A stretch of 64,000 nucleotides of DNA from Chitinilyticum piscinae (GTDB lineage: Bacteria > Pseudomonadota > Gammaproteobacteria > Burkholderiales > Chitinibacteraceae). Below the pieces are notes generated by a model that made no database searches, had not been told where the DNA came from, and was given only the letters and a program-made list of their open reading frames with translations. This document shows, one piece after another, positions 1 through 64,000 of this stretch (position 1 is the stretch's first letter; every line of letters starts with the position of its first letter). The DNA lies in assembly GCF_015223195.1 (NCBI RefSeq), contig NZ_JADFUA010000001.1, positions 763,858 to 827,857 on the forward strand, in the 5' to 3' direction. The position numbers and the translations under genes were made by a program.

Positions 1-1
1 C

Positions 2-346
2 ATCGTCGATGCCGAGGAGGGCCAGCAGCTCAATCGCGATTATCGGGGCAAGGATTACGCTACCAATGTGCTCACTTTCACGTTTGACGATGAGCTGCCG
101 GCTGTTGCCGGCCTGCCGCTGCTGGGTGATGTCGTGTTCTGCGCACCGGTCGTGGCCCGCGAGGCCGCAGAGCAGAACATCGCTCTGGAAGCCCACTACG
201 CGCATCTCACGGTTCACGGCATGCTGCACCTGCAGGGTTTTGATCACCTGAACGACGAGGAAGCCGAGGAAATGGAAGGGCTGGAAACCCGGATTCTGGC
301 AGGGCTTGGATACGCCGATCCCTATGCTTCGGAAAAGCAGGCTTGA
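2..346 (+). CDS. ybeY: Endoribonuclease YbeY, 3' part (start lies before the window)
   Basis: The visible 114 codons are the C-terminal part of YbeY, the single-strand endoribonuclease needed for 16S rRNA 3'-end maturation and ribosome quality control. The family signature [17 protein letters not shown] is present near the window edge. The metal-binding motif [11 protein letters not shown] supplies the three zinc-ligand histidines (HxxxHxxxxxH). The stop codon at 344-346 overlaps the ATG of the next gene, so the two are probably co-translated. In many proteobacteria ybeY sits beside corC (ybeX) and lnt; here those genes lie 13 kb away, so the usual cluster appears split. Confidence 0.95.
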
Positions 347-780
347 TGAGGGTTCTGGCTGCATACCTTTTATTGATTGCCGCGCCCTTGCTGGCAGCCA
401 GCCCGGATGAGCCCGCTGCGGCGGTGGCGCCTGCATCCGATCGCGCCTTTGTGATGGCGCTGGCCATGGTGCTGCCCAGCCAGCTGCTGGCCTGTTCGGT
501 ATATCCGGAGTTCAAGAGCGAAGTGGCCCGCCACTGGCAGATCGAGCCGAAAGTCGCGCCACCCCAGGACGAGCGTGGTGACTGGCTGACCCGTTGTTAC
601 ACTCGCCAGCCACCTCTGACGCAGTCGCAGTGCCGCGATCTGCTCGAGATGCTGCCTGCGGATGCAATGCACACGCTCACTGCGGAGCAGCGGTCGGGGT
701 ATCTGCTGTTTACCAAGGCAACCCTCTCGCAAATCAAGGCGGCCCCCCGCAACTGCCAGCAGCTTGAGCCGGCTCCCTGA
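346..780 (+). CDS. Small secreted protein of unknown function
   Basis: This is a 144-residue protein I do not recognise. The N-terminus ([19 protein letters not shown]) is a clear Sec signal peptide, and the predicted mature part is about 125 residues. It contains four cysteines, two in a context (RCYTRQPPLTQSQC) that could form a disulfide in the periplasm. The ATG at 346 overlaps the ybeY stop as TGATG, which argues for translational coupling. A TTG three bases upstream is also possible. The gene converges on the diguanylate cyclase gene ending at 874, and I see no strong terminator in the 93-base gap. Confidence 0.7.
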   Translation: MRVLAAYLLLIAAPLLAASPDEPAAAVAPASDRAFVMALAMVLPSQLLACSVYPEFKSEVARHWQIEPKVAPPQDERGDWLTRCYTRQPPLTQSQCRDLLEMLPADAMHTLTAEQRSGYLLFTKATLSQIKAAPRNCQQLEPAP

Positions 781-873
781 GCGCCATCCCGGCCGTAACG
801 GTACTGTCAGCCACCCTACAGCCGTTTGCGGGATGCCGGGTGGGGAGATTCACGTGCTATTGCCATGTCTTGC

Positions 874-1791
874 TCAGCCGAGCGCAATACTGGCGCGGTT
901 GCGTCCGTTTGCCTTGGCCTGATACAGCTGCCGGTCTGCGCTCTCGTAAAGCTGACTTTCATTGCCGTTCATGCTGCTGGCGACCCCCAGACTAACCGTG
1001 ACCTGCAGTTGCAAGGGCTTGTCGGGATGGCGAATGATCCGGCTGGCGACATTGCCGCGGATGCGCTCGGCGATGACGGAGGCGCCATCAAGATCGGTTT
1101 CCGGCAACAGGATGGCAAACTCTTCACCGCCAATCCGTGCGGCCAGATCTGCAGTCCGGTACGGGGAGGCGGCGATGACACTGGCGACTTCCTGCAGACA
1201 GACATCGCCCACGGCATGGCCATGCTCGTCATTGATGCTCTTGAAATGGTCGATATCGAGCAGAATCAGCGACAGCGGATGGCGGGTGCGCTGCTGACGC
1301 AGGCATTCCTGGGTAAAGGCTTCACTGAAATGGCGGCGATTGGCCAGCTGGGTCAGCGGGTCGGTCAGCGACAGGCGTTGCAACAGCTCCCGTGACCGCT
1401 TCATTTCCAGCTGGTTACGTACCCGCACCCTTACCGTGGTCGGGCTGAATGGCTTGGAGATGTAATCGACTCCGCCAGCGAGAAACCCTTTTTCCTCGGC
1501 TTCGGGATGACCCAGTGCGGTCACGAAAATGACCGGGATATCCCTGGTGGCCTGGATGCTCTTGATTTTCCGGCAAATGCCGTATCCATCGAGTGTTCCC
1601 GGCAGCATGACGTCCAGCAGGATCAGATCCGGCAGCGGATGGGTATGCACCTGTTCCAGAGCTTCTTCGGCACTCATGGCAAAGCGGAGTTCGTAGTGTT
1701 CTTCAAGGGCAAGGGCGAGCGCCTGGATGTTGTTGCTGTCGTCGTCGACGATCAGAAGAACCGGTACATGAGGTACTGAGAAAGTGGGCAC
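874..1791 (-). CDS. Response regulator with diguanylate cyclase output (REC-GGDEF)
   Basis: This 305-residue protein has an N-terminal receiver domain (about 10-130) with acidic residues at 16-18, phospho-acceptor D60 in LILLDVMLPG and the conserved Lys in ISKPF (K113). A GGDEF domain follows (about 140-300) with an intact GGEEF at 221-225. An RxxD inhibitory site (RTAD, 212-215) sits exactly five residues before it, so c-di-GMP feedback inhibition is likely. The gene starts 6 bases after the stop of the giant hybrid kinase, so it is almost certainly its operon partner and phosphotransfer target. The expected output is c-di-GMP synthesis on phosphorylation. The architecture is PleD/WspR-like with a single receiver. 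Confidence 0.93.
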   Translation of the reverse strand: MPTFSVPHVPVLLIVDDDSNNIQALALALEEHYELRFAMSAEEALEQVHTHPLPDLILLDVMLPGTLDGYGICRKIKSIQATRDIPVIFVTALGHPEAEEKGFLAGGVDYISKPFSPTTVRVRVRNQLEMKRSRELLQRLSLTDPLTQLANRRHFSEAFTQECLRQQRTRHPLSLILLDIDHFKSINDEHGHAVGDVCLQEVASVIAASPYRTADLAARIGGEEFAILLPETDLDGASVIAERIRGNVASRIIRHPDKPLQLQVTVSLGVASSMNGNESQLYESADRQLYQAKANGRNRASIALG

Positions 1792-1797
1792 AGCGAC

Positions 1798-4700
1798 TTA
1801 CTCCAGGGCTTGCAGTTCGGCAACAATGGCCAGTGCGTTGCGGAAATCGAGTTGTTCGACAGCGTCTGACAGCAGGCTGGTCTGCAATGGAAAGCGTGTT
1901 TGCAACTGGGGGCGCAAGGTCTCGAACACCCGCCTGGCCCGCAGATTACGCTGTTGCAGCAACTCGAACAGGCAGGAAAGACTGCTCTGATCGGTGTTTT
2001 CCGCAGCGGATGGCGCAGGCGGAGGCTCTTCTGTGCCCAGCCGGTGTTCGAATATGGCAATGCTGTCCACAGCCAGCGTCATTTCTTTTGCCAGGGCTTG
2101 CACATCATCCGCAGCAACGGTGTCGCCCTGCTGCAAACGGCTCTCGATCAGGCTGCTGCGCTGGTACACCCCGCTGGCACCCAGCGTACCGGCGACGCCC
2201 TTCAGGGAATGAACCAGCAACAAGGCATCGTCATGCTGTCCGCTGCGCAGCAATCCATCCAGTGTGATTGCAACCTGGCCATACTGCTCACGCAGCCGTG
2301 GCAGCATCTTGCGGAGAATATCGATTCGTCCGCCAAAGTGCAGCAGTGCCCGCGGAAGATCCAGCCCCGGCAGTGCCTGCAGGGCCGGCTTCGGGCTCGT
2401 CTGGCTTGGCACCGGACTCTGGCTCACCCGGGTTGACGGTGACCATTGCCGTAATTTGCCGACCAGGGTGGCGGCATCGATCGGTTTGAGCAGATGGTCA
2501 TTCATCCCGGCGGCACGGCTGGCAACAATGTGTTCTTCGCTGGCATGGGCGGTCATGGCCAGAATCGGTAAGCTCTCGGCGCTGAAGTAGGCCCGGATAC
2601 GGCGGCAGGCCGTGATGCCATCCATGACTGGCATCTGGATATCCATGAGGACGATATCAATCGCCTGCTGCTGATCCAGAATCACGGCAAGTGCCTCGCT
2701 GCCGTTGCTCGCCTGCGACACCCGGGCACCGTGCTCGCTGAGGATCGAGGCAGCCAGATCGCGCAGGGTCTCGGTGTCTTCCACCAGCAGGATGTGCATG
2801 CCCAGCAAGGGGGCACCGGATTGCACTGGCGGGTGCCGCGCCAGCGGATAGTGCGGGGCTGCCCGCTGCGATTGCCAGAGCCCCAGAAAATCCCAGACTG
2901 TCCAGGGCTGATGCATGATGGCGATGCCGTGATGCTGCAGGCTCTGCGCATGCTGTTCCGCTTGCCCTGCATGACTTAATGCCATGATTTGCGCATGGGG
3001 TAGCTCTCGGCCGAGTTGCGCCATCAGCTCTTCCAGCGGTACATCCAGCGCGGGCAGATCAAACAGCAGCAGGTCGAAGCGGGGCCACGCTGCATGTTGC
3101 AGCACGGTGCTCACGCGTTGGCACTCCTCTACGTCCCAACCCTGATCTCCCAGCATCTGCCGGATGGCGGCGCGGGTGGTCTCGTGCTTGATGGCGAGCA
3201 TGATGCGGCCCCCTGCCGGCGGGAGCTGATCGCCTGGCTGCGGTGGCCGGAGTGCTGGGCGCCAGGGCAGCGAGAAATGGAAGGTTGTTCCCTTGCCGGG
3301 GGTAGAGTGAACTTCGATCTTCCCCCCCATCAGTTGCACCAGTTGCTGGCTGATGGCCAGCCCCAGCCCCGTTCCCCCGAAACGCCGGGTCATCGAAGGG
3401 TCGGCCTGGCTGAAGGATTGAAACAGGCGTTTCTGCTCGTCGGGATTCATCCCGATGCCCGTGTCCCGGATACTGAAGGCCAGACGAGGTTCACCCTGTG
3501 CCTCTACCCGGCAGACAGTCAGCATGACTTCGCCCTGTTCGGTGAACTTGATGGCATTGCTGAGCAGGTTCAGCAGGATCTGTCCCAGCCGCAAGGGGTC
3601 ACCATGAAACAGCCGTGGCAATTTGCCATCAAGCAGGAAAATCAGTTGCAGCTGTTTTCTGCCGGCCTGCAGCGACACGACCTTGCCCAGCTGGTCCAGC
3701 ACGCCCTGCAGGTCGAATTCGGCATCTTCCATGAGATGCTGGCCGGCTTCGATCTTGGAAAAATCGAGAATGTTGTTGATGACGTTGAGCAGGGCACTGG
3801 CCGAGACCTGAACGCGCTGCAGGTGGTCGCGCTGCTGTTCCGCCAGCGCGGAGGAGCTCAGCAGCTCGGTATACCCGAGAATGGCGGTGAGGGGGGTTCT
3901 GATTTCGTGGCTCATGTTGGCCAGGAAGAGCGATTTCGTGCGGGTTGCTTCCTCGGCGGCCTCTTTGGCCTGTGCCAGAGCCTGTTCGGCTTCTTTGCGC
4001 ACCGTGATGTCCTGCATGGCGACGACGATGCCTTTTTCCGGGTCATTCGGGTCGATCTGCTTGGCCTGGATCATGCACCACAGCAGGTGACCATCCCGAT
4101 GCACAATCGGGCGGTCCAGAACGATCTTTTCCCCGCTGGCCAGAAATGGGTAAAGCTCATTGCCGATCAGTTCGAAATCCCGATCATCCTGATAGAAGAT
4201 CCGGACACTTTGTCCGCGCAGCTCCTCCGGCTGATAGCCAAGCATGGCTGCGCAACTTTCATTGCAGCGCTGGATCACTCGGTTGCGCAGAAAAACAATC
4301 CCGGTCAGGGTGTTCTGCAAGATTGCTTCCTGCTCCAGCAGCGCTTGTTGCAGCGCTGCCGTGCGCTCGGCGACACGGAATTCGAGATTGGCATTCAGGT
4401 CCCGGATGGCCTCCTTTTCCTGCTGCAAGGTGGTGTAGAGGCTGGCGTTCTCCAGCGCGATGGCTGTCTGGCTGGCCAGCAGGCCGAGAACTGCAACGCG
4501 ATCAGGGGTGAAGGCGCCACAGATACTGCGGTTCTCCAGATACAGCAGATAGTCCAGCTGGGTATGGCAGGTCAGTGGCATGCACATGACCGAGCGCAGC
4601 TGCTGGCGGATGGTCCATGGGTCGCGCACAAAATCACCCTGCTCCAGCGCATTGCCCAGAATGACGGGTTCGCCTGTGCGGGCGACGTAGTCGATGACTG

Positions 4701-7700
4701 CACGGTTCAATTCGATGCCTTCCGGGGCGAGTTCGATCGGGCTGCCCGGTTGCGAATGATCCAGGCGCGCCCGGACTTGCCAGTGCCCATCGCTGCGTTG
4801 CAGTAGCAGGCCCAGCTGCGCGCCCGCGTTTTCAACCGTGATCTGCATGATTCGGGCGACCAGACGATCCAGCACAATCTCGCTGGAAATCGCCAGGGCG
4901 GATTTCATCATGGCCTTCAGGTCGAGCTGCTGCGTGATCGAACTGCTGCTCCGGGCGGCGGGGGCGGCGTAGCCGGCTGTCTCGCCGGGCAGACGGGCCA
5001 GCAGGGCCCGCGCACCGCAGGCGGTGAAGGCCATTCTGGCTTCACTGATGCTGCTGGCGGCCAGGGTGGCATGACGTTCTGCCAGAGCTTCGCCAAGCAA
5101 GGCACTGGAAAGCCCAAGCAGCAGGGTCTGGCCTGCCGAGCGGGCTGCATCACAGGCTTCGAGGTAGGCAGAAATGGCCTGGCCGGGTTGCTGCCCGGCT
5201 TTCAGTGCTTCGGCTCTGGCCAGCGCATCCCAGGCGGCAAAGCCGGACGGGTTGATGGCGGCCCAGCCGGCCAGGGCGTGCAGATGCGGCGTGGTTTCTG
5301 CCAGCTGGTTTGTGCCATGTACTGATTCGCGCGCAAGGCAGATCACCGATGCCAGGTGGAACTGAGCCAGGATCAGCAGATTGCCAGCGGCGCCTTGAGC
5401 AAGCAGCGGCGCGGCGCGGCGGGCGTAAGCCAGTCCGGCGGCATAGCTGCCATGCAGGCAGGCTGTCCAGGCCAAGTCCGTCAATGATTCGCTGACATCG
5501 GTCCAGTTCTGTTCGGCCGCATAGTCGGCCAGAATCTGCTCGATATCGACAGGCAGCGGTGTTTCTCCCAGCAGATTTTGCAACAAATGCAGGCGGATCC
5601 GGGCCTGGCCAAGTTCGAGCGGGACATGGCGTGCGCAGTACTCCAGCCAGCGCCGGCACTGCTTTTTAACCCGGTGCAGATCGTCACCTTGCAACCAGCT
5701 GGCGATATAGGCCGAAAGAATCGCATAGCTCGCATATTGCTGGTCGCCATGCCGGTGGCAATGCTCGAATGCTGCGGATAGCGCAGCTTCGTTGGCTGCG
5801 AAGGTGTTCTGCCAGTTCAGGCTCTGCGCATGTGCCAGCAGCTCGGTTTTGCCGCTGAAATAGGGGTCGGCAAAGCGCTGTGTCAGTTGCAGGGCGGCTT
5901 CGCCGTAGCTGAAGGATTCCCGGTGTTGGCCGTGCATGCCCAGCAGCATGGCAAACCAGGCTAGAGCTACACTCGAGGCCGCAGCACAGCCATGCTCCAG
6001 CACATGCTGGACATTGTGACTGATCACGAGGCCCAGGCGTTGGGGCTCCGTGAAGTAGGTGGTGATGATATAGCGGTCAAAGAGTCGCCCGATCTGGATG
6101 TCCCTGGGGCCGGCATCGGGCAATTGTCCTAGCCTTTGCAGCACATTCCCGGCCTGTAGACTGGCGAAAAGCGTGCGGGTGGCCGCTTCTGCCGCATCCG
6201 TTTGCCGCGGCAGGACTACGCCCAGAACGGCGAGGCCACGCTCGACTAGTTGCAGTGCGCCTGCGGAATCACCGAAATTTTGCAGTGCCACGCTGTAGTG
6301 TTCGCAGGCCTCGGCATGCAGCAGTGAATCGACAGGCACCTGCAGCAATTCCTCGAAGCAGTGTGCCGCAGCTTCGGGGAGGCCAAGCGCTGACAAGGCC
6401 TGAGCCTCATGCAAGCCCAGGGCGAAAGCCAGCTCAGCTGGCGCATCGCTTCCTGCCAGCAGCGCGCGGCCGGCTTGCAGATAGTTGCAGGCTTGCTCAT
6501 AGGCAATGGCGGCCATGGCTTTCTTGCCGGCGGCCAGGTTGGTTTCCGCCAGCCGCAGGCGTGCTGACGGCGTGGTGATGATGTCGCAGGCCTGATTGAG
6601 GTGGCTGGCGATGTCGAAGATCAGGCTGTCGTGGCTGCTTGGGGCCGCATAGGCCTGCAAGCGCTCTCCGATGCGCAGATGTGTCCGGGTACGGGTCTCG
6701 GCATCCAGGGATGCATAAGCGGCTTGCTGGAGGCGCGGGTGCAGGAAATGGTATTCGATCCGCTGCTCGTTTGAGTCGCCCGCGCCCGAGGCCTCGCGGG
6801 CAATCAGCCCCTGGTCGATGAGCTGCTGCAGGGCGTGATCCAGCTGCGGCACAACGATCGCGGGCAGGCATGCGGCAAGCAGGCTATGTGCAAAGCGCTG
6901 GCCGATGCACGATGCCGCCTGCAGAACATGCTGGGCACTCGCCGGAAGCAGACCGATCCTGCGTTCCATCAGCTCGAGCATGTCGTCATTGAGCGGAATG
7001 CGCCGGATACTTTCGAGATCCCACTGCCAGCCGCCCTGTACGGCGTTGAAGATGAGCAGACCGTCTGCCTGCAGCTTTTCCAGCAATTGCACGACAAAAA
7101 ACGGCTGTCCACCGGTTTTGCCGTGAATGATCCGCGCGAGCGCATCCACGGCTTCCGGCGGTTGATGCAGGCAGTTTGCCAGCCAGTGCCGGATATCCGT
7201 GTCGGCAAGTCCCTTCAGGCTGATGTCGCTGACCGGAACGCTTGATTCACGCAGGTCGGCAAGCCAGTGGTGGGCTTGCCCGGAGGGAGTCGTGAGCTGC
7301 TCGCTGAGGCTGGTGATGAGCAGAATGTGCCGGCAGTCAGGATCCTTCAGCACACTGGCAAGCAGTTGCAGGCTGGCGGCATCGGCCCAGTGCAGATCAT
7401 CCAGCAGCATCAGCAGTGGTGTCTCTTCGGTGGCAAATACCGCAATGAAACGGCTGAAGAGTGCCATGAAGCGATGCCGGGTCTCGCTGGGACCAAGGGC
7501 GGCGACGGCCGGCTGTTCACCGATCAGCCAGCGCAGCTCCGGAACCAGATCAACAATGATTCCGGCCTGATCACCCAGCGCCTGTTGCAGTCTCAACCGG
7601 TAATGCTCGAGCTGATCGCTGCCGCGGGTCAGAATATGGCGGACCAGCATGCCAAATGCCTGGCTGAGCGGGTCATACGGGATGTCCCGCCGCAGCTGGT

Positions 7701-8757
7701 CACAGCGCGCTGTCAGTAGCCAGGTCGTCTCGCCACTGTACCGGCGGGCGTCCTCCAGCAGGGCCGATTTGCCAGCGCCGGGTACGCCGCGTATCACGAT
7801 CAGGCTGTTCTGGCCGCTGTGCCGGGCCAGGCTCATGGCCTTTTGCAGCTTGCCCTGCTCTTCATCCCGGCAATACAGGGTGGCGGCGGCGCGCAGTATG
7901 CTGTCGCTGTCATGCCGTCCCGGGGTGAATGCGGGCTGCAAAGTGTCGAGGCCAAGGCGGCAGATCTGCAGATCCGCTTTCAGCCCGTCAGCACTCTGGT
8001 AGCGCTCGGCCGGATTCTTGGCGAGCAGCCTCGCCAGAATGCACTGCAGGACATGCCGTGCAGACCCCTTTTCGAACACCGGCCAGACCGGGTGCATGGC
8101 CAGATGCCCATGAATGATCTCCAGGGTATCTGCCCCAAGAAAAGGGTTTCTGCCGGTTAGCAGGCGATACCCCAGGCATCCCAGCGAGTAGAAATCACTG
8201 CGATAGTCGGGGTTGCCCGGCATCCGTCCGGTTTGTTCCGGGGCAATGAACGCCTGCATGCCCAGCGGCAGCTTCAGCAGGTCCAGCGGCTCGGTGGCCG
8301 ACTTCGCTTGCCGGGCCAGCCCGAGGTCCACCAATGACACGGTCAGTGTTGCGGGCTCGACCAGCAAGGCCTGCGGGTGCAGGCTGCCCAGCAGAAAGCC
8401 ATGCTGATGCAGATCGGTCAGCAGCATGAGCAACTGGTCAAGCAGGTGCAGGGTCCGGGACATGTCCAGCGTGTTCTCTGCCAGATAGCGTTCCAGGCTG
8501 ATGCCAGCAACGTCCGACAGAATCAGCGCCACCGCGCCCGGGGTGCGCTGAAGGCTGAGCAGCTGTGGCAGGGCTGGCAGCGGCAAGGCCTGCCAGCGTG
8601 CGCCTTCTTCCTGCAGTCGTTGCTGGGACTGCGGCTGAGTGCTGGCAGCGACCTTGATCAGCACGGGCTGGCCGGTCTGGCGGTGTTGTCCGCGGTAAAG
8701 CATCGCGTCGGCATGGCTGCAGAGCAGGGTATCTAGGCTGTAGGTACGGGCTGGCAT
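1798..8757 (-). CDS. Giant hybrid sensor: protein kinase-like/AAA ATPase/GAF/PAS/histidine kinase/REC/HPt
   Basis: The protein has 2319 residues. Order: Ser/Thr kinase-like domain (1-270; Lys35, D144 of the DFG-equivalent, APEQTGRM at 172-179); ATPase with Walker A GVPGAGKS at 324-331; a long helical TPR-like region (about 620-1240); GAF (about 1270-1430); PAS (about 1475-1580); HisKA with H1617 in FLANMSHEIRTP; an HATPase with N, G1 and G2 boxes; a degenerate receiver-like stretch; a full receiver with D2039; and an HPt with H2183 in LVHSLKGVAG. Serine/threonine kinase-ATPase-histidine kinase proteins of this kind are known in proteobacteria and cyanobacteria. The oddity is the catalytic loop at 121-132, which reads FLLGSLHPQALL: the HRD Asp and the following Asn are gone, so the first domain looks like a pseudokinase. 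No membrane segment is evident, so a cytoplasmic sensor is likely. A REC-GGDEF gene follows 6 bases downstream. Confidence 0.93.
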   Translation of the reverse strand: MPARTYSLDTLLCSHADAMLYRGQHRQTGQPVLIKVAASTQPQSQQRLQEEGARWQALPLPALPQLLSLQRTPGAVALILSDVAGISLERYLAENTLDMSRTLHLLDQLLMLLTDLHQHGFLLGSLHPQALLVEPATLTVSLVDLGLARQAKSATEPLDLLKLPLGMQAFIAPEQTGRMPGNPDYRSDFYSLGCLGYRLLTGRNPFLGADTLEIIHGHLAMHPVWPVFEKGSARHVLQCILARLLAKNPAERYQSADGLKADLQICRLGLDTLQPAFTPGRHDSDSILRAAATLYCRDEEQGKLQKAMSLARHSGQNSLIVIRGVPGAGKSALLEDARRYSGETTWLLTARCDQLRRDIPYDPLSQAFGMLVRHILTRGSDQLEHYRLRLQQALGDQAGIIVDLVPELRWLIGEQPAVAALGPSETRHRFMALFSRFIAVFATEETPLLMLLDDLHWADAASLQLLASVLKDPDCRHILLITSLSEQLTTPSGQAHHWLADLRESSVPVSDISLKGLADTDIRHWLANCLHQPPEAVDALARIIHGKTGGQPFFVVQLLEKLQADGLLIFNAVQGGWQWDLESIRRIPLNDDMLELMERRIGLLPASAQHVLQAASCIGQRFAHSLLAACLPAIVVPQLDHALQQLIDQGLIAREASGAGDSNEQRIEYHFLHPRLQQAAYASLDAETRTRTHLRIGERLQAYAAPSSHDSLIFDIASHLNQACDIITTPSARLRLAETNLAAGKKAMAAIAYEQACNYLQAGRALLAGSDAPAELAFALGLHEAQALSALGLPEAAAHCFEELLQVPVDSLLHAEACEHYSVALQNFGDSAGALQLVERGLAVLGVVLPRQTDAAEAATRTLFASLQAGNVLQRLGQLPDAGPRDIQIGRLFDRYIITTYFTEPQRLGLVISHNVQHVLEHGCAAASSVALAWFAMLLGMHGQHRESFSYGEAALQLTQRFADPYFSGKTELLAHAQSLNWQNTFAANEAALSAAFEHCHRHGDQQYASYAILSAYIASWLQGDDLHRVKKQCRRWLEYCARHVPLELGQARIRLHLLQNLLGETPLPVDIEQILADYAAEQNWTDVSESLTDLAWTACLHGSYAAGLAYARRAAPLLAQGAAGNLLILAQFHLASVICLARESVHGTNQLAETTPHLHALAGWAAINPSGFAAWDALARAEALKAGQQPGQAISAYLEACDAARSAGQTLLLGLSSALLGEALAERHATLAASSISEARMAFTACGARALLARLPGETAGYAAPAARSSSSITQQLDLKAMMKSALAISSEIVLDRLVARIMQITVENAGAQLGLLLQRSDGHWQVRARLDHSQPGSPIELAPEGIELNRAVIDYVARTGEPVILGNALEQGDFVRDPWTIRQQLRSVMCMPLTCHTQLDYLLYLENRSICGAFTPDRVAVLGLLASQTAIALENASLYTTLQQEKEAIRDLNANLEFRVAERTAALQQALLEQEAILQNTLTGIVFLRNRVIQRCNESCAAMLGYQPEELRGQSVRIFYQDDRDFELIGNELYPFLASGEKIVLDRPIVHRDGHLLWCMIQAKQIDPNDPEKGIVVAMQDITVRKEAEQALAQAKEAAEEATRTKSLFLANMSHEIRTPLTAILGYTELLSSSALAEQQRDHLQRVQVSASALLNVINNILDFSKIEAGQHLMEDAEFDLQGVLDQLGKVVSLQAGRKQLQLIFLLDGKLPRLFHGDPLRLGQILLNLLSNAIKFTEQGEVMLTVCRVEAQGEPRLAFSIRDTGIGMNPDEQKRLFQSFSQADPSMTRRFGGTGLGLAISQQLVQLMGGKIEVHSTPGKGTTFHFSLPWRPALRPPQPGDQLPPAGGRIMLAIKHETTRAAIRQMLGDQGWDVEECQRVSTVLQHAAWPRFDLLLFDLPALDVPLEELMAQLGRELPHAQIMALSHAGQAEQHAQSLQHHGIAIMHQPWTVWDFLGLWQSQRAAPHYPLARHPPVQSGAPLLGMHILLVEDTETLRDLAASILSEHGARVSQASNGSEALAVILDQQQAIDIVLMDIQMPVMDGITACRRIRAYFSAESLPILAMTAHASEEHIVASRAAGMNDHLLKPIDAATLVGKLRQWSPSTRVSQSPVPSQTSPKPALQALPGLDLPRALLHFGGRIDILRKMLPRLREQYGQVAITLDGLLRSGQHDDALLLVHSLKGVAGTLGASGVYQRSSLIESRLQQGDTVAADDVQALAKEMTLAVDSIAIFEHRLGTEEPPPAPSAAENTDQSSLSCLFELLQQRNLRARRVFETLRPQLQTRFPLQTSLLSDAVEQLDFRNALAIVAELQALE

Positions 8758-8834
8758 TGCAAACTCGCAGGGGAAGACGGTGGATCCGGCCGGGCTTTGG
8801 CCATCTATTGTTATTTACTGACTGAATTCTGTCA

Positions 8835-8862
8835 TTGAATTGATTTTTTAATGCTCTAGTAT
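8835..8862 (+). promoter_or_regulatory. Candidate sigma-70 promoter for the IaaM-like gene
   Basis: TTGAAT at 8835-8840 and TAGTAT at 8857-8862 are separated by 16 bases in a conspicuously AT-rich patch of the divergent region between the hybrid kinase and the flavoenzyme. Transcription would begin about 20-25 bases before the ATG at 8894. This is prediction from sequence only. Confidence 0.4.
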
Positions 8863-8893
8863 TTGCACCTGACTTTAGATGAGTGAGGTTGAA

Positions 8894-10693
8894 ATGTCAG
8901 TTATTGCCCGCCTGCGTCATGATGCCAATCCGAGCCACCCCTATCTGGATACCCCCGATTTTGCTTACGACCAGTGGCTGGGCCTGCTGGGCAAGTACGA
9001 GCTGCCGATCGGCTCGGTCAGTGGTCGCCCGCGGGTGGCCGTAATCGGTGCGGGGGCATCGGGTTTGTGTGCCGCCTATGAATTGCAGCGGGCGGGATGT
9101 GCTGTGAGTGTGTTCGAAGCGGACATGCAGGCCGGTGGACGCTGCGCATCAACCCCATTCCAGCCGGGGGAGCCGGATCTGGCTGAACTGGGCGCCATGC
9201 GCTTCCCGCCTTCCGAATTCACGCTGGATTATTACTTCCGGCATTTCCGGCTCACCGACGAGAACGGCATTGCCGGTTTGCCGGATTTTCCGGATCCCGG
9301 CGTGGTTCCGACCTGGGTCAGCTACGGTGGCGACAATCAGGTCTGGCAGCCCGGACAGCCCTGCCCGGCGGGCTTCGAAGTCGTCGCCAACGGCTGGGAT
9401 GCTTTCAATAAGGAAGGTTTGTCCAGTCAGGGGGGGACGCAGCTGCAAAGCCCCGCCAGCATCACCCGGGCCTTGCAGGCCGGCGATGTCGCGCTGGCTA
9501 CGCGCTACTGGCAGGACTATCTGGACGAATTTGGCCAGATCAGCTTTTATAGCTTCCTGTATGCGGTATTCACCGGGCACAGCCGCTTCGATATTCCCGG
9601 CGGTAAAGCCTGGAGCTTTGCCGACTTCGACCGCTTCGGCGCGCTGGGGCTGGGCAGTGGTGGCTTCGGGCCGCTGTATCCGATCGGTTTCAACGACATC
9701 TTCCGCTTGCTGCCCAACGGGCTGGAATCGGCGCAGAAACTCTTCCAGCCGGGGATCAGACAGCTGCCGCTGGCGTTTGCCGCGGCACTGGGCGAGCAAT
9801 GCGACTGGCACTACGCAACCCCGATTGACCGCATCGAACGAGCAGGAGCGACCTTCACCCTGCATAGCGGTTCTGCACGATTTACTGCCTATGACCGGGT
9901 GATTGTTGCCACGACCACGCGAGCCATGGAGATGGGCTGCAATCTGAGCGACGAGCGCAGCCTGCTTTCCGACGAGGCTCGTCAGGCCATCCGGCGCACT
10001 CACATCGTTTCCTCGGTGAAAGTGGCTGCGCGCATCCGCAAATTCTGGCGAGACGATCCGCAGGCGGTGCGCTGCCTGATCACCGATGATGCGCTGCATC
10101 AGGTGTATACCCTTGATTATGGCGCTGCAGACACGGCGGTGTGTTTCCTCAGCTACACCTGGGATGACGATGCGGTGAAGCAGCAGGCACTCGGCGTGGC
10201 GCAGCCCGGAGGCGCCATCGACAAGGTGGCGCTGTACGAGAGCCTGCGCGCCATGCTGATGGCATCCGGCAGCGAGCCGCTCCGGCAGTGGGCCGAGCAC
10301 TTGCGCCCGTATGGCAACCCGCAACAGGCGGTACTGTTTGTCGAATGGCAGTCGAGCCCCTATTTCAACGGCGGCTTCAAGCTGGCCCAGCCCGGGCAGG
10401 ACCCCTACGTGCAGGCGATGTTCTATGACTTCCAGAAAGCCGGATCGCCGGACGACACCGGGGTGTATCTGGCGGGCGACTGCATCAGCTGGACATCCGG
10501 CTGGGTCGAGGGGGCCTTGCAGGCCGGGCTGAATGCGGCGGCGGGGGTGCTGTATTCGCTGGGAGGGCAGCTCAACCCGGATCAGAGGGGCATGACACCG
10601 CTCCAGATCAACGCCGAGCGTTTCTGCTATTTCGGCAGCGGCGTCAGGGTAGGGCAGGCTGGCTCACGCACGGATTGTGCCGTGACCGGCTAG
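8894..10693 (+). CDS. Tryptophan 2-monooxygenase (IaaM)-like flavin amine oxidase
   Basis: This protein of about 599 residues belongs to the FAD-dependent amine oxidase family. It has the dinucleotide motif VAVIGAGASG near residue 50, a GGR motif, and a C-terminal FAD segment GVYLAGDCISWTSGWVEGAL. Several stretches match what I know of plant-pathogen IaaM: AELGAMRFPPS, FPDPGVV, ISFYSFLYAVFTG, GLGSGGFGP, RVIVATTTRAME, LSYTWDDDA and GGFKLAQPGQDPY. IaaM converts tryptophan to indole-3-acetamide; related enzymes use phenylalanine or lysine. No amidase (IaaH) is in the window, so the physiological substrate is open. I prefer the ATG at 8894 because GTGAGG lies just upstream; an in-frame ATG at 8879 has no Shine-Dalgarno sequence. 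No signal peptide is seen, so it is probably cytoplasmic. Confidence 0.85.
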   Translation: MSVIARLRHDANPSHPYLDTPDFAYDQWLGLLGKYELPIGSVSGRPRVAVIGAGASGLCAAYELQRAGCAVSVFEADMQAGGRCASTPFQPGEPDLAELGAMRFPPSEFTLDYYFRHFRLTDENGIAGLPDFPDPGVVPTWVSYGGDNQVWQPGQPCPAGFEVVANGWDAFNKEGLSSQGGTQLQSPASITRALQAGDVALATRYWQDYLDEFGQISFYSFLYAVFTGHSRFDIPGGKAWSFADFDRFGALGLGSGGFGPLYPIGFNDIFRLLPNGLESAQKLFQPGIRQLPLAFAAALGEQCDWHYATPIDRIERAGATFTLHSGSARFTAYDRVIVATTTRAMEMGCNLSDERSLLSDEARQAIRRTHIVSSVKVAARIRKFWRDDPQAVRCLITDDALHQVYTLDYGAADTAVCFLSYTWDDDAVKQQALGVAQPGGAIDKVALYESLRAMLMASGSEPLRQWAEHLRPYGNPQQAVLFVEWQSSPYFNGGFKLAQPGQDPYVQAMFYDFQKAGSPDDTGVYLAGDCISWTSGWVEGALQAGLNAAAGVLYSLGGQLNPDQRGMTPLQINAERFCYFGSGVRVGQAGSRTDCAVTG

Positions 10694-10697
10694 CCAA

Positions 10698-10736
10698 GTA
10701 GAGCGTGCAAATCCCTGCAGGATTTGCACGCTCTAC
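10698..10736. terminator. Perfect 17-bp hairpin between convergent genes (possible terminator)
   Basis: The arms at 10698-10714 and 10720-10736 are perfectly complementary over 17 bases with a 5-base loop (CTGCA). After a 5-base bulge on the right, GCCAAGTA upstream pairs with TACTTGGC downstream, lengthening the structure. It lies just after the flavoenzyme stop and in front of the convergent peptidase. There is no U-tract on either side, so it is not a standard intrinsic terminator; transcript stabilisation or a repeat element are alternatives. Confidence 0.5.
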
Positions 10737-10868
10737 CGGGTTACTTGGCGATTGCGCCACTGGTCATTTCAAACCATCGCATTTCCCCGCGTGCCGGAGA
10801 GAGCGGGTATGTGACTGTGGTCTCCTGGCCGTCAGGAAACGCATTGCCGCTGCGCACTGGTCTGGTGT

Positions 10869-12902
10869 TCAGTCGTCCAGCAACTGCTGGTACAGGTACA
10901 CCAGCACCCGCGCGAGTTCTTCCGCGGTCTGTTCCTGCGCGGTGTTGCCGCCGTGGCCGCCGCCGCCGGTCTCAAAAAACAGCGCCGGCTGGCCGAGCGC
11001 GTGCAGTTTGGCGACCATCTTGCGGGCGTGCGCGGGATGGACGCGGTCGTCCTGCGTGCTGGTGGTGAACAGCGTACGCGGGTAGCGGCGCTCGGTGGCC
11101 GGGGCGATGTGGTGGTAGGGCGAGTAGGCGGCGAGCGCGGCGCCCTCGGCCTCATCGTCCGGATCACCGTATTCGTCGAGCCAGCTGGCGCCGGCGTGCA
11201 GCTCCGCGTAGCGCAGCATGTCGAGCAGCGGCACCTCGCAGACGACGGCGTTGAACAGCTCCGGGCGCTGCACGAGGCAGGCGCCGACCAGGAGGCCGCC
11301 GTTGCTGCCGCCTTCAATCCCCAGCCGTCGCGCGCTGGTGACGCCACGCGCGACTAGGTCCTCGGCGACCGCGATGAAGTCGTCGAAGCTGGTCTGGCGT
11401 TTTTCCTTCAGCGCGGCCTCGTGCCAGGCCGGGCCGAATTCGCCGCCGCCGCGGATGTTGGCGAGTACGAAGGCGCCGCCCTGTTCCAGCCATTGCTTGC
11501 CGAAGTGGTCGAGGTAGTAGGGCATCATCGGCAGCGCAAAGCCGCCGTAACCATAGAGCAATGTCGGGGTATTGCCATCCAGCTCAATACCTGATTTGGC
11601 TACCAGGAAATACGGTATGGGTGTGCCGTCGCGGCTGCTCGCGTGGTGCTGCAAGACGGCAAAAGGCGTGGCATCGAAGGCCGGCGGCTGCGCGCGCAGC
11701 AATTCGGGTGCGGCGTTGCTGGACAGGTCGTAGCGGTACAGCCCGGCCGGGGTGAGGAAATCGCTGAAGTTGTAGACCAGCACGTCCGATTGCCAGGGCT
11801 GGTCGACGAATTCGATCACGCCGCTGTGCGGCAGCGGGTTGGCGAAGGCTTCCCACGCCTCGCCCGCGCGGCGGAAGGTCAGGAGCCGGCTTTGCACGTT
11901 CTCGGTGATGATCACGGCCAGCCCGTTCAGTGTGGCTTCCAGCATCACATAGCTTTGCTCGGGCGCCGGTGCAAACAGCAGCGTGGCGGCGCCCAGTTCG
12001 CCGGTTTGGGCGTTGGCGCGAATGGCAAGCAGGCTGCCGGCCGGATAGCGGGTGCCATGGTATTTCCAGTCCATGTCGAGCTTGAGCAGCAGCTCGCCGT
12101 GGCTGAAGGCTTCCAGCTCGCCGCGCGGCGGCAATTTCAATTGGCTAATGTCTCCAGCGGCGTCGATGTGGAAATAGGCCTTCTGATAAAAGCTCAGCGA
12201 CGCTTCGATGACGTCGAACGGGGTCTGGTCGGCATCGAGAAAGCGCCAGGCCGATACCATCATCGCGTCGGGCTCCAGCGCCAGCAGCGACAGCGCGTCG
12301 CCCCAGTCCTGGCCGCGCTGCAAGAGCACCGCCTCGCGCGAATAGCCGGATTCGGTCAGCTGGTCGTCGTCCCAGGCGGGGCAGACGAACACCGAATCGG
12401 GGTCGCGCCAGGCGATGTCACTTTTGCCCAGCGGGAAGTGGAAGCCTCCGGCGACGAAGGTGCGCGTGGCCACGTCGTATTCACGGCAGACGGTGGCATC
12501 GCTGCCGCCCGGCGACAGCGTGATCAGGCAGCGCTCCGGGGCGAGCGTGCAGTGATCGACACCGTCGAGATACCAGTCGACCTGCTCGGCGGCCGCCAGG
12601 GCATCAATGTCCAGCACGATGTCCCACGCGGTCTGCGCGGCGCGATAACTGTCCCATGTCGTGCGGCGGTACACGCCGCGCGGGTTCTCGGCGCTCTGGT
12701 GAAAGTGATACAGCCAGCCGCCGTGTTCAGAACAATACGGAATCTGCCGCGTGTCGCGCAGTGTGGCGAGTATGTCGGCGGTGAGTGGCGCCGTGCGCGG
12801 GTCCGCGTCGAGTGCGGAGCGGGTCTGCGCATTCTGTGCGTCAACCCAGGCCAGCGAGGCGGGCGAGTCGAGGTCTTCGAGGTACTGGAAAGGATCGGTC
12901 AC
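10869..12902 (-). CDS. Prolyl oligopeptidase family serine peptidase (S9A)
   Basis: This 677-residue protein has the two-domain S9A layout: an N-terminal beta-propeller region (to about 400) and a C-terminal alpha/beta-hydrolase. The catalytic triad can be placed: nucleophile S533 in GGSNGG, D618 in QDDRVHP, and H650 in GGGHGGN. The Arg after D618-D619 is the substrate-binding Arg of the family. Such enzymes cleave short peptides after proline. No signal peptide is visible, so a cytoplasmic peptidase is likely. It appears monocistronic, converging on the IaaM-like gene and separated from the DUF454 gene by about 90 bases. Length and motifs agree with full-length family members. Confidence 0.93.
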   Translation of the reverse strand: MTDPFQYLEDLDSPASLAWVDAQNAQTRSALDADPRTAPLTADILATLRDTRQIPYCSEHGGWLYHFHQSAENPRGVYRRTTWDSYRAAQTAWDIVLDIDALAAAEQVDWYLDGVDHCTLAPERCLITLSPGGSDATVCREYDVATRTFVAGGFHFPLGKSDIAWRDPDSVFVCPAWDDDQLTESGYSREAVLLQRGQDWGDALSLLALEPDAMMVSAWRFLDADQTPFDVIEASLSFYQKAYFHIDAAGDISQLKLPPRGELEAFSHGELLLKLDMDWKYHGTRYPAGSLLAIRANAQTGELGAATLLFAPAPEQSYVMLEATLNGLAVIITENVQSRLLTFRRAGEAWEAFANPLPHSGVIEFVDQPWQSDVLVYNFSDFLTPAGLYRYDLSSNAAPELLRAQPPAFDATPFAVLQHHASSRDGTPIPYFLVAKSGIELDGNTPTLLYGYGGFALPMMPYYLDHFGKQWLEQGGAFVLANIRGGGEFGPAWHEAALKEKRQTSFDDFIAVAEDLVARGVTSARRLGIEGGSNGGLLVGACLVQRPELFNAVVCEVPLLDMLRYAELHAGASWLDEYGDPDDEAEGAALAAYSPYHHIAPATERRYPRTLFTTSTQDDRVHPAHARKMVAKLHALGQPALFFETGGGGHGGNTAQEQTAEELARVLVYLYQQLLDD

Positions 12903-12995
12903 GGCGGGCGGGGGTGTTCATCGCAAAGCGGATATTATCGGGCAAAAGCCGGGGTGCGTCGCTGATATGCGAAGGAGGGGGTATAGCCTTGATTA

Positions 12996-13463
12996 CTAAT
13001 AATCCTGGCTGCTATCACGAAATACCGGGCATTGTATTTCCGGACAAGAGTCGGTGCGGAGTGAATCCGCAGCGGGTTCCGGCTTGCGCCATAGCCAGAT
13101 CACTACGCCAGCCAGTGTGAGCCCGACCAGCGTGACCACCGGCAGCTTCCAGTGCGTGAGCAATCCGCACAGCAGCCAGCCCAGCGCCATGCCGAAGCTG
13201 GCCCACGCCTTGCCCTTGCGGCTGATTTCGCCGCGCAGCAGCCAGGCCTGCAGGTGGGGGCCGGCGCCGGGCAGTGCAAACAGCCGGGCTTGCAGCGCGG
13301 GTGAGGCGTGCCCGAAGGCCCAGGCTGCGATGATCCAGAACACGGTAGTCGGCATGACGGGCAGAAAGGCGCCGATCACGCCCAGCGCGAAACAGGCGTG
13401 CCCCAGTGCGAGTAGCGCATAGCGCAGCGGGCGGGAGAGCTGGCGGGCGGCTGGCAGTGGCAT
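12996..13463 (-). CDS. DUF454 (YbaN-like) inner membrane protein
   Basis: The 155-residue product has three to four hydrophobic segments and the DUF454 core: GVIGAFLPVMPTTVFWIIAAWAF, followed by a small amphipathic region and two further membrane helices ending in VVIWLWRK. The function of this family is unknown. I chose the ATG at 13463 because a strong GGAGGAAG precedes it; longer in-frame readings upstream lack such a site. The C-terminal tail after the last helix is charged and cysteine-containing. The gene is divergent from corC, with a shared intergenic region of about 170 bases. Confidence 0.8.
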   Translation of the reverse strand: MPLPAARQLSRPLRYALLALGHACFALGVIGAFLPVMPTTVFWIIAAWAFGHASPALQARLFALPGAGPHLQAWLLRGEISRKGKAWASFGMALGWLLCGLLTHWKLPVVTLVGLTLAGVVIWLWRKPEPAADSLRTDSCPEIQCPVFRDSSQDY

Positions 13464-13636
13464 GCGTGCTTCCTCCGGTGTGGTCTTTGCAGTATCGACC
13501 AGCTTTCCGCGAGCGCAAGCCGGGCAGTAAAAACCGTATGCCGCTTTTCGGCGGACGGCTGCGCGCACTGCAATACAAGCGCCATGGTCTTCGGGTATGA
13601 TGAAAAGTCCCTCATTACCGGATGTATTCCCGCCTC

Positions 13637-14503
13637 ATGGACGATTCCTCTACGCCGCAGCAGAAGGTTAGCTGGCTTGAACGCCTGACCCACTTTCTGC
13701 TGCGCGAACCGGAAAACCGTGGCGAACTGATTGAAGTTCTCCACTCTGCCTTTGAACGCCATCTGCTCGACAGCGATGCCCTTGCCATGATCGAAGGGGT
13801 TCTCAATGTCGGCGACATGCAGGTACGCGATGTGATGGTGCCGCGCGCCCAGATGGACGTGATCGACATCGACACCCCGCCTTCCGAATTCATACCCTTT
13901 GTCATCGAAACCGCGCACTCGCGTTTTCCCGTCGTGGACGGCGACAAGGACAATGTGATCGGCATCCTGCTGGCCAAAGATCTGCTGCGTTACTACGCGG
14001 TCGATGTGGATTTCAACATGCGCGACATGCTGCGCCCGGTGGTGTTCATTCCCGAGGCCAAGCGCCTGAACGTGCTGCTGAAGGATTTCCGCAACAACCG
14101 CAATCACATGGCGATTGTGGTGGATGAATACGGTGGCGTGTCCGGCCTGGTGACCATCGAGGACGTCATGGAGCAGATCGTCGGCGACATCGAGGATGAA
14201 TACGATGATGATGAGGAAGACAACATCATCGCTGACCGGCGTGGCCGCTGGCGTGTGAAGGGTGAAACCGAAATCGCCGATCTGAACGAGGCGCTGGAAG
14301 CCCGCTTTGCCGATGACGAATTCGACACGGTGGCCGGGCTGGTGATCGGCCAGTTTGGCCGAGTGCCCAAGCGCGGCGAAACCGTCGCGTTCGACGGCTA
14401 TCAGTTCCAGGTGTTGCGCGCCGACAGCCGGCGCGTGCACAGCCTGCAGGTAGAGCGCCTGCCCGAGCGATCCGCGCGCGAGCCGGACGAGGTGGCGGAT
14501 TGA
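13637..14503 (+). CDS. corC: CorC/YbeX-family CBS-domain protein (magnesium/cobalt efflux-associated)
   Basis: The protein of about 288 residues lacks membrane helices. It carries a CBS pair (about 55-185, beginning at DVMVPRAQMDVIDID) and a C-terminal transporter-associated CorC_HlyC domain that starts near the acidic run DIEDEYDDDEED. CorC proteins are linked to Mg2+/Co2+ homeostasis and, as YbeX, to ribosome metabolism. The stop overlaps the start of lnt (14500), and this corC-lnt order is conserved in proteobacteria. The ATG at 13637 gives the usual N-terminus (MDDSS); an ATG at 13622 is also in frame. Neither has a convincing Shine-Dalgarno sequence. Confidence 0.92.
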   Translation: MDDSSTPQQKVSWLERLTHFLLREPENRGELIEVLHSAFERHLLDSDALAMIEGVLNVGDMQVRDVMVPRAQMDVIDIDTPPSEFIPFVIETAHSRFPVVDGDKDNVIGILLAKDLLRYYAVDVDFNMRDMLRPVVFIPEAKRLNVLLKDFRNNRNHMAIVVDEYGGVSGLVTIEDVMEQIVGDIEDEYDDDEEDNIIADRRGRWRVKGETEIADLNEALEARFADDEFDTVAGLVIGQFGRVPKRGETVAFDGYQFQVLRADSRRVHSLQVERLPERSAREPDEVAD

Positions 14504-16002
14504 AGGCTGTCGCCGGCGGGCTGATGGCCCGCCCGCTGCTCCAGGCTGTATTGCTGTTTCTGGTCGGGGCGCTGGGCGTGTTTGCCCTGGCGCCCTTGCA
14601 GCTCTTTCCGCTGGCCTGGCTGGCGCTGGCTGCGCTGTTTGCCGCCTGGCGGCAGCACCCCGGGTGCTGGCGCGCCGCACTGCAGGGTTTTGCCTGGGGC
14701 CTGGGGTATTTCCTTGCAAGCATTCACTGGGTTTATATCAGTCTACATACATATGGTGGTATGCCGGCGTGGCTGGCGTTGCTGTGCACAGGACTGTTTG
14801 CGGCCTATCTGGCGCTGTTTCCCGCACTGGCAGGCTGGCTGAGCACCAGCCTGCTGGCGCGCCGTCCCGGTGCGGCATCGCTGCTGCTGGGAATGCCGGC
14901 CTTGTTTGTGCTGGCCGACGTTCTGCGCGGCTGGCTGTTTACCGGCTTTCCCTGGGCGGCCATCGGCTATAGCCAGCTGCCGGTCTTGGGGGGCTGGCTG
15001 CCCATTCTCGGGAGTCATGGCCTGACGCTGCTGCTGGCGCTGGCGGTCGCTGTGACGCTGTGGCGTTGGCGAGCCGGGGCGCTGCTGGCCGGGGCGCTGC
15101 TGCTGGCTGGTCTGGGTTTGCAGCAGCTGCGCTTCACGCAGCCAGTCGGCGGGCCGGTTTCGGTGAGTCTGCTGCAGGGTAATATTCCCCAGGATATCAA
15201 GTGGGTGCGCGAGAACTATGTACAGAGCCTGCGCGTCTATCACGAGCAACTCGGGCGTGCACAGGGGCAGCTGATCGTGCTGCCGGAAACGGCGTTTCCG
15301 GCCTTTCTCGAACAGACCCCGCCAGAGTATCTGGATGAACTGCGCCGCATGGCCCGCAGCAAGCAGACGCAGGTGCTGTTTGGCATCGCGATATCCGGCA
15401 GCCAGCCTGGCGAGTATTACAACGGTGTGGTGCGCCTGGATCAGCCGCAGCTGACACCGTACCGCAAATCGCATCTGGTGCCGTTTGGCGAGTATGTACC
15501 GATGCCGGCGCTGTTCGGCTGGATGTATCGTTTCATGTCGATTCCGCTGGATGGCTTCACGGCGGGGCTCGACCCGCAAGCGCCTTTTGCGCTGGCCGGC
15601 GGATCTGTGGCGGCGAATGTCTGTTACGAGGACATATTTGGCCACGAATTCCGGGTGAATGCCGCCAATGCGACGCTGCTGGCGAATGTCTCCAATCTGG
15701 CGTGGTTCGATGGCTCATGGGCAGCCGAGCAGCAGTTGCAGATGGCGCAGGCGCGGGTGCTGGAAAATGGTCGGGAGCTGGTGCGGGCGACCAATACTGG
15801 CGCGACGGCGGTGATCGGCATTGATGGACGTATCCGTGACCGCCTGCCGCTGCAGACGCGCGGCGTACTCGAGAGCCGTGTTTGGCATTACACTGGCGCC
15901 ACGCCTTACCAGCGCTGGGGCGATGCGGCGATCTGGGGGTTGTTAGCAGTGTTTATTGGGGTATCTTGTTTTGGATTCCGAAAAACAAAGCATGAAGACT
16001 AA
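14500..16002 (+). CDS. lnt: Apolipoprotein N-acyltransferase
   Basis: Lnt adds the third acyl chain to lipoproteins in the inner membrane. The 500-residue protein has six or so N-terminal membrane helices (about 10-210), a periplasmic nitrilase-like domain, and a final C-terminal helix. The catalytic triad is visible: E263 in LPETAFPAF, K323 in YRKSHLVPFGEY and C375 in NVCYED. A TTG at 14500 overlapping the corC stop gives this length; an internal ATG at 14524 is the alternative. The C-terminus overlaps the start of the DUF459 gene by 11 bases, making corC-lnt-DUF459 a tight operon. Confidence 0.95.
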   Translation: MKAVAGGLMARPLLQAVLLFLVGALGVFALAPLQLFPLAWLALAALFAAWRQHPGCWRAALQGFAWGLGYFLASIHWVYISLHTYGGMPAWLALLCTGLFAAYLALFPALAGWLSTSLLARRPGAASLLLGMPALFVLADVLRGWLFTGFPWAAIGYSQLPVLGGWLPILGSHGLTLLLALAVAVTLWRWRAGALLAGALLLAGLGLQQLRFTQPVGGPVSVSLLQGNIPQDIKWVRENYVQSLRVYHEQLGRAQGQLIVLPETAFPAFLEQTPPEYLDELRRMARSKQTQVLFGIAISGSQPGEYYNGVVRLDQPQLTPYRKSHLVPFGEYVPMPALFGWMYRFMSIPLDGFTAGLDPQAPFALAGGSVAANVCYEDIFGHEFRVNAANATLLANVSNLAWFDGSWAAEQQLQMAQARVLENGRELVRATNTGATAVIGIDGRIRDRLPLQTRGVLESRVWHYTGATPYQRWGDAAIWGLLAVFIGVSCFGFRKTKHED

Positions 16003-16792
16003 TACATTTAAGGGTATTGGATTGGCGCTGTTGCTGGCATTGGGTCTGTCCGTGCCGGTGCAGGCTGTCGAGCAGCATGCCCAGGCCCGCAAGACGTCGG
16101 CCGAAACCAAAACCGCGGCGCCACCAGCCGCGGCGCAGCAGGTGGCCAGCGAGGAGCGTCAGCAGGTGCTGGCTGTCGGCGATTCGCTGATGGGGGGGGT
16201 GGCGCAGATGCTGGCGTGGCGGATCAAGAAGGATGGCCGCCCGTTGCAACTGACCGACCGGCACAAGCTCAGCACCGGTCTGGTGAATACCCGCTTTTAC
16301 GACTGGCCGGTGCAGCTGGCCGGTTTGGTCAAGACTGCGCAGCCGGATGTCGTGCTGATCATGCTGGGGGCCAATGATGCCTCAATGGGCATCCGTGACA
16401 ACGGTAAAACCTATGCCTATGGTTCGGCAGGCTGGACCGAGGTGTATCGCCAGCGCGCCCAGACCATGATCGAACTGGCCCGCTCCGGCGGCGCACGCGT
16501 GATCTGGATCGGCCTGCCGCAGATGGCCAAGGCTGACTACAACGCGCAGATCCAGATGCAGAACCGTATCTACGCCCAGGTCGCGCGCGAAGCCGGCATT
16601 CCTTTTGTCGATAGCGCCAGCCTGCTGGTCAATGACAAGGGCGAATACGCCGCCAGCATTTCCGAGCAGGGCAAGGCGGTGTCGCTGCGCGCCAAGGATG
16701 GCGTGCATCTGGCTCCGCGCGGGGGCGATATTCTGGCGCGTGCTGCGCTGGCCAAGCTGGGAACAGGCGGCCAGGTTGCTGCATTGCAGTAA
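15992..16792 (+). CDS. Periplasmic SGNH-fold hydrolase/acyltransferase-like protein (DUF459)
   Basis: The product has 266 residues: an N-terminal signal (MKTNTFKGIGLALLLALGL...VQA), a low-complexity Ala/Glu linker, then an SGNH domain. The SGNH blocks are visible: GDSLMGG (nucleophile Ser), the LGAND oxyanion block, and DGVHLAPRGG with the Asp/His pair. DUF459 proteins are typically periplasmic enzymes acting on acyl groups of cell-wall glycans. It is translationally coupled to lnt, overlapping it by 11 bases, and a good terminator follows. A second DUF459 protein is encoded at 40972-42063 beside an MBOAT acyltransferase; whether this one uses that acyl donor is inference. Confidence 0.85.
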   Translation: MKTNTFKGIGLALLLALGLSVPVQAVEQHAQARKTSAETKTAAPPAAAQQVASEERQQVLAVGDSLMGGVAQMLAWRIKKDGRPLQLTDRHKLSTGLVNTRFYDWPVQLAGLVKTAQPDVVLIMLGANDASMGIRDNGKTYAYGSAGWTEVYRQRAQTMIELARSGGARVIWIGLPQMAKADYNAQIQMQNRIYAQVAREAGIPFVDSASLLVNDKGEYAASISEQGKAVSLRAKDGVHLAPRGGDILARAALAKLGTGGQVAALQ

Positions 16793-16814
16793 ATCGGAAA
16801 CAGTTTTGCTGTAG

Positions 16815-16839
16815 AAAGGCCGCATTGATTGCGGCCTTT
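16815..16839 (+). terminator. Intrinsic terminator after corC-lnt-DUF459
   Basis: AAAGGCCGC at 16815-16823 pairs with GCGGCCTTT at 16831-16839 around a 7-base loop, followed by TATTGTTT. It ends the operon about 20 bases after the DUF459 stop. Confidence 0.85.
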
Positions 16840-16959
16840 ATTGTTTCTGACGTAAACTGGCTGGGATTGAAAGAAAATGGGTGTGCGTAGCCGACGACCC
16901 GGCAAGCGGGCGTCAGGATCAGCTGGCACAGACCGGCAGCACCCGGCATGAGGATACTG

Positions 16960-17145
16960 ATGATGCAACGCAGCAACAGCCCCAGCAGCTTTCTGGCCGT
17001 CGAACAGGAAAAGGCAGCTTCCGCCAACGACAAGGCCGTACTGATCGCCAACAAGGATCGCCTCAACGCGCTGCGCGAACGCCGCCGCGACTTCACCGAG
17101 CGCGAGGAAATCGAGCGGCAGAGCCGCGAAGTCTGGCAGATCTAG
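16960..17145 (+). CDS. Small charged coiled-coil-like protein, unknown
   Basis: This protein of about 61 residues is highly charged. Its C-terminal half (NALRERRRDFTEREEIERQ) should be helical and may form a coiled coil. No membrane segment or cysteine is seen. GAGGA at 16950-16954 is well placed for the ATG at 16960 (the next codon, 16963, is also ATG). The 120 bases upstream contain GC-rich inverted repeats, so the transcript may have a structured leader. It stands alone between a terminator and the convergent RDD gene. I do not recognise the family. Confidence 0.55.
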   Translation: MMQRSNSPSSFLAVEQEKAASANDKAVLIANKDRLNALRERRRDFTEREEIERQSREVWQI

Positions 17146-17177
17146 CTCCCGCTTCCCTCTATCACTGGCCAGTCTGA

Positions 17178-17735
17178 TCAGGCTGGCTGTTTCTGCTTTT
17201 GCGGCAGCTGCACGATGCGCGTGCCGGCCAGCGTGTCATGCAGCAGCTGGCGGTCACGCCGTACCCATGCCCAGATCCAGGGCAATGCCGCAAGTCCGCA
17301 CGCCAGCCAGGCCAGTGGTTGCAGTGAGGCATCATGCCGCGCCATGAACCACAGCGGCAGCGGCGGCAGGTAGAAGAGACTCGCCAGTCCGAAGCGCAGC
17401 AGGCATTGCAGAATGCTTGCCGTGCCGTCATTGCGGCCGACAATCCGGCAGCGCCAGGTGCGCAGAGCCAGGGTCTGGCCACTGCGTGACCAGCAAAATA
17501 CAAAGTACGCAGCGGTGAAGGCGCTGACCCAGATGAATTGCAGCTGCAGAGCCACGGCGGATTTGCCGATAGCCGCTGCATCCATCCCGGTGAACAGCTT
17601 GTAGTTCAGGTGAAAAGCAAATCCGAGCACCATCACCAGTGCGCTGGTGAGCAGGGTGTCATAAATCAGGGCCAGCAGGCGCTTGCCCCAGCTGGCTGCG
17701 GGTAGTGCGGCATTGGCAGTCGTGTTCGTGGTCAT
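17178..17735 (-). CDS. RDD family membrane protein (fourth gene of the sigma operon)
   Basis: This 185-residue protein has the RDD fold: SWGKRLLALIYDTLL near the N-terminus carries the Arg-Asp signature, three to four membrane helices follow, and the C-terminal RRDRQLLHDTLAGTRIV is the conserved end motif. RDD proteins are proposed transporters or exchangers, with unknown substrate in most cases. The start overlaps the DUF3106 stop by four bases (ATGA). The order sigma-DUF3619-DUF3106-RDD recurs in Betaproteobacteria, which suggests an envelope role. Confidence 0.88.
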   Translation of the reverse strand: MTTNTTANAALPAASWGKRLLALIYDTLLTSALVMVLGFAFHLNYKLFTGMDAAAIGKSAVALQLQFIWVSAFTAAYFVFCWSRSGQTLALRTWRCRIVGRNDGTASILQCLLRFGLASLFYLPPLPLWFMARHDASLQPLAWLACGLAALPWIWAWVRRDRQLLHDTLAGTRIVQLPQKQKQPA

Positions 17736-18142
17736 TGTTCGGTGTTTTGATTGCGATAACGGTGGCGCGGGCCGGCGCTTTCTGCGCCGCTGCCCATCCG
17801 GTGTTCCTGGCGGATTTCGCGCAGGATGCGCTCGCGCTCTTCCGGTGGCAAGGCCATCAGGCGTTCGTAGTTGCGCCGTGCCCGGTCGCGCTGTTCCGGA
17901 GTTAGCGCAGCCCAGCTGCGGATGCGCTCGCGAAAGCGGGCCTGTTTTTCCGGGGGCATTTGCGGAAAACGCTGCGCGGCGTCGGCCAGGCGATCCTGGC
18001 GAGGTTCGGGTAGCGTCTGCCACTGGCTGGCCAGTGGTGCCAGCAGCTCTTTCTGTTGCGGTGTCAGGCTGTCCCAGCTGGTGGCGGCGCTGGCGCTGCT
18101 GCCAAGCACAAGCAGGGCGATGCTGATGACAATACGTTTCAT
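17732..18142 (-). CDS. DUF3106 periplasmic protein
   Basis: The 136-residue product has a signal peptide (MKRIVISIALLVLGSSASA) and a helical mature domain rich in Pro-Glu-Arg patterns. LTPQQKELLAPLASQW is followed by repeats of the type LTPEQRDRARRNYERL and LPPEERERILRE. These short repeats resemble Spy/CpxP-type periplasmic sensor chaperones, but the link is only by pattern. The gene overlaps its neighbours on both sides by four bases and belongs to the ECF sigma operon, so it may sense or act on the stress that the sigma factor answers. Confidence 0.87.
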   Translation of the reverse strand: MKRIVISIALLVLGSSASAATSWDSLTPQQKELLAPLASQWQTLPEPRQDRLADAAQRFPQMPPEKQARFRERIRSWAALTPEQRDRARRNYERLMALPPEERERILREIRQEHRMGSGAESAGPRHRYRNQNTEQ

Positions 18143-18513
18143 CGCTTGGCCTGCCGCAGGCGCTGCTCCAGCGCATCCGAGAGCAGCAGGTCGGGCCCGG
18201 CATCGCCCAGCAGCAGCTCGACATCCAGATTGTTCTGCTGGCGTTGCGCCTGCTGCTGTTGCCATTGCCAGCCGCCCAGAATCACGACGGCCAGCGCCAC
18301 GGCCGCAGCCCAGCGCCAGGGGTGGTCGTGCCACTGGCGCAGCAACACATTCCCCTGGCGCTGTGTCTGCGCGGGAATGGCGGCGATGGCTTGCTGGCGC
18401 GCCTGGGCGAGGCGGTTGCGTACATCCGGCGGCAATGGCTGCGCGGCCAGCTGTTGCGCGGCCTCGGCCAGTGCCTGCGGGCTTGCGGAGTGGTGCGGTG
18501 TCGGTGTTTTCAT
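18139..18513 (-). CDS. DUF3619 protein, probable membrane anti-sigma factor
   Basis: The 124-residue product has one membrane helix (about 70-88, AAAVALAVVILGGWQW) between a cytoplasmic N-terminal helical part and a short periplasmic part. This topology and the position directly after an ECF sigma gene, with a four-base overlap, point to an anti-sigma factor. That function is inferred from context, since no zinc-binding anti-sigma motif (HxxxCxxC) is present. It overlaps the downstream DUF3106 gene by four bases as well. Confidence 0.85.
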   Translation of the reverse strand: MKTPTPHHSASPQALAEAAQQLAAQPLPPDVRNRLAQARQQAIAAIPAQTQRQGNVLLRQWHDHPWRWAAAVALAVVILGGWQWQQQQAQRQQNNLDVELLLGDAGPDLLLSDALEQRLRQAKR

Positions 18514-19079
18514 AAGGTGACTCCATGACGCGCCAGCCAGGCCGACAGCGCGCTGCAGGCCCGGGAGCAGTGTGTTTTCACGCTGCCTTCGGAGCAGCCC
18601 ATTACGGCAGCGGTTTCTGCCGTATCGAGCTCCTCCCAGTAACGCAGGATGAATGCTTCGCGTTGACGCGGTGGCAATTGTGCCAGCCCGGCTTCGATCA
18701 GCGCCATGGTGCGCGCCTGTTCGGTTTCGGTGTCCGGTGACGGTGATAGTTCGCCGCTGTACGGCAGCCATTCCAGCGGGTCACTGTCTTCGTCTTCATC
18801 ATCCTGCTTGCGGAAGGCGGAAAACAGCGTAAGCCATAGTGAGCGGGTTTTCTGCCGGCGGTAATGGTCGCGGATGGCATTTTGCAGGATGCGCTGGAAC
18901 AGCAGCGGCCATTCTGCGGCAGGGCGGCTGGCGTAATGTTCGGTCAGACGCAGCATGGCGTCCTGGACCAGATCGAGTGCGGCGTCGTTATCCTGCGTGG
19001 CAAAACGCGCCTGCCGGAACGCGCGCTGTTCGACTTCGGCCAGGAATGTGGCCAGCGCAGCGGGGGTGCTTGCCGGCAT
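18510..19079 (-). CDS. ECF-type RNA polymerase sigma factor
   Basis: This 189-residue sigma-70 family protein has region 2 (about 25-90: DLVQDAMLRLTEHY, then AIRDHYRRQ) and region 4 (about 130-185: LPPRQREAFILRYWEELDTAE, then GCSEGSVKTHCSRA, the helix-turn-helix). An unusually acidic linker (DDEDEDSDP) separates them. It heads a four-gene, tightly overlapping operon with DUF3619, DUF3106 and an RDD protein, as in other Betaproteobacteria. It probably controls its own operon, but I could not identify a convincing ECF promoter by eye. Confidence 0.92.
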   Translation of the reverse strand: MPASTPAALATFLAEVEQRAFRQARFATQDNDAALDLVQDAMLRLTEHYASRPAAEWPLLFQRILQNAIRDHYRRQKTRSLWLTLFSAFRKQDDEDEDSDPLEWLPYSGELSPSPDTETEQARTMALIEAGLAQLPPRQREAFILRYWEELDTAETAAVMGCSEGSVKTHCSRACSALSAWLARHGVTL

Positions 19080-19588
19080 AGCCGATAATCCTGCTGTTTC
19101 AATGGGCTGGATACTAGCAAACCCCTATTGCCGGGGCGAGTAAAAACTTGCCAAGCGCGCCCGCATCCGTTAACTTCCGAGGTTCAACATCCATTCCAGA
19201 TGAGCGTAGCGCATCCGATCAGGACGCGTCACGCACCGGAAGGCACCGCCCGCGCATTACACCGCAGTCGTCCTTTATCAGGCCACAAGCCTGGGCCAAG
19301 GCGGCCAGCCCGGTAAATTATTCGGATTTGCGGCTCTGCCGATTGCCATAGACCACTCAGTGGCTGCGTTACCGCGCAGTGCACCGGTCAGCCCGAACGC
19401 CATCGGGATGATCACCGGTCGACCGGCTACGCAGGCTCGTCAAGTTCAAAGCTCTGGATGGCAGGAGCTCGGTTTTCTTTTGTCATGGGAAACCGCAGAA
19501 CCACTGCCCTCAATGACCTGATCTGCCGCAGGCAGATCGGCATGCGCACGGTTCGGCGGACCCGAAACCTTCTGGTGAGGTGACCTCG
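19080..19588 (+). promoter_or_regulatory. 500-base leader region before ilvB
   Basis: No gene of normal size is evident between the sigma gene start and ilvB. The region contains the 12-base palindrome CCGGTCGACCGG near 19416-19440 and a hairpin with arms GATCTGCC (19520-19527) and GGCAGATC (19531-19538). A short ORF runs into the ilvB ribosome binding site. Such a long leader before a branched-chain amino acid operon suggests attenuation or another RNA-level control. No known riboswitch or T-box was recognised. Confidence 0.45.
19458..19583 (+). CDS. Candidate 41-residue leader peptide of the ilv operon
   Basis: An ATG at 19458 opens a 41-codon frame ending at 19583, inside the ilvB ribosome binding site and five bases before the ilvB ATG. 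It is Arg-rich, and its last codons read Asn-Leu-Leu-Val-Arg-stop. It spans the GATCTGCC/GGCAGATC hairpin. Leu-Leu-Val beside the ilvB start fits a coupling or attenuation peptide, but the Shine-Dalgarno sequence is weak, so it may be fortuitous. An internal ATG at 19485 is another possible start. Confidence 0.25.
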   Translation: MAGARFSFVMGNRRTTALNDLICRRQIGMRTVRRTRNLLVR

Positions 19589-21355
19589 ATGGAAATATCA
19601 GGTGCAGAAATCGTCACGCGCTGTCTGCAGGAAGAAGGCGTTGAATTCGTCTTCGGTTATCCTGGCGGTGCGGTACTCGAAATTTACGACGCGATTTTCA
19701 AGCAGGACAAATTCAAGCATGTGCTGGTGCGCCACGAACAGGCCGCGGTGCATGCCGCTGACGCATATTCGCGTTCCAGCAACAAGGTCGGCGTCGCACT
19801 CTTGACCTCCGGTCCCGGTGCGACCAATGGCCTGACCGGCATTGCCACCGCCTACATGGATTCGATCCCGATGATCGTGATCTCGGGCCAGGTTGGCACG
19901 CCGATGATCGGCTCGGATGCGTTCCAGGAAGTCGACATGGTCGGCTGTTCGCGCCCGATCGTGAAGCACAACTTCCTGGTGAAGGATGTGCGCGACATCG
20001 CCGCGACCTTCAAGAAAGCCTTCCACATCGCCACGACCGGCCGCCCGGGTCCTGTGGTGATTGACATCCCGAAGGATGTCACCATCCACAAGACCAAGTT
20101 CGAGTACCCGCAGTCGGTATCGATCCGCAGCTACAACCCGCCGGTCAAGGGCCATCCGGGCCAGATCAAGAAGGCGGCCCAGTTGCTGGCCGATGCCAAG
20201 CGCCCCTTCGTCTATGTCGGCGGCGGTGCGGTGCTGGGCAATGCCGGCCCGGAAGTGACCGAGCTGGTCAAGATGCTGAACCTGCCCTGCACCAACACCC
20301 TGATGGGGCTGGGCGCGCTGGACGGCACCGATCCGAATTTTGTCGGCATGCTCGGCATGCACGGCACCTATGAAGCCAACCTGTCGATGCAGTACTGCGA
20401 TCTGCTGATCGCGATCGGTGCGCGCTTTGACGACCGCGTGATCTCGGTACCGAACCAGTTTCTGTCGCAGGCCAAGAAGATCGTTCACATCGACATCGAC
20501 CCATCCTCGATCGCCAAGCGCGTGAAGGTGGACGTGCCCATCGTCGGCGACGTGAAGAGCGTTGTTGGCGACCTGGTCGCGCTGCTGAAGGAAACCGGCC
20601 AGCGCCCGAACGACAAGGCCCTGGCTGGCTGGTGGGAGCAGATCAACGAATGGCGCAAGCCCAATTCGCTGCTGTACACGCAGGATACCGAGATCATCAA
20701 GCCGCAGTTTGTCGTGCAGAAGCTGTGGGAAGTCACCGACGGCCAGGCCATCGTGACCTCCGACGTGGGTCAGCACCAGATGTTCACCGCGCAGTACTAC
20801 AAGTTCCGCCGTCCGCGCCAGTGGATCAACTCTGGCGGTCTGGGCACCATGGGCTTTGGTCTGCCAGCCGCGATGGGCGCGCAGATGGCCAATCCGTATG
20901 CGCAGGTTGCCTGCGTCACCGGTGAAGCGTCCATCCAGATGAACATCCAGGAATTGTCGACCTGCAAGCAGTATCACATTCCGGTGAAGATCATTAACCT
21001 CAACAACCGCTACCTCGGCATGGTTCGCCAGTGGCAGGAATTCTTCTACGGTAACCGATACTCCGAATCCTATATGGACGCTTTGCCTGATTTCGTAAAG
21101 CTTGCGGAGGCATACGGTCATGTCGGTATGCGCATCGAGAAACCGGCCGACGTCGAGCCCGCGCTGCGCGAAGCCTTCAGCGAGAAGCTGAAAGACCGCC
21201 TGGTGTTCCTCGACTTCATCACCGACCAGAAGGCCAATGTCTTCCCGATGGTGCAGAATGGCAAGGGCCTGAACCAGATGGATCTGCCGGACCACATGCG
21301 CGGCATGCAGCAAGTGCCGTTCGAAAACAATCGCGACTACGGCAACCTGTGCTGA
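19589..21355 (+). CDS. ilvB: Acetolactate synthase large subunit
   Basis: The 588-residue enzyme condenses pyruvate with pyruvate or 2-oxobutyrate, the first common step of valine, leucine and isoleucine synthesis. The N-terminal ThDP-binding Glu lies in FVFGYPGGAVLEIYD. The central FAD-binding domain and the C-terminal ThDP region (GGLGTMGFGLPAAMGA, then the NNRYLGM loop) are intact. I chose the ATG at 19589 because GGTGAGG precedes it by 8 bases; a GTG at 19580 would lie inside that site. It is followed after 13 bases by the regulatory subunit gene, then ilvC. Confidence 0.97.
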   Translation: MEISGAEIVTRCLQEEGVEFVFGYPGGAVLEIYDAIFKQDKFKHVLVRHEQAAVHAADAYSRSSNKVGVALLTSGPGATNGLTGIATAYMDSIPMIVISGQVGTPMIGSDAFQEVDMVGCSRPIVKHNFLVKDVRDIAATFKKAFHIATTGRPGPVVIDIPKDVTIHKTKFEYPQSVSIRSYNPPVKGHPGQIKKAAQLLADAKRPFVYVGGGAVLGNAGPEVTELVKMLNLPCTNTLMGLGALDGTDPNFVGMLGMHGTYEANLSMQYCDLLIAIGARFDDRVISVPNQFLSQAKKIVHIDIDPSSIAKRVKVDVPIVGDVKSVVGDLVALLKETGQRPNDKALAGWWEQINEWRKPNSLLYTQDTEIIKPQFVVQKLWEVTDGQAIVTSDVGQHQMFTAQYYKFRRPRQWINSGGLGTMGFGLPAAMGAQMANPYAQVACVTGEASIQMNIQELSTCKQYHIPVKIINLNNRYLGMVRQWQEFFYGNRYSESYMDALPDFVKLAEAYGHVGMRIEKPADVEPALREAFSEKLKDRLVFLDFITDQKANVFPMVQNGKGLNQMDLPDHMRGMQQVPFENNRDYGNLC

Positions 21356-21368
21356 GGGGGAAACGAAC

Positions 21369-21860
21369 ATGCGACACATTCTTTCCATCCTGATCGAAAA
21401 CGAAGCCGGCGCGCTGTCGCGCGTTACCGGCCTGTTTTCGGCGCGCGGTTACAATATTGATTCGCTGACCGTGCAAACCACCGAAGACGTCACCATGAGC
21501 CGCATGACCATTGTCACGCACGGCTCGGATGACATCATCGAGCAGATCACCAAGCAGCTGAACAAGCTGGTGGAAGTGGTGAAGGTGATCGACCTCAACG
21601 AGGCCGACCACATCGAGCGCGAACTCATGCTGATCAAGGTGCGCGCTACCGGCAAGGAACGCGATGAAATGAAGCGCATGGCGGATATCTTCCGCGGGCG
21701 CATCATCGATGTCACCGAAAAGAGCTACACCATCGAGCTGACCGGCCCGGGCGAAAAACTGGATGCCTTCATCAAGGCACTGGATCCGGCCGTCATTCTC
21801 GAAACTGTCCGTACCGGCGCATCGGGCATCGGTCGCGGCGAACGCATTCTGAAAATCTAA
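21369..21860 (+). CDS. ilvN: Acetolactate synthase small (regulatory) subunit
   Basis: The 163-residue protein has an N-terminal ACT domain (RHILSILIENEAGALSRVTGLF) and the C-terminal ALS_ss_C domain (AKG-like REL...VRTGASGIGRGERILKI). It binds valine and confers feedback inhibition on the large subunit. GAGGGGGAAACGA precedes the ATG. It sits between ilvB and ilvC; ilvH is an equally valid symbol. Confidence 0.96.
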   Translation: MRHILSILIENEAGALSRVTGLFSARGYNIDSLTVQTTEDVTMSRMTIVTHGSDDIIEQITKQLNKLVEVVKVIDLNEADHIERELMLIKVRATGKERDEMKRMADIFRGRIIDVTEKSYTIELTGPGEKLDAFIKALDPAVILETVRTGASGIGRGERILKI

Positions 21861-22941
<1,081 letters not shown>

Positions 22942-22980
22942 GCATCAATGTGCTGCCGTACCCTTGGTGCGGCGACAAAC

Positions 22981-23010
22981 AAAACCGGCCCCCAGGGGCC
23001 GGTTTTGTTT
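22981..23010 (+). terminator. Intrinsic terminator of the ilvBNC operon
   Basis: AAAACCGGCCC at 22981-22991 pairs with GGGCCGGTTTT at 22996-23006, followed by GTTTTTT. It is 40 bases after the ilvC stop. Confidence 0.92.
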
Positions 23011-23136
23011 TTTGCACAGCCCGGAGTGCAGGGTCACTTTCTTTAGGTGACAGTCTGTGATCGGCTTCCTTGCTGCAGTTGATTGCATCCTGTAAATTCA
23101 GTCTGCCGTCATGCGACGGCTTTGTTTTTTCTGGCG

Positions 23137-23550
23137 ATGCGGCTTCTGACACAACACTGGCGCTGGTTTTTGCTGGTTCCGGCAGCGATTTTTCTCGCGC
23201 TGGCAACCTACCACGTCTATCACCACGACCCGGAAATCTACGGCGGACCTTTCCTGCCGTGCATTTTCTACGAGTTGACCGGCTTCTATTGCCCCGGCTG
23301 CGGAGCCACGCGCGCGGTGTATGCCTTGCTGCATCTGGATCCGGCGCGCGCACTGCGCAAGAACGCGTTTCTGGTGCTGATCGGCTTTCCACTGCTGGCA
23401 GTGGCACTGGTCAATCATTTCGGTCCGCGCCGGTTCCTGACTTTGCGCATGGAAGGGCAGATCTACGCCGTGTTTTTTAGTCTGGCCATTCTGTTTACGG
23501 TACTGCGCAATCTGCCGCTGGCACCCTTCAATCTGCTCGCCCCGCACTAA
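23137..23550 (+). CDS. DUF2752 membrane protein
   Basis: The 137-residue protein has three membrane helices. Between the first and second it has the family signature: FYCPGCGATRAVYALLHLD, a CPxCGxTR motif preceded by GF. The function of DUF2752 is not established; the paired cysteines could bind metal. The ATG at 23137 gives a membrane-starting N-terminus, but its ribosome site is weak; an in-frame ATG at 23083 would add a non-hydrophobic segment. The next gene, 60 bases away, encodes a zinc-ribbon membrane protein, and the two could be cotranscribed. Confidence 0.8.
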   Translation: MRLLTQHWRWFLLVPAAIFLALATYHVYHHDPEIYGGPFLPCIFYELTGFYCPGCGATRAVYALLHLDPARALRKNAFLVLIGFPLLAVALVNHFGPRRFLTLRMEGQIYAVFFSLAILFTVLRNLPLAPFNLLAPH

Positions 23551-23611
23551 GACGGGGTATGCAGCTGTAGTGCATGACTTGATTATGATCTGATTGGATA
23601 GGGAGAGATGT

Positions 23612-24007
23612 ATGCCGTTCTGTACCAAGTGTGGTGCCAATAATCCGGATGAAGCGCAGTTCTGTTCGACCTGTGGCGCGACGCTGACACCGGCCCCGAC
23701 AGCGCCTGCTGCGGTGAGCCGTGCCGCACCGGCTGCGGCGCGCCCGTCCGCCGGTCAACCGGAGGTGCCCAGCTATCTGGTGCAGTCGATTCTGGTGACC
23801 TTGTGCTGCTGCCTGCCTTTTGGTATTGCCTCCATCGTGTTTGCCAGTCAGGTGAACAGCAAGCTCGCCGCCGGCGATCTCGACGGTGCGCTGGAATCAT
23901 CGCGCAAGGCAAAAATGTGGGCCTGGTGGGGCTTTGGTGTCGGTATTGCGGTGAATATTCTTGCCGTGATCGCCCAGTTCGGGGCAATTGCCGCCTCCGG
24001 CCTGTAA
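23612..24007 (+). CDS. Zinc ribbon plus CD225/dispanin-type membrane protein
   Basis: The 131-residue product starts with a zinc ribbon (FCTKCGANNPDEAQFCSTCG, two CxxC pairs). An Ala/Pro-rich linker and a CD225-like module of two membrane helices follow (about 60-130), containing the Cys cluster LCCCLPFGIASIVFASQVNSK; this is the hallmark order of dispanins. Function in bacteria is unknown. GGGAGAGATGT precedes the ATG at 23612, deciding this start over 23594. Two more proteins with the same N-terminal ribbon follow at 24062 and 25672. Confidence 0.83.
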   Translation: MPFCTKCGANNPDEAQFCSTCGATLTPAPTAPAAVSRAAPAAARPSAGQPEVPSYLVQSILVTLCCCLPFGIASIVFASQVNSKLAAGDLDGALESSRKAKMWAWWGFGVGIAVNILAVIAQFGAIAASGL

Positions 24008-24061
24008 TTGTTCGTGCCGGCCGTGTGAGGCCGGCTGACATGCCTTTGTCCAGGATTTCCT

Positions 24062-24469
24062 ATGACGTATTGTCCGCGATGCGGGGCGGCCAACGCACCC
24101 GAAGCGCTGTTCTGTGCCAGTTGTGGCAGCAAGCTGCATGATGTGGCTGCCGAGGCCAACCCGTATGCCGTATCGCACGCAACGCAGCATGTGCGCAGCG
24201 GGCAACTGCAGGGCGCACGCAATTCGACGCTGGCCATCATCAGCCTGGTTGCGGGGATTCTGCAGCTGTTCTGCTGCTGTCTTGGCAGCATCGTTGCGGT
24301 GGTCTGCGGGCATCTGGCCCGCAGCGAAATCCGCAAGGGCGACGGGCAGGTGCTGGGTGATGGCATGGCCATGGCGGGGCTGATTCTCGGCTATATCGGA
24401 CTCGTGTGCTCCCTGTTGTATTTTGCCCTGATTCTGGTCGGTGTCATGGTTGCGCCGCTCGCGAGCTAA
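24062..24469 (+). CDS. Zinc ribbon plus DUF4190 membrane protein
   Basis: The 135-residue product has an N-terminal zinc ribbon (YCPRCGAANAPEALFCASCG) and two membrane helices of DUF4190 type: STLAIISLVAGILQLFCCCLGSIVAV, then GMAMAGLILGYIGLV. The CCC in the first helix recalls the CD225 partner at 23612. It is 54 bases downstream of that gene and probably cotranscribed. The role is unknown; proteins of this kind are often assumed to be membrane-organising or sensor-like, which is inference. Confidence 0.83.
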   Translation: MTYCPRCGAANAPEALFCASCGSKLHDVAAEANPYAVSHATQHVRSGQLQGARNSTLAIISLVAGILQLFCCCLGSIVAVVCGHLARSEIRKGDGQVLGDGMAMAGLILGYIGLVCSLLYFALILVGVMVAPLAS

Positions 24470-24614
24470 CAGGGTATCGCCATCGTTTATGGCGCATCCG
24501 TGATGCCATGCATTGCACTGGTTTTTCGGCAGCGTGTGCCGGAGCGCGGCGCGGGCAGGCTTGCAGCTGCCGTGAGGCTGCGCGGCGGCACACGGCTACG
24601 GTAAACTGTGCGGC

Positions 24615-25526
24615 ATGAATGATGCCTCACGCTACCGCCTGACCCGCCTGTTCCGGGTACTCACGCACATTGATGGCCGGCTGGGCGAGTCCATGTCGCT
24701 GGACGAGCTGGCCGGCGTGGCCTGCTATTCGCCTTATCATTTCGACCGGATTTTTCTGCGCTACCGTGGCATTTCCCCGGCTGAGCACGTGCGCCGGCGC
24801 CGGCTGATGCGGGCCGCTCACCGCCTGCGGCATGAGCCGGAGTGCCCGATCGGCGAGATTGCCCATGATTGCGGCTACAGCAATCAGGCCAATTTCTCGC
24901 GCGCTTTCCAGCAGCATTTCGGCATGAGCCCGCGGACGTGGCGCAAGGGCGGCTGGCATGATTACATGCTGCGCCAGGTGGCCAGCTACACCCCGGATAT
25001 CCGCGAGCAGCATGCCGATTTCGAGGCGCAGCTGGAGCGTCAGCCGGGCTTGCGTGCCACGCTGGCCAGCCGGATCACGGTGCGCCAGTTGCCGATGATG
25101 CGAACGCTGTCGCGGCAGATGGTGGGGCGGCTGGGCTATGAGCTGGTGCAGGCCTGTGAAGAATATACCGCCGAGTGCCAGCAGGCAGGTGGGCTGGATG
25201 ACGGGGCCTTGTTTGTCGGCAGTTTTCTCGACGACCCCGGTTTTACCGGGCGCGCCGATTTCATCTATGAATTCGGGCTGGTGGAGCCGCAGCCAGTGGC
25301 AGCCCCGGCCATGACCCACGAATACCTGCTGCCGGGCGGACGCTACGCCTGTCTGGACTGGGAGGGTGAGATGCCGTGGATGCGCTGGATGTATGAGGAC
25401 TGGCTGGATCGCCACCCGGACTGGACCATGGATAGCCGTCGCCCGCATCTGGAGTTCCATCGCTTCAGTGCGCAGGGTTCGGCGGGTGGAACACTGGCCA
25501 TCCCGATTATGCGCAAGCATGTATAG
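24615..25526 (+). CDS. AraC-family regulator with GyrI-like effector domain
   Basis: The 303-residue protein has an N-terminal AraC double helix-turn-helix (about 15-115; MSLDELAGVACYSPYHFDRIF and the second helix GYSNQANFSRAFQQHFGMSP). A GyrI-like domain follows (about 150-300, ending HLEFHRF), as in Rob/SoxS-type multidrug regulators. The domain order (DNA-binding first) is that of the YtfM/GyrI-AraC group. Small hydrophobic ligands are the usual effectors. No efflux pump is encoded nearby. The gene stands between two zinc-ribbon genes on the same strand, with gaps of about 145 bases on each side. Confidence 0.9.
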   Translation: MNDASRYRLTRLFRVLTHIDGRLGESMSLDELAGVACYSPYHFDRIFLRYRGISPAEHVRRRRLMRAAHRLRHEPECPIGEIAHDCGYSNQANFSRAFQQHFGMSPRTWRKGGWHDYMLRQVASYTPDIREQHADFEAQLERQPGLRATLASRITVRQLPMMRTLSRQMVGRLGYELVQACEEYTAECQQAGGLDDGALFVGSFLDDPGFTGRADFIYEFGLVEPQPVAAPAMTHEYLLPGGRYACLDWEGEMPWMRWMYEDWLDRHPDWTMDSRRPHLEFHRFSAQGSAGGTLAIPIMRKHV

Positions 25527-25671
25527 CCTCGTAATCATTGATAGGAAAAGGTTTGCAGCGCATACCCCGCTAGTCTGCGCTTGCGTAAGTTTTCCTGCAT
25601 AGAAATGACAGTGGTCCGATATTTGCTGGCAAAATAGCTGCATTATTTGTCAGCAAATTCGAGGTTTCTTC

Positions 25672-26832
25672 ATGTTCTGTCCGCAGTGTGGTCAGCAAAA
25701 CGATAATCAGGCGCGCTTCTGTTCCCGCTGTGGCGGGAAGCTGCCCGAGGCGTCCGTAGCGCCGGGGGTGAACGAGCACAATCCCTATGGGGTTTCGCCA
25801 GCGACAGCGATCGCGCAAGATCTACCTCCAGCGCAGGAAACTGAGCACTTTGGTTATGCCGGTTTCTGGGAACGCTTTGCAGCGCATTTCATCGATAATC
25901 TGATCACGACGGTTGTTGCCATGGCCATCTCACTGGTAATGGGCTTTGCCGTCGGGGTTGCCATGGGGCTCGGCGGGGCTGGCGAGGCGGCATCGATGGT
26001 GGGGGGCGTGCTGGGCTTTGTCATCGGGCTGATCGTGCCCTGGCTCTACTATGCCAAGCTGGAGTCCGGCCCGCAGCAGGCGACGCTGGGCAAGCGCTGG
26101 CTTGGACTGGCCGTGCAGCGTCCGGATGGCGAATCGTTGAGTTTTGCCCGGGCCTCTGGCCGCTATTTTGGCAAGCTGCTATCGGCAGCTTTGCTCTTGG
26201 TGGGTTTTTTGATGCAGCCATTCACGCAACGCAAACAGGCGCTGCATGATCTGATGGCCGACGCGATCGTCGTGCGCAGACGGGAGGGCAGCAACGGTGC
26301 CGTGATTGCCATCGCCGTGGTGGTGATCGGCTTCGTGCTGGTTGCAGTGGTGGGTATTCTCGCGGCTATCGCGATTCCCGCCTATTCCGAGTACCGCAAC
26401 AAGGCGGTGACGCATGCGGCGCTGAACGAGATGCGCAGTGCTGCGCAGGCGATCGAAGCGTACTACCAGCAGCATCAAAGCGTGCCGCAAACGCTGGCCG
26501 AAGCCGGTTTTGTTTCCGCGCATGGCAAGGACTTTCAGATCACGGTCAATCCGGAGAATGGCATTCTGGAGGTGATTTTTACGCAGCGGGCCTTGCAGGA
26601 CAAGAAGCTCGAATATGTGCCGTCACAGAGTGACAAGGGGGTGGTGACCTGGCAGTGCGAGGCCTCGGGTTACGAGGACGGCAAATTGCCGCAGGGGTGT
26701 ATTTCGCTGGCCGAGGCGGACGCCCGCCGTGATGCAGCTGCGGAAAAAGCCGCTCAGGAAGAGGAGGCTGCGCAGCGCGCTGCGGAAGCCGCACAGGCGG
26801 CGGAAGAGGCTTCTGCCGTGGCGGCCGAATAA
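25672..26832 (+). CDS. Zinc ribbon-RDD-pilin-like helix fusion protein
   Basis: The 386-residue protein is mosaic. Residues 1-25 form a zinc ribbon (FCPQCGQQNDNQARFCSRCG). Residues 60-202 are an RDD membrane domain (WERFAAHFIDNLI... ending QALHDLMADAIVVRRR). Residues 211-246 are a hydrophobic helix whose end, GILAAIAIPAYSEYRNKA (228-245), is nearly identical to the N-terminal helix of type IV pilins, followed by a pilin-like globular part. The tail (about 345-386) is Ala/Glu-rich and probably coiled coil. The prepilin peptidase site and the Glu5 equivalent (here I219) are absent, so this is not a processed pilin. GAGGTTTCTTC precedes the ATG. Function is unknown. Confidence 0.85.
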   Translation: MFCPQCGQQNDNQARFCSRCGGKLPEASVAPGVNEHNPYGVSPATAIAQDLPPAQETEHFGYAGFWERFAAHFIDNLITTVVAMAISLVMGFAVGVAMGLGGAGEAASMVGGVLGFVIGLIVPWLYYAKLESGPQQATLGKRWLGLAVQRPDGESLSFARASGRYFGKLLSAALLLVGFLMQPFTQRKQALHDLMADAIVVRRREGSNGAVIAIAVVVIGFVLVAVVGILAAIAIPAYSEYRNKAVTHAALNEMRSAAQAIEAYYQQHQSVPQTLAEAGFVSAHGKDFQITVNPENGILEVIFTQRALQDKKLEYVPSQSDKGVVTWQCEASGYEDGKLPQGCISLAEADARRDAAAEKAAQEEEAAQRAAEAAQAAEEASAVAAE

Positions 26833-26911
26833 GACGAATTCAGCTGGCGATGGCCGGCAGGGGCACTCTGGAGTTGGGGTGTCTTTGCCGGATGGGCAGC
26901 CTGAAAAGCAA

Positions 26912-26942
26912 AAAAGCCAAGGATCAGTGATCCTTGGCTTTT
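26912..26942. terminator. Bidirectional terminator between the fusion gene and tRNA-Pro
   Basis: AAAAGCCAAGGAT (26912-26924) pairs with ATCCTTGGCTTTT (26930-26942) around a 5-base loop. On the minus strand the stem is followed by six T, so it should end the tRNA transcript; on the plus strand it can end the upstream gene. Confidence 0.85.
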
Positions 26943-26947
26943 GAATC

Positions 26948-27024
26948 TGGTCGGAGTGAGAGGATTCGAACCTCCGGCCTCTACGTCCCGAACGTAGCGC
27001 TCTACCAGGCTAAGCTACACTCCG
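26948..27024 (-). tRNA. tRNA-Pro (anticodon CGG), CCA encoded
   Basis: The reverse strand reads CGGAGTG for the acceptor 5' arm and CACTCCGACCA at the 3' end. The anticodon stem is CTACG/CGTAG with loop TTCGGGA, giving anticodon CGG, and the T arm is GAGG-TTCGAAT-CCTC. The length is 77 bases including the encoded CCA. Both neighbours are protein genes; no integrase is adjacent. Confidence 0.97.
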
Positions 27025-27129
27025 TTTCTCTCGTCTTGCGACTTGAGGGCTGCATTATGGTAAGGACTGCCCATGGTGTCAAGCATCTTTTTTGAAGATT
27101 TATGACGGCCGGTGCTTTCCCCTGAAAAA

Positions 27130-28092
27130 TCAATGCTGACGATCGACGGCGATTTTGGCCAGGGCGTGCAGCGCGCGGGTGAAATCGTTGTCCGGCAGGC
27201 CGGCAAGCGCTGCGGTGGCGCGTGCCGATTCGGCCGTGGCGACGTCGCGGGCATAGTCCAGCGCGCCGCTGCGCTGAACGGCTGCCAGCACGGCATCGAA
27301 ATGGTCGCGACTGGCTTCGCGCAGGGCCGTGCGTACGGTTTCGGCGGCCGCCACTTCCCCGTGGCGCATCACGTGAATCAGCGGGAGAGTTGGTTTGCCC
27401 TCCGAAAGGTCGTCCCCCAGGTTTTTGCCGATCTCCGCGGCATCCCCGCTGTAATCCAGTACATCGTCAATGATCTGGAACGCGGTCCCCAGATGCATGC
27501 CGTAGGCTGCCAGAGCGGCTTCGGTGGTTTCGTCGGCGCCACTGATGATGGCGCCCAGCCGGGCGGCGGCCTCGAACAGCTTGGCGGTCTTGTAGCGGAT
27601 GACCTGCAGGTAGCCATCTTCATCGATGTCGGTATTGCCGATATTCATCAGTTGCAGGACTTCGCCTTCAGCGATGATGTTGGTGGCGTCGGCCACAACC
27701 GACAGGATGCGCATCGAGTCGCATCCGACCATCATCTGGAAGGCGCGGCTGTAGAGAAAATCACCGACCAGTACGCTGGCCGCATTGCCGAACAGTGCAT
27801 TTGCAGTATCGCGGCCGCGGCGCAGGCTGGATTCGTCGACCACGTCATCGTGCAGCAGGGTGGCGGTGTGGATGAATTCGATGACGGCGGCCAGTTCGCG
27901 ATGCTGCTCACCCTGGTAGCCCAGTGCCCGCGCGGCCAGCAGCACCAGTACCGGGCGCAGGCGCTTGCCGCCGGAACTGACGATGTATTCGGCAACCTGG
28001 CGCACCAGCACGACATCGGAATGCAGGCGCGTGCGGATCAGCTGGTCAACCTCCGGCATTTCACTCGCCAGAACGGATTTTACGAACTCCAT
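27130..28092 (-). CDS. ispB: Polyprenyl (octaprenyl-type) diphosphate synthase
   Basis: The 320-residue trans-prenyltransferase makes the side chain of ubiquinone. It has the GGKRLRP region, the first Asp-rich motif in LLHDDVVDESSLRRG, and the second in FQIIDDVLDY. It is divergent from rplU-rpmA-obgE, the classic proteobacterial arrangement. I give the ATG (MEFVKSVL) at 28092, but GAGGAAAC is better spaced for a GTG at 28098, so the protein may be two residues longer. Chain length cannot be read safely; C40 is the expected product from the family. Confidence 0.94.
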   Translation of the reverse strand: MEFVKSVLASEMPEVDQLIRTRLHSDVVLVRQVAEYIVSSGGKRLRPVLVLLAARALGYQGEQHRELAAVIEFIHTATLLHDDVVDESSLRRGRDTANALFGNAASVLVGDFLYSRAFQMMVGCDSMRILSVVADATNIIAEGEVLQLMNIGNTDIDEDGYLQVIRYKTAKLFEAAARLGAIISGADETTEAALAAYGMHLGTAFQIIDDVLDYSGDAAEIGKNLGDDLSEGKPTLPLIHVMRHGEVAAAETVRTALREASRDHFDAVLAAVQRSGALDYARDVATAESARATAALAGLPDNDFTRALHALAKIAVDRQH

Positions 28093-28229
28093 CGTCACAG
28101 GGTGTTTCCTCGCAGGCGGCAAACAGGGGCAGCCTGAAATGCGGTTGCTAAAGCGCGCGATTCTACCAGAAAGGGGCGTTTGCCGCCCGCGGCGCGCACG
28201 TCTTGCCGACGGTGATGCAACATAAGTGC

Positions 28230-28258
28230 TTGACGTGATTGGAGGAGAGGCGTAAATT
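28230..28258 (+). promoter_or_regulatory. Sigma-70 promoter of rplU-rpmA
   Basis: TTGACG at 28230-28235 and TAAATT at 28253-28258 are 17 bases apart. The start point would be near 28265, giving a leader of about 70 bases before rplU. Confidence 0.7.
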
Positions 28259-28336
28259 TGCGGGCTTCCCGCTTTCTGGGAGACCGCTATCCGCTTGCCG
28301 GATGGCGTTTAAAGGTGACTCTTAACGGAGCTTGTT

Positions 28337-28648
28337 ATGTATGCAGTCGTAAAAACCGGTGGCAAGCAGTACAAAGTTGCTGTCGGCGAAAAACTTAAAG
28401 TAGAACAGATTGCTGCAGACATCGACAGCCAGATCGAACTGAATGAAGTTTTGATGGTGGCAGACGGTGACGCAGTAGTGATTGGTACCCCGGTAGTAGC
28501 CGGCGCCGCCATCAAGGCAACTGTGGTTTCCCACGGTCGTGGTGAAAAGGTTCGCATCTTCAAGATGCGTCGCCGCAAGCACTACATGAAGCGTCAGGGC
28601 CATCGCCAGAACTACACCGAAATCCGCATCGACGCGATCGTAAAGTAA
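28337..28648 (+). CDS. rplU: 50S ribosomal protein L21
   Basis: The 103-residue protein is standard length. It begins [20 protein letters not shown] and ends with the RNA-binding [16 protein letters not shown] tail followed by TEIRIDAI. It binds 23S rRNA near L20. GGAGCTTGTT precedes the ATG. rpmA follows after 17 bases, and a strong promoter lies about 80 bases upstream. Confidence 0.99.
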
Positions 28649-28665
28649 TCTTCAGGAGCTAAAAC

Positions 28666-28938
28666 ATGGCACACAAGAAAGCTGGCGGTAGTTCCCGCAA
28701 CGGCCGTGATTCGGAAGCCAAACGCCTGGGTATCAAGGTATACGGCGGCGAGCTGATTCCGGCAGGTTCCATCATCGTGCGTCAGCGCGGTACCGAATTC
28801 CACGCTGGCGACAACGTCGGCATGGGCAAGGACCACACCCTGTTTGCACTGGTTGATGGTTATGTGAGCTACGCCGTCAAGGGCGCGCAAAAGCGTCGCA
28901 CCGTGACCGTAACTCCGTACACCGGCGAAGAAGCGTAA
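28666..28938 (+). CDS. rpmA: 50S ribosomal protein L27
   Basis: The 90-residue protein starts [20 protein letters not shown], the flexible N-terminal tail that reaches the peptidyl transferase centre, and has the usual GVKVYGG-like core ([20 protein letters not shown]). CAGGAGCTAAAAC precedes the ATG. No N-terminal extension needing cleavage is present, as expected for Gram-negatives. A terminator follows. Confidence 0.99.
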
Positions 28939-28959
28939 ATCGCGCTTTTCCCGATGTCG

Positions 28960-28991
28960 AAAAGCCCTGTCTTTCGAGATGGGGCTTTTTT
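28960..28991 (+). terminator. Intrinsic terminator after rpmA, UUCG-loop hairpin
   Basis: AAAAGCCC (28960-28967) pairs with GGGCTTTT (28982-28989). The inner stem continues through two wobble pairs and TCT/AGA to a TTCG tetraloop, and TTA follows. Some read-through into obgE 120 bases downstream is possible. Confidence 0.85.
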
Positions 28992-29100
28992 AGTTTCTGA
29001 TCTGGCAATCCTTATCAGGCAAATGACCAGGCAAACGCATAGCCGTGTTACCCGATGCCGTTCTGCGCGGCAGCATGGGGTAAACCGGCTGGGCAAGTGA

Positions 29101-30288
<1,188 letters not shown>

Positions 30289-30298
30289 TAGCTTTGCC

Positions 30299-30340
30299 TG
30301 ACAGCAAAAAGGCCTGCATTTGCAGGCCTTTTTGCTGTCA
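30299..30340. terminator. Bidirectional terminator between obgE and rfbC
   Basis: A perfect 20-base inverted repeat (30299-30318 and 30321-30340) has GGCCTGCA/TGCAGGCC at the core and five A on the left, five T on the right. It can end both convergent operons. Confidence 0.92.
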
Positions 30341-30348
30341 ATGGCGCC

Positions 30349-30891
30349 TCAGAATTCGGCGTTCGCCAGTAGCGGGGCCTGCGCGTCTTTGGTGGCCAGA
30401 ATCGGTTGCTCTGCCAAGGGCCAGGCGATGGCGAGTTCGGGGTCGTTCCAGCGCAGCGAACGTTCGAGTTCGGGGTGCCAGAAGTCGGTCGTCTTATAAA
30501 GAAACTCTGCCGTCTCGCTGACGACCTGAAAACCATGCGCAAATCCTTCCGGGATCCATAGCTGTCGTTTGTTTTCGGCGGACAGCAGGGTGCCAACCCA
30601 TTTCCCGAAGGTGGATGAATTCCGACGCAAATCCACCGCCACATCAAAGACCTCTCCCTGCACGCAACGTACCAGCTTTCCCTGCGGGTGTGGCGGCAAC
30701 TGATAATGCAGACCGCGCAAAACATTCCGGTTGGAGCGGGAATGGTTATCCTGCACGAAGTGGACTCTGCGGCTGATGGCTTCGTCAAAGCGCTGCTGAT
30801 TGAAACTCTCGAAGAAAAACCCTCGATCATCACCAAAAACACGCGGTTCGATAATCAGGACGTCAGGAATGCTGGTGGGAGTAACGATCAT
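30349..30891 (-). CDS. rfbC: dTDP-4-dehydrorhamnose 3,5-epimerase
   Basis: The 180-residue cupin enzyme is the third step of dTDP-L-rhamnose synthesis. The catalytic His is in VLRGLHYQ, the Asp partner in EVFDVAVDLR, and the active-site Tyr in EFLYKTTDFW. It is the last gene of rfbBDAC, 10 bases after rfbA. Length is normal. The ribosome site is weak, consistent with coupling to the upstream gene. Symbol rmlC is equivalent. Confidence 0.97.
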   Translation of the reverse strand: MIVTPTSIPDVLIIEPRVFGDDRGFFFESFNQQRFDEAISRRVHFVQDNHSRSNRNVLRGLHYQLPPHPQGKLVRCVQGEVFDVAVDLRRNSSTFGKWVGTLLSAENKRQLWIPEGFAHGFQVVSETAEFLYKTTDFWHPELERSLRWNDPELAIAWPLAEQPILATKDAQAPLLANAEF

Positions 30892-30901
30892 GGTTTATAT
30901 G

Positions 30902-31780
30902 CTAGCTCTCGCTAGCCAGTTGCAGTAGATAGCGGCCGTAGCTGGTCTTTTTCAGGGGCTGTGCAAGAGACTCCAACTGTGGGGAAGTAATCCATTGTTG
31001 GCGGTAGGCAACCTCTTCTGGGGAGGCAACCTTGAGCCCTTGGCGTTGTTCGATGGTCTGGATGAAAAGGCTGGCTTCCAGCATGGATTCATGGGTGCCG
31101 GTATCCAGCCAAGCGTAGCCACGCCCCATGGTCTGGACATCCAGTTGACCGCTCTGCAGATAGGCCACATTCACATCGGTAATTTCCAGTTCACCACGGC
31201 TTGATGGCTTGATGCTTCTGGCAACATCAATGACCGTGTTGTCGTAGAAATACAGCCCGGTTATGGCGTAGTTCGACTTCGGGATGGCGGGCTTCTCTTC
31301 GATGGACAGGGCCCGCCCCTGCCGGTCGAATTCGACAACACCGTAACGTTCCGGATCATTGACGTGGTAGGCGAAAACCGTGGCGCCTCTTGCCTTGCCG
31401 GCCGCATGCTGCAGCAATTGCGCGAAGTCGTGACCGTAGAAAATATTGTCCCCAAGTACCAGGGCGACATTGTCGTTGCCAATAAACGATTCGCCGATCA
31501 GGAAGGCCTGTGCCAGTCCATCCGGGCTGGGCTGGATGGCGTAACTCAGGGAAATGCCCCACTGGCTGCCGTCACCCAGCAACTGTTCAAAGCGGGGCGT
31601 ATCCTGCGGGGTTGAGATGACCAGAATCTCGCGAATCCCCGCCAGCATCAGCGTGCAGAGCGGGTAGTAGATCATCGGCTTGTCATAAATCGGCAGCAGC
31701 TGTTTGCTGACTGCGATTGTAGCGGGGTACAGGCGGGTGCCTGAGCCCCCTGCCAGAATGATGCCTTTGCGCTGTGTCAT
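30902..31780 (-). CDS. rfbA: Glucose-1-phosphate thymidylyltransferase
   Basis: The 292-residue nucleotidyltransferase makes dTDP-glucose. The signature [16 protein letters not shown] with the pyrophosphorylase Arg is at the N-terminus, followed by [16 protein letters not shown]. Metal-binding Asp residues are in VLGDNIFYG and the allosteric C-terminal part is complete (KTSYGRYL). It lies 15 bases after rfbD in the rhamnose operon. Confidence 0.97.
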
Positions 31781-31795
31781 CCGGTAGTCCTTGTT

Positions 31796-32701
31796 CTATC
31801 TGTTGGTGAGCAAAGCAATCACCTGGGTGACGCCCAGCTCCCAGTGGGGGAGTTGCAGGCCGAAGGTGGTGCGGAGCTTGCTTGTATCCAGCCGGGAGTT
31901 GCTTGGTCGGGGTGCGGGGAGTGGATAGGCACTGCTCGGTATGGGAATGATTGAATCCGGCATACATTGCAATATATAAGCGTGAATCTTGCATAAACGG
32001 TTGATTGTGTGCGCATACCCATGCCAACTGGTCTCGCCGCTGGCGGCCAGATGATACAGGCCATACGGGAAAAGCTCAGGACGGCCTTCGCGCAGATAGT
32101 GTCCGAGAATCTGTGCCGTGACGTCAGCCAGCAGTGCAGCAGATGTTGGCGCACCGAACTGGTCGGCGACAACGCGAAGCTCGTCGCGTTCGCGCATTAG
32201 TCGCAGCATGGTCTTGAGAAAATTGTTGCCATGAGCACCATACACCCAGCTGGTGCGGAAAATCAGCTGGCGGCAGCCGCTGGCGCTGATTGCTGCTTCT
32301 CCGCCCAGCTTGCTGCGGCCATACACCGACAGGGGGTTACAGGAATCATGCTCTACATAGCAGCCTGTTTTGCCGCCATCGAAGACATAATCGGTTGAGA
32401 AATGTACCAGTAGGGCGTCATGCTCTGCTGCCCATTCAGCCAGTACCGCTGGAGCTGTGGTGTTGACGGCAATTGCGGTTGCAATGTCGGTTTCCGCCTT
32501 GTCCACCGCAGTATACGCCGCCGGATTGACGATAATGTCTGGCCGGATCTGGTCCAGTATTGCCCGCAAGGAGTCGGGGCACCCAAGGTCGAAGGTCTTG
32601 CGGTCCGGTGCTTCAATTCGGCCAAGCACGGAGAGGCTGCGCTGCAGCTCGAAACCGACTTGTCCGCTGCTTCCGGTTAGCAGGATGGTCGCGTTCTGCA
32701 T
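31796..32701 (-). CDS. rfbD: dTDP-4-dehydrorhamnose reductase
   Basis: The 301-residue short-chain dehydrogenase performs the last step to dTDP-L-rhamnose. The NAD(P) motif is ILLTGSSGQVGFEL and the catalytic motif is SVYGRSKLGGE (YxxxK). The ATG at 32701 lies two bases after the rfbB stop; in-frame codons upstream would read through rfbB and are not used. Length agrees with RmlD. Confidence 0.96.
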   Translation of the reverse strand: MQNATILLTGSSGQVGFELQRSLSVLGRIEAPDRKTFDLGCPDSLRAILDQIRPDIIVNPAAYTAVDKAETDIATAIAVNTTAPAVLAEWAAEHDALLVHFSTDYVFDGGKTGCYVEHDSCNPLSVYGRSKLGGEAAISASGCRQLIFRTSWVYGAHGNNFLKTMLRLMRERDELRVVADQFGAPTSAALLADVTAQILGHYLREGRPELFPYGLYHLAASGETSWHGYAHTINRLCKIHAYILQCMPDSIIPIPSSAYPLPAPRPSNSRLDTSKLRTTFGLQLPHWELGVTQVIALLTNR

Positions 32702-32703
32702 GC

Positions 32704-33762
32704 TCAGGCTCCGTACTGGGTGTTGATCCAGTCGCGATAGGCTCCGGAGGTAACGTTGGCGATCCAGTCGTGATTGTCCAGATACCATTGCACTGTCTTG
32801 CGGATACCGGACTCGAAGGTCTCGGCCGGTTTCCAGCCGAGCTCGCGTTGCAGCTTGCCGGCATCGATGGCATAGCGGCGATCGTGTCCGGGCCGGTCGG
32901 CCACAAACGAGATCTGTGCGGCATAGGCCCTGCCGTCCTGGCGCGGGCGCAATTCATCAAGCAGGGCACAGATGGTCTGTACCACTTCCAGATTGGTCTT
33001 TTCGTTCCAGCCGCCGACATTGTAGGTTTCGCCGCAGCAGCCTGCTTCCAGCACGCGCCGGATGGCAGAGCAATGATCCTTCACGAACAGCCAGTCGCGG
33101 ATCTGCTGGCCATCGCCGTAGATGGGGAGTGTCTTGCCGGCCAGCGCATTCAGGATGATCAGCGGGATCAGTTTTTCCGGGAAATGATAGGGTCCGTAGT
33201 TGTTCGAGCAGTTGGTCGTGAGTACCGGCAGACCGTAGGTGTGATGCCATGCGCGCACCAGGTGGTCGCTTGCTGCTTTGGATGCCGAGTACGGGCTGTT
33301 CGGTTCGTAGCGGTTGGTTTCGGCAAACGCAGGATCACTTGCCCTCAGGGTGCCATAGACTTCATCCGTGGAAACATGCAGGAAGCGGAAGGCGGCCTGT
33401 TCGGTAGCGGATAAGTTACTCCAGTAGCCGCGTACGCTCTCAAGCAGGTTGAATATCCCGAGCACATTCGTCTGGATAAATTCGCCGGGGCCATGGATCG
33501 AGCGGTCTACATGGGATTCCGCCGCAAAGTTGATCACTGCACGCGGCCTGTGCTGGCTTAGCAATGCGTCGACCAGTGTGCGATCACCGATATCACCCTG
33601 GATAAAGTGATGGCGCGCGTCGCCCTGTACGGACTTGAGGGTGTCCAGATTGCCGGCGTAGGTCAGCTTGTCCAGATTGATGACGGGTTCATTGCTGCCG
33701 GCAAGCCAGTCCAGCACAAAATTCCCGCCAATAAAGCCGGCACCGCCGGTTACTAGAATCAT
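32704..33762 (-). CDS. rfbB: dTDP-glucose 4,6-dehydratase
   Basis: The 352-residue extended SDR enzyme converts dTDP-glucose to the 4-keto-6-deoxy sugar. It has the NAD motif [11 protein letters not shown], the HVSTDEVYG segment with catalytic Asp-Glu, and the YSASKAASD YxxxK motif. It heads the operon rfbBDAC, which supplies activated rhamnose for LPS O-antigen or other surface glycans. No glycosyltransferase that would use the sugar is adjacent. The 116 bases upstream contain a small hairpin (CACAGAC/GTCTGTG, 33845-33862) without a U-tract. Confidence 0.97.
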
Positions 33763-33878
33763 ATGAGCCTCTTCAATACGGTGTAGCAGAGGGTCGCGGC
33801 AAGGCCGTGGATGCGAATAACCCGATGATATCCGCTCGGGGTGTCACAGACATGCGTCTGTGTTTGGTCACTGGTTGC

Positions 33879-34952
33879 CTAGCTGCCCGGCGGACCAAGC
33901 TGGATCAGCTGACGTGCATTGCCATATTCGTCGTCATCGATTCTCACCCAGCATTCCGGCCCGTATTTCAGTTCGCCAGTATAGGTCATGGAGAGTCGTG
34001 CACCATCAACACGCTCGATGTGGAAACAGTTGGCCGCGTAGCTGATTTTGCCAGAAAGCGAATCCAGATCGATGGTCAGCTGGTCGCCGATGCCGGGCAG
34101 GCGTTGTGCACTTTGCCCTGGTGTTGCGCTGCCAAGCGTGGCAGCAACCCGCGCCAGTGTCTGGAACGACCAGTTGCGTGTGACTGGCTGGCCTGCCAGT
34201 GTTCCGCTGAAGCGGACATCGTAGCGCGTCCCGGGATGCAGCGGCTGATTGGGCATCAGCATGGCCCAGTTGTTTTCCTGGGTGGGTAGCTGGCGACTGC
34301 TGACCGGTTTGCCCTGTTGATCCAGCAGCAGCCATTCGCCGATTTCCAGTACGGCGTTAGCGTGCAGCGAGAGAATATAACCGCTTTTCGCGACGCCATC
34401 GGGCAACGGGCTCGGGTTTTCTTCGTGGCTGGCAAACTGCGGGCTGAAGGCCTGCAAGGGACCGGCCGCAAGTGGCCAGTGTGCCAGCAGTGCCTCTTTG
34501 CGTGGGAGGCTGGTCTTGCCGGTTGTGATCACAACGGTCCGCGAGCCATCTGCCAGTCGGGCAGAGCCCAGCCCGATGCGCTGCATGCCGGGGTCGAGCA
34601 GTACGTTGCGATGCAGCGGACCTTTCAGCAGGGCACGCAGCGCCGCAAGCGGGTTGGCACTGGCCGATTCATACAGCACCTCCCAGCAGCCCCCGCTGTC
34701 TCCCTGTGCCTTGCAGCGCGCCGTGGGCGTGGTGCCGGTAAAGCCGGTTTGTCCGGCACTTTCGCCATGCCCCGCACCGGGGAGGGCAGCCAGATAATCG
34801 GCATGAGCCTGAGCGGCCTTGGTGAGCGCGGGATCCGCTTGCAGAACGGGAATGCCGGTTTCGCGACGGATGATATTCAGCGTTTCGATTTCATCGGCAC
34901 TGGCCAGCGTGGCCAGACAGCAGGAAAAAAAGGCGAGGCAGAAACGAAGCAT
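33879..34952 (-). CDS. Secreted CAP (SCP/PR-1) domain protein with C-terminal Ig-like region
   Basis: The protein of about 357 residues has a signal peptide (LRFCLAFFSCCLATLASA). A CAP domain of about 130 residues follows: LNIIRRETGIPVLQADPAL, AHADYLAA, GHGESAG, HRNVLLDPGMQRIGLG. The C-terminal half contains an Ig-like stretch (LHPGTRYDVRFSG ... RNWSF), then an unassigned Cys-containing end. Bacterial CAP proteins are extracytoplasmic and mostly of unknown function. I use the ATG at 34952; one at 34976 is also in frame and would lengthen the signal. The gene lies upstream of, and in the same direction as, the rhamnose operon, but separated by 116 bases. Confidence 0.82.
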   Translation of the reverse strand: MLRFCLAFFSCCLATLASADEIETLNIIRRETGIPVLQADPALTKAAQAHADYLAALPGAGHGESAGQTGFTGTTPTARCKAQGDSGGCWEVLYESASANPLAALRALLKGPLHRNVLLDPGMQRIGLGSARLADGSRTVVITTGKTSLPRKEALLAHWPLAAGPLQAFSPQFASHEENPSPLPDGVAKSGYILSLHANAVLEIGEWLLLDQQGKPVSSRQLPTQENNWAMLMPNQPLHPGTRYDVRFSGTLAGQPVTRNWSFQTLARVAATLGSATPGQSAQRLPGIGDQLTIDLDSLSGKISYAANCFHIERVDGARLSMTYTGELKYGPECWVRIDDDEYGNARQLIQLGPPGS

Positions 34953-35055
34953 GGCTTTACCGCACGGGAAAAGCATATATTACGCACTAAGTCAGCAATA
35001 GGCGATGCGGTTTTGCCTTTGGTGGCCGAAAGGCTGCAGAGGCCAGTGCCTCAGA

Positions 35056-36114
35056 TCAGCGCACGCTCGGTGCCGCCATGGTTTCGATGATGGCCTCGCG
35101 CAGCGCCTGCAACAAGGCGTCGACATCGTCGGGCTGCGTGGCCCATGAGCTGACGAAGCGTGCGCCGCTCTCATTGATGAAGCCATAGAACACCCAGCCC
35201 CTGGCCTTCAGGCGTTCCTGTACGCGGCCGTCGATTCTGGCGAACACCGCGTTGGCCTCGACCGGGAACAGCAGTTCGATGCCGGGGATCTGGCGCAAGC
35301 CCTCGGCCAGTCGCGTCGCCATCGCGTTGGCATGTGCCGCATGCCTGAGCCACACTCCCTCTTGCAGCATGCCGACCCATGGGGCGGACAGGTAGCGCAT
35401 TTTGGAGGCCAGTTGCCCGGCCTGTTTGCAGCGGTAGGCGAAATCCTCGGCCAGTGTCGGTTCGAAAAAGACAATCGCTTCGCCCACCGGCATGCCCTGT
35501 TTGGTGCCGCCCAGCGACATCACCTCGATGCCGGCTCGCCAGCTCAGCTCGGCTGGGCTGCAGCCCAGGCTGGCCAGAGCATTGGCAAAGCGAGCGCCAT
35601 CCATGTGCGTGTGCAGCCCCAGCCGTTTGGCATGCGCGCAGACTTCGCGCAGCTCGGCTGGCGTGTAGACGGTGCCGCTTTCGGTGGATTGCGTCAGCGT
35701 CACCACCTTGGGTTTGGGGTAGTGGATATCGCTGCGCCGTGCGACCAGCCGGTCGATTTCATTGGCGTCGAGCTTGCCGTTGGCGCCGCGCCCCAGCAGC
35801 AGCTTGGTGCCGTTGGAGAAGAACTCCGGCCCGCCGCACTCGTCGGTCTCGACGTGCGCCTGCTCGTGGCAGATCACGCTGTGATAACTCTGGCACAGCG
35901 ACGCCAGTGCCAGCGAATTGGCCGCCGTGCCGTTGAAGACAAAAAACACCTCGGCCTGCGGGCAGGCGAACGCCTGGCGGATTGCGTCGCTGGCCTGGGC
36001 GGTCCAGTCATCCATGCCATAGGAGGCCTGGCAACCGCGATCCGCGGCCAGCAGCGCCTCGAGCGCCTCGGGGCAGATGCCGGCGGTGTTGTCACTGGCA
36101 AAGTCGTAACGCAT
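35056..36114 (-). CDS. ltaE: Low-specificity L-threonine aldolase family enzyme
   Basis: This 352-residue PLP enzyme of fold type I cleaves L-threonine or allo-threonine to glycine and acetaldehyde. It starts MRYDFASDNTAGICPEAL, has the PLP-stacking His region CHEQAHVETDECGGPEF, a HMDGAR motif, and the PLP-Lys in SLGGTKQGMPVGEA. GGGAGCAGCGC precedes the ATG at 36114, deciding this start over in-frame codons further upstream. It is a single gene with no glycine-metabolism neighbours. Related beta-eliminating lyases are a less likely alternative. Confidence 0.93.
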   Translation of the reverse strand: MRYDFASDNTAGICPEALEALLAADRGCQASYGMDDWTAQASDAIRQAFACPQAEVFFVFNGTAANSLALASLCQSYHSVICHEQAHVETDECGGPEFFSNGTKLLLGRGANGKLDANEIDRLVARRSDIHYPKPKVVTLTQSTESGTVYTPAELREVCAHAKRLGLHTHMDGARFANALASLGCSPAELSWRAGIEVMSLGGTKQGMPVGEAIVFFEPTLAEDFAYRCKQAGQLASKMRYLSAPWVGMLQEGVWLRHAAHANAMATRLAEGLRQIPGIELLFPVEANAVFARIDGRVQERLKARGWVFYGFINESGARFVSSWATQPDDVDALLQALREAIIETMAAPSVR

Positions 36115-36279
36115 GCGCTGCTCCCGGGACCAAACTGTCCGAATGAATATCACTGCGCATTATAGGGAGAGCATGCTGCCGTGCAGATCGGGGGAAACCG
36201 CAGTTTCCAGTTGTTTCATGGGTATGATCGTAAGGGCTATATCGAACGGCTTATTTAAGCTGATAGGGTGTTGGGTATA

Positions 36280-36573
36280 TCAGTTGTCACCCAGCCCTTC
36301 GACAATCACGATATCCAGCTCCCCTGCGCCGAGCCGCAATTCGCGTGCGGCCTGATACGCCGGAGAGGCCCAGCAGGCCTGCGCCTGCGCGTAGCTCGGA
36401 AACTCGATAATGGAATTGCGGCTGCGCGTACTGCCTTCGACGCATTCGAACTGCCCGGCGCGCGCCAGAAAGCGGCCGCCGAAGCTGGCGAGAATCTCCG
36501 GGGTTTGCGCAGCGTACTCGCGAAAACGCGCCATGTCGGTGACATCGGCACGGACGATCCAATAGCCCTTCAT
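36280..36573 (-). CDS. DUF1330 protein (ABM-like ferredoxin fold)
   Basis: The 97-residue protein is a full DUF1330 domain: KGYWIVRADVTDMARFREYA, GRFLARAG, NSIIEFPSYAQAQACW and YQAARELRLGAGELDIVIVEG. The family adopts an alpha/beta barrel-like dimer and has no assigned reaction. Gaps on both sides (166 and 94 bases) suggest a single-gene unit. The 5' side has a run of A/T-rich bases but no strong Shine-Dalgarno sequence. Confidence 0.9.
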   Translation of the reverse strand: MKGYWIVRADVTDMARFREYAAQTPEILASFGGRFLARAGQFECVEGSTRSRNSIIEFPSYAQAQACWASPAYQAARELRLGAGELDIVIVEGLGDN

Positions 36574-36666
36574 TAATCAATTTCCCATTCTTGAATACAG
36601 CGATTGCATCGGATGTTCCTTCGCGCTGGTGCCCCGCGCATTTCCAGGCTGGTCATGCCGCGTGGG

Positions 36667-37122
36667 TCACGCCTTCGCCGCATAATGCTGCTCGGCATAG
36701 TCGGTCAGCGCACGGATGCGCTTTCTGGTTTCGCGCTTGAACTGATAGCCGAGTACCGGCGTCAGCAGCCAGGACAACCATTTCGGTTTGGTGGTGAGAT
36801 GGTAACTGAACCGAACCATGGTTCGATTCGGCGAAATCTCCCGGAATTGCCAGCCGCCGGCAAACTGGTCAAATACGTAAGGCCCCTTGACCAGCTTCAC
36901 GGCTGCCACGGCGTTGGGTTTGTAGGATACATAAACCGTATCCATCGACAGTCCGTTGTGTGCCGTGCAGCGAACCAGTGCGCCTGCGCATGGTTCACTG
37001 GCATCGACCAGATAGGCCTCTTTGGTGAGCGGATCCCACCTGGCTCTTAACGCATAGTCCTGAGTGAGGGCAAACAGTGCTTCGGCAGAGGCGTTTACCT
37101 CGAAATCGTAGCGGATCTTCAT
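36667..37122 (-). CDS. SRPBCC-fold (START-like) protein
   Basis: The 151-residue protein begins MKIRYDFEVNASAEALFALTQDY and shows the polyketide cyclase/SRPBCC pattern of a hydrophobic ligand-binding helix-grip fold, with WQFREISPNRTMVRFSYHL in the middle and a C-terminal helix with a hydrophobic patch (WLSWLLTPVLGYQFK). Ligand and function are unknown. GAGGGATTGCACCG before the ATG at 37122 decides this start; a longer in-frame reading is not supported. Confidence 0.8.
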   Translation of the reverse strand: MKIRYDFEVNASAEALFALTQDYALRARWDPLTKEAYLVDASEPCAGALVRCTAHNGLSMDTVYVSYKPNAVAAVKLVKGPYVFDQFAGGWQFREISPNRTMVRFSYHLTTKPKWLSWLLTPVLGYQFKRETRKRIRALTDYAEQHYAAKA

Positions 37123-37207
37123 CGGTGCAATCCCTCGGGTAGCGGTATTGCATCGTAGCAAGCGGATGGCGACTTGCCATGACTGACAAGCCGAAAAATC
37201 GCGGATT

Positions 37208-37933
37208 TCAGATGCGCTCGCTGGAGCCCACATACCGCCACTTGCCCGATTCCAGCGGGCCCAGTGCCAGGCGGCCGATGCGGATGCGTTTGACGGCAGT
37301 CAGCGTCAGCCCCGCTGCTTCGGCGAGTTCGCCCAGCCACAGCGCAGGCGGATTGCGCAGCACGATACGGATCTGCTGTTCGCTCTGGCGCGAGGCCTTG
37401 AAGCCCTTGAGCGGGACCTCACGAAAGCGGGCGGTCTTTTCCAGCTTGCTGATCTGCTCGGGGGTGACCGCTTCCTCGACCCAGAGCAGGTATTCCAGCT
37501 CGCAATCCTTGCGGATGCGATCCGCCAGATGCTTGTCCTGTGTGAGCACCACAAGCCCGGTGGCTGCTTCGGCCAGTGCGGCCGGCAGGTGCTGCTGGTC
37601 CAGGTGGCGACGCAGCGGGTAGATACCGCTCTGGTCCGAGGGTGACTGGCGCGATTTGCCCAGCAGCGGACGCGCTTCGTCCAGCCATTTTTCTCCGGCC
37701 ATATCGATGCCGGCAGGCTTGTTCAGAATCAGTGTGACACTGTCGGGCTGATTCTGCCGCACTTCTTCCGAGAGGGTGACTTTCTGCCCGCGCTTGACGC
37801 GGCTGCCCAGCGTGTCGACGACCTTGCCGTCGACCATGACGCGGCCGGTCTCGATCAGGCGGTCGGCCTCGCTGCGGGAACACAGGCCCAGTTCGGCCAT
37901 GTATTTGGAAAGACGGAGGGTTTCGTGGTCCAT
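37208..37933 (-). CDS. S4-domain pseudouridine synthase homologue, catalytic Asp apparently lost
   Basis: The 241-residue protein has an N-terminal S4 RNA-binding domain (about 7-65: RLSKYMAELGLCSRSEADRLI) and the RsuA/RluB-type catalytic fold (LILNKPAG, TGLVVLTQDKHLADRI, EYLLWVEE). In active relatives the segment before TGL reads GRLDxDS, with Asp as nucleophile. Here the same alignment gives AALAEAATGLVVLT, so the Arg and Asp are Ala. The DNA supports the reading, with no frameshift. It may be an RNA-binding protein without pseudouridylation activity. AAGGCAG precedes the ATG at 37933. Confidence 0.82.
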   Translation of the reverse strand: MDHETLRLSKYMAELGLCSRSEADRLIETGRVMVDGKVVDTLGSRVKRGQKVTLSEEVRQNQPDSVTLILNKPAGIDMAGEKWLDEARPLLGKSRQSPSDQSGIYPLRRHLDQQHLPAALAEAATGLVVLTQDKHLADRIRKDCELEYLLWVEEAVTPEQISKLEKTARFREVPLKGFKASRQSEQQIRIVLRNPPALWLGELAEAAGLTLTAVKRIRIGRLALGPLESGKWRYVGSSERI

Positions 37934-37969
37934 GCGGGCTGCCTTGCAAAGCGGAGGGAGAATGCAAAA

Positions 37970-37991
37970 CAGGCTGGTGCACACCAGCCTG
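37970..37991 (-). terminator. Intrinsic terminator of the TSUP transporter gene
   Basis: A 10-bp inverted repeat CAGGCTGGTG/CACCAGCCTG is followed on the minus strand by TTTTGC. It lies between the TSUP stop (38027) and the pseudouridine synthase homologue start (37933). Confidence 0.7.
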
Positions 37992-38026
37992 CCTTGGCGC
38001 AATTATAGCCCTTTAAGGCGAGCCGG

Positions 38027-38998
38027 TCAGGCCAGTGCCTTGTAGAGGTTGTAGCAGCTCAGGAGGCTGATCAGGCTGCCGACCAGCCACAGCAGCGTGC
38101 GGGTCGAGAGCTTTTTCACCAGGACGGCGGCGAAGGGGGCGGCAAACAGCCCGCCGAAAATCAGGCCCGCGATCAGAATCCAGTGGTCGACTTCGGCCCA
38201 CAGCAGGAAGGCACCGCCGGTGGCCAGCGCGATGAAGAATTCAGCGGCGTTGACCGAGCCGATGGTGGTGCGCGGGTCATTGCCGCGGCCAACGAGCGTG
38301 GAGGTCACAACCGGCCCCCAGCCACCGCCGCCGACGGCATCGACAAAACCGCCGGTGAGCGCCAGCTTGCTGACATGCTTGAGCTCGCCCTGCGGGCGCG
38401 GGCGACTGCCCAGAAAGGCCTTGCGCAGGATGACCAGACCCAGGATCAGCAGGTAGGCGGCAATAAAGGGCTTGAGCAGCTTGCCGTCGATGCTGGTCAA
38501 CAGATATGCGCCAGCCACCCCGCCGATCACACCGGGGATGACCAGGCGGCGGAACAGCTTTTTGTCGACGTTGCCGAGCTTGAAATGCGAGGCACCGGAA
38601 AAGCCGGTGGTGAAGACTTCGGCAATGTGCACGGCGGCCGAGGCGGCGGCCGGACTTGCGCCGGTGCCGATCAGGAAGGTGGTCGAGCTGATGCCGTAGG
38701 CCATGCCCAGTGCGCCGTCGATGGCCTGCGCGGCAAACCCGACGGCCACGGCGGCCCAGAATTCCGGCGAGGTCAGAACACGCTGCGCCACGCCGGCAAA
38801 CTGCGACTGGCTCGCGGTATCCAGGTGCCCGATCGTGTAGACCAGCCCGGCCAGCAGTACCAGGGTCCCCAGTAGCAGCACCGGCATGCTGCGCCAGCGC
38901 GGCGTGGCAATGCGGTCGGCGTCGCTGGGCGGGATGCCGAGTGCGGCGTGTTCGCGGTTGACGGCGTTGTCGCTGTGCTGGATGGGGCGGATTTTCAT
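38027..38998 (-). CDS. TSUP (TauE/SafE) family permease
   Basis: The 323-residue membrane protein has about eight helices and the repeated TSUP pattern: GFAAQAIDGALGMAYGISSTTFL in the first half and GGFVDAVGGGGWGPVVTSTLV in the second, with GxxGG turns. A hydrophilic 35-residue N-terminus precedes the first helix. The family moves organosulfur compounds or sulfite; the substrate cannot be read here. No sulfur metabolism genes are adjacent. An AT-rich region upstream contains a promoter-like sequence. Confidence 0.9.
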   Translation of the reverse strand: MKIRPIQHSDNAVNREHAALGIPPSDADRIATPRWRSMPVLLLGTLVLLAGLVYTIGHLDTASQSQFAGVAQRVLTSPEFWAAVAVGFAAQAIDGALGMAYGISSTTFLIGTGASPAAASAAVHIAEVFTTGFSGASHFKLGNVDKKLFRRLVIPGVIGGVAGAYLLTSIDGKLLKPFIAAYLLILGLVILRKAFLGSRPRPQGELKHVSKLALTGGFVDAVGGGGWGPVVTSTLVGRGNDPRTTIGSVNAAEFFIALATGGAFLLWAEVDHWILIAGLIFGGLFAAPFAAVLVKKLSTRTLLWLVGSLISLLSCYNLYKALA

Positions 38999-39058
38999 GA
39001 GTGGCTGCGGTGCTATTGGAGTACAGCCGGAATGCTAACGCGCCACCTTATATGCAAA

Positions 39059-39088
39059 TAAATACTTTAATCGAATTTGTATATTCAA
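39059..39088 (-). promoter_or_regulatory. Candidate promoter for the TSUP permease
   Basis: On the minus strand TTGAAT (39088-39083) and TATTTA (39064-39059) are 18 bases apart in a region that is strongly AT-rich compared with its surroundings. The ATG follows about 60 bases downstream, leaving room for an activator site. Confidence 0.4.
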
Positions 39089-39089
39089 A

Positions 39090-39716
39090 TTAGAGATAAG
39101 TGAGCGGAAAGTAGGCAATCATCGCACCGGCCAGCAGCATCAGTGGCAAGGCCAGCCACAGCAAACGGGAAAACGGTGCGGCAGGGCTGGCCAGCCAGTC
39201 CGGACGGACAAAGGCGAAATGCAGGCCGCGACCGGCGTCATGGCACAGATTCCACAGTATTCCGGCCGAGCAATACAGCAGTGAGGACAGGTAGAGGTTG
39301 GATAGCCAGGTTTCCGGGTAGTCGCCATCACGCAGTACCAGATAGCCGTCATAGCTCCACGAGGCGCTGAACAGCCAGCACACCACTGCGAGAAAGACGT
39401 CCATTGCCACAGCCTGGCGCCGGCAGGCTCGCCAAAGTATGCCGACGGCCCATGGTGCGGAAAGGAAGGTAAGCACCGACATGAACAGTGCATCGGCGTA
39501 ATCCCAGGTCGGATCGCCGGTGTAGGGGGCGATCAGTACGAAGCTGGTCGTGGCCAGTGCCGCGCTCAGCCACTTCCAGCGCTGCAGGATAAACCGCATG
39601 TAACCGGCATGGCGCCGGGCCAGCGCCCTCCGCTGGCTACATGCCAGAATCAGTGCCAGAGCACACACCAGCAGCCAGCCGTAGAGATAGATGCTCAGAA
39701 TTGGGTGTGCCTGCAT
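39090..39716 (-). CDS. Multi-pass membrane protein of unknown function
   Basis: This 208-residue protein has about six hydrophobic segments (first at 6-27, last at 186-206) with charged loops between. It has no motif I recognise. It is the last gene of the MBOAT/SGNH run, 41 bases after the SGNH protein gene on the same strand, so it may belong to that operon. The stop codon lies next to the promoter-like region of the TSUP gene. Confidence 0.65.
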   Translation of the reverse strand: MQAHPILSIYLYGWLLVCALALILACSQRRALARRHAGYMRFILQRWKWLSAALATTSFVLIAPYTGDPTWDYADALFMSVLTFLSAPWAVGILWRACRRQAVAMDVFLAVVCWLFSASWSYDGYLVLRDGDYPETWLSNLYLSSLLYCSAGILWNLCHDAGRGLHFAFVRPDWLASPAAPFSRLLWLALPLMLLAGAMIAYFPLTYL

Positions 39717-39757
39717 TTGTGTATGCTCCGGTAGGCTGGAATTTGTATGGCTTTGAG

Positions 39758-40975
39758 CTACATACGCTTGCCGGTATTAGTGGTGGCTGCCAGCTTCTTC
39801 TGGCCATACAGCCGCATCATGGCGTCATACAGCGCAACACCGCTCTGCTCGTAGCCTTCCGGCGAGAGGTGAACCAGATCCGGGCGCGCCAGTGGCGGAT
39901 TGCGGCTGGCCCAGTTCTGGATGGCGCAATTGCCGCCCATGGCGTCAGCCCAGTCCCAGTACAGCAGGTGTTCCTGATTGGCGATTTCGCGCTGGATCTG
40001 TTGCACGCGCAAGAGATTGGGCGCCAGACCGTACTGCTCGCAGCCTGCGGCGACACCGCCCCCCTTCTTGGCCGAGCTGGGGGCACCGACCAGCAGGATG
40101 GCCGCTTCCGGAGCGCCGCGCTTGAGCATGCGCACCGCCGAGCGCAACTCGGCTCGGTAAGTGACATCGACGAATTTGGGGTCGAAGGCTTCGTTGGTGC
40201 CGTAGGCCAGCACGATCAGATCGGGTTTGCGCCAGCGCAGCTGTTCCTGCAGCAGCTCCGGATTCCAGTTTTGCAGCACGCGCACCTGCGCACCGACAAT
40301 GCCCAGGCTGTCGTAGCTGACACCGGGGTTGAGCCGGTCGAGCACCAGTCCGCCCAACTCGCTGCCGTTGCCATCATTGCGCAGCCGGATCGGGGTAGCG
40401 GCCCACGGGCTGAACATCACATTGTATTCATCCCAGCCCGCCTTGCTGCGCGGAGGCAGATCCCGCGTTTCGCCATTGGGCAGTGTCACGGTCCAGCCAC
40501 CTGCTGCCGGACTGCTGCGTGTCCAGACCGACAGGCGCCACAGGCCGTCTGCCAGCGGCGTCTTCGGGGCGATTTCGATTTCCGCACCGGGAGCCGGGCG
40601 GTTGATGATCCCGCCGACCGGAAAATCACCGGGGCTGTATGTGCTGCGGCTGATCTGCGTCTGCCAGTCGCCCTTCATGCGCTGGAAGACCAGCGCCGAG
40701 CGCTGGTTGGTCACATAACCCGGTGTCAGCCAGCCGTAGCCGGCATCGCCGAAGCGAGCCTGCAGGCGTTCGCGGATTGCATGGGTGAAGTATTCGCCGG
40801 CGGTGTGCGAATCCCCCAGTTGCAGAATGCGTACCGTGTCGCTGCCGTTGCCGGATTCCAGCGCGGCAAACTGGCGCCAGACGCGCTGGGCATTCAGGTC
40901 GCCATAATCGATGATTTCGGCCGCGTGCAGCGGCCCGGCGAGGAAGGTGGCTGCCAGCAGCCAGTGCCGGATCAT
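39758..40975 (-). CDS. Periplasmic SGNH/GDSL hydrolase-like protein
   Basis: The 405-residue protein has a signal peptide (MIRHWLLAATFLAGPLHA) and an SGNH catalytic domain split by a beta-rich insertion of about 120 residues (100-220). The SGNH blocks are visible: LGDSHTAGEYF (nucleophile Ser), YGTNEA (oxyanion Asn) and DLVHLSPEGY (Asp/His). It overlaps the stop of the DUF459 gene by four bases. With the MBOAT protein and the DUF459 partner it forms a likely acyl transfer system acting on a periplasmic polymer; whether it adds or removes acetyl groups cannot be told from sequence. Confidence 0.85.
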   Translation of the reverse strand: MIRHWLLAATFLAGPLHAAEIIDYGDLNAQRVWRQFAALESGNGSDTVRILQLGDSHTAGEYFTHAIRERLQARFGDAGYGWLTPGYVTNQRSALVFQRMKGDWQTQISRSTYSPGDFPVGGIINRPAPGAEIEIAPKTPLADGLWRLSVWTRSSPAAGGWTVTLPNGETRDLPPRSKAGWDEYNVMFSPWAATPIRLRNDGNGSELGGLVLDRLNPGVSYDSLGIVGAQVRVLQNWNPELLQEQLRWRKPDLIVLAYGTNEAFDPKFVDVTYRAELRSAVRMLKRGAPEAAILLVGAPSSAKKGGGVAAGCEQYGLAPNLLRVQQIQREIANQEHLLYWDWADAMGGNCAIQNWASRNPPLARPDLVHLSPEGYEQSGVALYDAMMRLYGQKKLAATTNTGKRM

Positions 40976-42063
40976 TGCGCCTCCGCAGCGGCTGGCAGCT
41001 GGAACTGCGCGAGAATGGCGTCGGCGAGTTTTTGCTGGCCGGCGCGGGTGAAGTGCACGCCGTCGTCGGTACGCATGGCGACCTTGCGCTCACCTTCCAT
41101 GCGGTATTTGTTGTAGGCCGGTCCGCTGCCGACGATGTCCTGGGTCGGTACGAAACGCGCGTGCCGCTCCAGTGTTTCCCGCTCGAAAAGCTGGTTCAGA
41201 GTCGGCACACCGGCATTGATCTTGTCCTTGCCCATGGCGGGGGCGCCCAGCCAGACCACCTCGACCTTGTTGTTCTGCGCGTACTGCAGGATGTCGGCAA
41301 TGCGTGCTTCGTATTCACTTTGCCAGCGGGCCGTGCCGAAGCGCTCGTACTTGCCGTCCAGAATCATGTCCCAGGTATCGTTGGCGCCAAGGAAGACCAC
41401 CAGGGTCGTAATGCCGTGCTGCGGCACCAGTGTTTTGACTGTCTTGGGCCAGTCGAAATAGCCGGGATAGGTCAGGCCGGTACTCTGCTTGCTGGCGTCA
41501 ACGCTGGCGATGCCGTATTCGCGCTGCAAGGTGCGGATGGCCAGCGGCGCCACGCCCTGCATCATCGAATCGCCGATGAACAGGACCTTGTCTTTCTGTG
41601 TGAGAACGATCTTGCCGTCGTTGCTGCGACGTCCGCCGACCAGTGCAGGCGAGACGGGCTGGCCATGGGCGTACTGCGCCATATTGATGGCCAGCGCGCT
41701 GCGGCCGACGGATGAGACGCTCGCGGGCAGAGCCGAGCTCATGGCAAGAGATGGCAGGGTCGATGGGGTACTGACCGGACCATGCAGCAGGATATTCGCG
41801 GCGGTGACCATGCGGGTGCTGGCGGAATCCAGCCAGCCGGCAAGGCTGAGGAAGGGCTCTTCCATTTCCTGATTGATTTCGCTGCCCATCTGGCCGAGCG
41901 GGCTTTGCGAGAAGGGGGCCAGCCCGCTTTCGCGGTGGCGGGTCTGCTGCCAGTAGGTATCCAGCGCCGTATGCCGCAGCCACACGATCAGCAGCAGCGT
42001 GCCGATCAGGGTGAGCACGATCTGGAAGGGGGGCACGTTGGAGGGGGCGGTAGTGGCTTGCAT
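40972..42063 (-). CDS. Membrane-anchored DUF459 SGNH protein
   Basis: The 363-residue protein has an N-terminal uncleaved membrane anchor (FQIVLTLIGTLLLIVWL, about 13-29), a 110-residue linker, and a C-terminal SGNH domain: IGDSMMQGV, FLGANDTW and TDDGVHFTRAG. In MBOAT systems such as AlgIJX or PatAB a periplasmic SGNH enzyme takes the acyl group from the MBOAT and places it on the glycan, the role proposed here. It starts 18 bases after the MBOAT stop. A shorter relative is encoded at 15992-16792. Confidence 0.87.
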   Translation of the reverse strand: MQATTAPSNVPPFQIVLTLIGTLLLIVWLRHTALDTYWQQTRHRESGLAPFSQSPLGQMGSEINQEMEEPFLSLAGWLDSASTRMVTAANILLHGPVSTPSTLPSLAMSSALPASVSSVGRSALAINMAQYAHGQPVSPALVGGRRSNDGKIVLTQKDKVLFIGDSMMQGVAPLAIRTLQREYGIASVDASKQSTGLTYPGYFDWPKTVKTLVPQHGITTLVVFLGANDTWDMILDGKYERFGTARWQSEYEARIADILQYAQNNKVEVVWLGAPAMGKDKINAGVPTLNQLFERETLERHARFVPTQDIVGSGPAYNKYRMEGERKVAMRTDDGVHFTRAGQQKLADAILAQFQLPAAAEAQ

Positions 42064-42081
42064 CGCGAGAAACCGGTTCGA

Positions 42082-43515
42082 TCAATACTGATAGTAGATA
42101 AAGGCGGGCACCCCGCTGGGGGCGAGCATGATGATGCCCTGCACCAGCCCGGCCAGCGGCAGTGGCTTGATGTACCAGGGCAGGCGGCGAAGGCCGGCCA
42201 GCAGCCGGTCGCGCAAGCGGCTGCTGTAGCGCCAGAAGACGAAGCAGGCGGCAACAAAGGCAAATCCACCCAGGACGTTCAGTTGCAGGCGCGGCGAAAA
42301 ATGGCCCAGACTCGCCAGATAGTGGGTCGCATCCCAGGCGCTGTCGGCGCGGAAATAGACCCAGGCGATGCAGACAAAATGAAAGGTGATGACCATGGCC
42401 AGCCACTCCGGCATGTGCCACGGCGTTGCGCGGCGGCGCTGCAGTTCGTCCCAGGCATTCTGCACCACCATGCCGCCACCGTGCAGGGCGCCCCAGAACA
42501 GATACTTGATGCTTGCGCCATGCCAGAGACCGCTGATCACCATGGCACTGAACAGATTGAGCTGCGTGCGCCCCCAGCCGGCCCGGCTGCCACCCAGCGG
42601 GATATAGACGAAATCACGGATCCAGCTCGACAGCGTGATATGCCAGCGCCGCCAGAAATCGCGCAGGCTGGTCGCCAGATAGGGCTGGTTGAAATTCTGC
42701 GGCAGCTGGTAACCCAGCAGCAGTGCCAGTGCGATCACCAGTTCGGTGTAGCCGCTGAAATCAAAATAGATCTGCAGCGCGTAGGCATACATGCCCAGCA
42801 GCAGTTCCAGCCCGTGATAGGCATCCGGATTGGCGAACAGCGGGGTAACCCAGGCATCGGCCAGCCAGCTGGCCAGCCAGATTTTCTTGGTCAGCGCGGA
42901 AATGAGCAGCACCAGCGCCAGATCGGCTTCGCGGACGTGACGGGTTTCGGTGCTTTGCAATTGCTTGAGCAGGCCTTCCGGACGGCAGATCGGACCGGCC
43001 AGCAAGGAAGGAAAGAATGACAGATACAGCAGGGTGTCCAGGGGCTTGGCCGGCACGTATTTGCCTTTGGCCACACTGACGAGATAGGCAATGGCCTGGA
43101 AGGTGTAAAAGGAAATGCCGACCGGCATCAGGATATCAAGCGGTGGCAGTACCCAGCCAAGATGCAAGCCATCCATCAGGGTCTGCATCTGATCGCGGAA
43201 AAAATCGTAGTACTTGAATACGGCCAGATTGACGACCGAGGCCGCGATGCCGCCGGCAGTCCAGTGCCGGCGATAAGTCTGTGACCTGGCCATGCCTTGT
43301 ACGCACAGCATGACCACGCCGCTGTAGAGAAACAGGATCAGCGCGAAACGCCAGTCGAGCAAGCCATAAAAGAGATAACTGGCCGCCAGTAGCAGCCATT
43401 TCTGTGGCTGAACCCAGCGTTGCAATCCCCAGTAGAGCAAGAGAAAAGCGGTAAAGGCCAGTGCGAATTCGGGGGAAAGGTAACTCATGGGCGGGTGTGT
43501 AATGCAATTCGCCAT
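42082..43515 (-). CDS. MBOAT family O-acyltransferase (AlgI-like)
   Basis: The protein of about 477 residues is a multi-pass membrane acyltransferase. Signatures are FKYYDFF, LMPVGISFYTFQAIAY, FFPSLLAGPICR, the conserved IYFDFSGYTELVI, FWRRWHITLSSWIRDFVYIPLGG, and the catalytic His in GLWHGAS. AlgI-like MBOATs move acetyl from cytoplasmic donors across the membrane for polysaccharide or peptidoglycan O-acetylation. ATGs at 43518 and 43515 follow AAGGTAGA; an ATG at 43488 (MSYLSPEF) is another possible start. It heads the operon MBOAT-DUF459-SGNH-membrane protein, with no polysaccharide polymerase nearby. Confidence 0.93.
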   Translation of the reverse strand: MANCITHPPMSYLSPEFALAFTAFLLLYWGLQRWVQPQKWLLLAASYLFYGLLDWRFALILFLYSGVVMLCVQGMARSQTYRRHWTAGGIAASVVNLAVFKYYDFFRDQMQTLMDGLHLGWVLPPLDILMPVGISFYTFQAIAYLVSVAKGKYVPAKPLDTLLYLSFFPSLLAGPICRPEGLLKQLQSTETRHVREADLALVLLISALTKKIWLASWLADAWVTPLFANPDAYHGLELLLGMYAYALQIYFDFSGYTELVIALALLLGYQLPQNFNQPYLATSLRDFWRRWHITLSSWIRDFVYIPLGGSRAGWGRTQLNLFSAMVISGLWHGASIKYLFWGALHGGGMVVQNAWDELQRRRATPWHMPEWLAMVITFHFVCIAWVYFRADSAWDATHYLASLGHFSPRLQLNVLGGFAFVAACFVFWRYSSRLRDRLLAGLRRLPWYIKPLPLAGLVQGIIMLAPSGVPAFIYYQY

Positions 43516-43773
43516 CATTCTACCTTGCAGCGGGTGCAATGTGTGGCGTTACGGCTGAAAGGCGACGACTTTTCTTGGCGCCATGCGGATATTTCCGGCC
43601 TGCCTGGGGATGATCGGGGCGGGCTGCCGCTTGGCTGGCCCTGAGGCTGACACCTTGTCGGCGATAGTGTGAAATCGATCACGGCAAGGCTTGCAATTCG
43701 CTTTGAAATGCTTACTCAAAAATTGCGGGTGTGGTATTTTGCGTCCGCCAATAACATGTACAAAGGAAAAACC

Positions 43774-44535
43774 GTGCAATCCAAGCTTCAAGCAATGCTG
43801 CTGTCCGTGGTTCTCGTCGCCGGCTCTGCTTCGGCGCTCGACCTGAACAAGCTGGTCGGCTCCAAGGACACCGTTGATTCTGCAGTCAAGGCGGCCACGT
43901 TCAGTGATGCTGACGCCCGCGCCATGGCGGATGCGGCGTGCCAGGAAAGCGATCTGGGTAACCGGATCGCCAGCGACAAGAGCAAATATGGCAAGCGTCT
44001 GGCTGTTATCAGCAAGAAAATGGGCAATGAGATCAACGGTATTCCTGTGAATTACAAGGTGTACGAGACCAATGAAGTGAACGCCTGGGCAATGGCCAAC
44101 GGCTGCATCCGGGTATACAGCGGCTTGATGGATATGATGACCGATGACGAAGTGATCGGTGTACTGGGGCATGAAATGGGCCACGTGGCGCTGGGCCACA
44201 CCAAGAAGGCCTATCAGATGGCGTATGCCACTGCCGCCGCTCGCAGTGCTGCGGGTACTTTCGGCAACAAGAACATCCAGGAACTGAGCAAATCCGATCT
44301 GGGCTTGCTGACCGAGAATCTGATCAACGCACAGTTCTCCCAATCGCAGGAACTGGATGCCGACAACTTCAGCTTCGATCTGCTGACCAAGAAAAACCTC
44401 AATCGCGAAGCGCTGGCCAGTGCGTTTCGCAAGCTGGAAAAGCTCAGCGGCAACGATCACAGCCTGATGAGCTCGCATCCGGCCTCGGCAGATCGTGCCA
44501 AGAACGTCGAAACCCGCATCGCATCGGGCAAGTAA
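43774..44535 (+). CDS. M48 family metalloprotease, periplasmic
   Basis: The 253-residue protein has a signal peptide (QSKLQAMLLSVVLVAGSASA) and an M48 peptidase domain with zinc motif HEMGH at 133-137 and the third ligand Glu in SQELDADNFSFDLL. It resembles the LoiP/YggG group, which are outer-membrane-associated quality-control proteases, but no lipobox Cys is seen. The GTG at 43774 with AAAGGA six bases upstream is the best start; an ATG at 43756 and earlier codons lack a ribosome site. It is divergent from the MBOAT operon; the roughly 258 bases between hold no other gene that I can see. Confidence 0.9.
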   Translation: MQSKLQAMLLSVVLVAGSASALDLNKLVGSKDTVDSAVKAATFSDADARAMADAACQESDLGNRIASDKSKYGKRLAVISKKMGNEINGIPVNYKVYETNEVNAWAMANGCIRVYSGLMDMMTDDEVIGVLGHEMGHVALGHTKKAYQMAYATAAARSAAGTFGNKNIQELSKSDLGLLTENLINAQFSQSQELDADNFSFDLLTKKNLNREALASAFRKLEKLSGNDHSLMSSHPASADRAKNVETRIASGK

Positions 44536-44556
44536 GCGCATAACTGAGCAGACCAG

Positions 44557-44576
44557 CGGCCGGGCTTGCCCGGCCG
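44557..44576 (+). terminator. Hairpin after the M48 protease gene
   Basis: CGGCCGGGC (44557-44565) pairs with GCCCGGCCG (44568-44576). The following bases TTGTCATTT are a poor U-tract, so termination is likely but not certain. Confidence 0.6.
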
Positions 44577-44663
44577 TTGTCATTTCGGCGCGCTGCTCTG
44601 CGGCCATAGTCGTTCAGCGCTGCGACAGGTTAGAATCGCGCTCCGTCTGTAGTACTGCCAGTC

Positions 44664-45917
44664 ATGTCCGATTCCCACGACCTTGCCGATCTGCTCGCGC
44701 CCGGCCTCGCGCCCGCCGACATTCCCGCGCTCAGCGCCCTGCTGGGCGCGCGCGGCCTGTTGTCGGCCTTCATCACGCTGTTTCGTGGTGGCGAGGACGA
44801 GGTGCTGCTGCGCATTCTAGTGCTGCGCGAAATCGGTCTGCGCGCCGCTGCGCCGCGCTGGTCCAGCCAGGAGTTGCTCAACCATTTCGCCTATCTGAAC
44901 GCGACCAAGCTCGAAACCGTGCTCAAGCGTTTCAGCAAGGACGGCCTCCTGGTGTGGGACAGTGACGACCAGCTTTACAGCCTGTCGACCACCGGCCGCG
45001 TCGTGCTGGCCGCCATTTCCAGCCTGACCCAGTTTGCCGAGGAGGATGCCGAGCTCGGTTACCTCACCGCGCAGGTGGCGGCCGGTCAGTCTGTCGGCGA
45101 TGTGGCGCCCGACGCGCTGCAGCACCTGCTGGCGCGCCTCAACGAATTGCACTCCGATTTCGAGGCTGCGCTCGAATCGCAATCCGAATTCCAGATCAAG
45201 GCCGCGCGCAAGCAGCTTGATAGCGTCTGGCGCTGGGTCGAAAAGGGCACCGAAATCATCCGCAGCGTGCTCGAAGACGAACATACCGGCTACGCCGAGC
45301 ATCAGGTGGCGCAGGCGATCGCGCTGGCGCAGGCGCGCATGCTGCGCCTCACCAGCGTGTTCCACCGGCGCCTGAACGAACTGGCTGCGCAGCGCGTGCA
45401 TCTGGGCGAATCGGGGCTGACGTCTAGCAATATCGCCGACTGGCTGCGCAACCAGAGCCAGGACACGCTGGCCAATCTGGGGCGTGATCTGCTGAGCTTC
45501 CACCCCGAGCCCAGCTGCGTGGTGTCCGACGTACTGCTCGACATCACCGAATTCGAGCTGCTGGAACGCGAGCGCGACAGCCACGAGCTCATGGCACTGC
45601 CGGCCTCGCAGGCGGCCCTGGAGGTCGGCGAAGTCGAAGCCGAACAGCTGCTCGCCGCCGATGCCTTTTATACTGACTTGCAGGGTATTGCCTCAGAGGT
45701 AACTATTTCAAAGGCTGTACTGGCTGATACCTACGAAGAAACCGTTTACCGCCTCTCGCTGCTGTCGCTCTTAGGCGACGCCGAAGTGGCGCTGGAAAAT
45801 TCGGTGGTCGCCGACATCGTGCGCCTGCCCTTCGCGCTGGAGCTCGATGCCAGCGTCGAAACCCTCGATCACCCCGCCGTCGCCGCGATGACCCGCGGGC
45901 GGCTGCGACCGTTTTGA
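44664..45917 (+). CDS. mksF: Condensin kleisin-like subunit MksF
   Basis: The 417-residue protein is the first gene of a three-gene SMC operon and matches the MukF/MksF/JetA type. It has an N-terminal winged helix that includes KLETVLKRFSKDGLLVWD, a long helical middle (about 130-300, with EALESQSEFQIKAARKQLDSVW) and a C-terminal domain that would contact the SMC head. It is mostly alpha-helical with no membrane segment. It is followed by mksE after 7 bases. Subfamily assignment rests on gene order and architecture. The ribosome site before the ATG is weak. Confidence 0.85.
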   Translation: MSDSHDLADLLAPGLAPADIPALSALLGARGLLSAFITLFRGGEDEVLLRILVLREIGLRAAAPRWSSQELLNHFAYLNATKLETVLKRFSKDGLLVWDSDDQLYSLSTTGRVVLAAISSLTQFAEEDAELGYLTAQVAAGQSVGDVAPDALQHLLARLNELHSDFEAALESQSEFQIKAARKQLDSVWRWVEKGTEIIRSVLEDEHTGYAEHQVAQAIALAQARMLRLTSVFHRRLNELAAQRVHLGESGLTSSNIADWLRNQSQDTLANLGRDLLSFHPEPSCVVSDVLLDITEFELLERERDSHELMALPASQAALEVGEVEAEQLLAADAFYTDLQGIASEVTISKAVLADTYEETVYRLSLLSLLGDAEVALENSVVADIVRLPFALELDASVETLDHPAVAAMTRGRLRPF

Positions 45918-45924
45918 GACCCCC

Positions 45925-46587
45925 ATGGATCAGGCATTGAATATCCTGCTGGCCAAATTGCTGGCGCAACGCTTTATCCCGCGCAGCGACCCGCTGGCGC
46001 GGCGCGCGCTGGTCGACGAGACCTTCCGTGAAGGGCTTGAGCGCCGGCTGGACGACTGCGGCATGCAGTTGCTGGAGAACCCTTACGCGCAATACATCGC
46101 CATCGGCCTGAAGCCCGAAATGGAAGACTGGGTGTTCGGCGAGGGCGAGAACTGGCTGTCGAACAATATGGGCCTGCCGCGCGATGCGATTGCACTGCTG
46201 GTGGTGGTGTGGGCGCTGATTATCCTGCCCAAGCGCGAGCGCCAGATTGCGCGCGCGGCGCAGGTGGGCGATACGCAATCGGACCTGTTCGGCGCGGACA
46301 AGCCGATCACGCATGGGGAGGAAGTCTCCAGTGGTGTGCCGGAAGACGCGATCTACGCCGATTTCGGCAAGAAGCTCGGCGGCAAGGCGCGTTTTGCGAT
46401 GAACCTTGGGCAACTGGCCAAGCTGGGCTTTGTGGTTCGCCGCAACAAGATGATTTACGAGGGGCCCTTGCTTGATTTGATGCTTGATTACTCGAAGCTC
46501 GCACCACGCATCATCAATGGTGCCTTGGCCGAGGTGCTGCAATTGTCCGGAACGCAACTGGCGCTTGATACCGAGGGGGAGGACTGA
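45925..46587 (+). CDS. mksE: Condensin accessory subunit MksE
   Basis: The 220-residue protein has the two winged-helix layout expected of MukE/MksE/JetB: FREGLERRLDDCGMQLLENPYAQYI in the first part, and LGGKARFAMNLGQLAKLGFVVRR in the second. An acidic surface is visible at the C-terminus. It would dimerise with MksF to regulate the SMC ATPase. It lies between mksF and mksB, and the mksB ATG starts directly after its stop. Length is normal. Confidence 0.85.
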   Translation: MDQALNILLAKLLAQRFIPRSDPLARRALVDETFREGLERRLDDCGMQLLENPYAQYIAIGLKPEMEDWVFGEGENWLSNNMGLPRDAIALLVVVWALIILPKRERQIARAAQVGDTQSDLFGADKPITHGEEVSSGVPEDAIYADFGKKLGGKARFAMNLGQLAKLGFVVRRNKMIYEGPLLDLMLDYSKLAPRIINGALAEVLQLSGTQLALDTEGED

Positions 46588-46588
46588 G

Positions 46589-49390
46589 ATGTTCCAGATC
46601 CGCGAACTCGAAATGATCCACTGGGATTTCTGGCAGGCCATCAAGGTGCCGCTGGATTCGCAGATCGTCACCATCGTCGGCCCGAACGGCTCCGGCAAGA
46701 CCACGCTGCTCGATGCCTTGCGCACGCTGTTGGCGCTGAAGTGCTCGGGGCGGCGCGATTACAAGCGCTATGTGCGCAACAACCGTGCGCAGTACGCCTG
46801 GCTGCGCGGCGTGGTGAACAATCCGCAGCGCGCCGGTGGCGGGCTGTTTCCCTATCTGTTTTTCCCGGCCACCAGCGACGTGGTCACGCTGTTCTGCCGC
46901 ATCAAGAAGCAGGGCGGTGACTGGGTACGTCAGTACGCGATCGCCGAGGGCGACGTGCAGCTGGTCGACGGCGTGGAAAGCCAGCTCTCCTGGCTGGGCG
47001 TGAACGAATACCGCCGCCGCCTGGAAGCCGCCGGGCTCACGCCGGCGATTGCCGAGGTGCTGGCGCTGGAGCAGGGCGATACCGACAAGCTGTGCGAATA
47101 CTCGCCGAAAGCCTTGCTCGATCTGGTGTTCCAGGTGTTCGGCGACAAGCAGGTGCTCGATTACTACCAGGAAGCCAAACTGCGCCTGAAGGAAGCCGAA
47201 GATGAGCTGGGCAAGATGGAGCAGCAGCTCACCACGCTGGGGCTGGAAGCCGAACGCCTGCGGCTGCGCGCCAACAGCTTTGTCGAATGGCAGAGCCTGC
47301 ACGCCGACGTGATCCGGCTGGAGCAGGATGTGATTCCGGCGCTGCGCTACGTCGAGCAGTGGGACAGCCTGCGCGGCTACATCAACCAGTTCCGCGGCGC
47401 GCGCCGGTCCTTGCGCGAAAAGCAGAACGAGCTGGACGAGCTGGATCGGCAGTTCCACGCGCTGGATGCACTGCTCTCCAGCGCGCACGGTGGCGAGCAG
47501 GCCGCCAAGGCGCAATACGATGAGGCCTTCACGGCGTTCCAGGTTGCGCGCGATGTGGCGCGCGATACCGAAAAGCTGCTCAAGGAAGCGGAGCGCCTGC
47601 GCGCCCTGGCGGCCAGTGAACACGGCAGCGACGCCGTTGCACTCGCCGACCAGCTGGCGGCACTGAAGGAGCAGGAGTCCCAGCTCAAGCAGGCGCTGCG
47701 CGACATGAAGACCGAGCGCGAGCAATTGTCCGAAACCCAGTTCGCCCTGCAGCAGGGTCGTGCGCCGTCGCCGGATTTCGTGCGCAGTTTGCGCGCCGCG
47801 CTGGACGAGGCCGGCATCGGCCACCACATGCTGACCGAGCTGGTCGAGGTGCGCGATTCCAGCTGGCAGGAGGCCATCGAGGCGCTGCTGGCGCCGTACC
47901 GCCACATCGTGCTGCTCAGCCGTGACACGGACAAGCGCCGCGCGTGGGAAATCGGCCAGCAGCTGCGCTACCGCCACTTCATCGTCCCGGATGTCGAGCC
48001 TGCGCCGCGCGCCAATGCCGGCTCGGTGCTGGAAATCGTCGACTTCCGCGGCCCGGTGCCGGCCTGGCTGACCGGTCTGCTCAACCGCACGCAGCGCGTG
48101 CGCTCGGTCGAGGCTGGCGCGCATGTCGATGGCGACTGGATCACCCGCGAGGGATTCCACAAGGAGCGGCGCGGTGCGCGCGACATCAGCGTGCGCCCCG
48201 GCGACCATGCCTTCGGCGAAGCCGCACGCCTGTCGCGCCTGACCGCGACCAGCCGTCGTCTGAAAGAGCTGAACGAGGAAATCCTCGACGAAGAAACCCG
48301 CCTGCAGGGCATCGCCGGCGAAATCAGCACGCTGCAGAAGCAGCTGATGGGCATGCAGGCCGTGGTGCAGCTGGCCGCACGGCAGGAAGAATTCGCACTG
48401 GCCGCCGCGCGCTGGCCGGACGACGAGGCGCGAGCCCAGCAGGCCGGCGCGGCCTTCGCCGCCGCGCAGGCCGCGTGGGAAACCGCGCGCGCGCAGCAGG
48501 CCGACGAACGCGTGCAGCACGGCCGGCTGGCCGACCAGCGCGAACGGCTGGCGAAAGCGGTGGCGCAGCAGCTCGAACAACTGGCGCGCCAGCGTGACGA
48601 ACAGAGCCGGCTGATGCGCAATCTGCGCGCCGCCAAGAAGGAGCTGCCCGAGTCGCTGGCGAGCGCCAGTGCGTTGCGCGAGCTGAAGGACAAGTTCAAC
48701 AGCGTGCAGGCCGTGCGCTACCTGATCGAGCAGGAAAGGCAGCGGCTGGACGGCGGCGACTGGGAAACTGATCCCGCCATCCTCGCACGCCGTGACAAGC
48801 TGGCCAACGACTACGCGCTGCTGGAGCGCGACGCGCTGCAGCACCGGCAGGATGCCGAGCGCACCGGTCAGCTGACCGACGAAGCGCGCGGCGCCTACAT
48901 CAACAAGCTGCGCGCGACCGTGCGCGCCTATGGAAAGAATCTCGCCAAGCTCGGCGAACTCTCCGGTATCCATGTCGAAACCGAACTGCCGCATCTGGAC
49001 AACGACGACCTGACGCTGGCGCAGGCCGGCCTCACCGTGCGCTTCAACTTCGACCAGAAGGGCATGATGGGCCTGAACGACGGCGAGGCGTCCGGCGGCC
49101 AGCAGGTGATGAAGTCGTTGATCTTGTTGATTGGCCTGATGATGGACGAGAGCAATCCGTCCGGCTTCGTGTTCATCGACGAACCCTTTGCCCACCTCGA
49201 CATCTTCAACATCGACCGCGTGGGCGGCTTCCTGAAAGCCACCGAGGCGCAATACCTGATCACTACGCCGCTGACGCACAACACCAATGTCTACGGGCCT
49301 TCCGAGCTGACGCTGACCACGCGCAAGAAACAGCCGGGCGAAACCTGGGCGCCGGTGATCATGCAGACACGCCGGCGCGTGGCGGCGTGA
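46589..49390 (+). CDS. mksB: SMC-like condensin ATPase MksB
   Basis: The 933-residue SMC protein has Walker A GPNGSGKT at 31-38, two long coiled-coil arms rich in Glu/Arg/Gln, a hinge-like segment near 410-480, the signature EASGGQQ near 830 and Walker B GFVFIDEPFAHLD near 860. It is shorter than MukB and fits the MksB/JetC class. GGGGGAGGACTGAG before the ATG at 46589 decides the start. The next gene overlaps by four bases and encodes an NTF2-like protein, not a Toprim nuclease (JetD/MksG), so plasmid cleavage as in Wadjet is not expected from this operon as seen. Chromosome organisation is the likeliest role. Confidence 0.9.
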   Translation: MFQIRELEMIHWDFWQAIKVPLDSQIVTIVGPNGSGKTTLLDALRTLLALKCSGRRDYKRYVRNNRAQYAWLRGVVNNPQRAGGGLFPYLFFPATSDVVTLFCRIKKQGGDWVRQYAIAEGDVQLVDGVESQLSWLGVNEYRRRLEAAGLTPAIAEVLALEQGDTDKLCEYSPKALLDLVFQVFGDKQVLDYYQEAKLRLKEAEDELGKMEQQLTTLGLEAERLRLRANSFVEWQSLHADVIRLEQDVIPALRYVEQWDSLRGYINQFRGARRSLREKQNELDELDRQFHALDALLSSAHGGEQAAKAQYDEAFTAFQVARDVARDTEKLLKEAERLRALAASEHGSDAVALADQLAALKEQESQLKQALRDMKTEREQLSETQFALQQGRAPSPDFVRSLRAALDEAGIGHHMLTELVEVRDSSWQEAIEALLAPYRHIVLLSRDTDKRRAWEIGQQLRYRHFIVPDVEPAPRANAGSVLEIVDFRGPVPAWLTGLLNRTQRVRSVEAGAHVDGDWITREGFHKERRGARDISVRPGDHAFGEAARLSRLTATSRRLKELNEEILDEETRLQGIAGEISTLQKQLMGMQAVVQLAARQEEFALAAARWPDDEARAQQAGAAFAAAQAAWETARAQQADERVQHGRLADQRERLAKAVAQQLEQLARQRDEQSRLMRNLRAAKKELPESLASASALRELKDKFNSVQAVRYLIEQERQRLDGGDWETDPAILARRDKLANDYALLERDALQHRQDAERTGQLTDEARGAYINKLRATVRAYGKNLAKLGELSGIHVETELPHLDNDDLTLAQAGLTVRFNFDQKGMMGLNDGEASGGQQVMKSLILLIGLMMDESNPSGFVFIDEPFAHLDIFNIDRVGGFLKATEAQYLITTPLTHNTNVYGPSELTLTTRKKQPGETWAPVIMQTRRRVAA

Positions 49391-49782
49391 CGGTTCCGCA
49401 GGATCTGGCCGACTGGCTGGAAGAGTACAGCGCCGCCTTCAACGCGCTCGATGGCGATGCTGTCGCCGAGCTGTACGTCGAGCCCTGCCAGATCGTGCAG
49501 GGTGGGCGTGTCGCGCACTGGCCGGATCGCGCCGCAGTGGCGGCGAATATGCGTGCCTTGTGTGCGCAGTACCGCGGCCAGGGGTATCAGCAAGCGCATG
49601 CAGAAATCCGGCATTGCCGAATGCTGGGCGAGATGAATGCACTACTTGATGTGTTCTGGCGGGTCAGCCGCAGTGGTGAGCGATCGCCGTGGAATTTCTG
49701 CACGGCCTATCATTTGCTGAGAACGGCACAGGGCTGGCAGGTGCTGTTGTGTGTGGCTTACGAGGAAATGCCGCTGGGCTGA
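49387..49782 (+). CDS. SnoaL/NTF2-like protein coupled to mksB
   Basis: The 131-residue protein starts at a GTG overlapping the mksB stop as GTGA. The fold is NTF2/SnoaL-like: LEEYSAAFNALDGDAVAELY is the first helix pair, followed by strands ending FCTAYHLLRTAQGWQVLLCVAYEE. No catalytic residues were identified. The gene converges on and overlaps the GGDEF gene (49758) by 25 bases. Its physical coupling to a condensin operon is unusual; a functional link is inference. Confidence 0.8.
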   Translation: MTVPQDLADWLEEYSAAFNALDGDAVAELYVEPCQIVQGGRVAHWPDRAAVAANMRALCAQYRGQGYQQAHAEIRHCRMLGEMNALLDVFWRVSRSGERSPWNFCTAYHLLRTAQGWQVLLCVAYEEMPLG

Positions 49783-51551
49783 GTGTTTCCCCCGGGGGTA
49801 TAGGTCGCAAAGCGGCTTCTGCCGCCATTTTTGGCGCTATACATGGCTTCATCGGCGTGGCGGAGCAGCGTTGCGGCATCCCCGCCATCGCGCGGATAGA
49901 ATGCCATGCCGATGCTGCCGGAGATGCGCACGGCAACGCCCTCCAGCTCACAGGGTTCGGCCAGTGCCGCCAGGATTTTCTCCCCGGTCAGTTGCGCTTC
50001 GCCGCCCGGGCCCAGTTCATCAAGCAGCATGACAAATTCGTCGCCGCCCAAGCGGCTGATGGTATCGCTGCCGCGCAAGGTGCGTTCCAGGCGGCGTGCC
50101 ACTTCGATCAGCAGCAGATCGCCGATGCGGTGCCCCAACCCGTCATTGATGGCCTTGAAGTGATCCAGATCCAGAAAGGCAACGGCAAACTGCCCGCCAT
50201 TCCGCTCGCCTTGCTGGCAGGCATGCGTGATGCGGTCGGTGAACAGCAGTCGGTTGGGCAGCTGGGTCAGCGGATCGTGGTAGGCCAGATATTCGGCGCG
50301 CAGTTTCTCGCTCACATCCAGCAGTACCACCAGTATCCGCCCCGACGGATTGAACTCGTCGTGTTCGCAGGTGGCGGTCAGCAGTGCAGACACTTGCCCG
50401 CCCTGCTTGCGCTGCAGTCCCAGTACCAGCCCCTGGCTGCGCCCCTCCTGGGCGAGCTGAGGCAGCACCTGATTGCGAAAACGGCTGGCAGAGTCCTGAT
50501 CCATGAACTCCGTTGCCACCGTGCCGAGTACCTCGTGCTGTGCGTAACCCATGGTTTGCAGCCAGAGTTGGTTGACACTGCTGATGACGCCGGCCGCATC
50601 ACAGGAAAACAGCAGGGCAGGGGTCTGCTGATAGAGCGCACGGTAGCGCCGCTCGCTCAGTTGCAGTGCCAGACTCGCCGAGCGATTCATCTCCAGTGCG
50701 ACGGCCAGCAACAGTGGCGGCAGCAAGGTGGCCAGAATCGGCAGATAGAACAGCGCAGTCCCCCAGGAATACAGGGTCGGCGGGGGCGCCAGGGTTCCGA
50801 GGCTGATCAGCAGACAGATGGTAAAGGACACAAGCGCGTTGGCGATCAGTACGCCGGACAAGCCCAGCCGGTAGGCGATGTAAAAGAGTGGCAGGCTGGC
50901 ATAGATGAAGGGAAACGGCAGCAGCTGCATCGCCAGTACCGTAACGGCGATGGCCAGCAGCAGGTGTGCCAGCAGTTCAAGCCGGGCAACGCTGCGCAGG
51001 TAGTTGGATAAACCCTGATTCGTGATCCAGACCGCTAGAGGGAGTAGCGAAACGCCGCCGATCATGCTGCCTTCGAGCCAGTGCAGCAGTAGGTGCAACG
51101 ATAGCGGAATACCGCCTGAGCCCAGCAGGATGGCGGTGAGGGCCGTGCCCAGGAGCACAGGCAGGCAGACGCCCAGCCAGATCAGGCGGATGGTGTTGCG
51201 CAGGCTGAAGAAAAAACCCGAACTTAGCCCGGTGCGTCGCAGCAGCCACGCGCCAGCCAGCATCTCGCCGAGATTGCCGGGAATAAAGCGCATGGCCTGT
51301 ATGACATCCGTACCACCCAGCAGATTCGCCAGCAGGATTGCTCCGGCCAGCCAGGCCACCGGCCAGCCCCAGAACCGGTAGGGCAGCCGGCTCAGTGTGG
51401 CAATCCCGACCGCATTGGCAAACCAGATGATGGCAATTCCGCCTGCCCGGAATAGCCAGATGGAGAGCATGGCCAGCAACAGATACGCCAGTGCCATGGT
51501 GATATTGGCGTATAGGGACAGCCGTGCCGTGTGGTGAGCGCGCTCGTTCAT
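49758..51551 (-). CDS. Membrane diguanylate cyclase (MASE1-like/PAS/GGDEF)
   Basis: The 597-residue protein has an N-terminal membrane domain of about eight helices (10-300) resembling MASE1, then a PAS domain (about 315-420: RYRALYQQTPALLFSCDAAG), and a GGDEF domain with GGDEF at 502-506. An RGSD inhibitory site sits five residues before it, so feedback-controlled c-di-GMP synthesis is expected. The start overlaps the stop of the upstream periplasmic binding-protein gene by four bases, which suggests a paired sensor. Confidence 0.92.
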   Translation of the reverse strand: MNERAHHTARLSLYANITMALAYLLLAMLSIWLFRAGGIAIIWFANAVGIATLSRLPYRFWGWPVAWLAGAILLANLLGGTDVIQAMRFIPGNLGEMLAGAWLLRRTGLSSGFFFSLRNTIRLIWLGVCLPVLLGTALTAILLGSGGIPLSLHLLLHWLEGSMIGGVSLLPLAVWITNQGLSNYLRSVARLELLAHLLLAIAVTVLAMQLLPFPFIYASLPLFYIAYRLGLSGVLIANALVSFTICLLISLGTLAPPPTLYSWGTALFYLPILATLLPPLLLAVALEMNRSASLALQLSERRYRALYQQTPALLFSCDAAGVISSVNQLWLQTMGYAQHEVLGTVATEFMDQDSASRFRNQVLPQLAQEGRSQGLVLGLQRKQGGQVSALLTATCEHDEFNPSGRILVVLLDVSEKLRAEYLAYHDPLTQLPNRLLFTDRITHACQQGERNGGQFAVAFLDLDHFKAINDGLGHRIGDLLLIEVARRLERTLRGSDTISRLGGDEFVMLLDELGPGGEAQLTGEKILAALAEPCELEGVAVRISGSIGMAFYPRDGGDAATLLRHADEAMYSAKNGGRSRFATYTPGGNTQPSGISS

Positions 51552-52414
51552 GAACGCCCCCGGCGGCGGAAATGCTGGCGTAGTAGCAGCACGATCGCGC
51601 CCGCGAGCAAGCCGAGCCCTGCCCCCGTCAGGATCTGGCGCTGCATGTTTTGCGCAGGTGCACCGGAGCGGCTCAGCCAGCGTGCCAGAATGGCTTGCCG
51701 GCGGGTATCGTCAAATTGCCGCAGCGCCCGGTCAAGGCGTTCGCCGATATCCGGGCGGGAGAGCGGATAGGCAAAGCTGAGCTGGTAGTCAAAGCCAATC
51801 TGCTGAGCTACCCGCCAGTCACGATAGGCAATGGTGTCGCCGGTAAAGATGGCGCTGGCCAGATCAATGACTACACCACGGACTTTTCCTTCTTGCAGTA
51901 GCCGCATGCCTGCACGGTCATCGCTGACAGCTTGCCACTGCACGGCCGGATAGCGTTCCCGGACAAATGCTTCCACGGCGTAGCCTCTGCCGACTGCGAC
52001 GGGTTGCCGGGCCAGTTTGTCCAGGGTACTGCTGGTCTGCTCCGGCATGAGCAGCACGGCGGGGATGCTTACATACGGACGGGTAAAACCGAGAAAGCGG
52101 GCGCGCTCCGGTGTCGGGCGCAGCGACGAGATCAGGTCGACCTGCCCGGCTTCGGCGCGCTGCAGAATGGTATCCAGTGGCGCTGGGGGCTGCAGCTCCA
52201 GTTCCAGTTCGGCATCGGGCAAGAGGGCGAGCAGCAATTCATAGGAAAGCCCCTGAACTTGCCCGCTTTCGCTGGCATAAATGAAGGGGCCGTAGTTCTG
52301 TTCCGGAGCGAAGCGCACCCGCAAGCGTTCCGCGGCCGTGGCAGAGGCCGCCAGTGCAACAAGCAGCAGGCCGCACAGCCATAAGCCGGCGCCAGGATAC
52401 GGGACGGGTTTCAT
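51548..52414 (-). CDS. Membrane-anchored periplasmic binding-protein-type sensor (SBP_bac_3)
   Basis: The 288-residue product has a signal peptide (about 1-27), an extracellular solute-binding family 3 domain (RLRVRFAPEQNYGPFIYASESGQVQGLSYELLLALL and the typical DLISSLRPTPERARFLGFT) and a C-terminal membrane helix (about 258-278) with a basic end. No kinase or GGDEF domain follows within the same protein. The stop overlaps the start of the GGDEF protein by four bases, so ligand sensing could be passed to it. The position of the membrane helix matches family 3 sensors truncated before their output domain. Confidence 0.85.
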   Translation of the reverse strand: MKPVPYPGAGLWLCGLLLVALAASATAAERLRVRFAPEQNYGPFIYASESGQVQGLSYELLLALLPDAELELELQPPAPLDTILQRAEAGQVDLISSLRPTPERARFLGFTRPYVSIPAVLLMPEQTSSTLDKLARQPVAVGRGYAVEAFVRERYPAVQWQAVSDDRAGMRLLQEGKVRGVVIDLASAIFTGDTIAYRDWRVAQQIGFDYQLSFAYPLSRPDIGERLDRALRQFDDTRRQAILARWLSRSGAPAQNMQRQILTGAGLGLLAGAIVLLLRQHFRRRGRS

Positions 52415-52580
52415 CCCCCTACTCTAGGTGCTCAGCGGCGGATTGAAAGTGGTGGATGGCTGGTGCTGGCAGGATTCCGACTGACGGTTGTGGAAAGGTC
52501 TGTATGGTCGGTGTAAGCACTGCCGCCAGGGTCTGGATGTGTTAGGGTGCGCAGCATCAGTGCTCATTCTGGGGTTAGCC

Positions 52581-54035
52581 ATGCTGGATCTTGCCGATGC
52601 TACTTTGTTGCAGACGTCTTGCCGTATCGGTTCCAGGCGAATCATGGCGAGCGATGCACTGGGCATCCCGGTTCGTAATCCGGCTACTGGCGCCTGCATT
52701 GCCAGTGTTCCCCGGCTTGGGGCTGCAGCGACCAGGGATGCCGTCGTGGCTGCCGAGGTGGCTCTGCCGGATTGGCGCGCCCGTTCGGCCAAGCAGCGTT
52801 CCGTGCTATTGCACCGCTGGTATGAGCTGGTGATCGCCACGCAGGAAGATCTGGCGCGCATACTCACCGCCGAACAGGGCAAGCCACTGGCGGAGGCGCG
52901 TGGCGAGATTGCCTACGCGGCCAGTTTCATCGAATGGTTTGCCGAAGAGGGCAAACGGCTCGATGGACAGGTGCTGCAGCATCCACAGCCGGACCAGCGC
53001 ATTCTGGTATTGCGCCAGCCGGTCGGGGTCACGGCAGCCATCACGCCCTGGAATTTTCCGGCGGCGATGATCACCCGCAAGGTCGCGCCCGCACTGGCTG
53101 CTGGGTGCACCATGGTGCTCAAGCCCGCCAGCCAGACACCGCTGACCGCGCTGGCGCTGGCCGAGCTGGCTAGCCGTGCCGGTATCCCCGACGGAGTGCT
53201 GAATGTGGTAACCGGCAGTGCCGCCGAAATCGGTGACGAACTGGCGAATAACCCGGTTGTGCGCAAGCTCAGCTTCACGGGCAGCACCGCAGTAGGCCGG
53301 ACACTGATGGCGAAGTGCGCTGGAACCATCAAGAAGCTGTCGCTGGAGTTGGGCGGCAATGCTCCTTTTATCGTTTTCGACGACGCCGATCTGGATGCCG
53401 CGGTCGCCGGGCTCATGCAAGCCAAGTTCCGCAATGCCGGGCAGACCTGCGTCTGCGCCAACCGCATCTATGTGCAGGATGCCGTCTACGAGCGCTTTGC
53501 GGAAGAGCTGGCTCGTGCCATGCAGGCGCTGCAGCTGGGTAACGGGATGGACGCTGGTATAACGCAGGGACCGCTGATCGATGAGGCTGCGGTGCGAAAG
53601 GTGGAAGAGCACATCGCCGATGCACTGGCTCAGGGCGCGCAGTTGCGGGTAGGGGGGCAGCGGCACGCGCTGGGAGGTACGTTTTTCCAGCCGACACTGC
53701 TGACCGGGGTGAATGCGGGCATGCTGATTGCCCGCGAGGAGACCTTCGGCCCGGTTGCGCCCTTGTTCCGCTTCCAGGATGAAACGGAAGTCATCCGGCA
53801 GGCCAATGCCAGCGAATTCGGCCTTGCCGCGTATTTTTACAGCCGCGATTTCGCGCGCATATTCCGGGTGGCGGAAGCGCTGGAAAGTGGCATGGTCGGC
53901 GTCAATACCGGGCTGATTTCCAATGAGGTCGGACCGTTTGGCGGCATCAAGCAGTCAGGTCTCGGGCGGGAGGGATCGCGTTTCGGCATCGATGAGTACG
54001 TCGAGTTGAAATACCTCTGTCTGGGTGGTTTGTAA
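52581..54035 (+). CDS. gabD: Succinate-semialdehyde dehydrogenase (NADP+)
   Basis: The 484-residue aldehyde dehydrogenase matches E. coli GabD closely: LTAEQGKPLAEARGEIAYAAS, ITPWNFPAAMITRK, SLELGGNAPFIVFDDADLD and the catalytic Cys in FRNAGQTCVCANR. It oxidises succinate semialdehyde from GABA or lysine breakdown. The ATG at 52581 follows GGGGTTAGCC; an in-frame ATG at 52488 would add a Cys-rich segment unlike the family. No gabT is adjacent. Length is within two residues of E. coli GabD. Confidence 0.95.
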   Translation: MLDLADATLLQTSCRIGSRRIMASDALGIPVRNPATGACIASVPRLGAAATRDAVVAAEVALPDWRARSAKQRSVLLHRWYELVIATQEDLARILTAEQGKPLAEARGEIAYAASFIEWFAEEGKRLDGQVLQHPQPDQRILVLRQPVGVTAAITPWNFPAAMITRKVAPALAAGCTMVLKPASQTPLTALALAELASRAGIPDGVLNVVTGSAAEIGDELANNPVVRKLSFTGSTAVGRTLMAKCAGTIKKLSLELGGNAPFIVFDDADLDAAVAGLMQAKFRNAGQTCVCANRIYVQDAVYERFAEELARAMQALQLGNGMDAGITQGPLIDEAAVRKVEEHIADALAQGAQLRVGGQRHALGGTFFQPTLLTGVNAGMLIAREETFGPVAPLFRFQDETEVIRQANASEFGLAAYFYSRDFARIFRVAEALESGMVGVNTGLISNEVGPFGGIKQSGLGREGSRFGIDEYVELKYLCLGGL

Positions 54036-54078
54036 TGCAGCTTCCGAATTCCGGGGTAGTAATTCGATTTTAGGGTAT

Positions 54079-54555
54079 ATGCGTAGGGGCGTCTCTTTGC
54101 AAGGTCTATGGTTAAATACATTCCAGTGTATGTGGGTGGCGTTGGGGATGCTCATGGCTCAGGGCGTGGGCGCTGCCTGCAAACTGAGTGATCTGCCGTC
54201 CGATGATACGGTGTCGACGCAAGCCGGTCCGCTTGGCCTAGAGGGGCGCGATGGGGATGCGCAGAATCCGTCCTGGCTGGGGCCGGTTCGTGCAGGCCGA
54301 TGCGAGTTGAGCCCGCCGCTGTTCAGCGGGCCGCTGGCGCTGGGGAACGGACGTTATCTGTTTCTGGTGTCCTATTCCGGCAGCCAGCAGCGCGTGGAGG
54401 TGTATGACCTGCTCCATTGCCGGCTGCATGATCGCAGCGCGGTGCTCTACGGCAAGGCGCAACGGCTTGGTGCGCGGTATGTCTTCAGCGGCACAGCCGA
54501 AGGACGCCAGAGCTTGCGCATCGACGCGCACTGCCGTTTGCTGCGCGAGCAATGA
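54079..54555 (+). CDS. Secreted protein of unknown function
   Basis: The protein of about 158 residues has an N-terminal signal-like segment (hydrophobic core in MWVALGMLMAQGVGAA, with Cys next to it) and a mature part of about 125 residues rich in Gly, Leu and Arg with five cysteines in total. No family is recognised. TTAGGG stands just before the ATG at 54079. An ATG at 54130 would still leave a signal peptide, and an ATG at 54025 overlaps gabD. It is followed by a hairpin that mainly serves the opposite strand. Confidence 0.55.
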   Translation: MRRGVSLQGLWLNTFQCMWVALGMLMAQGVGAACKLSDLPSDDTVSTQAGPLGLEGRDGDAQNPSWLGPVRAGRCELSPPLFSGPLALGNGRYLFLVSYSGSQQRVEVYDLLHCRLHDRSAVLYGKAQRLGARYVFSGTAEGRQSLRIDAHCRLLREQ

Positions 54556-54558
54556 AAA

Positions 54559-54580
54559 CGGGCCACCCGAAGGTGGCCCG
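54559..54580 (-). terminator. Terminator for the hpf transcript (minus strand)
   Basis: CGGGCCACC/GGTGGCCCG around a 4-base loop is followed on the minus strand by TTTTC. It lies 22 bases after the small 40-codon ORF, which therefore sits inside the hpf transcript. Confidence 0.75.
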
Positions 54581-54601
54581 CAGTCTGGAAGGGCTGGCAC
54601 T

Positions 54602-54724
54602 CTAGCGCCGGTGGATCTGCACGGCCCGGGCTCTCTGCCCGCGGTAGTATTTATCGAAACGATAAAACGCATAGAGTAAGGAGATGGCTCCGGCTAGTTC
54701 GAGTACCAGGTTGAACGTCGACAA
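54602..54724 (-). CDS. Small 40-residue membrane protein with TTG start
   Basis: This is a short ORF that standard length cut-offs miss. The minus strand carries a perfect AGGAGG (54736-54731), six bases before a TTG at 54724. It then reads 40 codons: a hydrophobic helix (STFNLVLELAGAISLLYAFY), a basic end (RFDKYYRGQRARAVQIHRR) and a TAG stop. It lies 59 bases after the hpf stop and 22 bases before a terminator. The ideal ribosome site, one helix and a positively charged end all support a real small inner membrane protein. I do not recognise the family. Confidence 0.6.
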   Translation of the reverse strand: MSTFNLVLELAGAISLLYAFYRFDKYYRGQRARAVQIHRR

Positions 54725-54783
54725 ATAAAGCCTCCTTGGTGTTACGGTTCGGTGATGCGCAGCGCTCCGGCCGCGCGGCATGC

Positions 54784-55140
54784 TCAGGCCGGCTCGGCCT
54801 CAGTCAGCAGCAGTTCGGGTTTCTGGCGCCGATGCGCGCGGGTTTCGCGCTTGAACATTCGGTCCAGACTGTGCGCGGCAATGTGTGCGGCGCGGTCGAT
54901 GGCGGCGAGCAGGTCAATGCCATGTTCGGTGACGACGATGGGCTTGTGGCCGGGTACCTGCAGATGGATCTGGCAGGCCTTGTCGATGCCGCCCTTGCGG
55001 CCATTGAGGTCATTCAGGCGCACGGTCACGCTGCCAACACGCTGTTGCAGGCGATCCAGCGCATAGCGGAGCCGGTTCATCACATAGTTGAGGGTGTTCT
55101 GGTCAAGCTTGAGATTGCGAACAATGATTTTCGGCTTCAT
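54784..55140 (-). CDS. HPF/RaiA family ribosome hibernation factor
   Basis: The 118-residue protein is a short-form ribosome-associated protein: MKPKIIVRNLKLDQNTLNYVMNRL, VTVRLNDLNGRKGG, ACQIHLQVPGHKPIVVTEHG and DLLAAIDRAAHIAAHSL. This is the beta-alpha-beta-beta-beta-alpha pattern of HPF, which binds the 30S decoding centre in stationary phase. An Arg/Lys-rich C-terminal tail follows. AAGGAG precedes the ATG at 55140. It is divergent from an NhaR-like regulator, with 105 bases between. Confidence 0.87.
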   Translation of the reverse strand: MKPKIIVRNLKLDQNTLNYVMNRLRYALDRLQQRVGSVTVRLNDLNGRKGGIDKACQIHLQVPGHKPIVVTEHGIDLLAAIDRAAHIAAHSLDRMFKRETRAHRRQKPELLLTEAEPA

Positions 55141-55245
55141 GGTGTTTGCTCCTTCTGCAAGAGACGGTTTCATCCTACCTAGGTGCTGTAGTCGAATAAA
55201 TCGAATAAAGTTGGAGTTATCCTCCATTTTTATTGGATTGATTTT

Positions 55246-56121
55246 GTGAACTTCCGCCTCAACTTCCACCACCTCCGTTACTTCTGGCATGTGGCCCGCG
55301 AGGGCAGCATTACCGGTGCAGCGGGCAAACTCGGCCTGCGGGCGCAGACCCTCAGCCATCAGATCAGCCAGCTGGAGCAGCAACTCGGCCGGGCGCTTTT
55401 TGCGCCGCAGGGGCGCGGCCTGACGCTGACCGATACCGGGCGCGAGGTATTGCGCTATGCCGACCAGATTTTCCTGCTGGGTGAGGAGCTGCTCGACAGT
55501 CTGGAGGGGGACAGTGCCCATCCGGGCTTGCGCCTCAGTGTCGGAGTCACCGACGTGGTGCCGAAGAATATCGCCTGCCAGCTGCTCGGGCCCGCGCTGG
55601 CGCTGCCCCAGCCTTTGCGCCTGACGTGTCACGAGGGCAGCTCGGACGAATTGCTGGCCGAGCTGGCACTGCACCAGCTCGATCTGGTGCTCAGTGATCG
55701 CCCGCTGGGCTCTGCCAGCGCCCAGCAATTTCACTGTGTCGAACTGGCCCGCTGCCCGGTCTGGGTCTTCGCCGCGCCGCTGCTGGCGGAGCGCTGGGCG
55801 GATAATGGCCTGGATGGCGCCCCCTTTCTGCTGCCCTCGCGCGGCAACATGTTGCGCAGCCGGCTGGATCAGTGGTTTGCCACCGAAGGCTTGCGCGTAA
55901 ACGTGGCCGGCGAATTCGACGATATTGCGCTGCTGCAGGCCTTCGGACGCCGCGGTCTGGGGCTGTTTGCCGCACCAGCATTTGCGCCGGACGATCTGGC
56001 TGGGGATGGCAGTCTGCTTGGAGTGGGCTTGCTGGAAGGGGTCGAGGAAAATCTGTACGCCATCACCACTCCGCGCAAACGCGATCATCCGGCCGTGCGC
56101 GCGATCCTGCGCGAGCAGTAA
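55246..56121 (+). CDS. LysR-type regulator, NhaR-like
   Basis: The 291-residue protein has the N-terminal helix-turn-helix of the LysR family (FHHLRYFWHVAREGSITGAAGKL ... LSHQISQLEQQLGRALF), strikingly like E. coli NhaR. A substrate-binding domain follows. NhaR answers sodium and alkaline pH and activates nhaA; no nhaA is in the window. The start is the GTG at 55246. The intergenic region toward hpf contains a direct repeat TCGAATAAATCGAATAAA near 55192-55209 and T/A-rich sequence suitable for LysR binding. Confidence 0.88.
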   Translation: MNFRLNFHHLRYFWHVAREGSITGAAGKLGLRAQTLSHQISQLEQQLGRALFAPQGRGLTLTDTGREVLRYADQIFLLGEELLDSLEGDSAHPGLRLSVGVTDVVPKNIACQLLGPALALPQPLRLTCHEGSSDELLAELALHQLDLVLSDRPLGSASAQQFHCVELARCPVWVFAAPLLAERWADNGLDGAPFLLPSRGNMLRSRLDQWFATEGLRVNVAGEFDDIALLQAFGRRGLGLFAAPAFAPDDLAGDGSLLGVGLLEGVEENLYAITTPRKRDHPAVRAILREQ

Positions 56122-56242
56122 TCAGAATCCCTACATCAGGCAGGGTCATGCTTGCGCGCCGGGCAAGACAGGCCTAGGCTCGTTCTGCATAACAAGACAT
56201 GCCAGTTATTGGCAATTCCACAACAAGGACGAGGATAGATCG

Positions 56243-57988
56243 ATGAAATTGCTGCTCCTGCCAGCTTTGCTGGCTGCGGCCTTTGCCCAGGCGGGCGAGC
56301 CGGTATTTACCGAAGATTTCGAAAGTGGTGACCTGAATGCCAAGTGGGTCGGCCAGAATGGCGATGGCTCGGTACCGATGCATGTGAGCATCGTTGATGA
56401 TCCACTGCGCCCAGGCAACAAGGTGGCCCGTTTCGACAAGCCGGTATTCGGTGGCGATATTTTCAGCAAGGTGACGCTGCCGGAAGGCAAGTACATCATC
56501 AAATTCGATTATCTGGGCATGTGCGGCAATGATTGCGGCGGCACGGTGGGGACCACCACGGATTTTCCCGGTCGTGACAAGTGGATTGCCGGTACGGCCA
56601 AGTCGGGCTTCCCGAATCGCATCAAGGATTCCAAGAAATGGGAAAGCTACGAGTTTGATTTCAAGTTGCGCGAACCGATGCACCTGGCTATCGAGCAGTG
56701 GGTGCAATCGAATGGCGAAGGCAAGGATATCTACTTCGACAATATCCAGATCCTGACCGATGACGGCAAGCCGGCTGCTGAAGCCAAGCCGGCGGCTGCG
56801 GCTGTGGTGGCCAATGCCGTGGCGGCACCCGCCAAGCCGCAATGGGTGGGGTATTTCACCGCCTGGGGGCATGGCGATGGTTTCTACGTGAAAAACATCG
56901 AAACCAGCGGGCAGGCCAAGAAGCTCACCGTGATCAATTACGCGTTTGCCAATGTGGTGAACAACAAGTGCGTGATCGGCCAACCGGATGACGACTACCT
57001 CAAGCCGATCCCCTCCGAATATACGCTGGATGGCAAGGAAGACAAGGGTGACAACGGGTTGTTTGGTCACTGGAACCAGCTCAAGCAGCTCAAGAAAGCC
57101 AATCCCAATCTGAAGGTGGTCATCAGTCTGGGCGGCTGGACCTGGTCGAAGTATTTCTCGGATGCGGCATTGCCGGCCAATCGGGAAGCCTTCGTCAAAT
57201 CCTGCGTCGACCAGTTTGTGAAGGGTGATGTCGAGAAGGGCGGCAAGATCGTGCCGGGGCTGGCCAAGGGGGTGTTTGACGGTATCGACATTGACTGGGA
57301 GTACCCGGGCAGCTCGGGTAATGCCGGCAATATAGTGCGCGCCGAGGATACCGAGAACTACACGGCACTGCTGCAGGAGTTCCGCAAGCAGCTCAATGCG
57401 GTCGACAAGAACTTGCTGCTGACCATTGCCGCTCCGGCGCCGTCGAGCAAGACTGCCACCATCGAACTGAACAAGATCCACGCCCCGCTGAACTGGATCA
57501 ACATCATGACCTATGACTTCTCGGGCGGCTGGTCGAGTGTCACCGGGCATAATGCAAATCTGCTGGGCACCAAGAAGGACTCGGGTTCGGTGGATGGATC
57601 CGTGAAGGACTATCTCGAGGCGGGGGTGCCGGCCAACAAGATCGTCGTGGGGGTGCCGTTCTATGGCTACGGCTGGAAGGTGAGCAAGACGGACAACAAC
57701 GGCATGTATCAGGCCGTGTCCGCCAAGGCCAAGGGCAGGCTCGAAGAAGGCCAGGACAAGTATGACGTGGTCAAGACCAAGCCGGGCAAGCTGTTCCGTG
57801 ACGAAGCAACCCAGTCGGCCTGGAAGTTTGATGGCAAGGAAGTCTGGACGTTTGATGATGCCGACACCATGAAAGCCAAGGTTGATTTCGTTAAGAAGAA
57901 CAAGCTGGCTGGCGTGATGGTGTGGGAGTTGTCCGGTGACAAGACCGGTGAACTTACCACCCTGATCGGTAACGAACTGGCCAAGTAA
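56243..57988 (+). CDS. GH18 chitinase with N-terminal beta-sandwich carbohydrate-binding domain
   Basis: The 581-residue secreted enzyme has a signal peptide (MKLLLLPALLAAAFAQA), an N-terminal domain of about 160 residues (FTEDFESGDLNAKWVG ... IYFDNIQIL) that looks like a CBM4/9-like binding module, an Ala-rich linker, and a GH18 catalytic domain from about 200. The catalytic Glu is E353 in DGIDIDWEYP, and the substrate motif SLGGWTWSKYF lies upstream. It hydrolyses beta-1,4-GlcNAc chains. GAGGATAGATCG precedes the ATG. It points toward two other chitinase genes on the opposite strand. Confidence 0.95.
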   Translation: MKLLLLPALLAAAFAQAGEPVFTEDFESGDLNAKWVGQNGDGSVPMHVSIVDDPLRPGNKVARFDKPVFGGDIFSKVTLPEGKYIIKFDYLGMCGNDCGGTVGTTTDFPGRDKWIAGTAKSGFPNRIKDSKKWESYEFDFKLREPMHLAIEQWVQSNGEGKDIYFDNIQILTDDGKPAAEAKPAAAAVVANAVAAPAKPQWVGYFTAWGHGDGFYVKNIETSGQAKKLTVINYAFANVVNNKCVIGQPDDDYLKPIPSEYTLDGKEDKGDNGLFGHWNQLKQLKKANPNLKVVISLGGWTWSKYFSDAALPANREAFVKSCVDQFVKGDVEKGGKIVPGLAKGVFDGIDIDWEYPGSSGNAGNIVRAEDTENYTALLQEFRKQLNAVDKNLLLTIAAPAPSSKTATIELNKIHAPLNWINIMTYDFSGGWSSVTGHNANLLGTKKDSGSVDGSVKDYLEAGVPANKIVVGVPFYGYGWKVSKTDNNGMYQAVSAKAKGRLEEGQDKYDVVKTKPGKLFRDEATQSAWKFDGKEVWTFDDADTMKAKVDFVKKNKLAGVMVWELSGDKTGELTTLIGNELAK

Positions 57989-58004
57989 GGGTGTCAGGCC
58001 ACAA

Positions 58005-58034
58005 CAAAAACGGGAGCCTCGGCTCCCGTTTTTG
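58005..58034. terminator. Bidirectional terminator between convergent chitinase genes
   Basis: CAAAAACGGGAGCC (58005-58018) pairs with GGCTCCCGTTTTTG (58021-58034). The runs of A on the left and T on the right let it work in both directions. Confidence 0.92.
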
Positions 58035-58052
58035 TTTGGCTTCCCGAAGCAA

Positions 58053-59243
58053 TTACTTGCCGGTCGGGCGCAGCGACTGGTTGATCTGCTTGAGCAGCGT
58101 TTCCTTGCGGTCGCCGGACAGTTCCCAGATCATCGCGCCACCGAGTTTCTTTTCCTTCAGGTAGTCCAGCTTGATCGCGAGCGACTGGCTGTCTTCATAG
58201 GTGACGAACTCGCCGGTTTTCGGGTTGAACAGATAGGGGACCTTACTCTTGTCATTCCAGTAGCGGGTAAAGCCATCCTTGTCGACCATCTTCTTCTCGA
58301 TCTGGCTGTAATCCAGGTTGCCGTCTTCCCAGCTGCCCCGTCCCTTGCCGGCACAATCCTGATACTCGCCGTTGTTGTCGGGCTTGCAGCCTTTCCAGCT
58401 GTAGCCGTAGAACGGAACGCCAAGGACAATTTTCTGCGATGGCACGCCTTCGGCGATCAGCATGTCGACCACCTTGCTGATGTTGTTGTTGGGGTTGTTG
58501 GCTTCGCGGGTGTAGGCCGGATCGTGATAGAGCGGCGCGACATGCCCGGAATGCTTGTTCCAGCCGCCGTTATAGTCGTAGGCCATCAGGTTCATGAAAT
58601 CGACGACCTTGGCCACCTTGCCCATTTCGGTGTTTTTGATCCAGCGCTCGCCCGGGCCGATGGCGGTGGTGAGCAGGTAGGATTTCTGGTCTGCCTTGCC
58701 GGCCACATCCAGAGCTTCGCGCAGTGCCGTCATCAGCAGGGTGTAGTTCTGCTTGTCCTCCGGACGTTCGATATTGCCGGCATTGCCACCGGTTACCGGG
58801 AATTCCCAGTCGATATCGACGCCGTCAAACTTGTGCTCACGGATAAACTCAACTGCGCTGTCGGCAAAGGCCTTGCGGCTTTGCGGGGTCAGCGCCACAT
58901 CCGAGAAATTCTTCGACCAGGTCCAGCCACCGACCGAGATCAGTGTTTTCAGGTTCGGATTGTCCTTTTTCAGGCTGCGCAGCTGACGGAAATTGTTGCG
59001 CCCGCTGGTGTCGACATTGGCATCGCCCACCACGACCCGGCCGCCTTCGATATTGGCAAAGGCGAAGTTGATGTGGGTGAGCTTGTTCGCATCGATGTCG
59101 TTCGGGGTGTAGCCGCGTCCGTAGGCGCCCCAGGAAATCGCGTAACCCACGATCTTGTAGTCGGGATCGGCGGCCTGGGCCGAAGGCATCAGCGGTGCCA
59201 GCATGCCGCCAGCGATGAGTGCGCACACGAGGATTTTCTTCAT
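58053..59243 (-). CDS. GH18 chitinase, single catalytic domain
   Basis: The 396-residue protein has a signal peptide ([24 protein letters not shown]) and a GH18 domain filling the rest. [13 protein letters not shown] and the catalytic motif [10 protein letters not shown] (E147) are intact; later motifs [13 protein letters not shown] and GVPFYGYSW match the chitinase B/A class. No binding module is present. Its sequence around the active site resembles the convergent enzyme at 56243 more than the next one, suggesting duplication. It starts 60 bases after the stop of the third chitinase gene and may be cotranscribed. Confidence 0.95.
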
Positions 59244-59303
59244 GGGTATATCCTTTAAGTGTTTGTTGGTGAATGCGTTGGTGACTATACGGTCTTGTGT
59301 ATA

Positions 59304-60524
59304 TTACTGGGCCAGTGCGGCGTTCAGCGGCTTCAGCAGTTCGGCATCCATGTCATGGGCGTATTCCCAGATCATGATGCCGCCCAGCTTGTGCTCCTTG
59401 GCATACGCGGCCTTGGCGGCCAGGCTTTCGGCGTCTTCATAGGTGATCATTTCGTCGCCGTTGTACAGCCAGGGCGCTTTGGCGACATCATCCCAGTAAC
59501 GAGTGTAGCCGGCTTCCATCAGTTTTTTGATATCTGGCCAGCTGATGCCGTCCTCATACGCGCCGCTGGCAAATTTCTGGAACAGGCCATTGTCCTTGTT
59601 TTCCACGCCCTTCCAGGCACGGCCGTAGAACGCGGTGCCCAGCAGCAGCTTCTCGGGCTTGATGCCGTAGTTCAGGTAAATCTTCATGCCCTGGTCGGCG
59701 CTCCAGCCGCCCCAGGCCGGATCGTCCGGGCGCTGGTAGAGGTTGGCGTGGTGACCGGTCTGCTTGCTCCAGGTGCCGGCCAGGTCGTAGGCCATCACTT
59801 TGAGGAAATCGACCGCCTTCACGATGCGGATGATGTCGTTCTTCTGGCCGAACCACGGTGTGGCCGGCACGGCAACCGATAGTTCGTAGCGTTTCTTGGT
59901 TTTCTTGCCCAGCTTGTCCAGTGCCGCACGGGTTTCTTCCAGCAGCGCCGGGTAGTTGGCACGGTCGCGCGGATGGGTGCGGATCGGCAGTTCCCAGTCC
60001 GGGCCGACCGGGTATTCCCAGTCGATATCGACGCCGTCCAGCTTCTGTTTCTCCACGATGGCCAGCACGCTCTTGATGAACTTGGCGCGGGTGGACTTTT
60101 CCATGGCCAGCTGCGAGAAGCCATCGGCACCCCAACCGCCAACGGACAGATTGATCTTCATCTTCGGGCAATTCTGCTGCAGCTTGGCCACTTCGCCCCA
60201 CAGCGTCTTGAAGGCCGGAATCGTGCCGGTTTTGGTCGAGTTCGGGCGGTCTTCCAGGTCGGGGATATAGACATCGGTGCCGTTGCGGATCAGCCCGAAG
60301 CTCAGATTGAGTTTGGTCAGCTGGTCGCAGCGGATCTGTTCGGCGGTCCAGCGTTTGCCCGCGTCCATGTCGGCCGGGGTGGAGCCGATCGGCCAGGTGC
60401 GGATATAGGCGACAACCTGCTTGTCGTGCGATGCCACAGTGGCTTCGTCAGCGGCCAGGGCGTTGCTGCCAACCGTGCCCAGTGCGCTGATGCCCAGCAG
60501 ACTGATCAACAGGGACTTCATCAT
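59304..60524 (-). CDS. GH18 chitinase, divergent single-domain type
   Basis: The 406-residue protein has a signal peptide (MMKSLLISLLGISALGTVGSNALA) and a GH18 domain with SVGGWGADGFSQ, the catalytic [10 protein letters not shown] (E170), VMAYDLAGTW and GTAFYGRAWKG. It carries an insertion-rich first half (QIRCDQLTKLNLSFGLIRNG) unlike the two neighbours, resembling the ChiD-like or ChiC-like lineage of GH18; which one cannot be settled by eye. The 198 bases upstream hold the likely promoter region; the gene is divergent from a methyltransferase gene. Confidence 0.95.
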   Translation of the reverse strand: MMKSLLISLLGISALGTVGSNALAADEATVASHDKQVVAYIRTWPIGSTPADMDAGKRWTAEQIRCDQLTKLNLSFGLIRNGTDVYIPDLEDRPNSTKTGTIPAFKTLWGEVAKLQQNCPKMKINLSVGGWGADGFSQLAMEKSTRAKFIKSVLAIVEKQKLDGVDIDWEYPVGPDWELPIRTHPRDRANYPALLEETRAALDKLGKKTKKRYELSVAVPATPWFGQKNDIIRIVKAVDFLKVMAYDLAGTWSKQTGHHANLYQRPDDPAWGGWSADQGMKIYLNYGIKPEKLLLGTAFYGRAWKGVENKDNGLFQKFASGAYEDGISWPDIKKLMEAGYTRYWDDVAKAPWLYNGDEMITYEDAESLAAKAAYAKEHKLGGIMIWEYAHDMDAELLKPLNAALAQ

Positions 60525-60722
60525 GTGTACCTCGATCTTGGCAAAAGCCTCAGTGTAGTGAGCTTGTGCCGACTACGCGGTACGGGATGGCGGCAATGTT
60601 GGCAATTTGCCACGCCTTCCGTCCGGCAGCTCGATACACCCGGCAACAAGAGGCCGTTGCGGCTTCGGCTACACTAGCGTTTTGCCGTGGCCGGCTCTGG
60701 TCGCGGGCGTGTTTTCCGGAGT

Positions 60723-61874
60723 ATGACCTTGCTGCAGACCTTCCAGTTTTTTGCCCCCTGTCCCCGTGGTCTTGAAGCGCTGCTGGCGCAGGAACTCAGC
60801 CAGCTTGGCGCGCGGGATGTGCGGCCCAGTGATGGCGGGGTTGCCTTTGCCGGCGCGCCGATGCTGATGTACAAGGTGAATCTGCAGTCGCGGCTGGCCA
60901 GCCGGGTGTTGTGGAAGCTGGCGGAGCGCCCCTACCGCACGGAAGAGGACATCTATCAGCTCGCTCGCGGTGTTGAATGGCCGGCGCTGTTTGCCTTGGA
61001 AAACACCATCAAGGTCAGTGTCACCGCGGTGAAATCGCCGCTGCGCAGCCCGGAGTTTGCCGGCCTGAAGGTCAAGGACGCCGTCTGCGATGCGTTCCGG
61101 GCCAAGACCGGTGCGCGCCCCAGTGTGGATACGCAAGAACCGGACATGCGCATCCAGCTGTTTCTGACTGACCGCATGGCCGTGGTGTATCTGGATACCT
61201 CGGGTGAGCCACTGTTCAAGCGCGGCTATCGCCGTGAAACTGGTGCCGCCCCGCTGCGGGAAAATCTGGCGGCCGGCATCGTGCAGCTGAGCGGGTGGAA
61301 TCCGGATGAGCCCTTGCTCGATCCGATGTGCGGCTCGGGAACGATCCTGATCGAGGCCGCCATGCTTGCTCGCAAGATCGCGCCGGGTCTGAAGCGTTCG
61401 TTTGCCTTCCAGCAATTCCGCGATTTTGCGCCGGCCATCTGGCAGCGCATCAAGGATGAAGCGATTGCGGCACAAACCGGCCAGCCGCTGGCGCTATTCG
61501 GGCGTGACATCGATGCCCGCGCCTTGCGCCATGCCGAAGCGAATATGCAGGCTGCCGGCGTGGCGGATGCCATTACCCTGCAGCAGGGCGATTATCTGGA
61601 TGCGGCAGCACCTGCTGACCATGGCGTGCTGGTAACCAACCCGCCATATGGTGTGCGGCTGGAAGAGCAGCAGCACCTGATGTCGCTGTATCCGCAATGG
61701 GGCAATGTGCTGAAGCAGTACTTTGCCGGCTGGCGCGCCTACTTTTTCACTGGCGATATGCAACTGGCCAAGGTGATCCGGCTGAAAGCCAGCAAGCGCA
61801 CCCCCTTGTTCAACGGTGCGCTGGATTGCCGTCTGTTCGAGTTCGTAATGGTCAAGGGCGGAAATCGCGATTGA
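60723..61874 (+). CDS. THUMP-domain class I SAM-dependent RNA methyltransferase (RlmL N-part type)
   Basis: The 383-residue protein has a THUMP RNA-binding domain (about 45-155) and a methyltransferase domain with DPMCGSGTILIEAAMLARKIAPG (motif I) and NPPYGVRL (motif IV, catalytic NPPY). This matches the N-terminal half of E. coli RlmL, which makes m2G2445 in 23S rRNA; in many Betaproteobacteria the two halves are separate genes, as here. GGAGT precedes the ATG at 60723. No RlmK half is adjacent. Confidence 0.92.
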   Translation: MTLLQTFQFFAPCPRGLEALLAQELSQLGARDVRPSDGGVAFAGAPMLMYKVNLQSRLASRVLWKLAERPYRTEEDIYQLARGVEWPALFALENTIKVSVTAVKSPLRSPEFAGLKVKDAVCDAFRAKTGARPSVDTQEPDMRIQLFLTDRMAVVYLDTSGEPLFKRGYRRETGAAPLRENLAAGIVQLSGWNPDEPLLDPMCGSGTILIEAAMLARKIAPGLKRSFAFQQFRDFAPAIWQRIKDEAIAAQTGQPLALFGRDIDARALRHAEANMQAAGVADAITLQQGDYLDAAAPADHGVLVTNPPYGVRLEEQQHLMSLYPQWGNVLKQYFAGWRAYFFTGDMQLAKVIRLKASKRTPLFNGALDCRLFEFVMVKGGNRD

Positions 61875-61928
61875 TCAGGGTATTGCCACGGATCTCAATG
61901 ATTTGAATATGTCTGGCGGCATGGCTGC

Positions 61929-62531
61929 TTAGGTATCAGCCTGTTCGCCATACAGCATCACCAGATTGTCGCCTTTCTTGTGTGCGTGTTCGAGGGTGGC
62001 TTCGGCCGCCAGCAGCAAATCTTCCAGGGTCATGGTTTCTTCGGTGATTTCGCAGGCAGCAATACTTACCGACACCGGTGCCGGGTGGGTACCGACCATG
62101 CAGCCGGATTCGGCAACCCGTTTGCGGATCCGCTCGGCGACGATGGCTGCGCCCCCCAGGCTGGTATCGGGCAGCAGCAGCGCAAGCTCTTCGCCGGCGT
62201 AGCGCCCGGCCAGATCGAAGTCGCGGATTGACAGGCGGATCTGGCTGGCAACATATTGCAGCGCCAGGTCGCCCCCGCTCTGCCCGAACTGGCGATTGAT
62301 GTCCCGCAGCCGGTCGATGTCCATCAGCAGCATCGAGATCGGCCGCTGGGCGCGTTGCGAACGGTTGACTTCGCGCTGGGCCAGTTCCAGGAACTCCTGA
62401 CGATTGAGCAAGGCGGTCAGCGGGTCGCGAACCCGCTCTTTGGCCAGTTCGTGGCGTGCATCGCGCAACTTGAGCCAGAGAAAAATGATCGCCAGCACCA
62501 GCAGGGCGAGCAGGATGGAAAACAGTGGCAT
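61929..62531 (-). CDS. Membrane-anchored GGDEF protein with AGEEL variant motif
   Basis: The 200-residue protein has one N-terminal helix (MPLFSILLALLVLAIIFLWL) and a GGDEF domain (about 35-195: RDPLTALLNRQEF, ISMLLMDIDRLRDIN). The signature motif is AGEEL at 112-116 instead of GGDEF/GGEEF, and an RDFD inhibitory site precedes it by five residues. Gly-to-Ala at position one is tolerated in some cyclases, but Phe-to-Leu at position five is rarer, so activity is uncertain. It has no sensory domain. It is a single gene converging on the methyltransferase gene. Confidence 0.88.
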   Translation of the reverse strand: MPLFSILLALLVLAIIFLWLKLRDARHELAKERVRDPLTALLNRQEFLELAQREVNRSQRAQRPISMLLMDIDRLRDINRQFGQSGGDLALQYVASQIRLSIRDFDLAGRYAGEELALLLPDTSLGGAAIVAERIRKRVAESGCMVGTHPAPVSVSIAACEITEETMTLEDLLLAAEATLEHAHKKGDNLVMLYGEQADT

Positions 62532-62665
62532 GGGGAAACTCCCGAGTGGCTGTTTTGAGCATAGCAGCCGCAGCGGCGCGTGCAGGCTGAACCCTTCCCG
62601 ACGGCAAGAATCTGAAGGTTTGGCGATGCGCAGACCGTATTCCCCTTGCCTGCTAGAATGCGCCC

Positions 62666-63703
62666 ATGACTGCTTCTGCACCTGCTTCCATCTGTCTGGT
62701 TCGCTTGTCGGCACTGGGCGACCTTTTTCTGCTGCTGCCGGCGGTTCAGGCTCTTTGTGATGCCTTGCCGGAGGCGCGGATTACCTGGCTGATCGAGCGA
62801 CGTTTTCTGCCCGTGGTGCAGCATCTGGCCGGGCGCATCGAGCTCTATCCGGTCGATGGCCCGCGTACGCTGGCAGAATACCGGCGTATTCGTCGGGATT
62901 TTGCCGGGCGGCATTTCGATGTACTGCTGGCCATGCAGGCCAAGTTGCGCAGTAATCTGATCTATCCTCTGATTCCGGCAAGTCGCAAGATCGGCTTTGA
63001 CGATCGTCGAGCCCGCGATGGCCACGGCTGGTTTGTTGACGAGCGCATTGCCCGCGCCGATGAGCATCTGGCTGATGGTTTTCTGGCCTTTATGCGCCAG
63101 ATCGGCGTCATGGCCGTCCCCCGGAACTGGGCTCCGCCTTTGACCTCCGAGGCGCTGGTGTGGCGCGCCCGGCTGCTGGGTGATGAGCCATATCTAGTTA
63201 TCAACCCATCCGCCAGCAAGGCCGAGCGGGACTGGCCGTTGCCGCAGCAGGAGGAGTTCCTGCGCCGTCTGCCGGAAACTGGCTGGCAGGGGCGGGTGGT
63301 GATTACCGGGAGCAATCCTGAGCAGTCGGCAAGACTGGCGGCCTGTGTTCCCAATGGGAACGGGCTTAGCGTCGCCGGCCAGACCACGCTACCGCAACTG
63401 TTTGCCTTGCTGGCTGGCGCGGCACTGCTGGTGTCGCCCGATAGCGGGCCAATCCATATCGCCCGTGCATATGCGGTGCCGGTGGTTGGCCTCTATGCGG
63501 TCGCCCGATTGGGGCTATCCGGACCCTGGCAGGCTACGGAGTATTGTGTTGATGCTTATGCGCAAGCGCTACAGACCCTGCTGGGTAAGAACCCTGCGAT
63601 CGCGGACTGGCATCAGCGTGTGCATGATCCTCGGGCAATGGCGCTGATTCCGGTCGACTCGGTGCTCGAACAGACCCGCAGGGCACTGGGTGTGCGTTCA
63701 TGA
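62666..63703 (+). CDS. GT9 family glycosyltransferase (heptosyltransferase-like)
   Basis: The 345-residue protein has the ADP-heptose:LPS heptosyltransferase fold: ICLVRLSALGDLFLLLPAVQAL at the N-terminus, PYLVINPSASKAERDWP at the start of the second Rossmann domain and LVSPDSGPIHIARAY as the acceptor or nucleotide motif. It probably acts on the LPS inner core. The stop overlaps the waaA start as ATGA, which supports an LPS core operon. Which heptose it transfers (WaaC or WaaF type) cannot be decided by eye. Confidence 0.9.
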   Translation: MTASAPASICLVRLSALGDLFLLLPAVQALCDALPEARITWLIERRFLPVVQHLAGRIELYPVDGPRTLAEYRRIRRDFAGRHFDVLLAMQAKLRSNLIYPLIPASRKIGFDDRRARDGHGWFVDERIARADEHLADGFLAFMRQIGVMAVPRNWAPPLTSEALVWRARLLGDEPYLVINPSASKAERDWPLPQQEEFLRRLPETGWQGRVVITGSNPEQSARLAACVPNGNGLSVAGQTTLPQLFALLAGAALLVSPDSGPIHIARAYAVPVVGLYAVARLGLSGPWQATEYCVDAYAQALQTLLGKNPAIADWHQRVHDPRAMALIPVDSVLEQTRRALGVRS

Positions 63704-64000
63704 TGGCACGCCTCATCTATCGACTGCTGTTGTGGTGTGCCTTCCCGCTGATCTGGCTGTATCTGCTGAAACGGGCCCGCAAGCAGCCTGCTTATCGTGA
63801 GCATTGGGCGGAGCGCTTGGGTTTCTATCCAGTGGCCCCGCAGGCGAAACGCTACTGGATTCATGCGGTGTCGGTGGGTGAAACACGCGCTGCCGCGCCG
63901 GTGATCCGGGCTTTGCGCGAGCGTGACCCGGAAGCCGAAATTCTGCTGACGTGCATGACGCCGACCGGGCGCGAAGCGGCTTGCGAGGTATTGGGCGGGA
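63700..64000 (+). CDS. waaA: 3-deoxy-D-manno-octulosonic acid transferase, 5' part (runs past the window)
   Basis: The 100 visible codons are the N-terminal part of KDO transferase. A membrane anchor RLIYRLLLWCAFPLIWLYL precedes RKQPAYREHWAERLGFY and then HAVSVGETRAAAPVIRAL with the conserved Glu base and LLTCMTPTGREA. The enzyme adds Kdo to lipid A precursor. Two consecutive ATGs at 63700 and 63703 are possible starts; the first overlaps the upstream stop. The gene continues beyond base 64000. Confidence 0.93.
   Translation, partial: MMARLIYRLLLWCAFPLIWLYLLKRARKQPAYREHWAERLGFYPVAPQAKRYWIHAVSVGETRAAAPVIRALRERDPEAEILLTCMTPTGREAACEVLGG

Follow-up and report, generated by a model that had tools for sequence, protein, structure and literature searches.

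The mksFEB operon of Chitinilyticum piscinae probably encodes a nuclease-less MksBEF complex that acts as a second chromosome condensin, and the small NTF2/SnoaL-like gene that follows mksB is, within this explanation, a chance neighbour. The operon lies in the window, by which we mean the whole stretch of 64,000 nucleotides that was analysed, and it belongs to an Mks lineage that occurs in two forms, mksFEB and mksFEBG, the G gene of which would encode a divergent nuclease of the JetD/MksG kind; the window would carry the form without the nuclease.

Organization of the mks operon

Four open reading frames were confirmed on the forward strand of the window. These are mksF (44664..45917, 417 aa), which encodes the putative kleisin and is the first operon gene in relatives as well; mksE (45925..46587, 220 aa), predicted from its modelled fold to encode a kite (MukE/JetB-like) subunit; mksB (46589..49390, 933 aa, with its ATG at 46589), for an SMC-type ATPase; and an NTF2/SnoaL-like gene (49387..49782, 131 aa). 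The order of kleisin, MukE-like and SMC genes given in a preliminary description of this DNA was therefore found as described, the kleisin role of MksF being read from order and size. The same description placed a GTGA-coupled NTF2/SnoaL gene in fourth position, and the overlap is indeed there: the GTG start codon at 49387 overlaps the TGA stop of mksB (49388-49390), in the place which MksG takes in some relatives. Translational coupling of the two genes would follow from this 4-base overlap.

The genome (3.65 Mb) is 99.99% complete. Its nearest named genome is that of Chitinilyticum aquatile (G011), with an MksB that is 95% identical, which is also the sole other member of the genus among the genomes searched. 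In the NCBI taxonomy, Chitinilyticum and Iodobacter are both placed in Chitinibacteraceae, Neisseriales. Elsewhere in the window, on the minus strand (39758-43539), an MBOAT acyltransferase gene (Pfam match) stands beside two genes whose products, judged by eye, resemble SGNH-type proteins, an arrangement also seen in clusters for polysaccharide acetylation.

MksB matches SMC_N of Pfam (E 9.5e-16) and keeps GPNGSGKT (31-38), ASGGQQ (834-839) and FVFIDEPFAHLD (860-871) in columns that are invariant in 13 aligned MksB proteins. We take these to be the Walker A motif, the signature and the Walker B stretch, respectively, and by these features MksB is predicted to be an SMC-type ATPase with its motifs intact. 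MksE and MksF have no Pfam family at E 0.1. The AlphaFold model of MksE is of moderate confidence (mean pLDDT 67); its first three PDB matches are the JetB kite of two Wadjet complexes (8as8 and 8dk1, E 5.4e-5 to 1.2e-4), with TM-scores of just ~0.4 to the JetB chains, followed by Nse1/3 and ScpB. Wadjet JetB is thus nearest to the model, and with moderate confidence MksE is predicted to be a kite subunit encoded beside the SMC gene. The model of MksF was poor (mean pLDDT 50) and unfit for structure search, and MksF is a putative kleisin by its gene order, size and conservation, with 61-95% identity across the family loci measured. Profile searches of PDB sequences with MksE, MksF and MksG returned no usable match. 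Between the window genome and its sibling G011, dN/dS was 0.09 for MksB and 0.08 for MksE; both are under strong purifying selection.

Conservation of the complex

MksE was present in 42 of the 43 genomes of the family, and the sole genome with no match is an assembly of 680 contigs with 6% contamination. Across the order, the MksE profile matched 62 of 399 genomes (13 of the 62 belong to the family), and across the class it matched 2 of 369, namely the window genome and the distant genome G409, the latter added by the profile after a single-sequence MksE search of 274 class genomes had matched the window genome alone. We also compared 43 named loci, several of which duplicate genomes of the numbered set and are not independent of them. 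MksB is nearly absent from plasmids: at E 1e-20, only 2 of 72,556 plasmid records had a match, each of them partial. The window genome also carries a canonical SMC, which scored 1017 bits with a cut-off of 567.

Other genes lie within the operons of relatives. A gene of 218 aa (P0005) is found between mksF and mksE, for example at L114:13884-14540 in C. aquatile; it is present in 19 of the 43 family genomes, in 15 of which it occupies that position, and its presence switches at least 7 times on a tree of 40 family rows, from which row L101 was omitted. The idea that P0005 might be an additional subunit of Mks was dropped, since it is patchy, has no Pfam match and was not found in the window genome. 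A GNAT acetyltransferase gene separates mksE from mksB at L104:5411-5944, the single locus tested, and gaps of similar length between mksE and mksB were seen in several other genomes.

MksG in the relatives of Chitinilyticum

In some relatives the slot directly after mksB holds a protein of 405-420 aa, namely in three of four genomes of the Silvimonas genus, one of two of the Chitinolyticbacter genus, and the distant G409. These proteins carry what we take to be Toprim-like motifs. The PADLOC models of JetD matched all five of the slot proteins scanned (best 7.4e-14), and at E <= 1 the Pfam families DUF2399 and JetD_C matched three and one of the five, respectively. No MksG family match was found in NCBIfam, and PDB sequences likewise gave nothing for MksG. 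By its profile matches, the slot protein is predicted to be a divergent JetD/MksG Toprim nuclease. A profile that we built from MksG found it beside mksB in four of the 43 family genomes; two weak matches within the family are the JetD of separate loci. A genome search with JetD_C misses the nuclease in all four of the family genomes that carry it beside mksB. The view that this lineage has no MksG, which had been drawn from JetD_C matches, was overturned by the genes after mksB in G409 and Silvimonas. A tblastn search of the named loci found MksG after mksB in 5 of 43: two of Silvimonas, two of Pseudogulbenkiania (L165 and L175) and one of Aquitalea (L168).

Across the order, our MksG profile matched at least 16 of 399 genomes, at least 14 of them strongly, these counts being lower bounds as at most four first-look candidates were scored per genome. 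MksB lies beside MksG in 13 of the 14 strongly matching genomes. One genome, G710, has a solitary MksG-like gene (L221, about 1072-2172), and the 7 kb read upstream of it contain no mks gene. Because an MksG hit was obtained in 12 of the 62 MksE-bearing genomes of the order and none in the other 50, three-gene operons without such a hit outnumber those with one, and the operon of the window is therefore ordinary. MksG was absent from the vicinity of mksB in all 20 of the MksG-negative order loci inspected. Several copies of MksG have altered Toprim residues: the two copies of Pseudogulbenkiania have glutamine in place of the glutamate, L211 has histidine for the second aspartate of its DPD motif, and the aspartates are lost or replaced in the G710 copy. 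These changes look like nuclease decay. Among the papers searched, none mentioned MksB together with Chromobacterium, or DUF2399 together with Wadjet.

The window genome has no match to JetD_C, to our MksG profile or to DUF2399, although one that has diverged beyond the reach of these three models may have been overlooked there. The preliminary description had noted that the Toprim gene JetD/MksG is missing from the operon, as it is, and had proposed to look for JetD at other loci of the genome; none was found with any of the three models.

Separate Wadjet loci and comparison with known systems

JetD_C matches were found in 10 of the 43 family genomes, each on a different contig from mksE or separated from it by over 300 kb. 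In nine of these ten loci a frame of 1122-1647 aa lies directly 5' of the nuclease gene, and in one the frame is split. At L186 (G037), the SMC-like frame before the JetD_C gene consists of two overlapping frames, unlike that of L185 from the same genus. When genes of two JetD_C loci (L181 and L183) were scanned with PADLOC, JetC and JetD were recognized in both and JetB in L181, the only one of the two whose kite gene was covered by the JetB scan. A single genome can thus contain both a Wadjet locus and an MksFEB operon that lacks the nuclease.

The window operon shares its order of kleisin, kite and SMC genes with MksBEFG and with Wadjet JetABCD, and some of its relatives carry a JetD-type nuclease after mksB; it differs from both in having no Toprim nuclease MksG/JetD, with none found in the genome. 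Scanned with PADLOC, MksF had no JetA match, MksE matched JetB at E 0.041, and MksB gave partial JetC matches (best 1e-19), so the JetA, JetB and JetC models did not assign the operon to MksBEFG/Wadjet. MksB is also shorter (933 aa) than the two family JetC proteins tested with PADLOC (1122 and 1130 aa). With the MksBEF of Pseudomonas aeruginosa, the window shares an SMC protein, a kite, a putative kleisin, the lack of a nuclease and an SMC elsewhere in the genome, a kinship that is one of architecture and not of a tree; it differs in the genus-specific NTF2 gene that follows mksB.

Proposed function of the nuclease-less complex

MksBEF of P. aeruginosa is described in PMC7485682 as a second chromosome condensin beside SMC. 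PMC10123090 treats C. glutamicum, in which MksG is present, a case that cautions against expecting chromosome folding from all MksBEF complexes. In the mechanism that we propose, mksFEB would encode an MksBEF complex made of the SMC ATPase MksB, the kite MksE and the putative kleisin MksF. This complex would load on the chromosome and extrude or bridge DNA loops beside SMC without cutting DNA. Chromosome loading, loop extrusion and a chromosome function are most likely for the complex of the window, in view of the presence of MksE in nearly all family genomes, the constraint on MksB and MksE, the negative nuclease searches, and a canonical SMC in the same genome, as in P. aeruginosa. The condensin half of the earlier suggestion of a chromosome-organising condensin with a new small subunit is thus kept, as a nuclease-less complex most likely at work on the chromosome, and its other half, an NTF2 subunit, is given up, since only two of the 43 family genomes have that gene next to mksB.

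The conservation and constraint of the complex are compatible also with a non-cutting defence, for example plasmid silencing by compaction. We regard it as unlikely that MksFEB still serves plasmid defence in Chitinilyticum, through compaction or through an unrelated host nuclease: the MksG-bearing relatives do look like Wadjet-type systems and the ATPase motifs of MksB are intact, but no JetD-type nuclease was found in the window genome with three models, and MksE is present in 42 of 43 family genomes whereas JetD_C loci are patchy (10 of 43). A defence variant with the NTF2 protein as its effector, also suggested earlier, fails on the distribution of that gene, which is not conserved with mksB outside the genus.

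The NTF2/SnoaL-like gene

The NTF2-like protein scores above the Pfam cut-off for DUF6841 and SnoaL_3, and by these cut-offs it resembles other small NTF2/SnoaL-like proteins, being notable for its position alone. The gene is real and under purifying selection within the genus, because the identical GTGA overlap with mksB is kept in C. aquatile and its dN/dS between the two genomes is 0.23. It evolves faster than its neighbour (76% identity for the NTF2 protein vs 95% for MksB, window genome vs G011).

A relative of the NTF2 protein (E <= 1e-3) was found in 31 of the 43 family genomes, and the gene adjoins mksB in just two, both of the genus Chitinilyticum; among the 43 named loci it adjoins mksB in one, again that of the sibling C. 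aquatile, and it was near mksB in none of the 20 inspected order loci without MksG. The relatives elsewhere (45-52% identity) adjoin unrelated genes, which were named by eye: they lie 3' of a MOSC-like gene in two genomes of the Chitinolyticbacter genus, 3' of a RecQ-like gene in Andreprevotia chitinilytica, and between yidC-like and mnmE-like genes in six Iodobacter and two Deefgea genomes. An antisense NTF2 match of 32% inside mksF of L093/L158 was taken as chance. The gene that comes after mksB in other genera is one for an RlmL-like methyltransferase, a YjbR gene or another (the first two assignments were confirmed with Pfam in one example each), and the RlmL-like gene starts 3 bases before the end of mksB in 12 of 41 loci.

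Conservation of the NTF2 gene after mksB in relatives, the check proposed in the preliminary description, was accordingly not seen beyond Chitinilyticum (2 of 43 family genomes, from one genus; none of 20 order loci), and a conserved small subunit or an alternative effector is not supported. The protein as a new Mks subunit was rejected, its adjacency being confined to the genus in the loci examined. A narrower form of the idea, in which the protein is a true MksB subunit or regulator specific to the Chitinilyticum lineage and coupled in translation for stoichiometry, would account for the GTGA overlap that the two Chitinilyticum genomes share and for the purifying selection. We consider it very improbable, with adjacency limited to two family genomes, sequence divergence faster than that of MksB, relatives placed by unrelated genes elsewhere, and other genes, such as the RlmL-like one, that also overlap the mksB stop. 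The NTF2 gene looks like a single-domain chance neighbour of mksB in Chitinilyticum.

History of mksG

To what extent the nuclease gene was lost or gained was estimated on an MksB tree of 78 rows, 21 of which have MksG; this was a quick tree whose long branches in some cases join one another, and it omits L081 (in which the MksB frame is not closed) and L222 (a 27-bit match alone). Under free parsimony the presence of MksG switches at least 9 times, and a history of losses alone needs 21. Chitinilyticum may have lost mksG or may never have had it, and losses are not separable from gains here. The line of Chitinilyticum may have lacked MksG from the start, with some of its relatives gaining the gene after mksB; we lean away from this history, which in any case leaves the function of the complex unchanged. 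The smaller number of changes under free parsimony (9 vs 21) speaks for such gains, as does the fact that the smallest clade with all four MksG-bearing family rows does not include Chitinilyticum. MksG is, however, found in the identical slot in distant lineages, with frames that overlap in 7 of 21 loci, and its distances track those of MksB, as joint inheritance predicts (Spearman 0.54 over 20 genomes, with none of 9999 permutations as high). This correlation suggests that MksG and MksB were inherited jointly, and shared taxonomy could give part of it.

Closely related pairs differ in mksG. In the genus of Chitinolyticbacter albus, L083 is without mksG and L084 has it, with MksB 95.8% identical; in the Silvimonas genus, L107 is without it and L106 and L109 have it, with MksB 96.5% and 95.1% identical to that of L107, respectively. 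It is conceivable, at a little less than an even chance in our estimate, that one Mks lineage has switched repeatedly between mksFEBG for plasmid cutting and mksFEB for chromosome folding, and that Chitinilyticum would represent an end state in which a defence system has turned into housekeeping.

Significance

The window itself offers a lesson of caution, as gene order, taken alone, had let a neighbouring gene pass for a subunit. Its operon is an ordinary member of the lineage, and the lineage, in which both forms occur, is the useful part and worth following. Sister species with MksB ~96% identical, with and without mksG, make the switch testable, and in such near-identical complexes the proposal could be tested by the addition or removal of a single gene.
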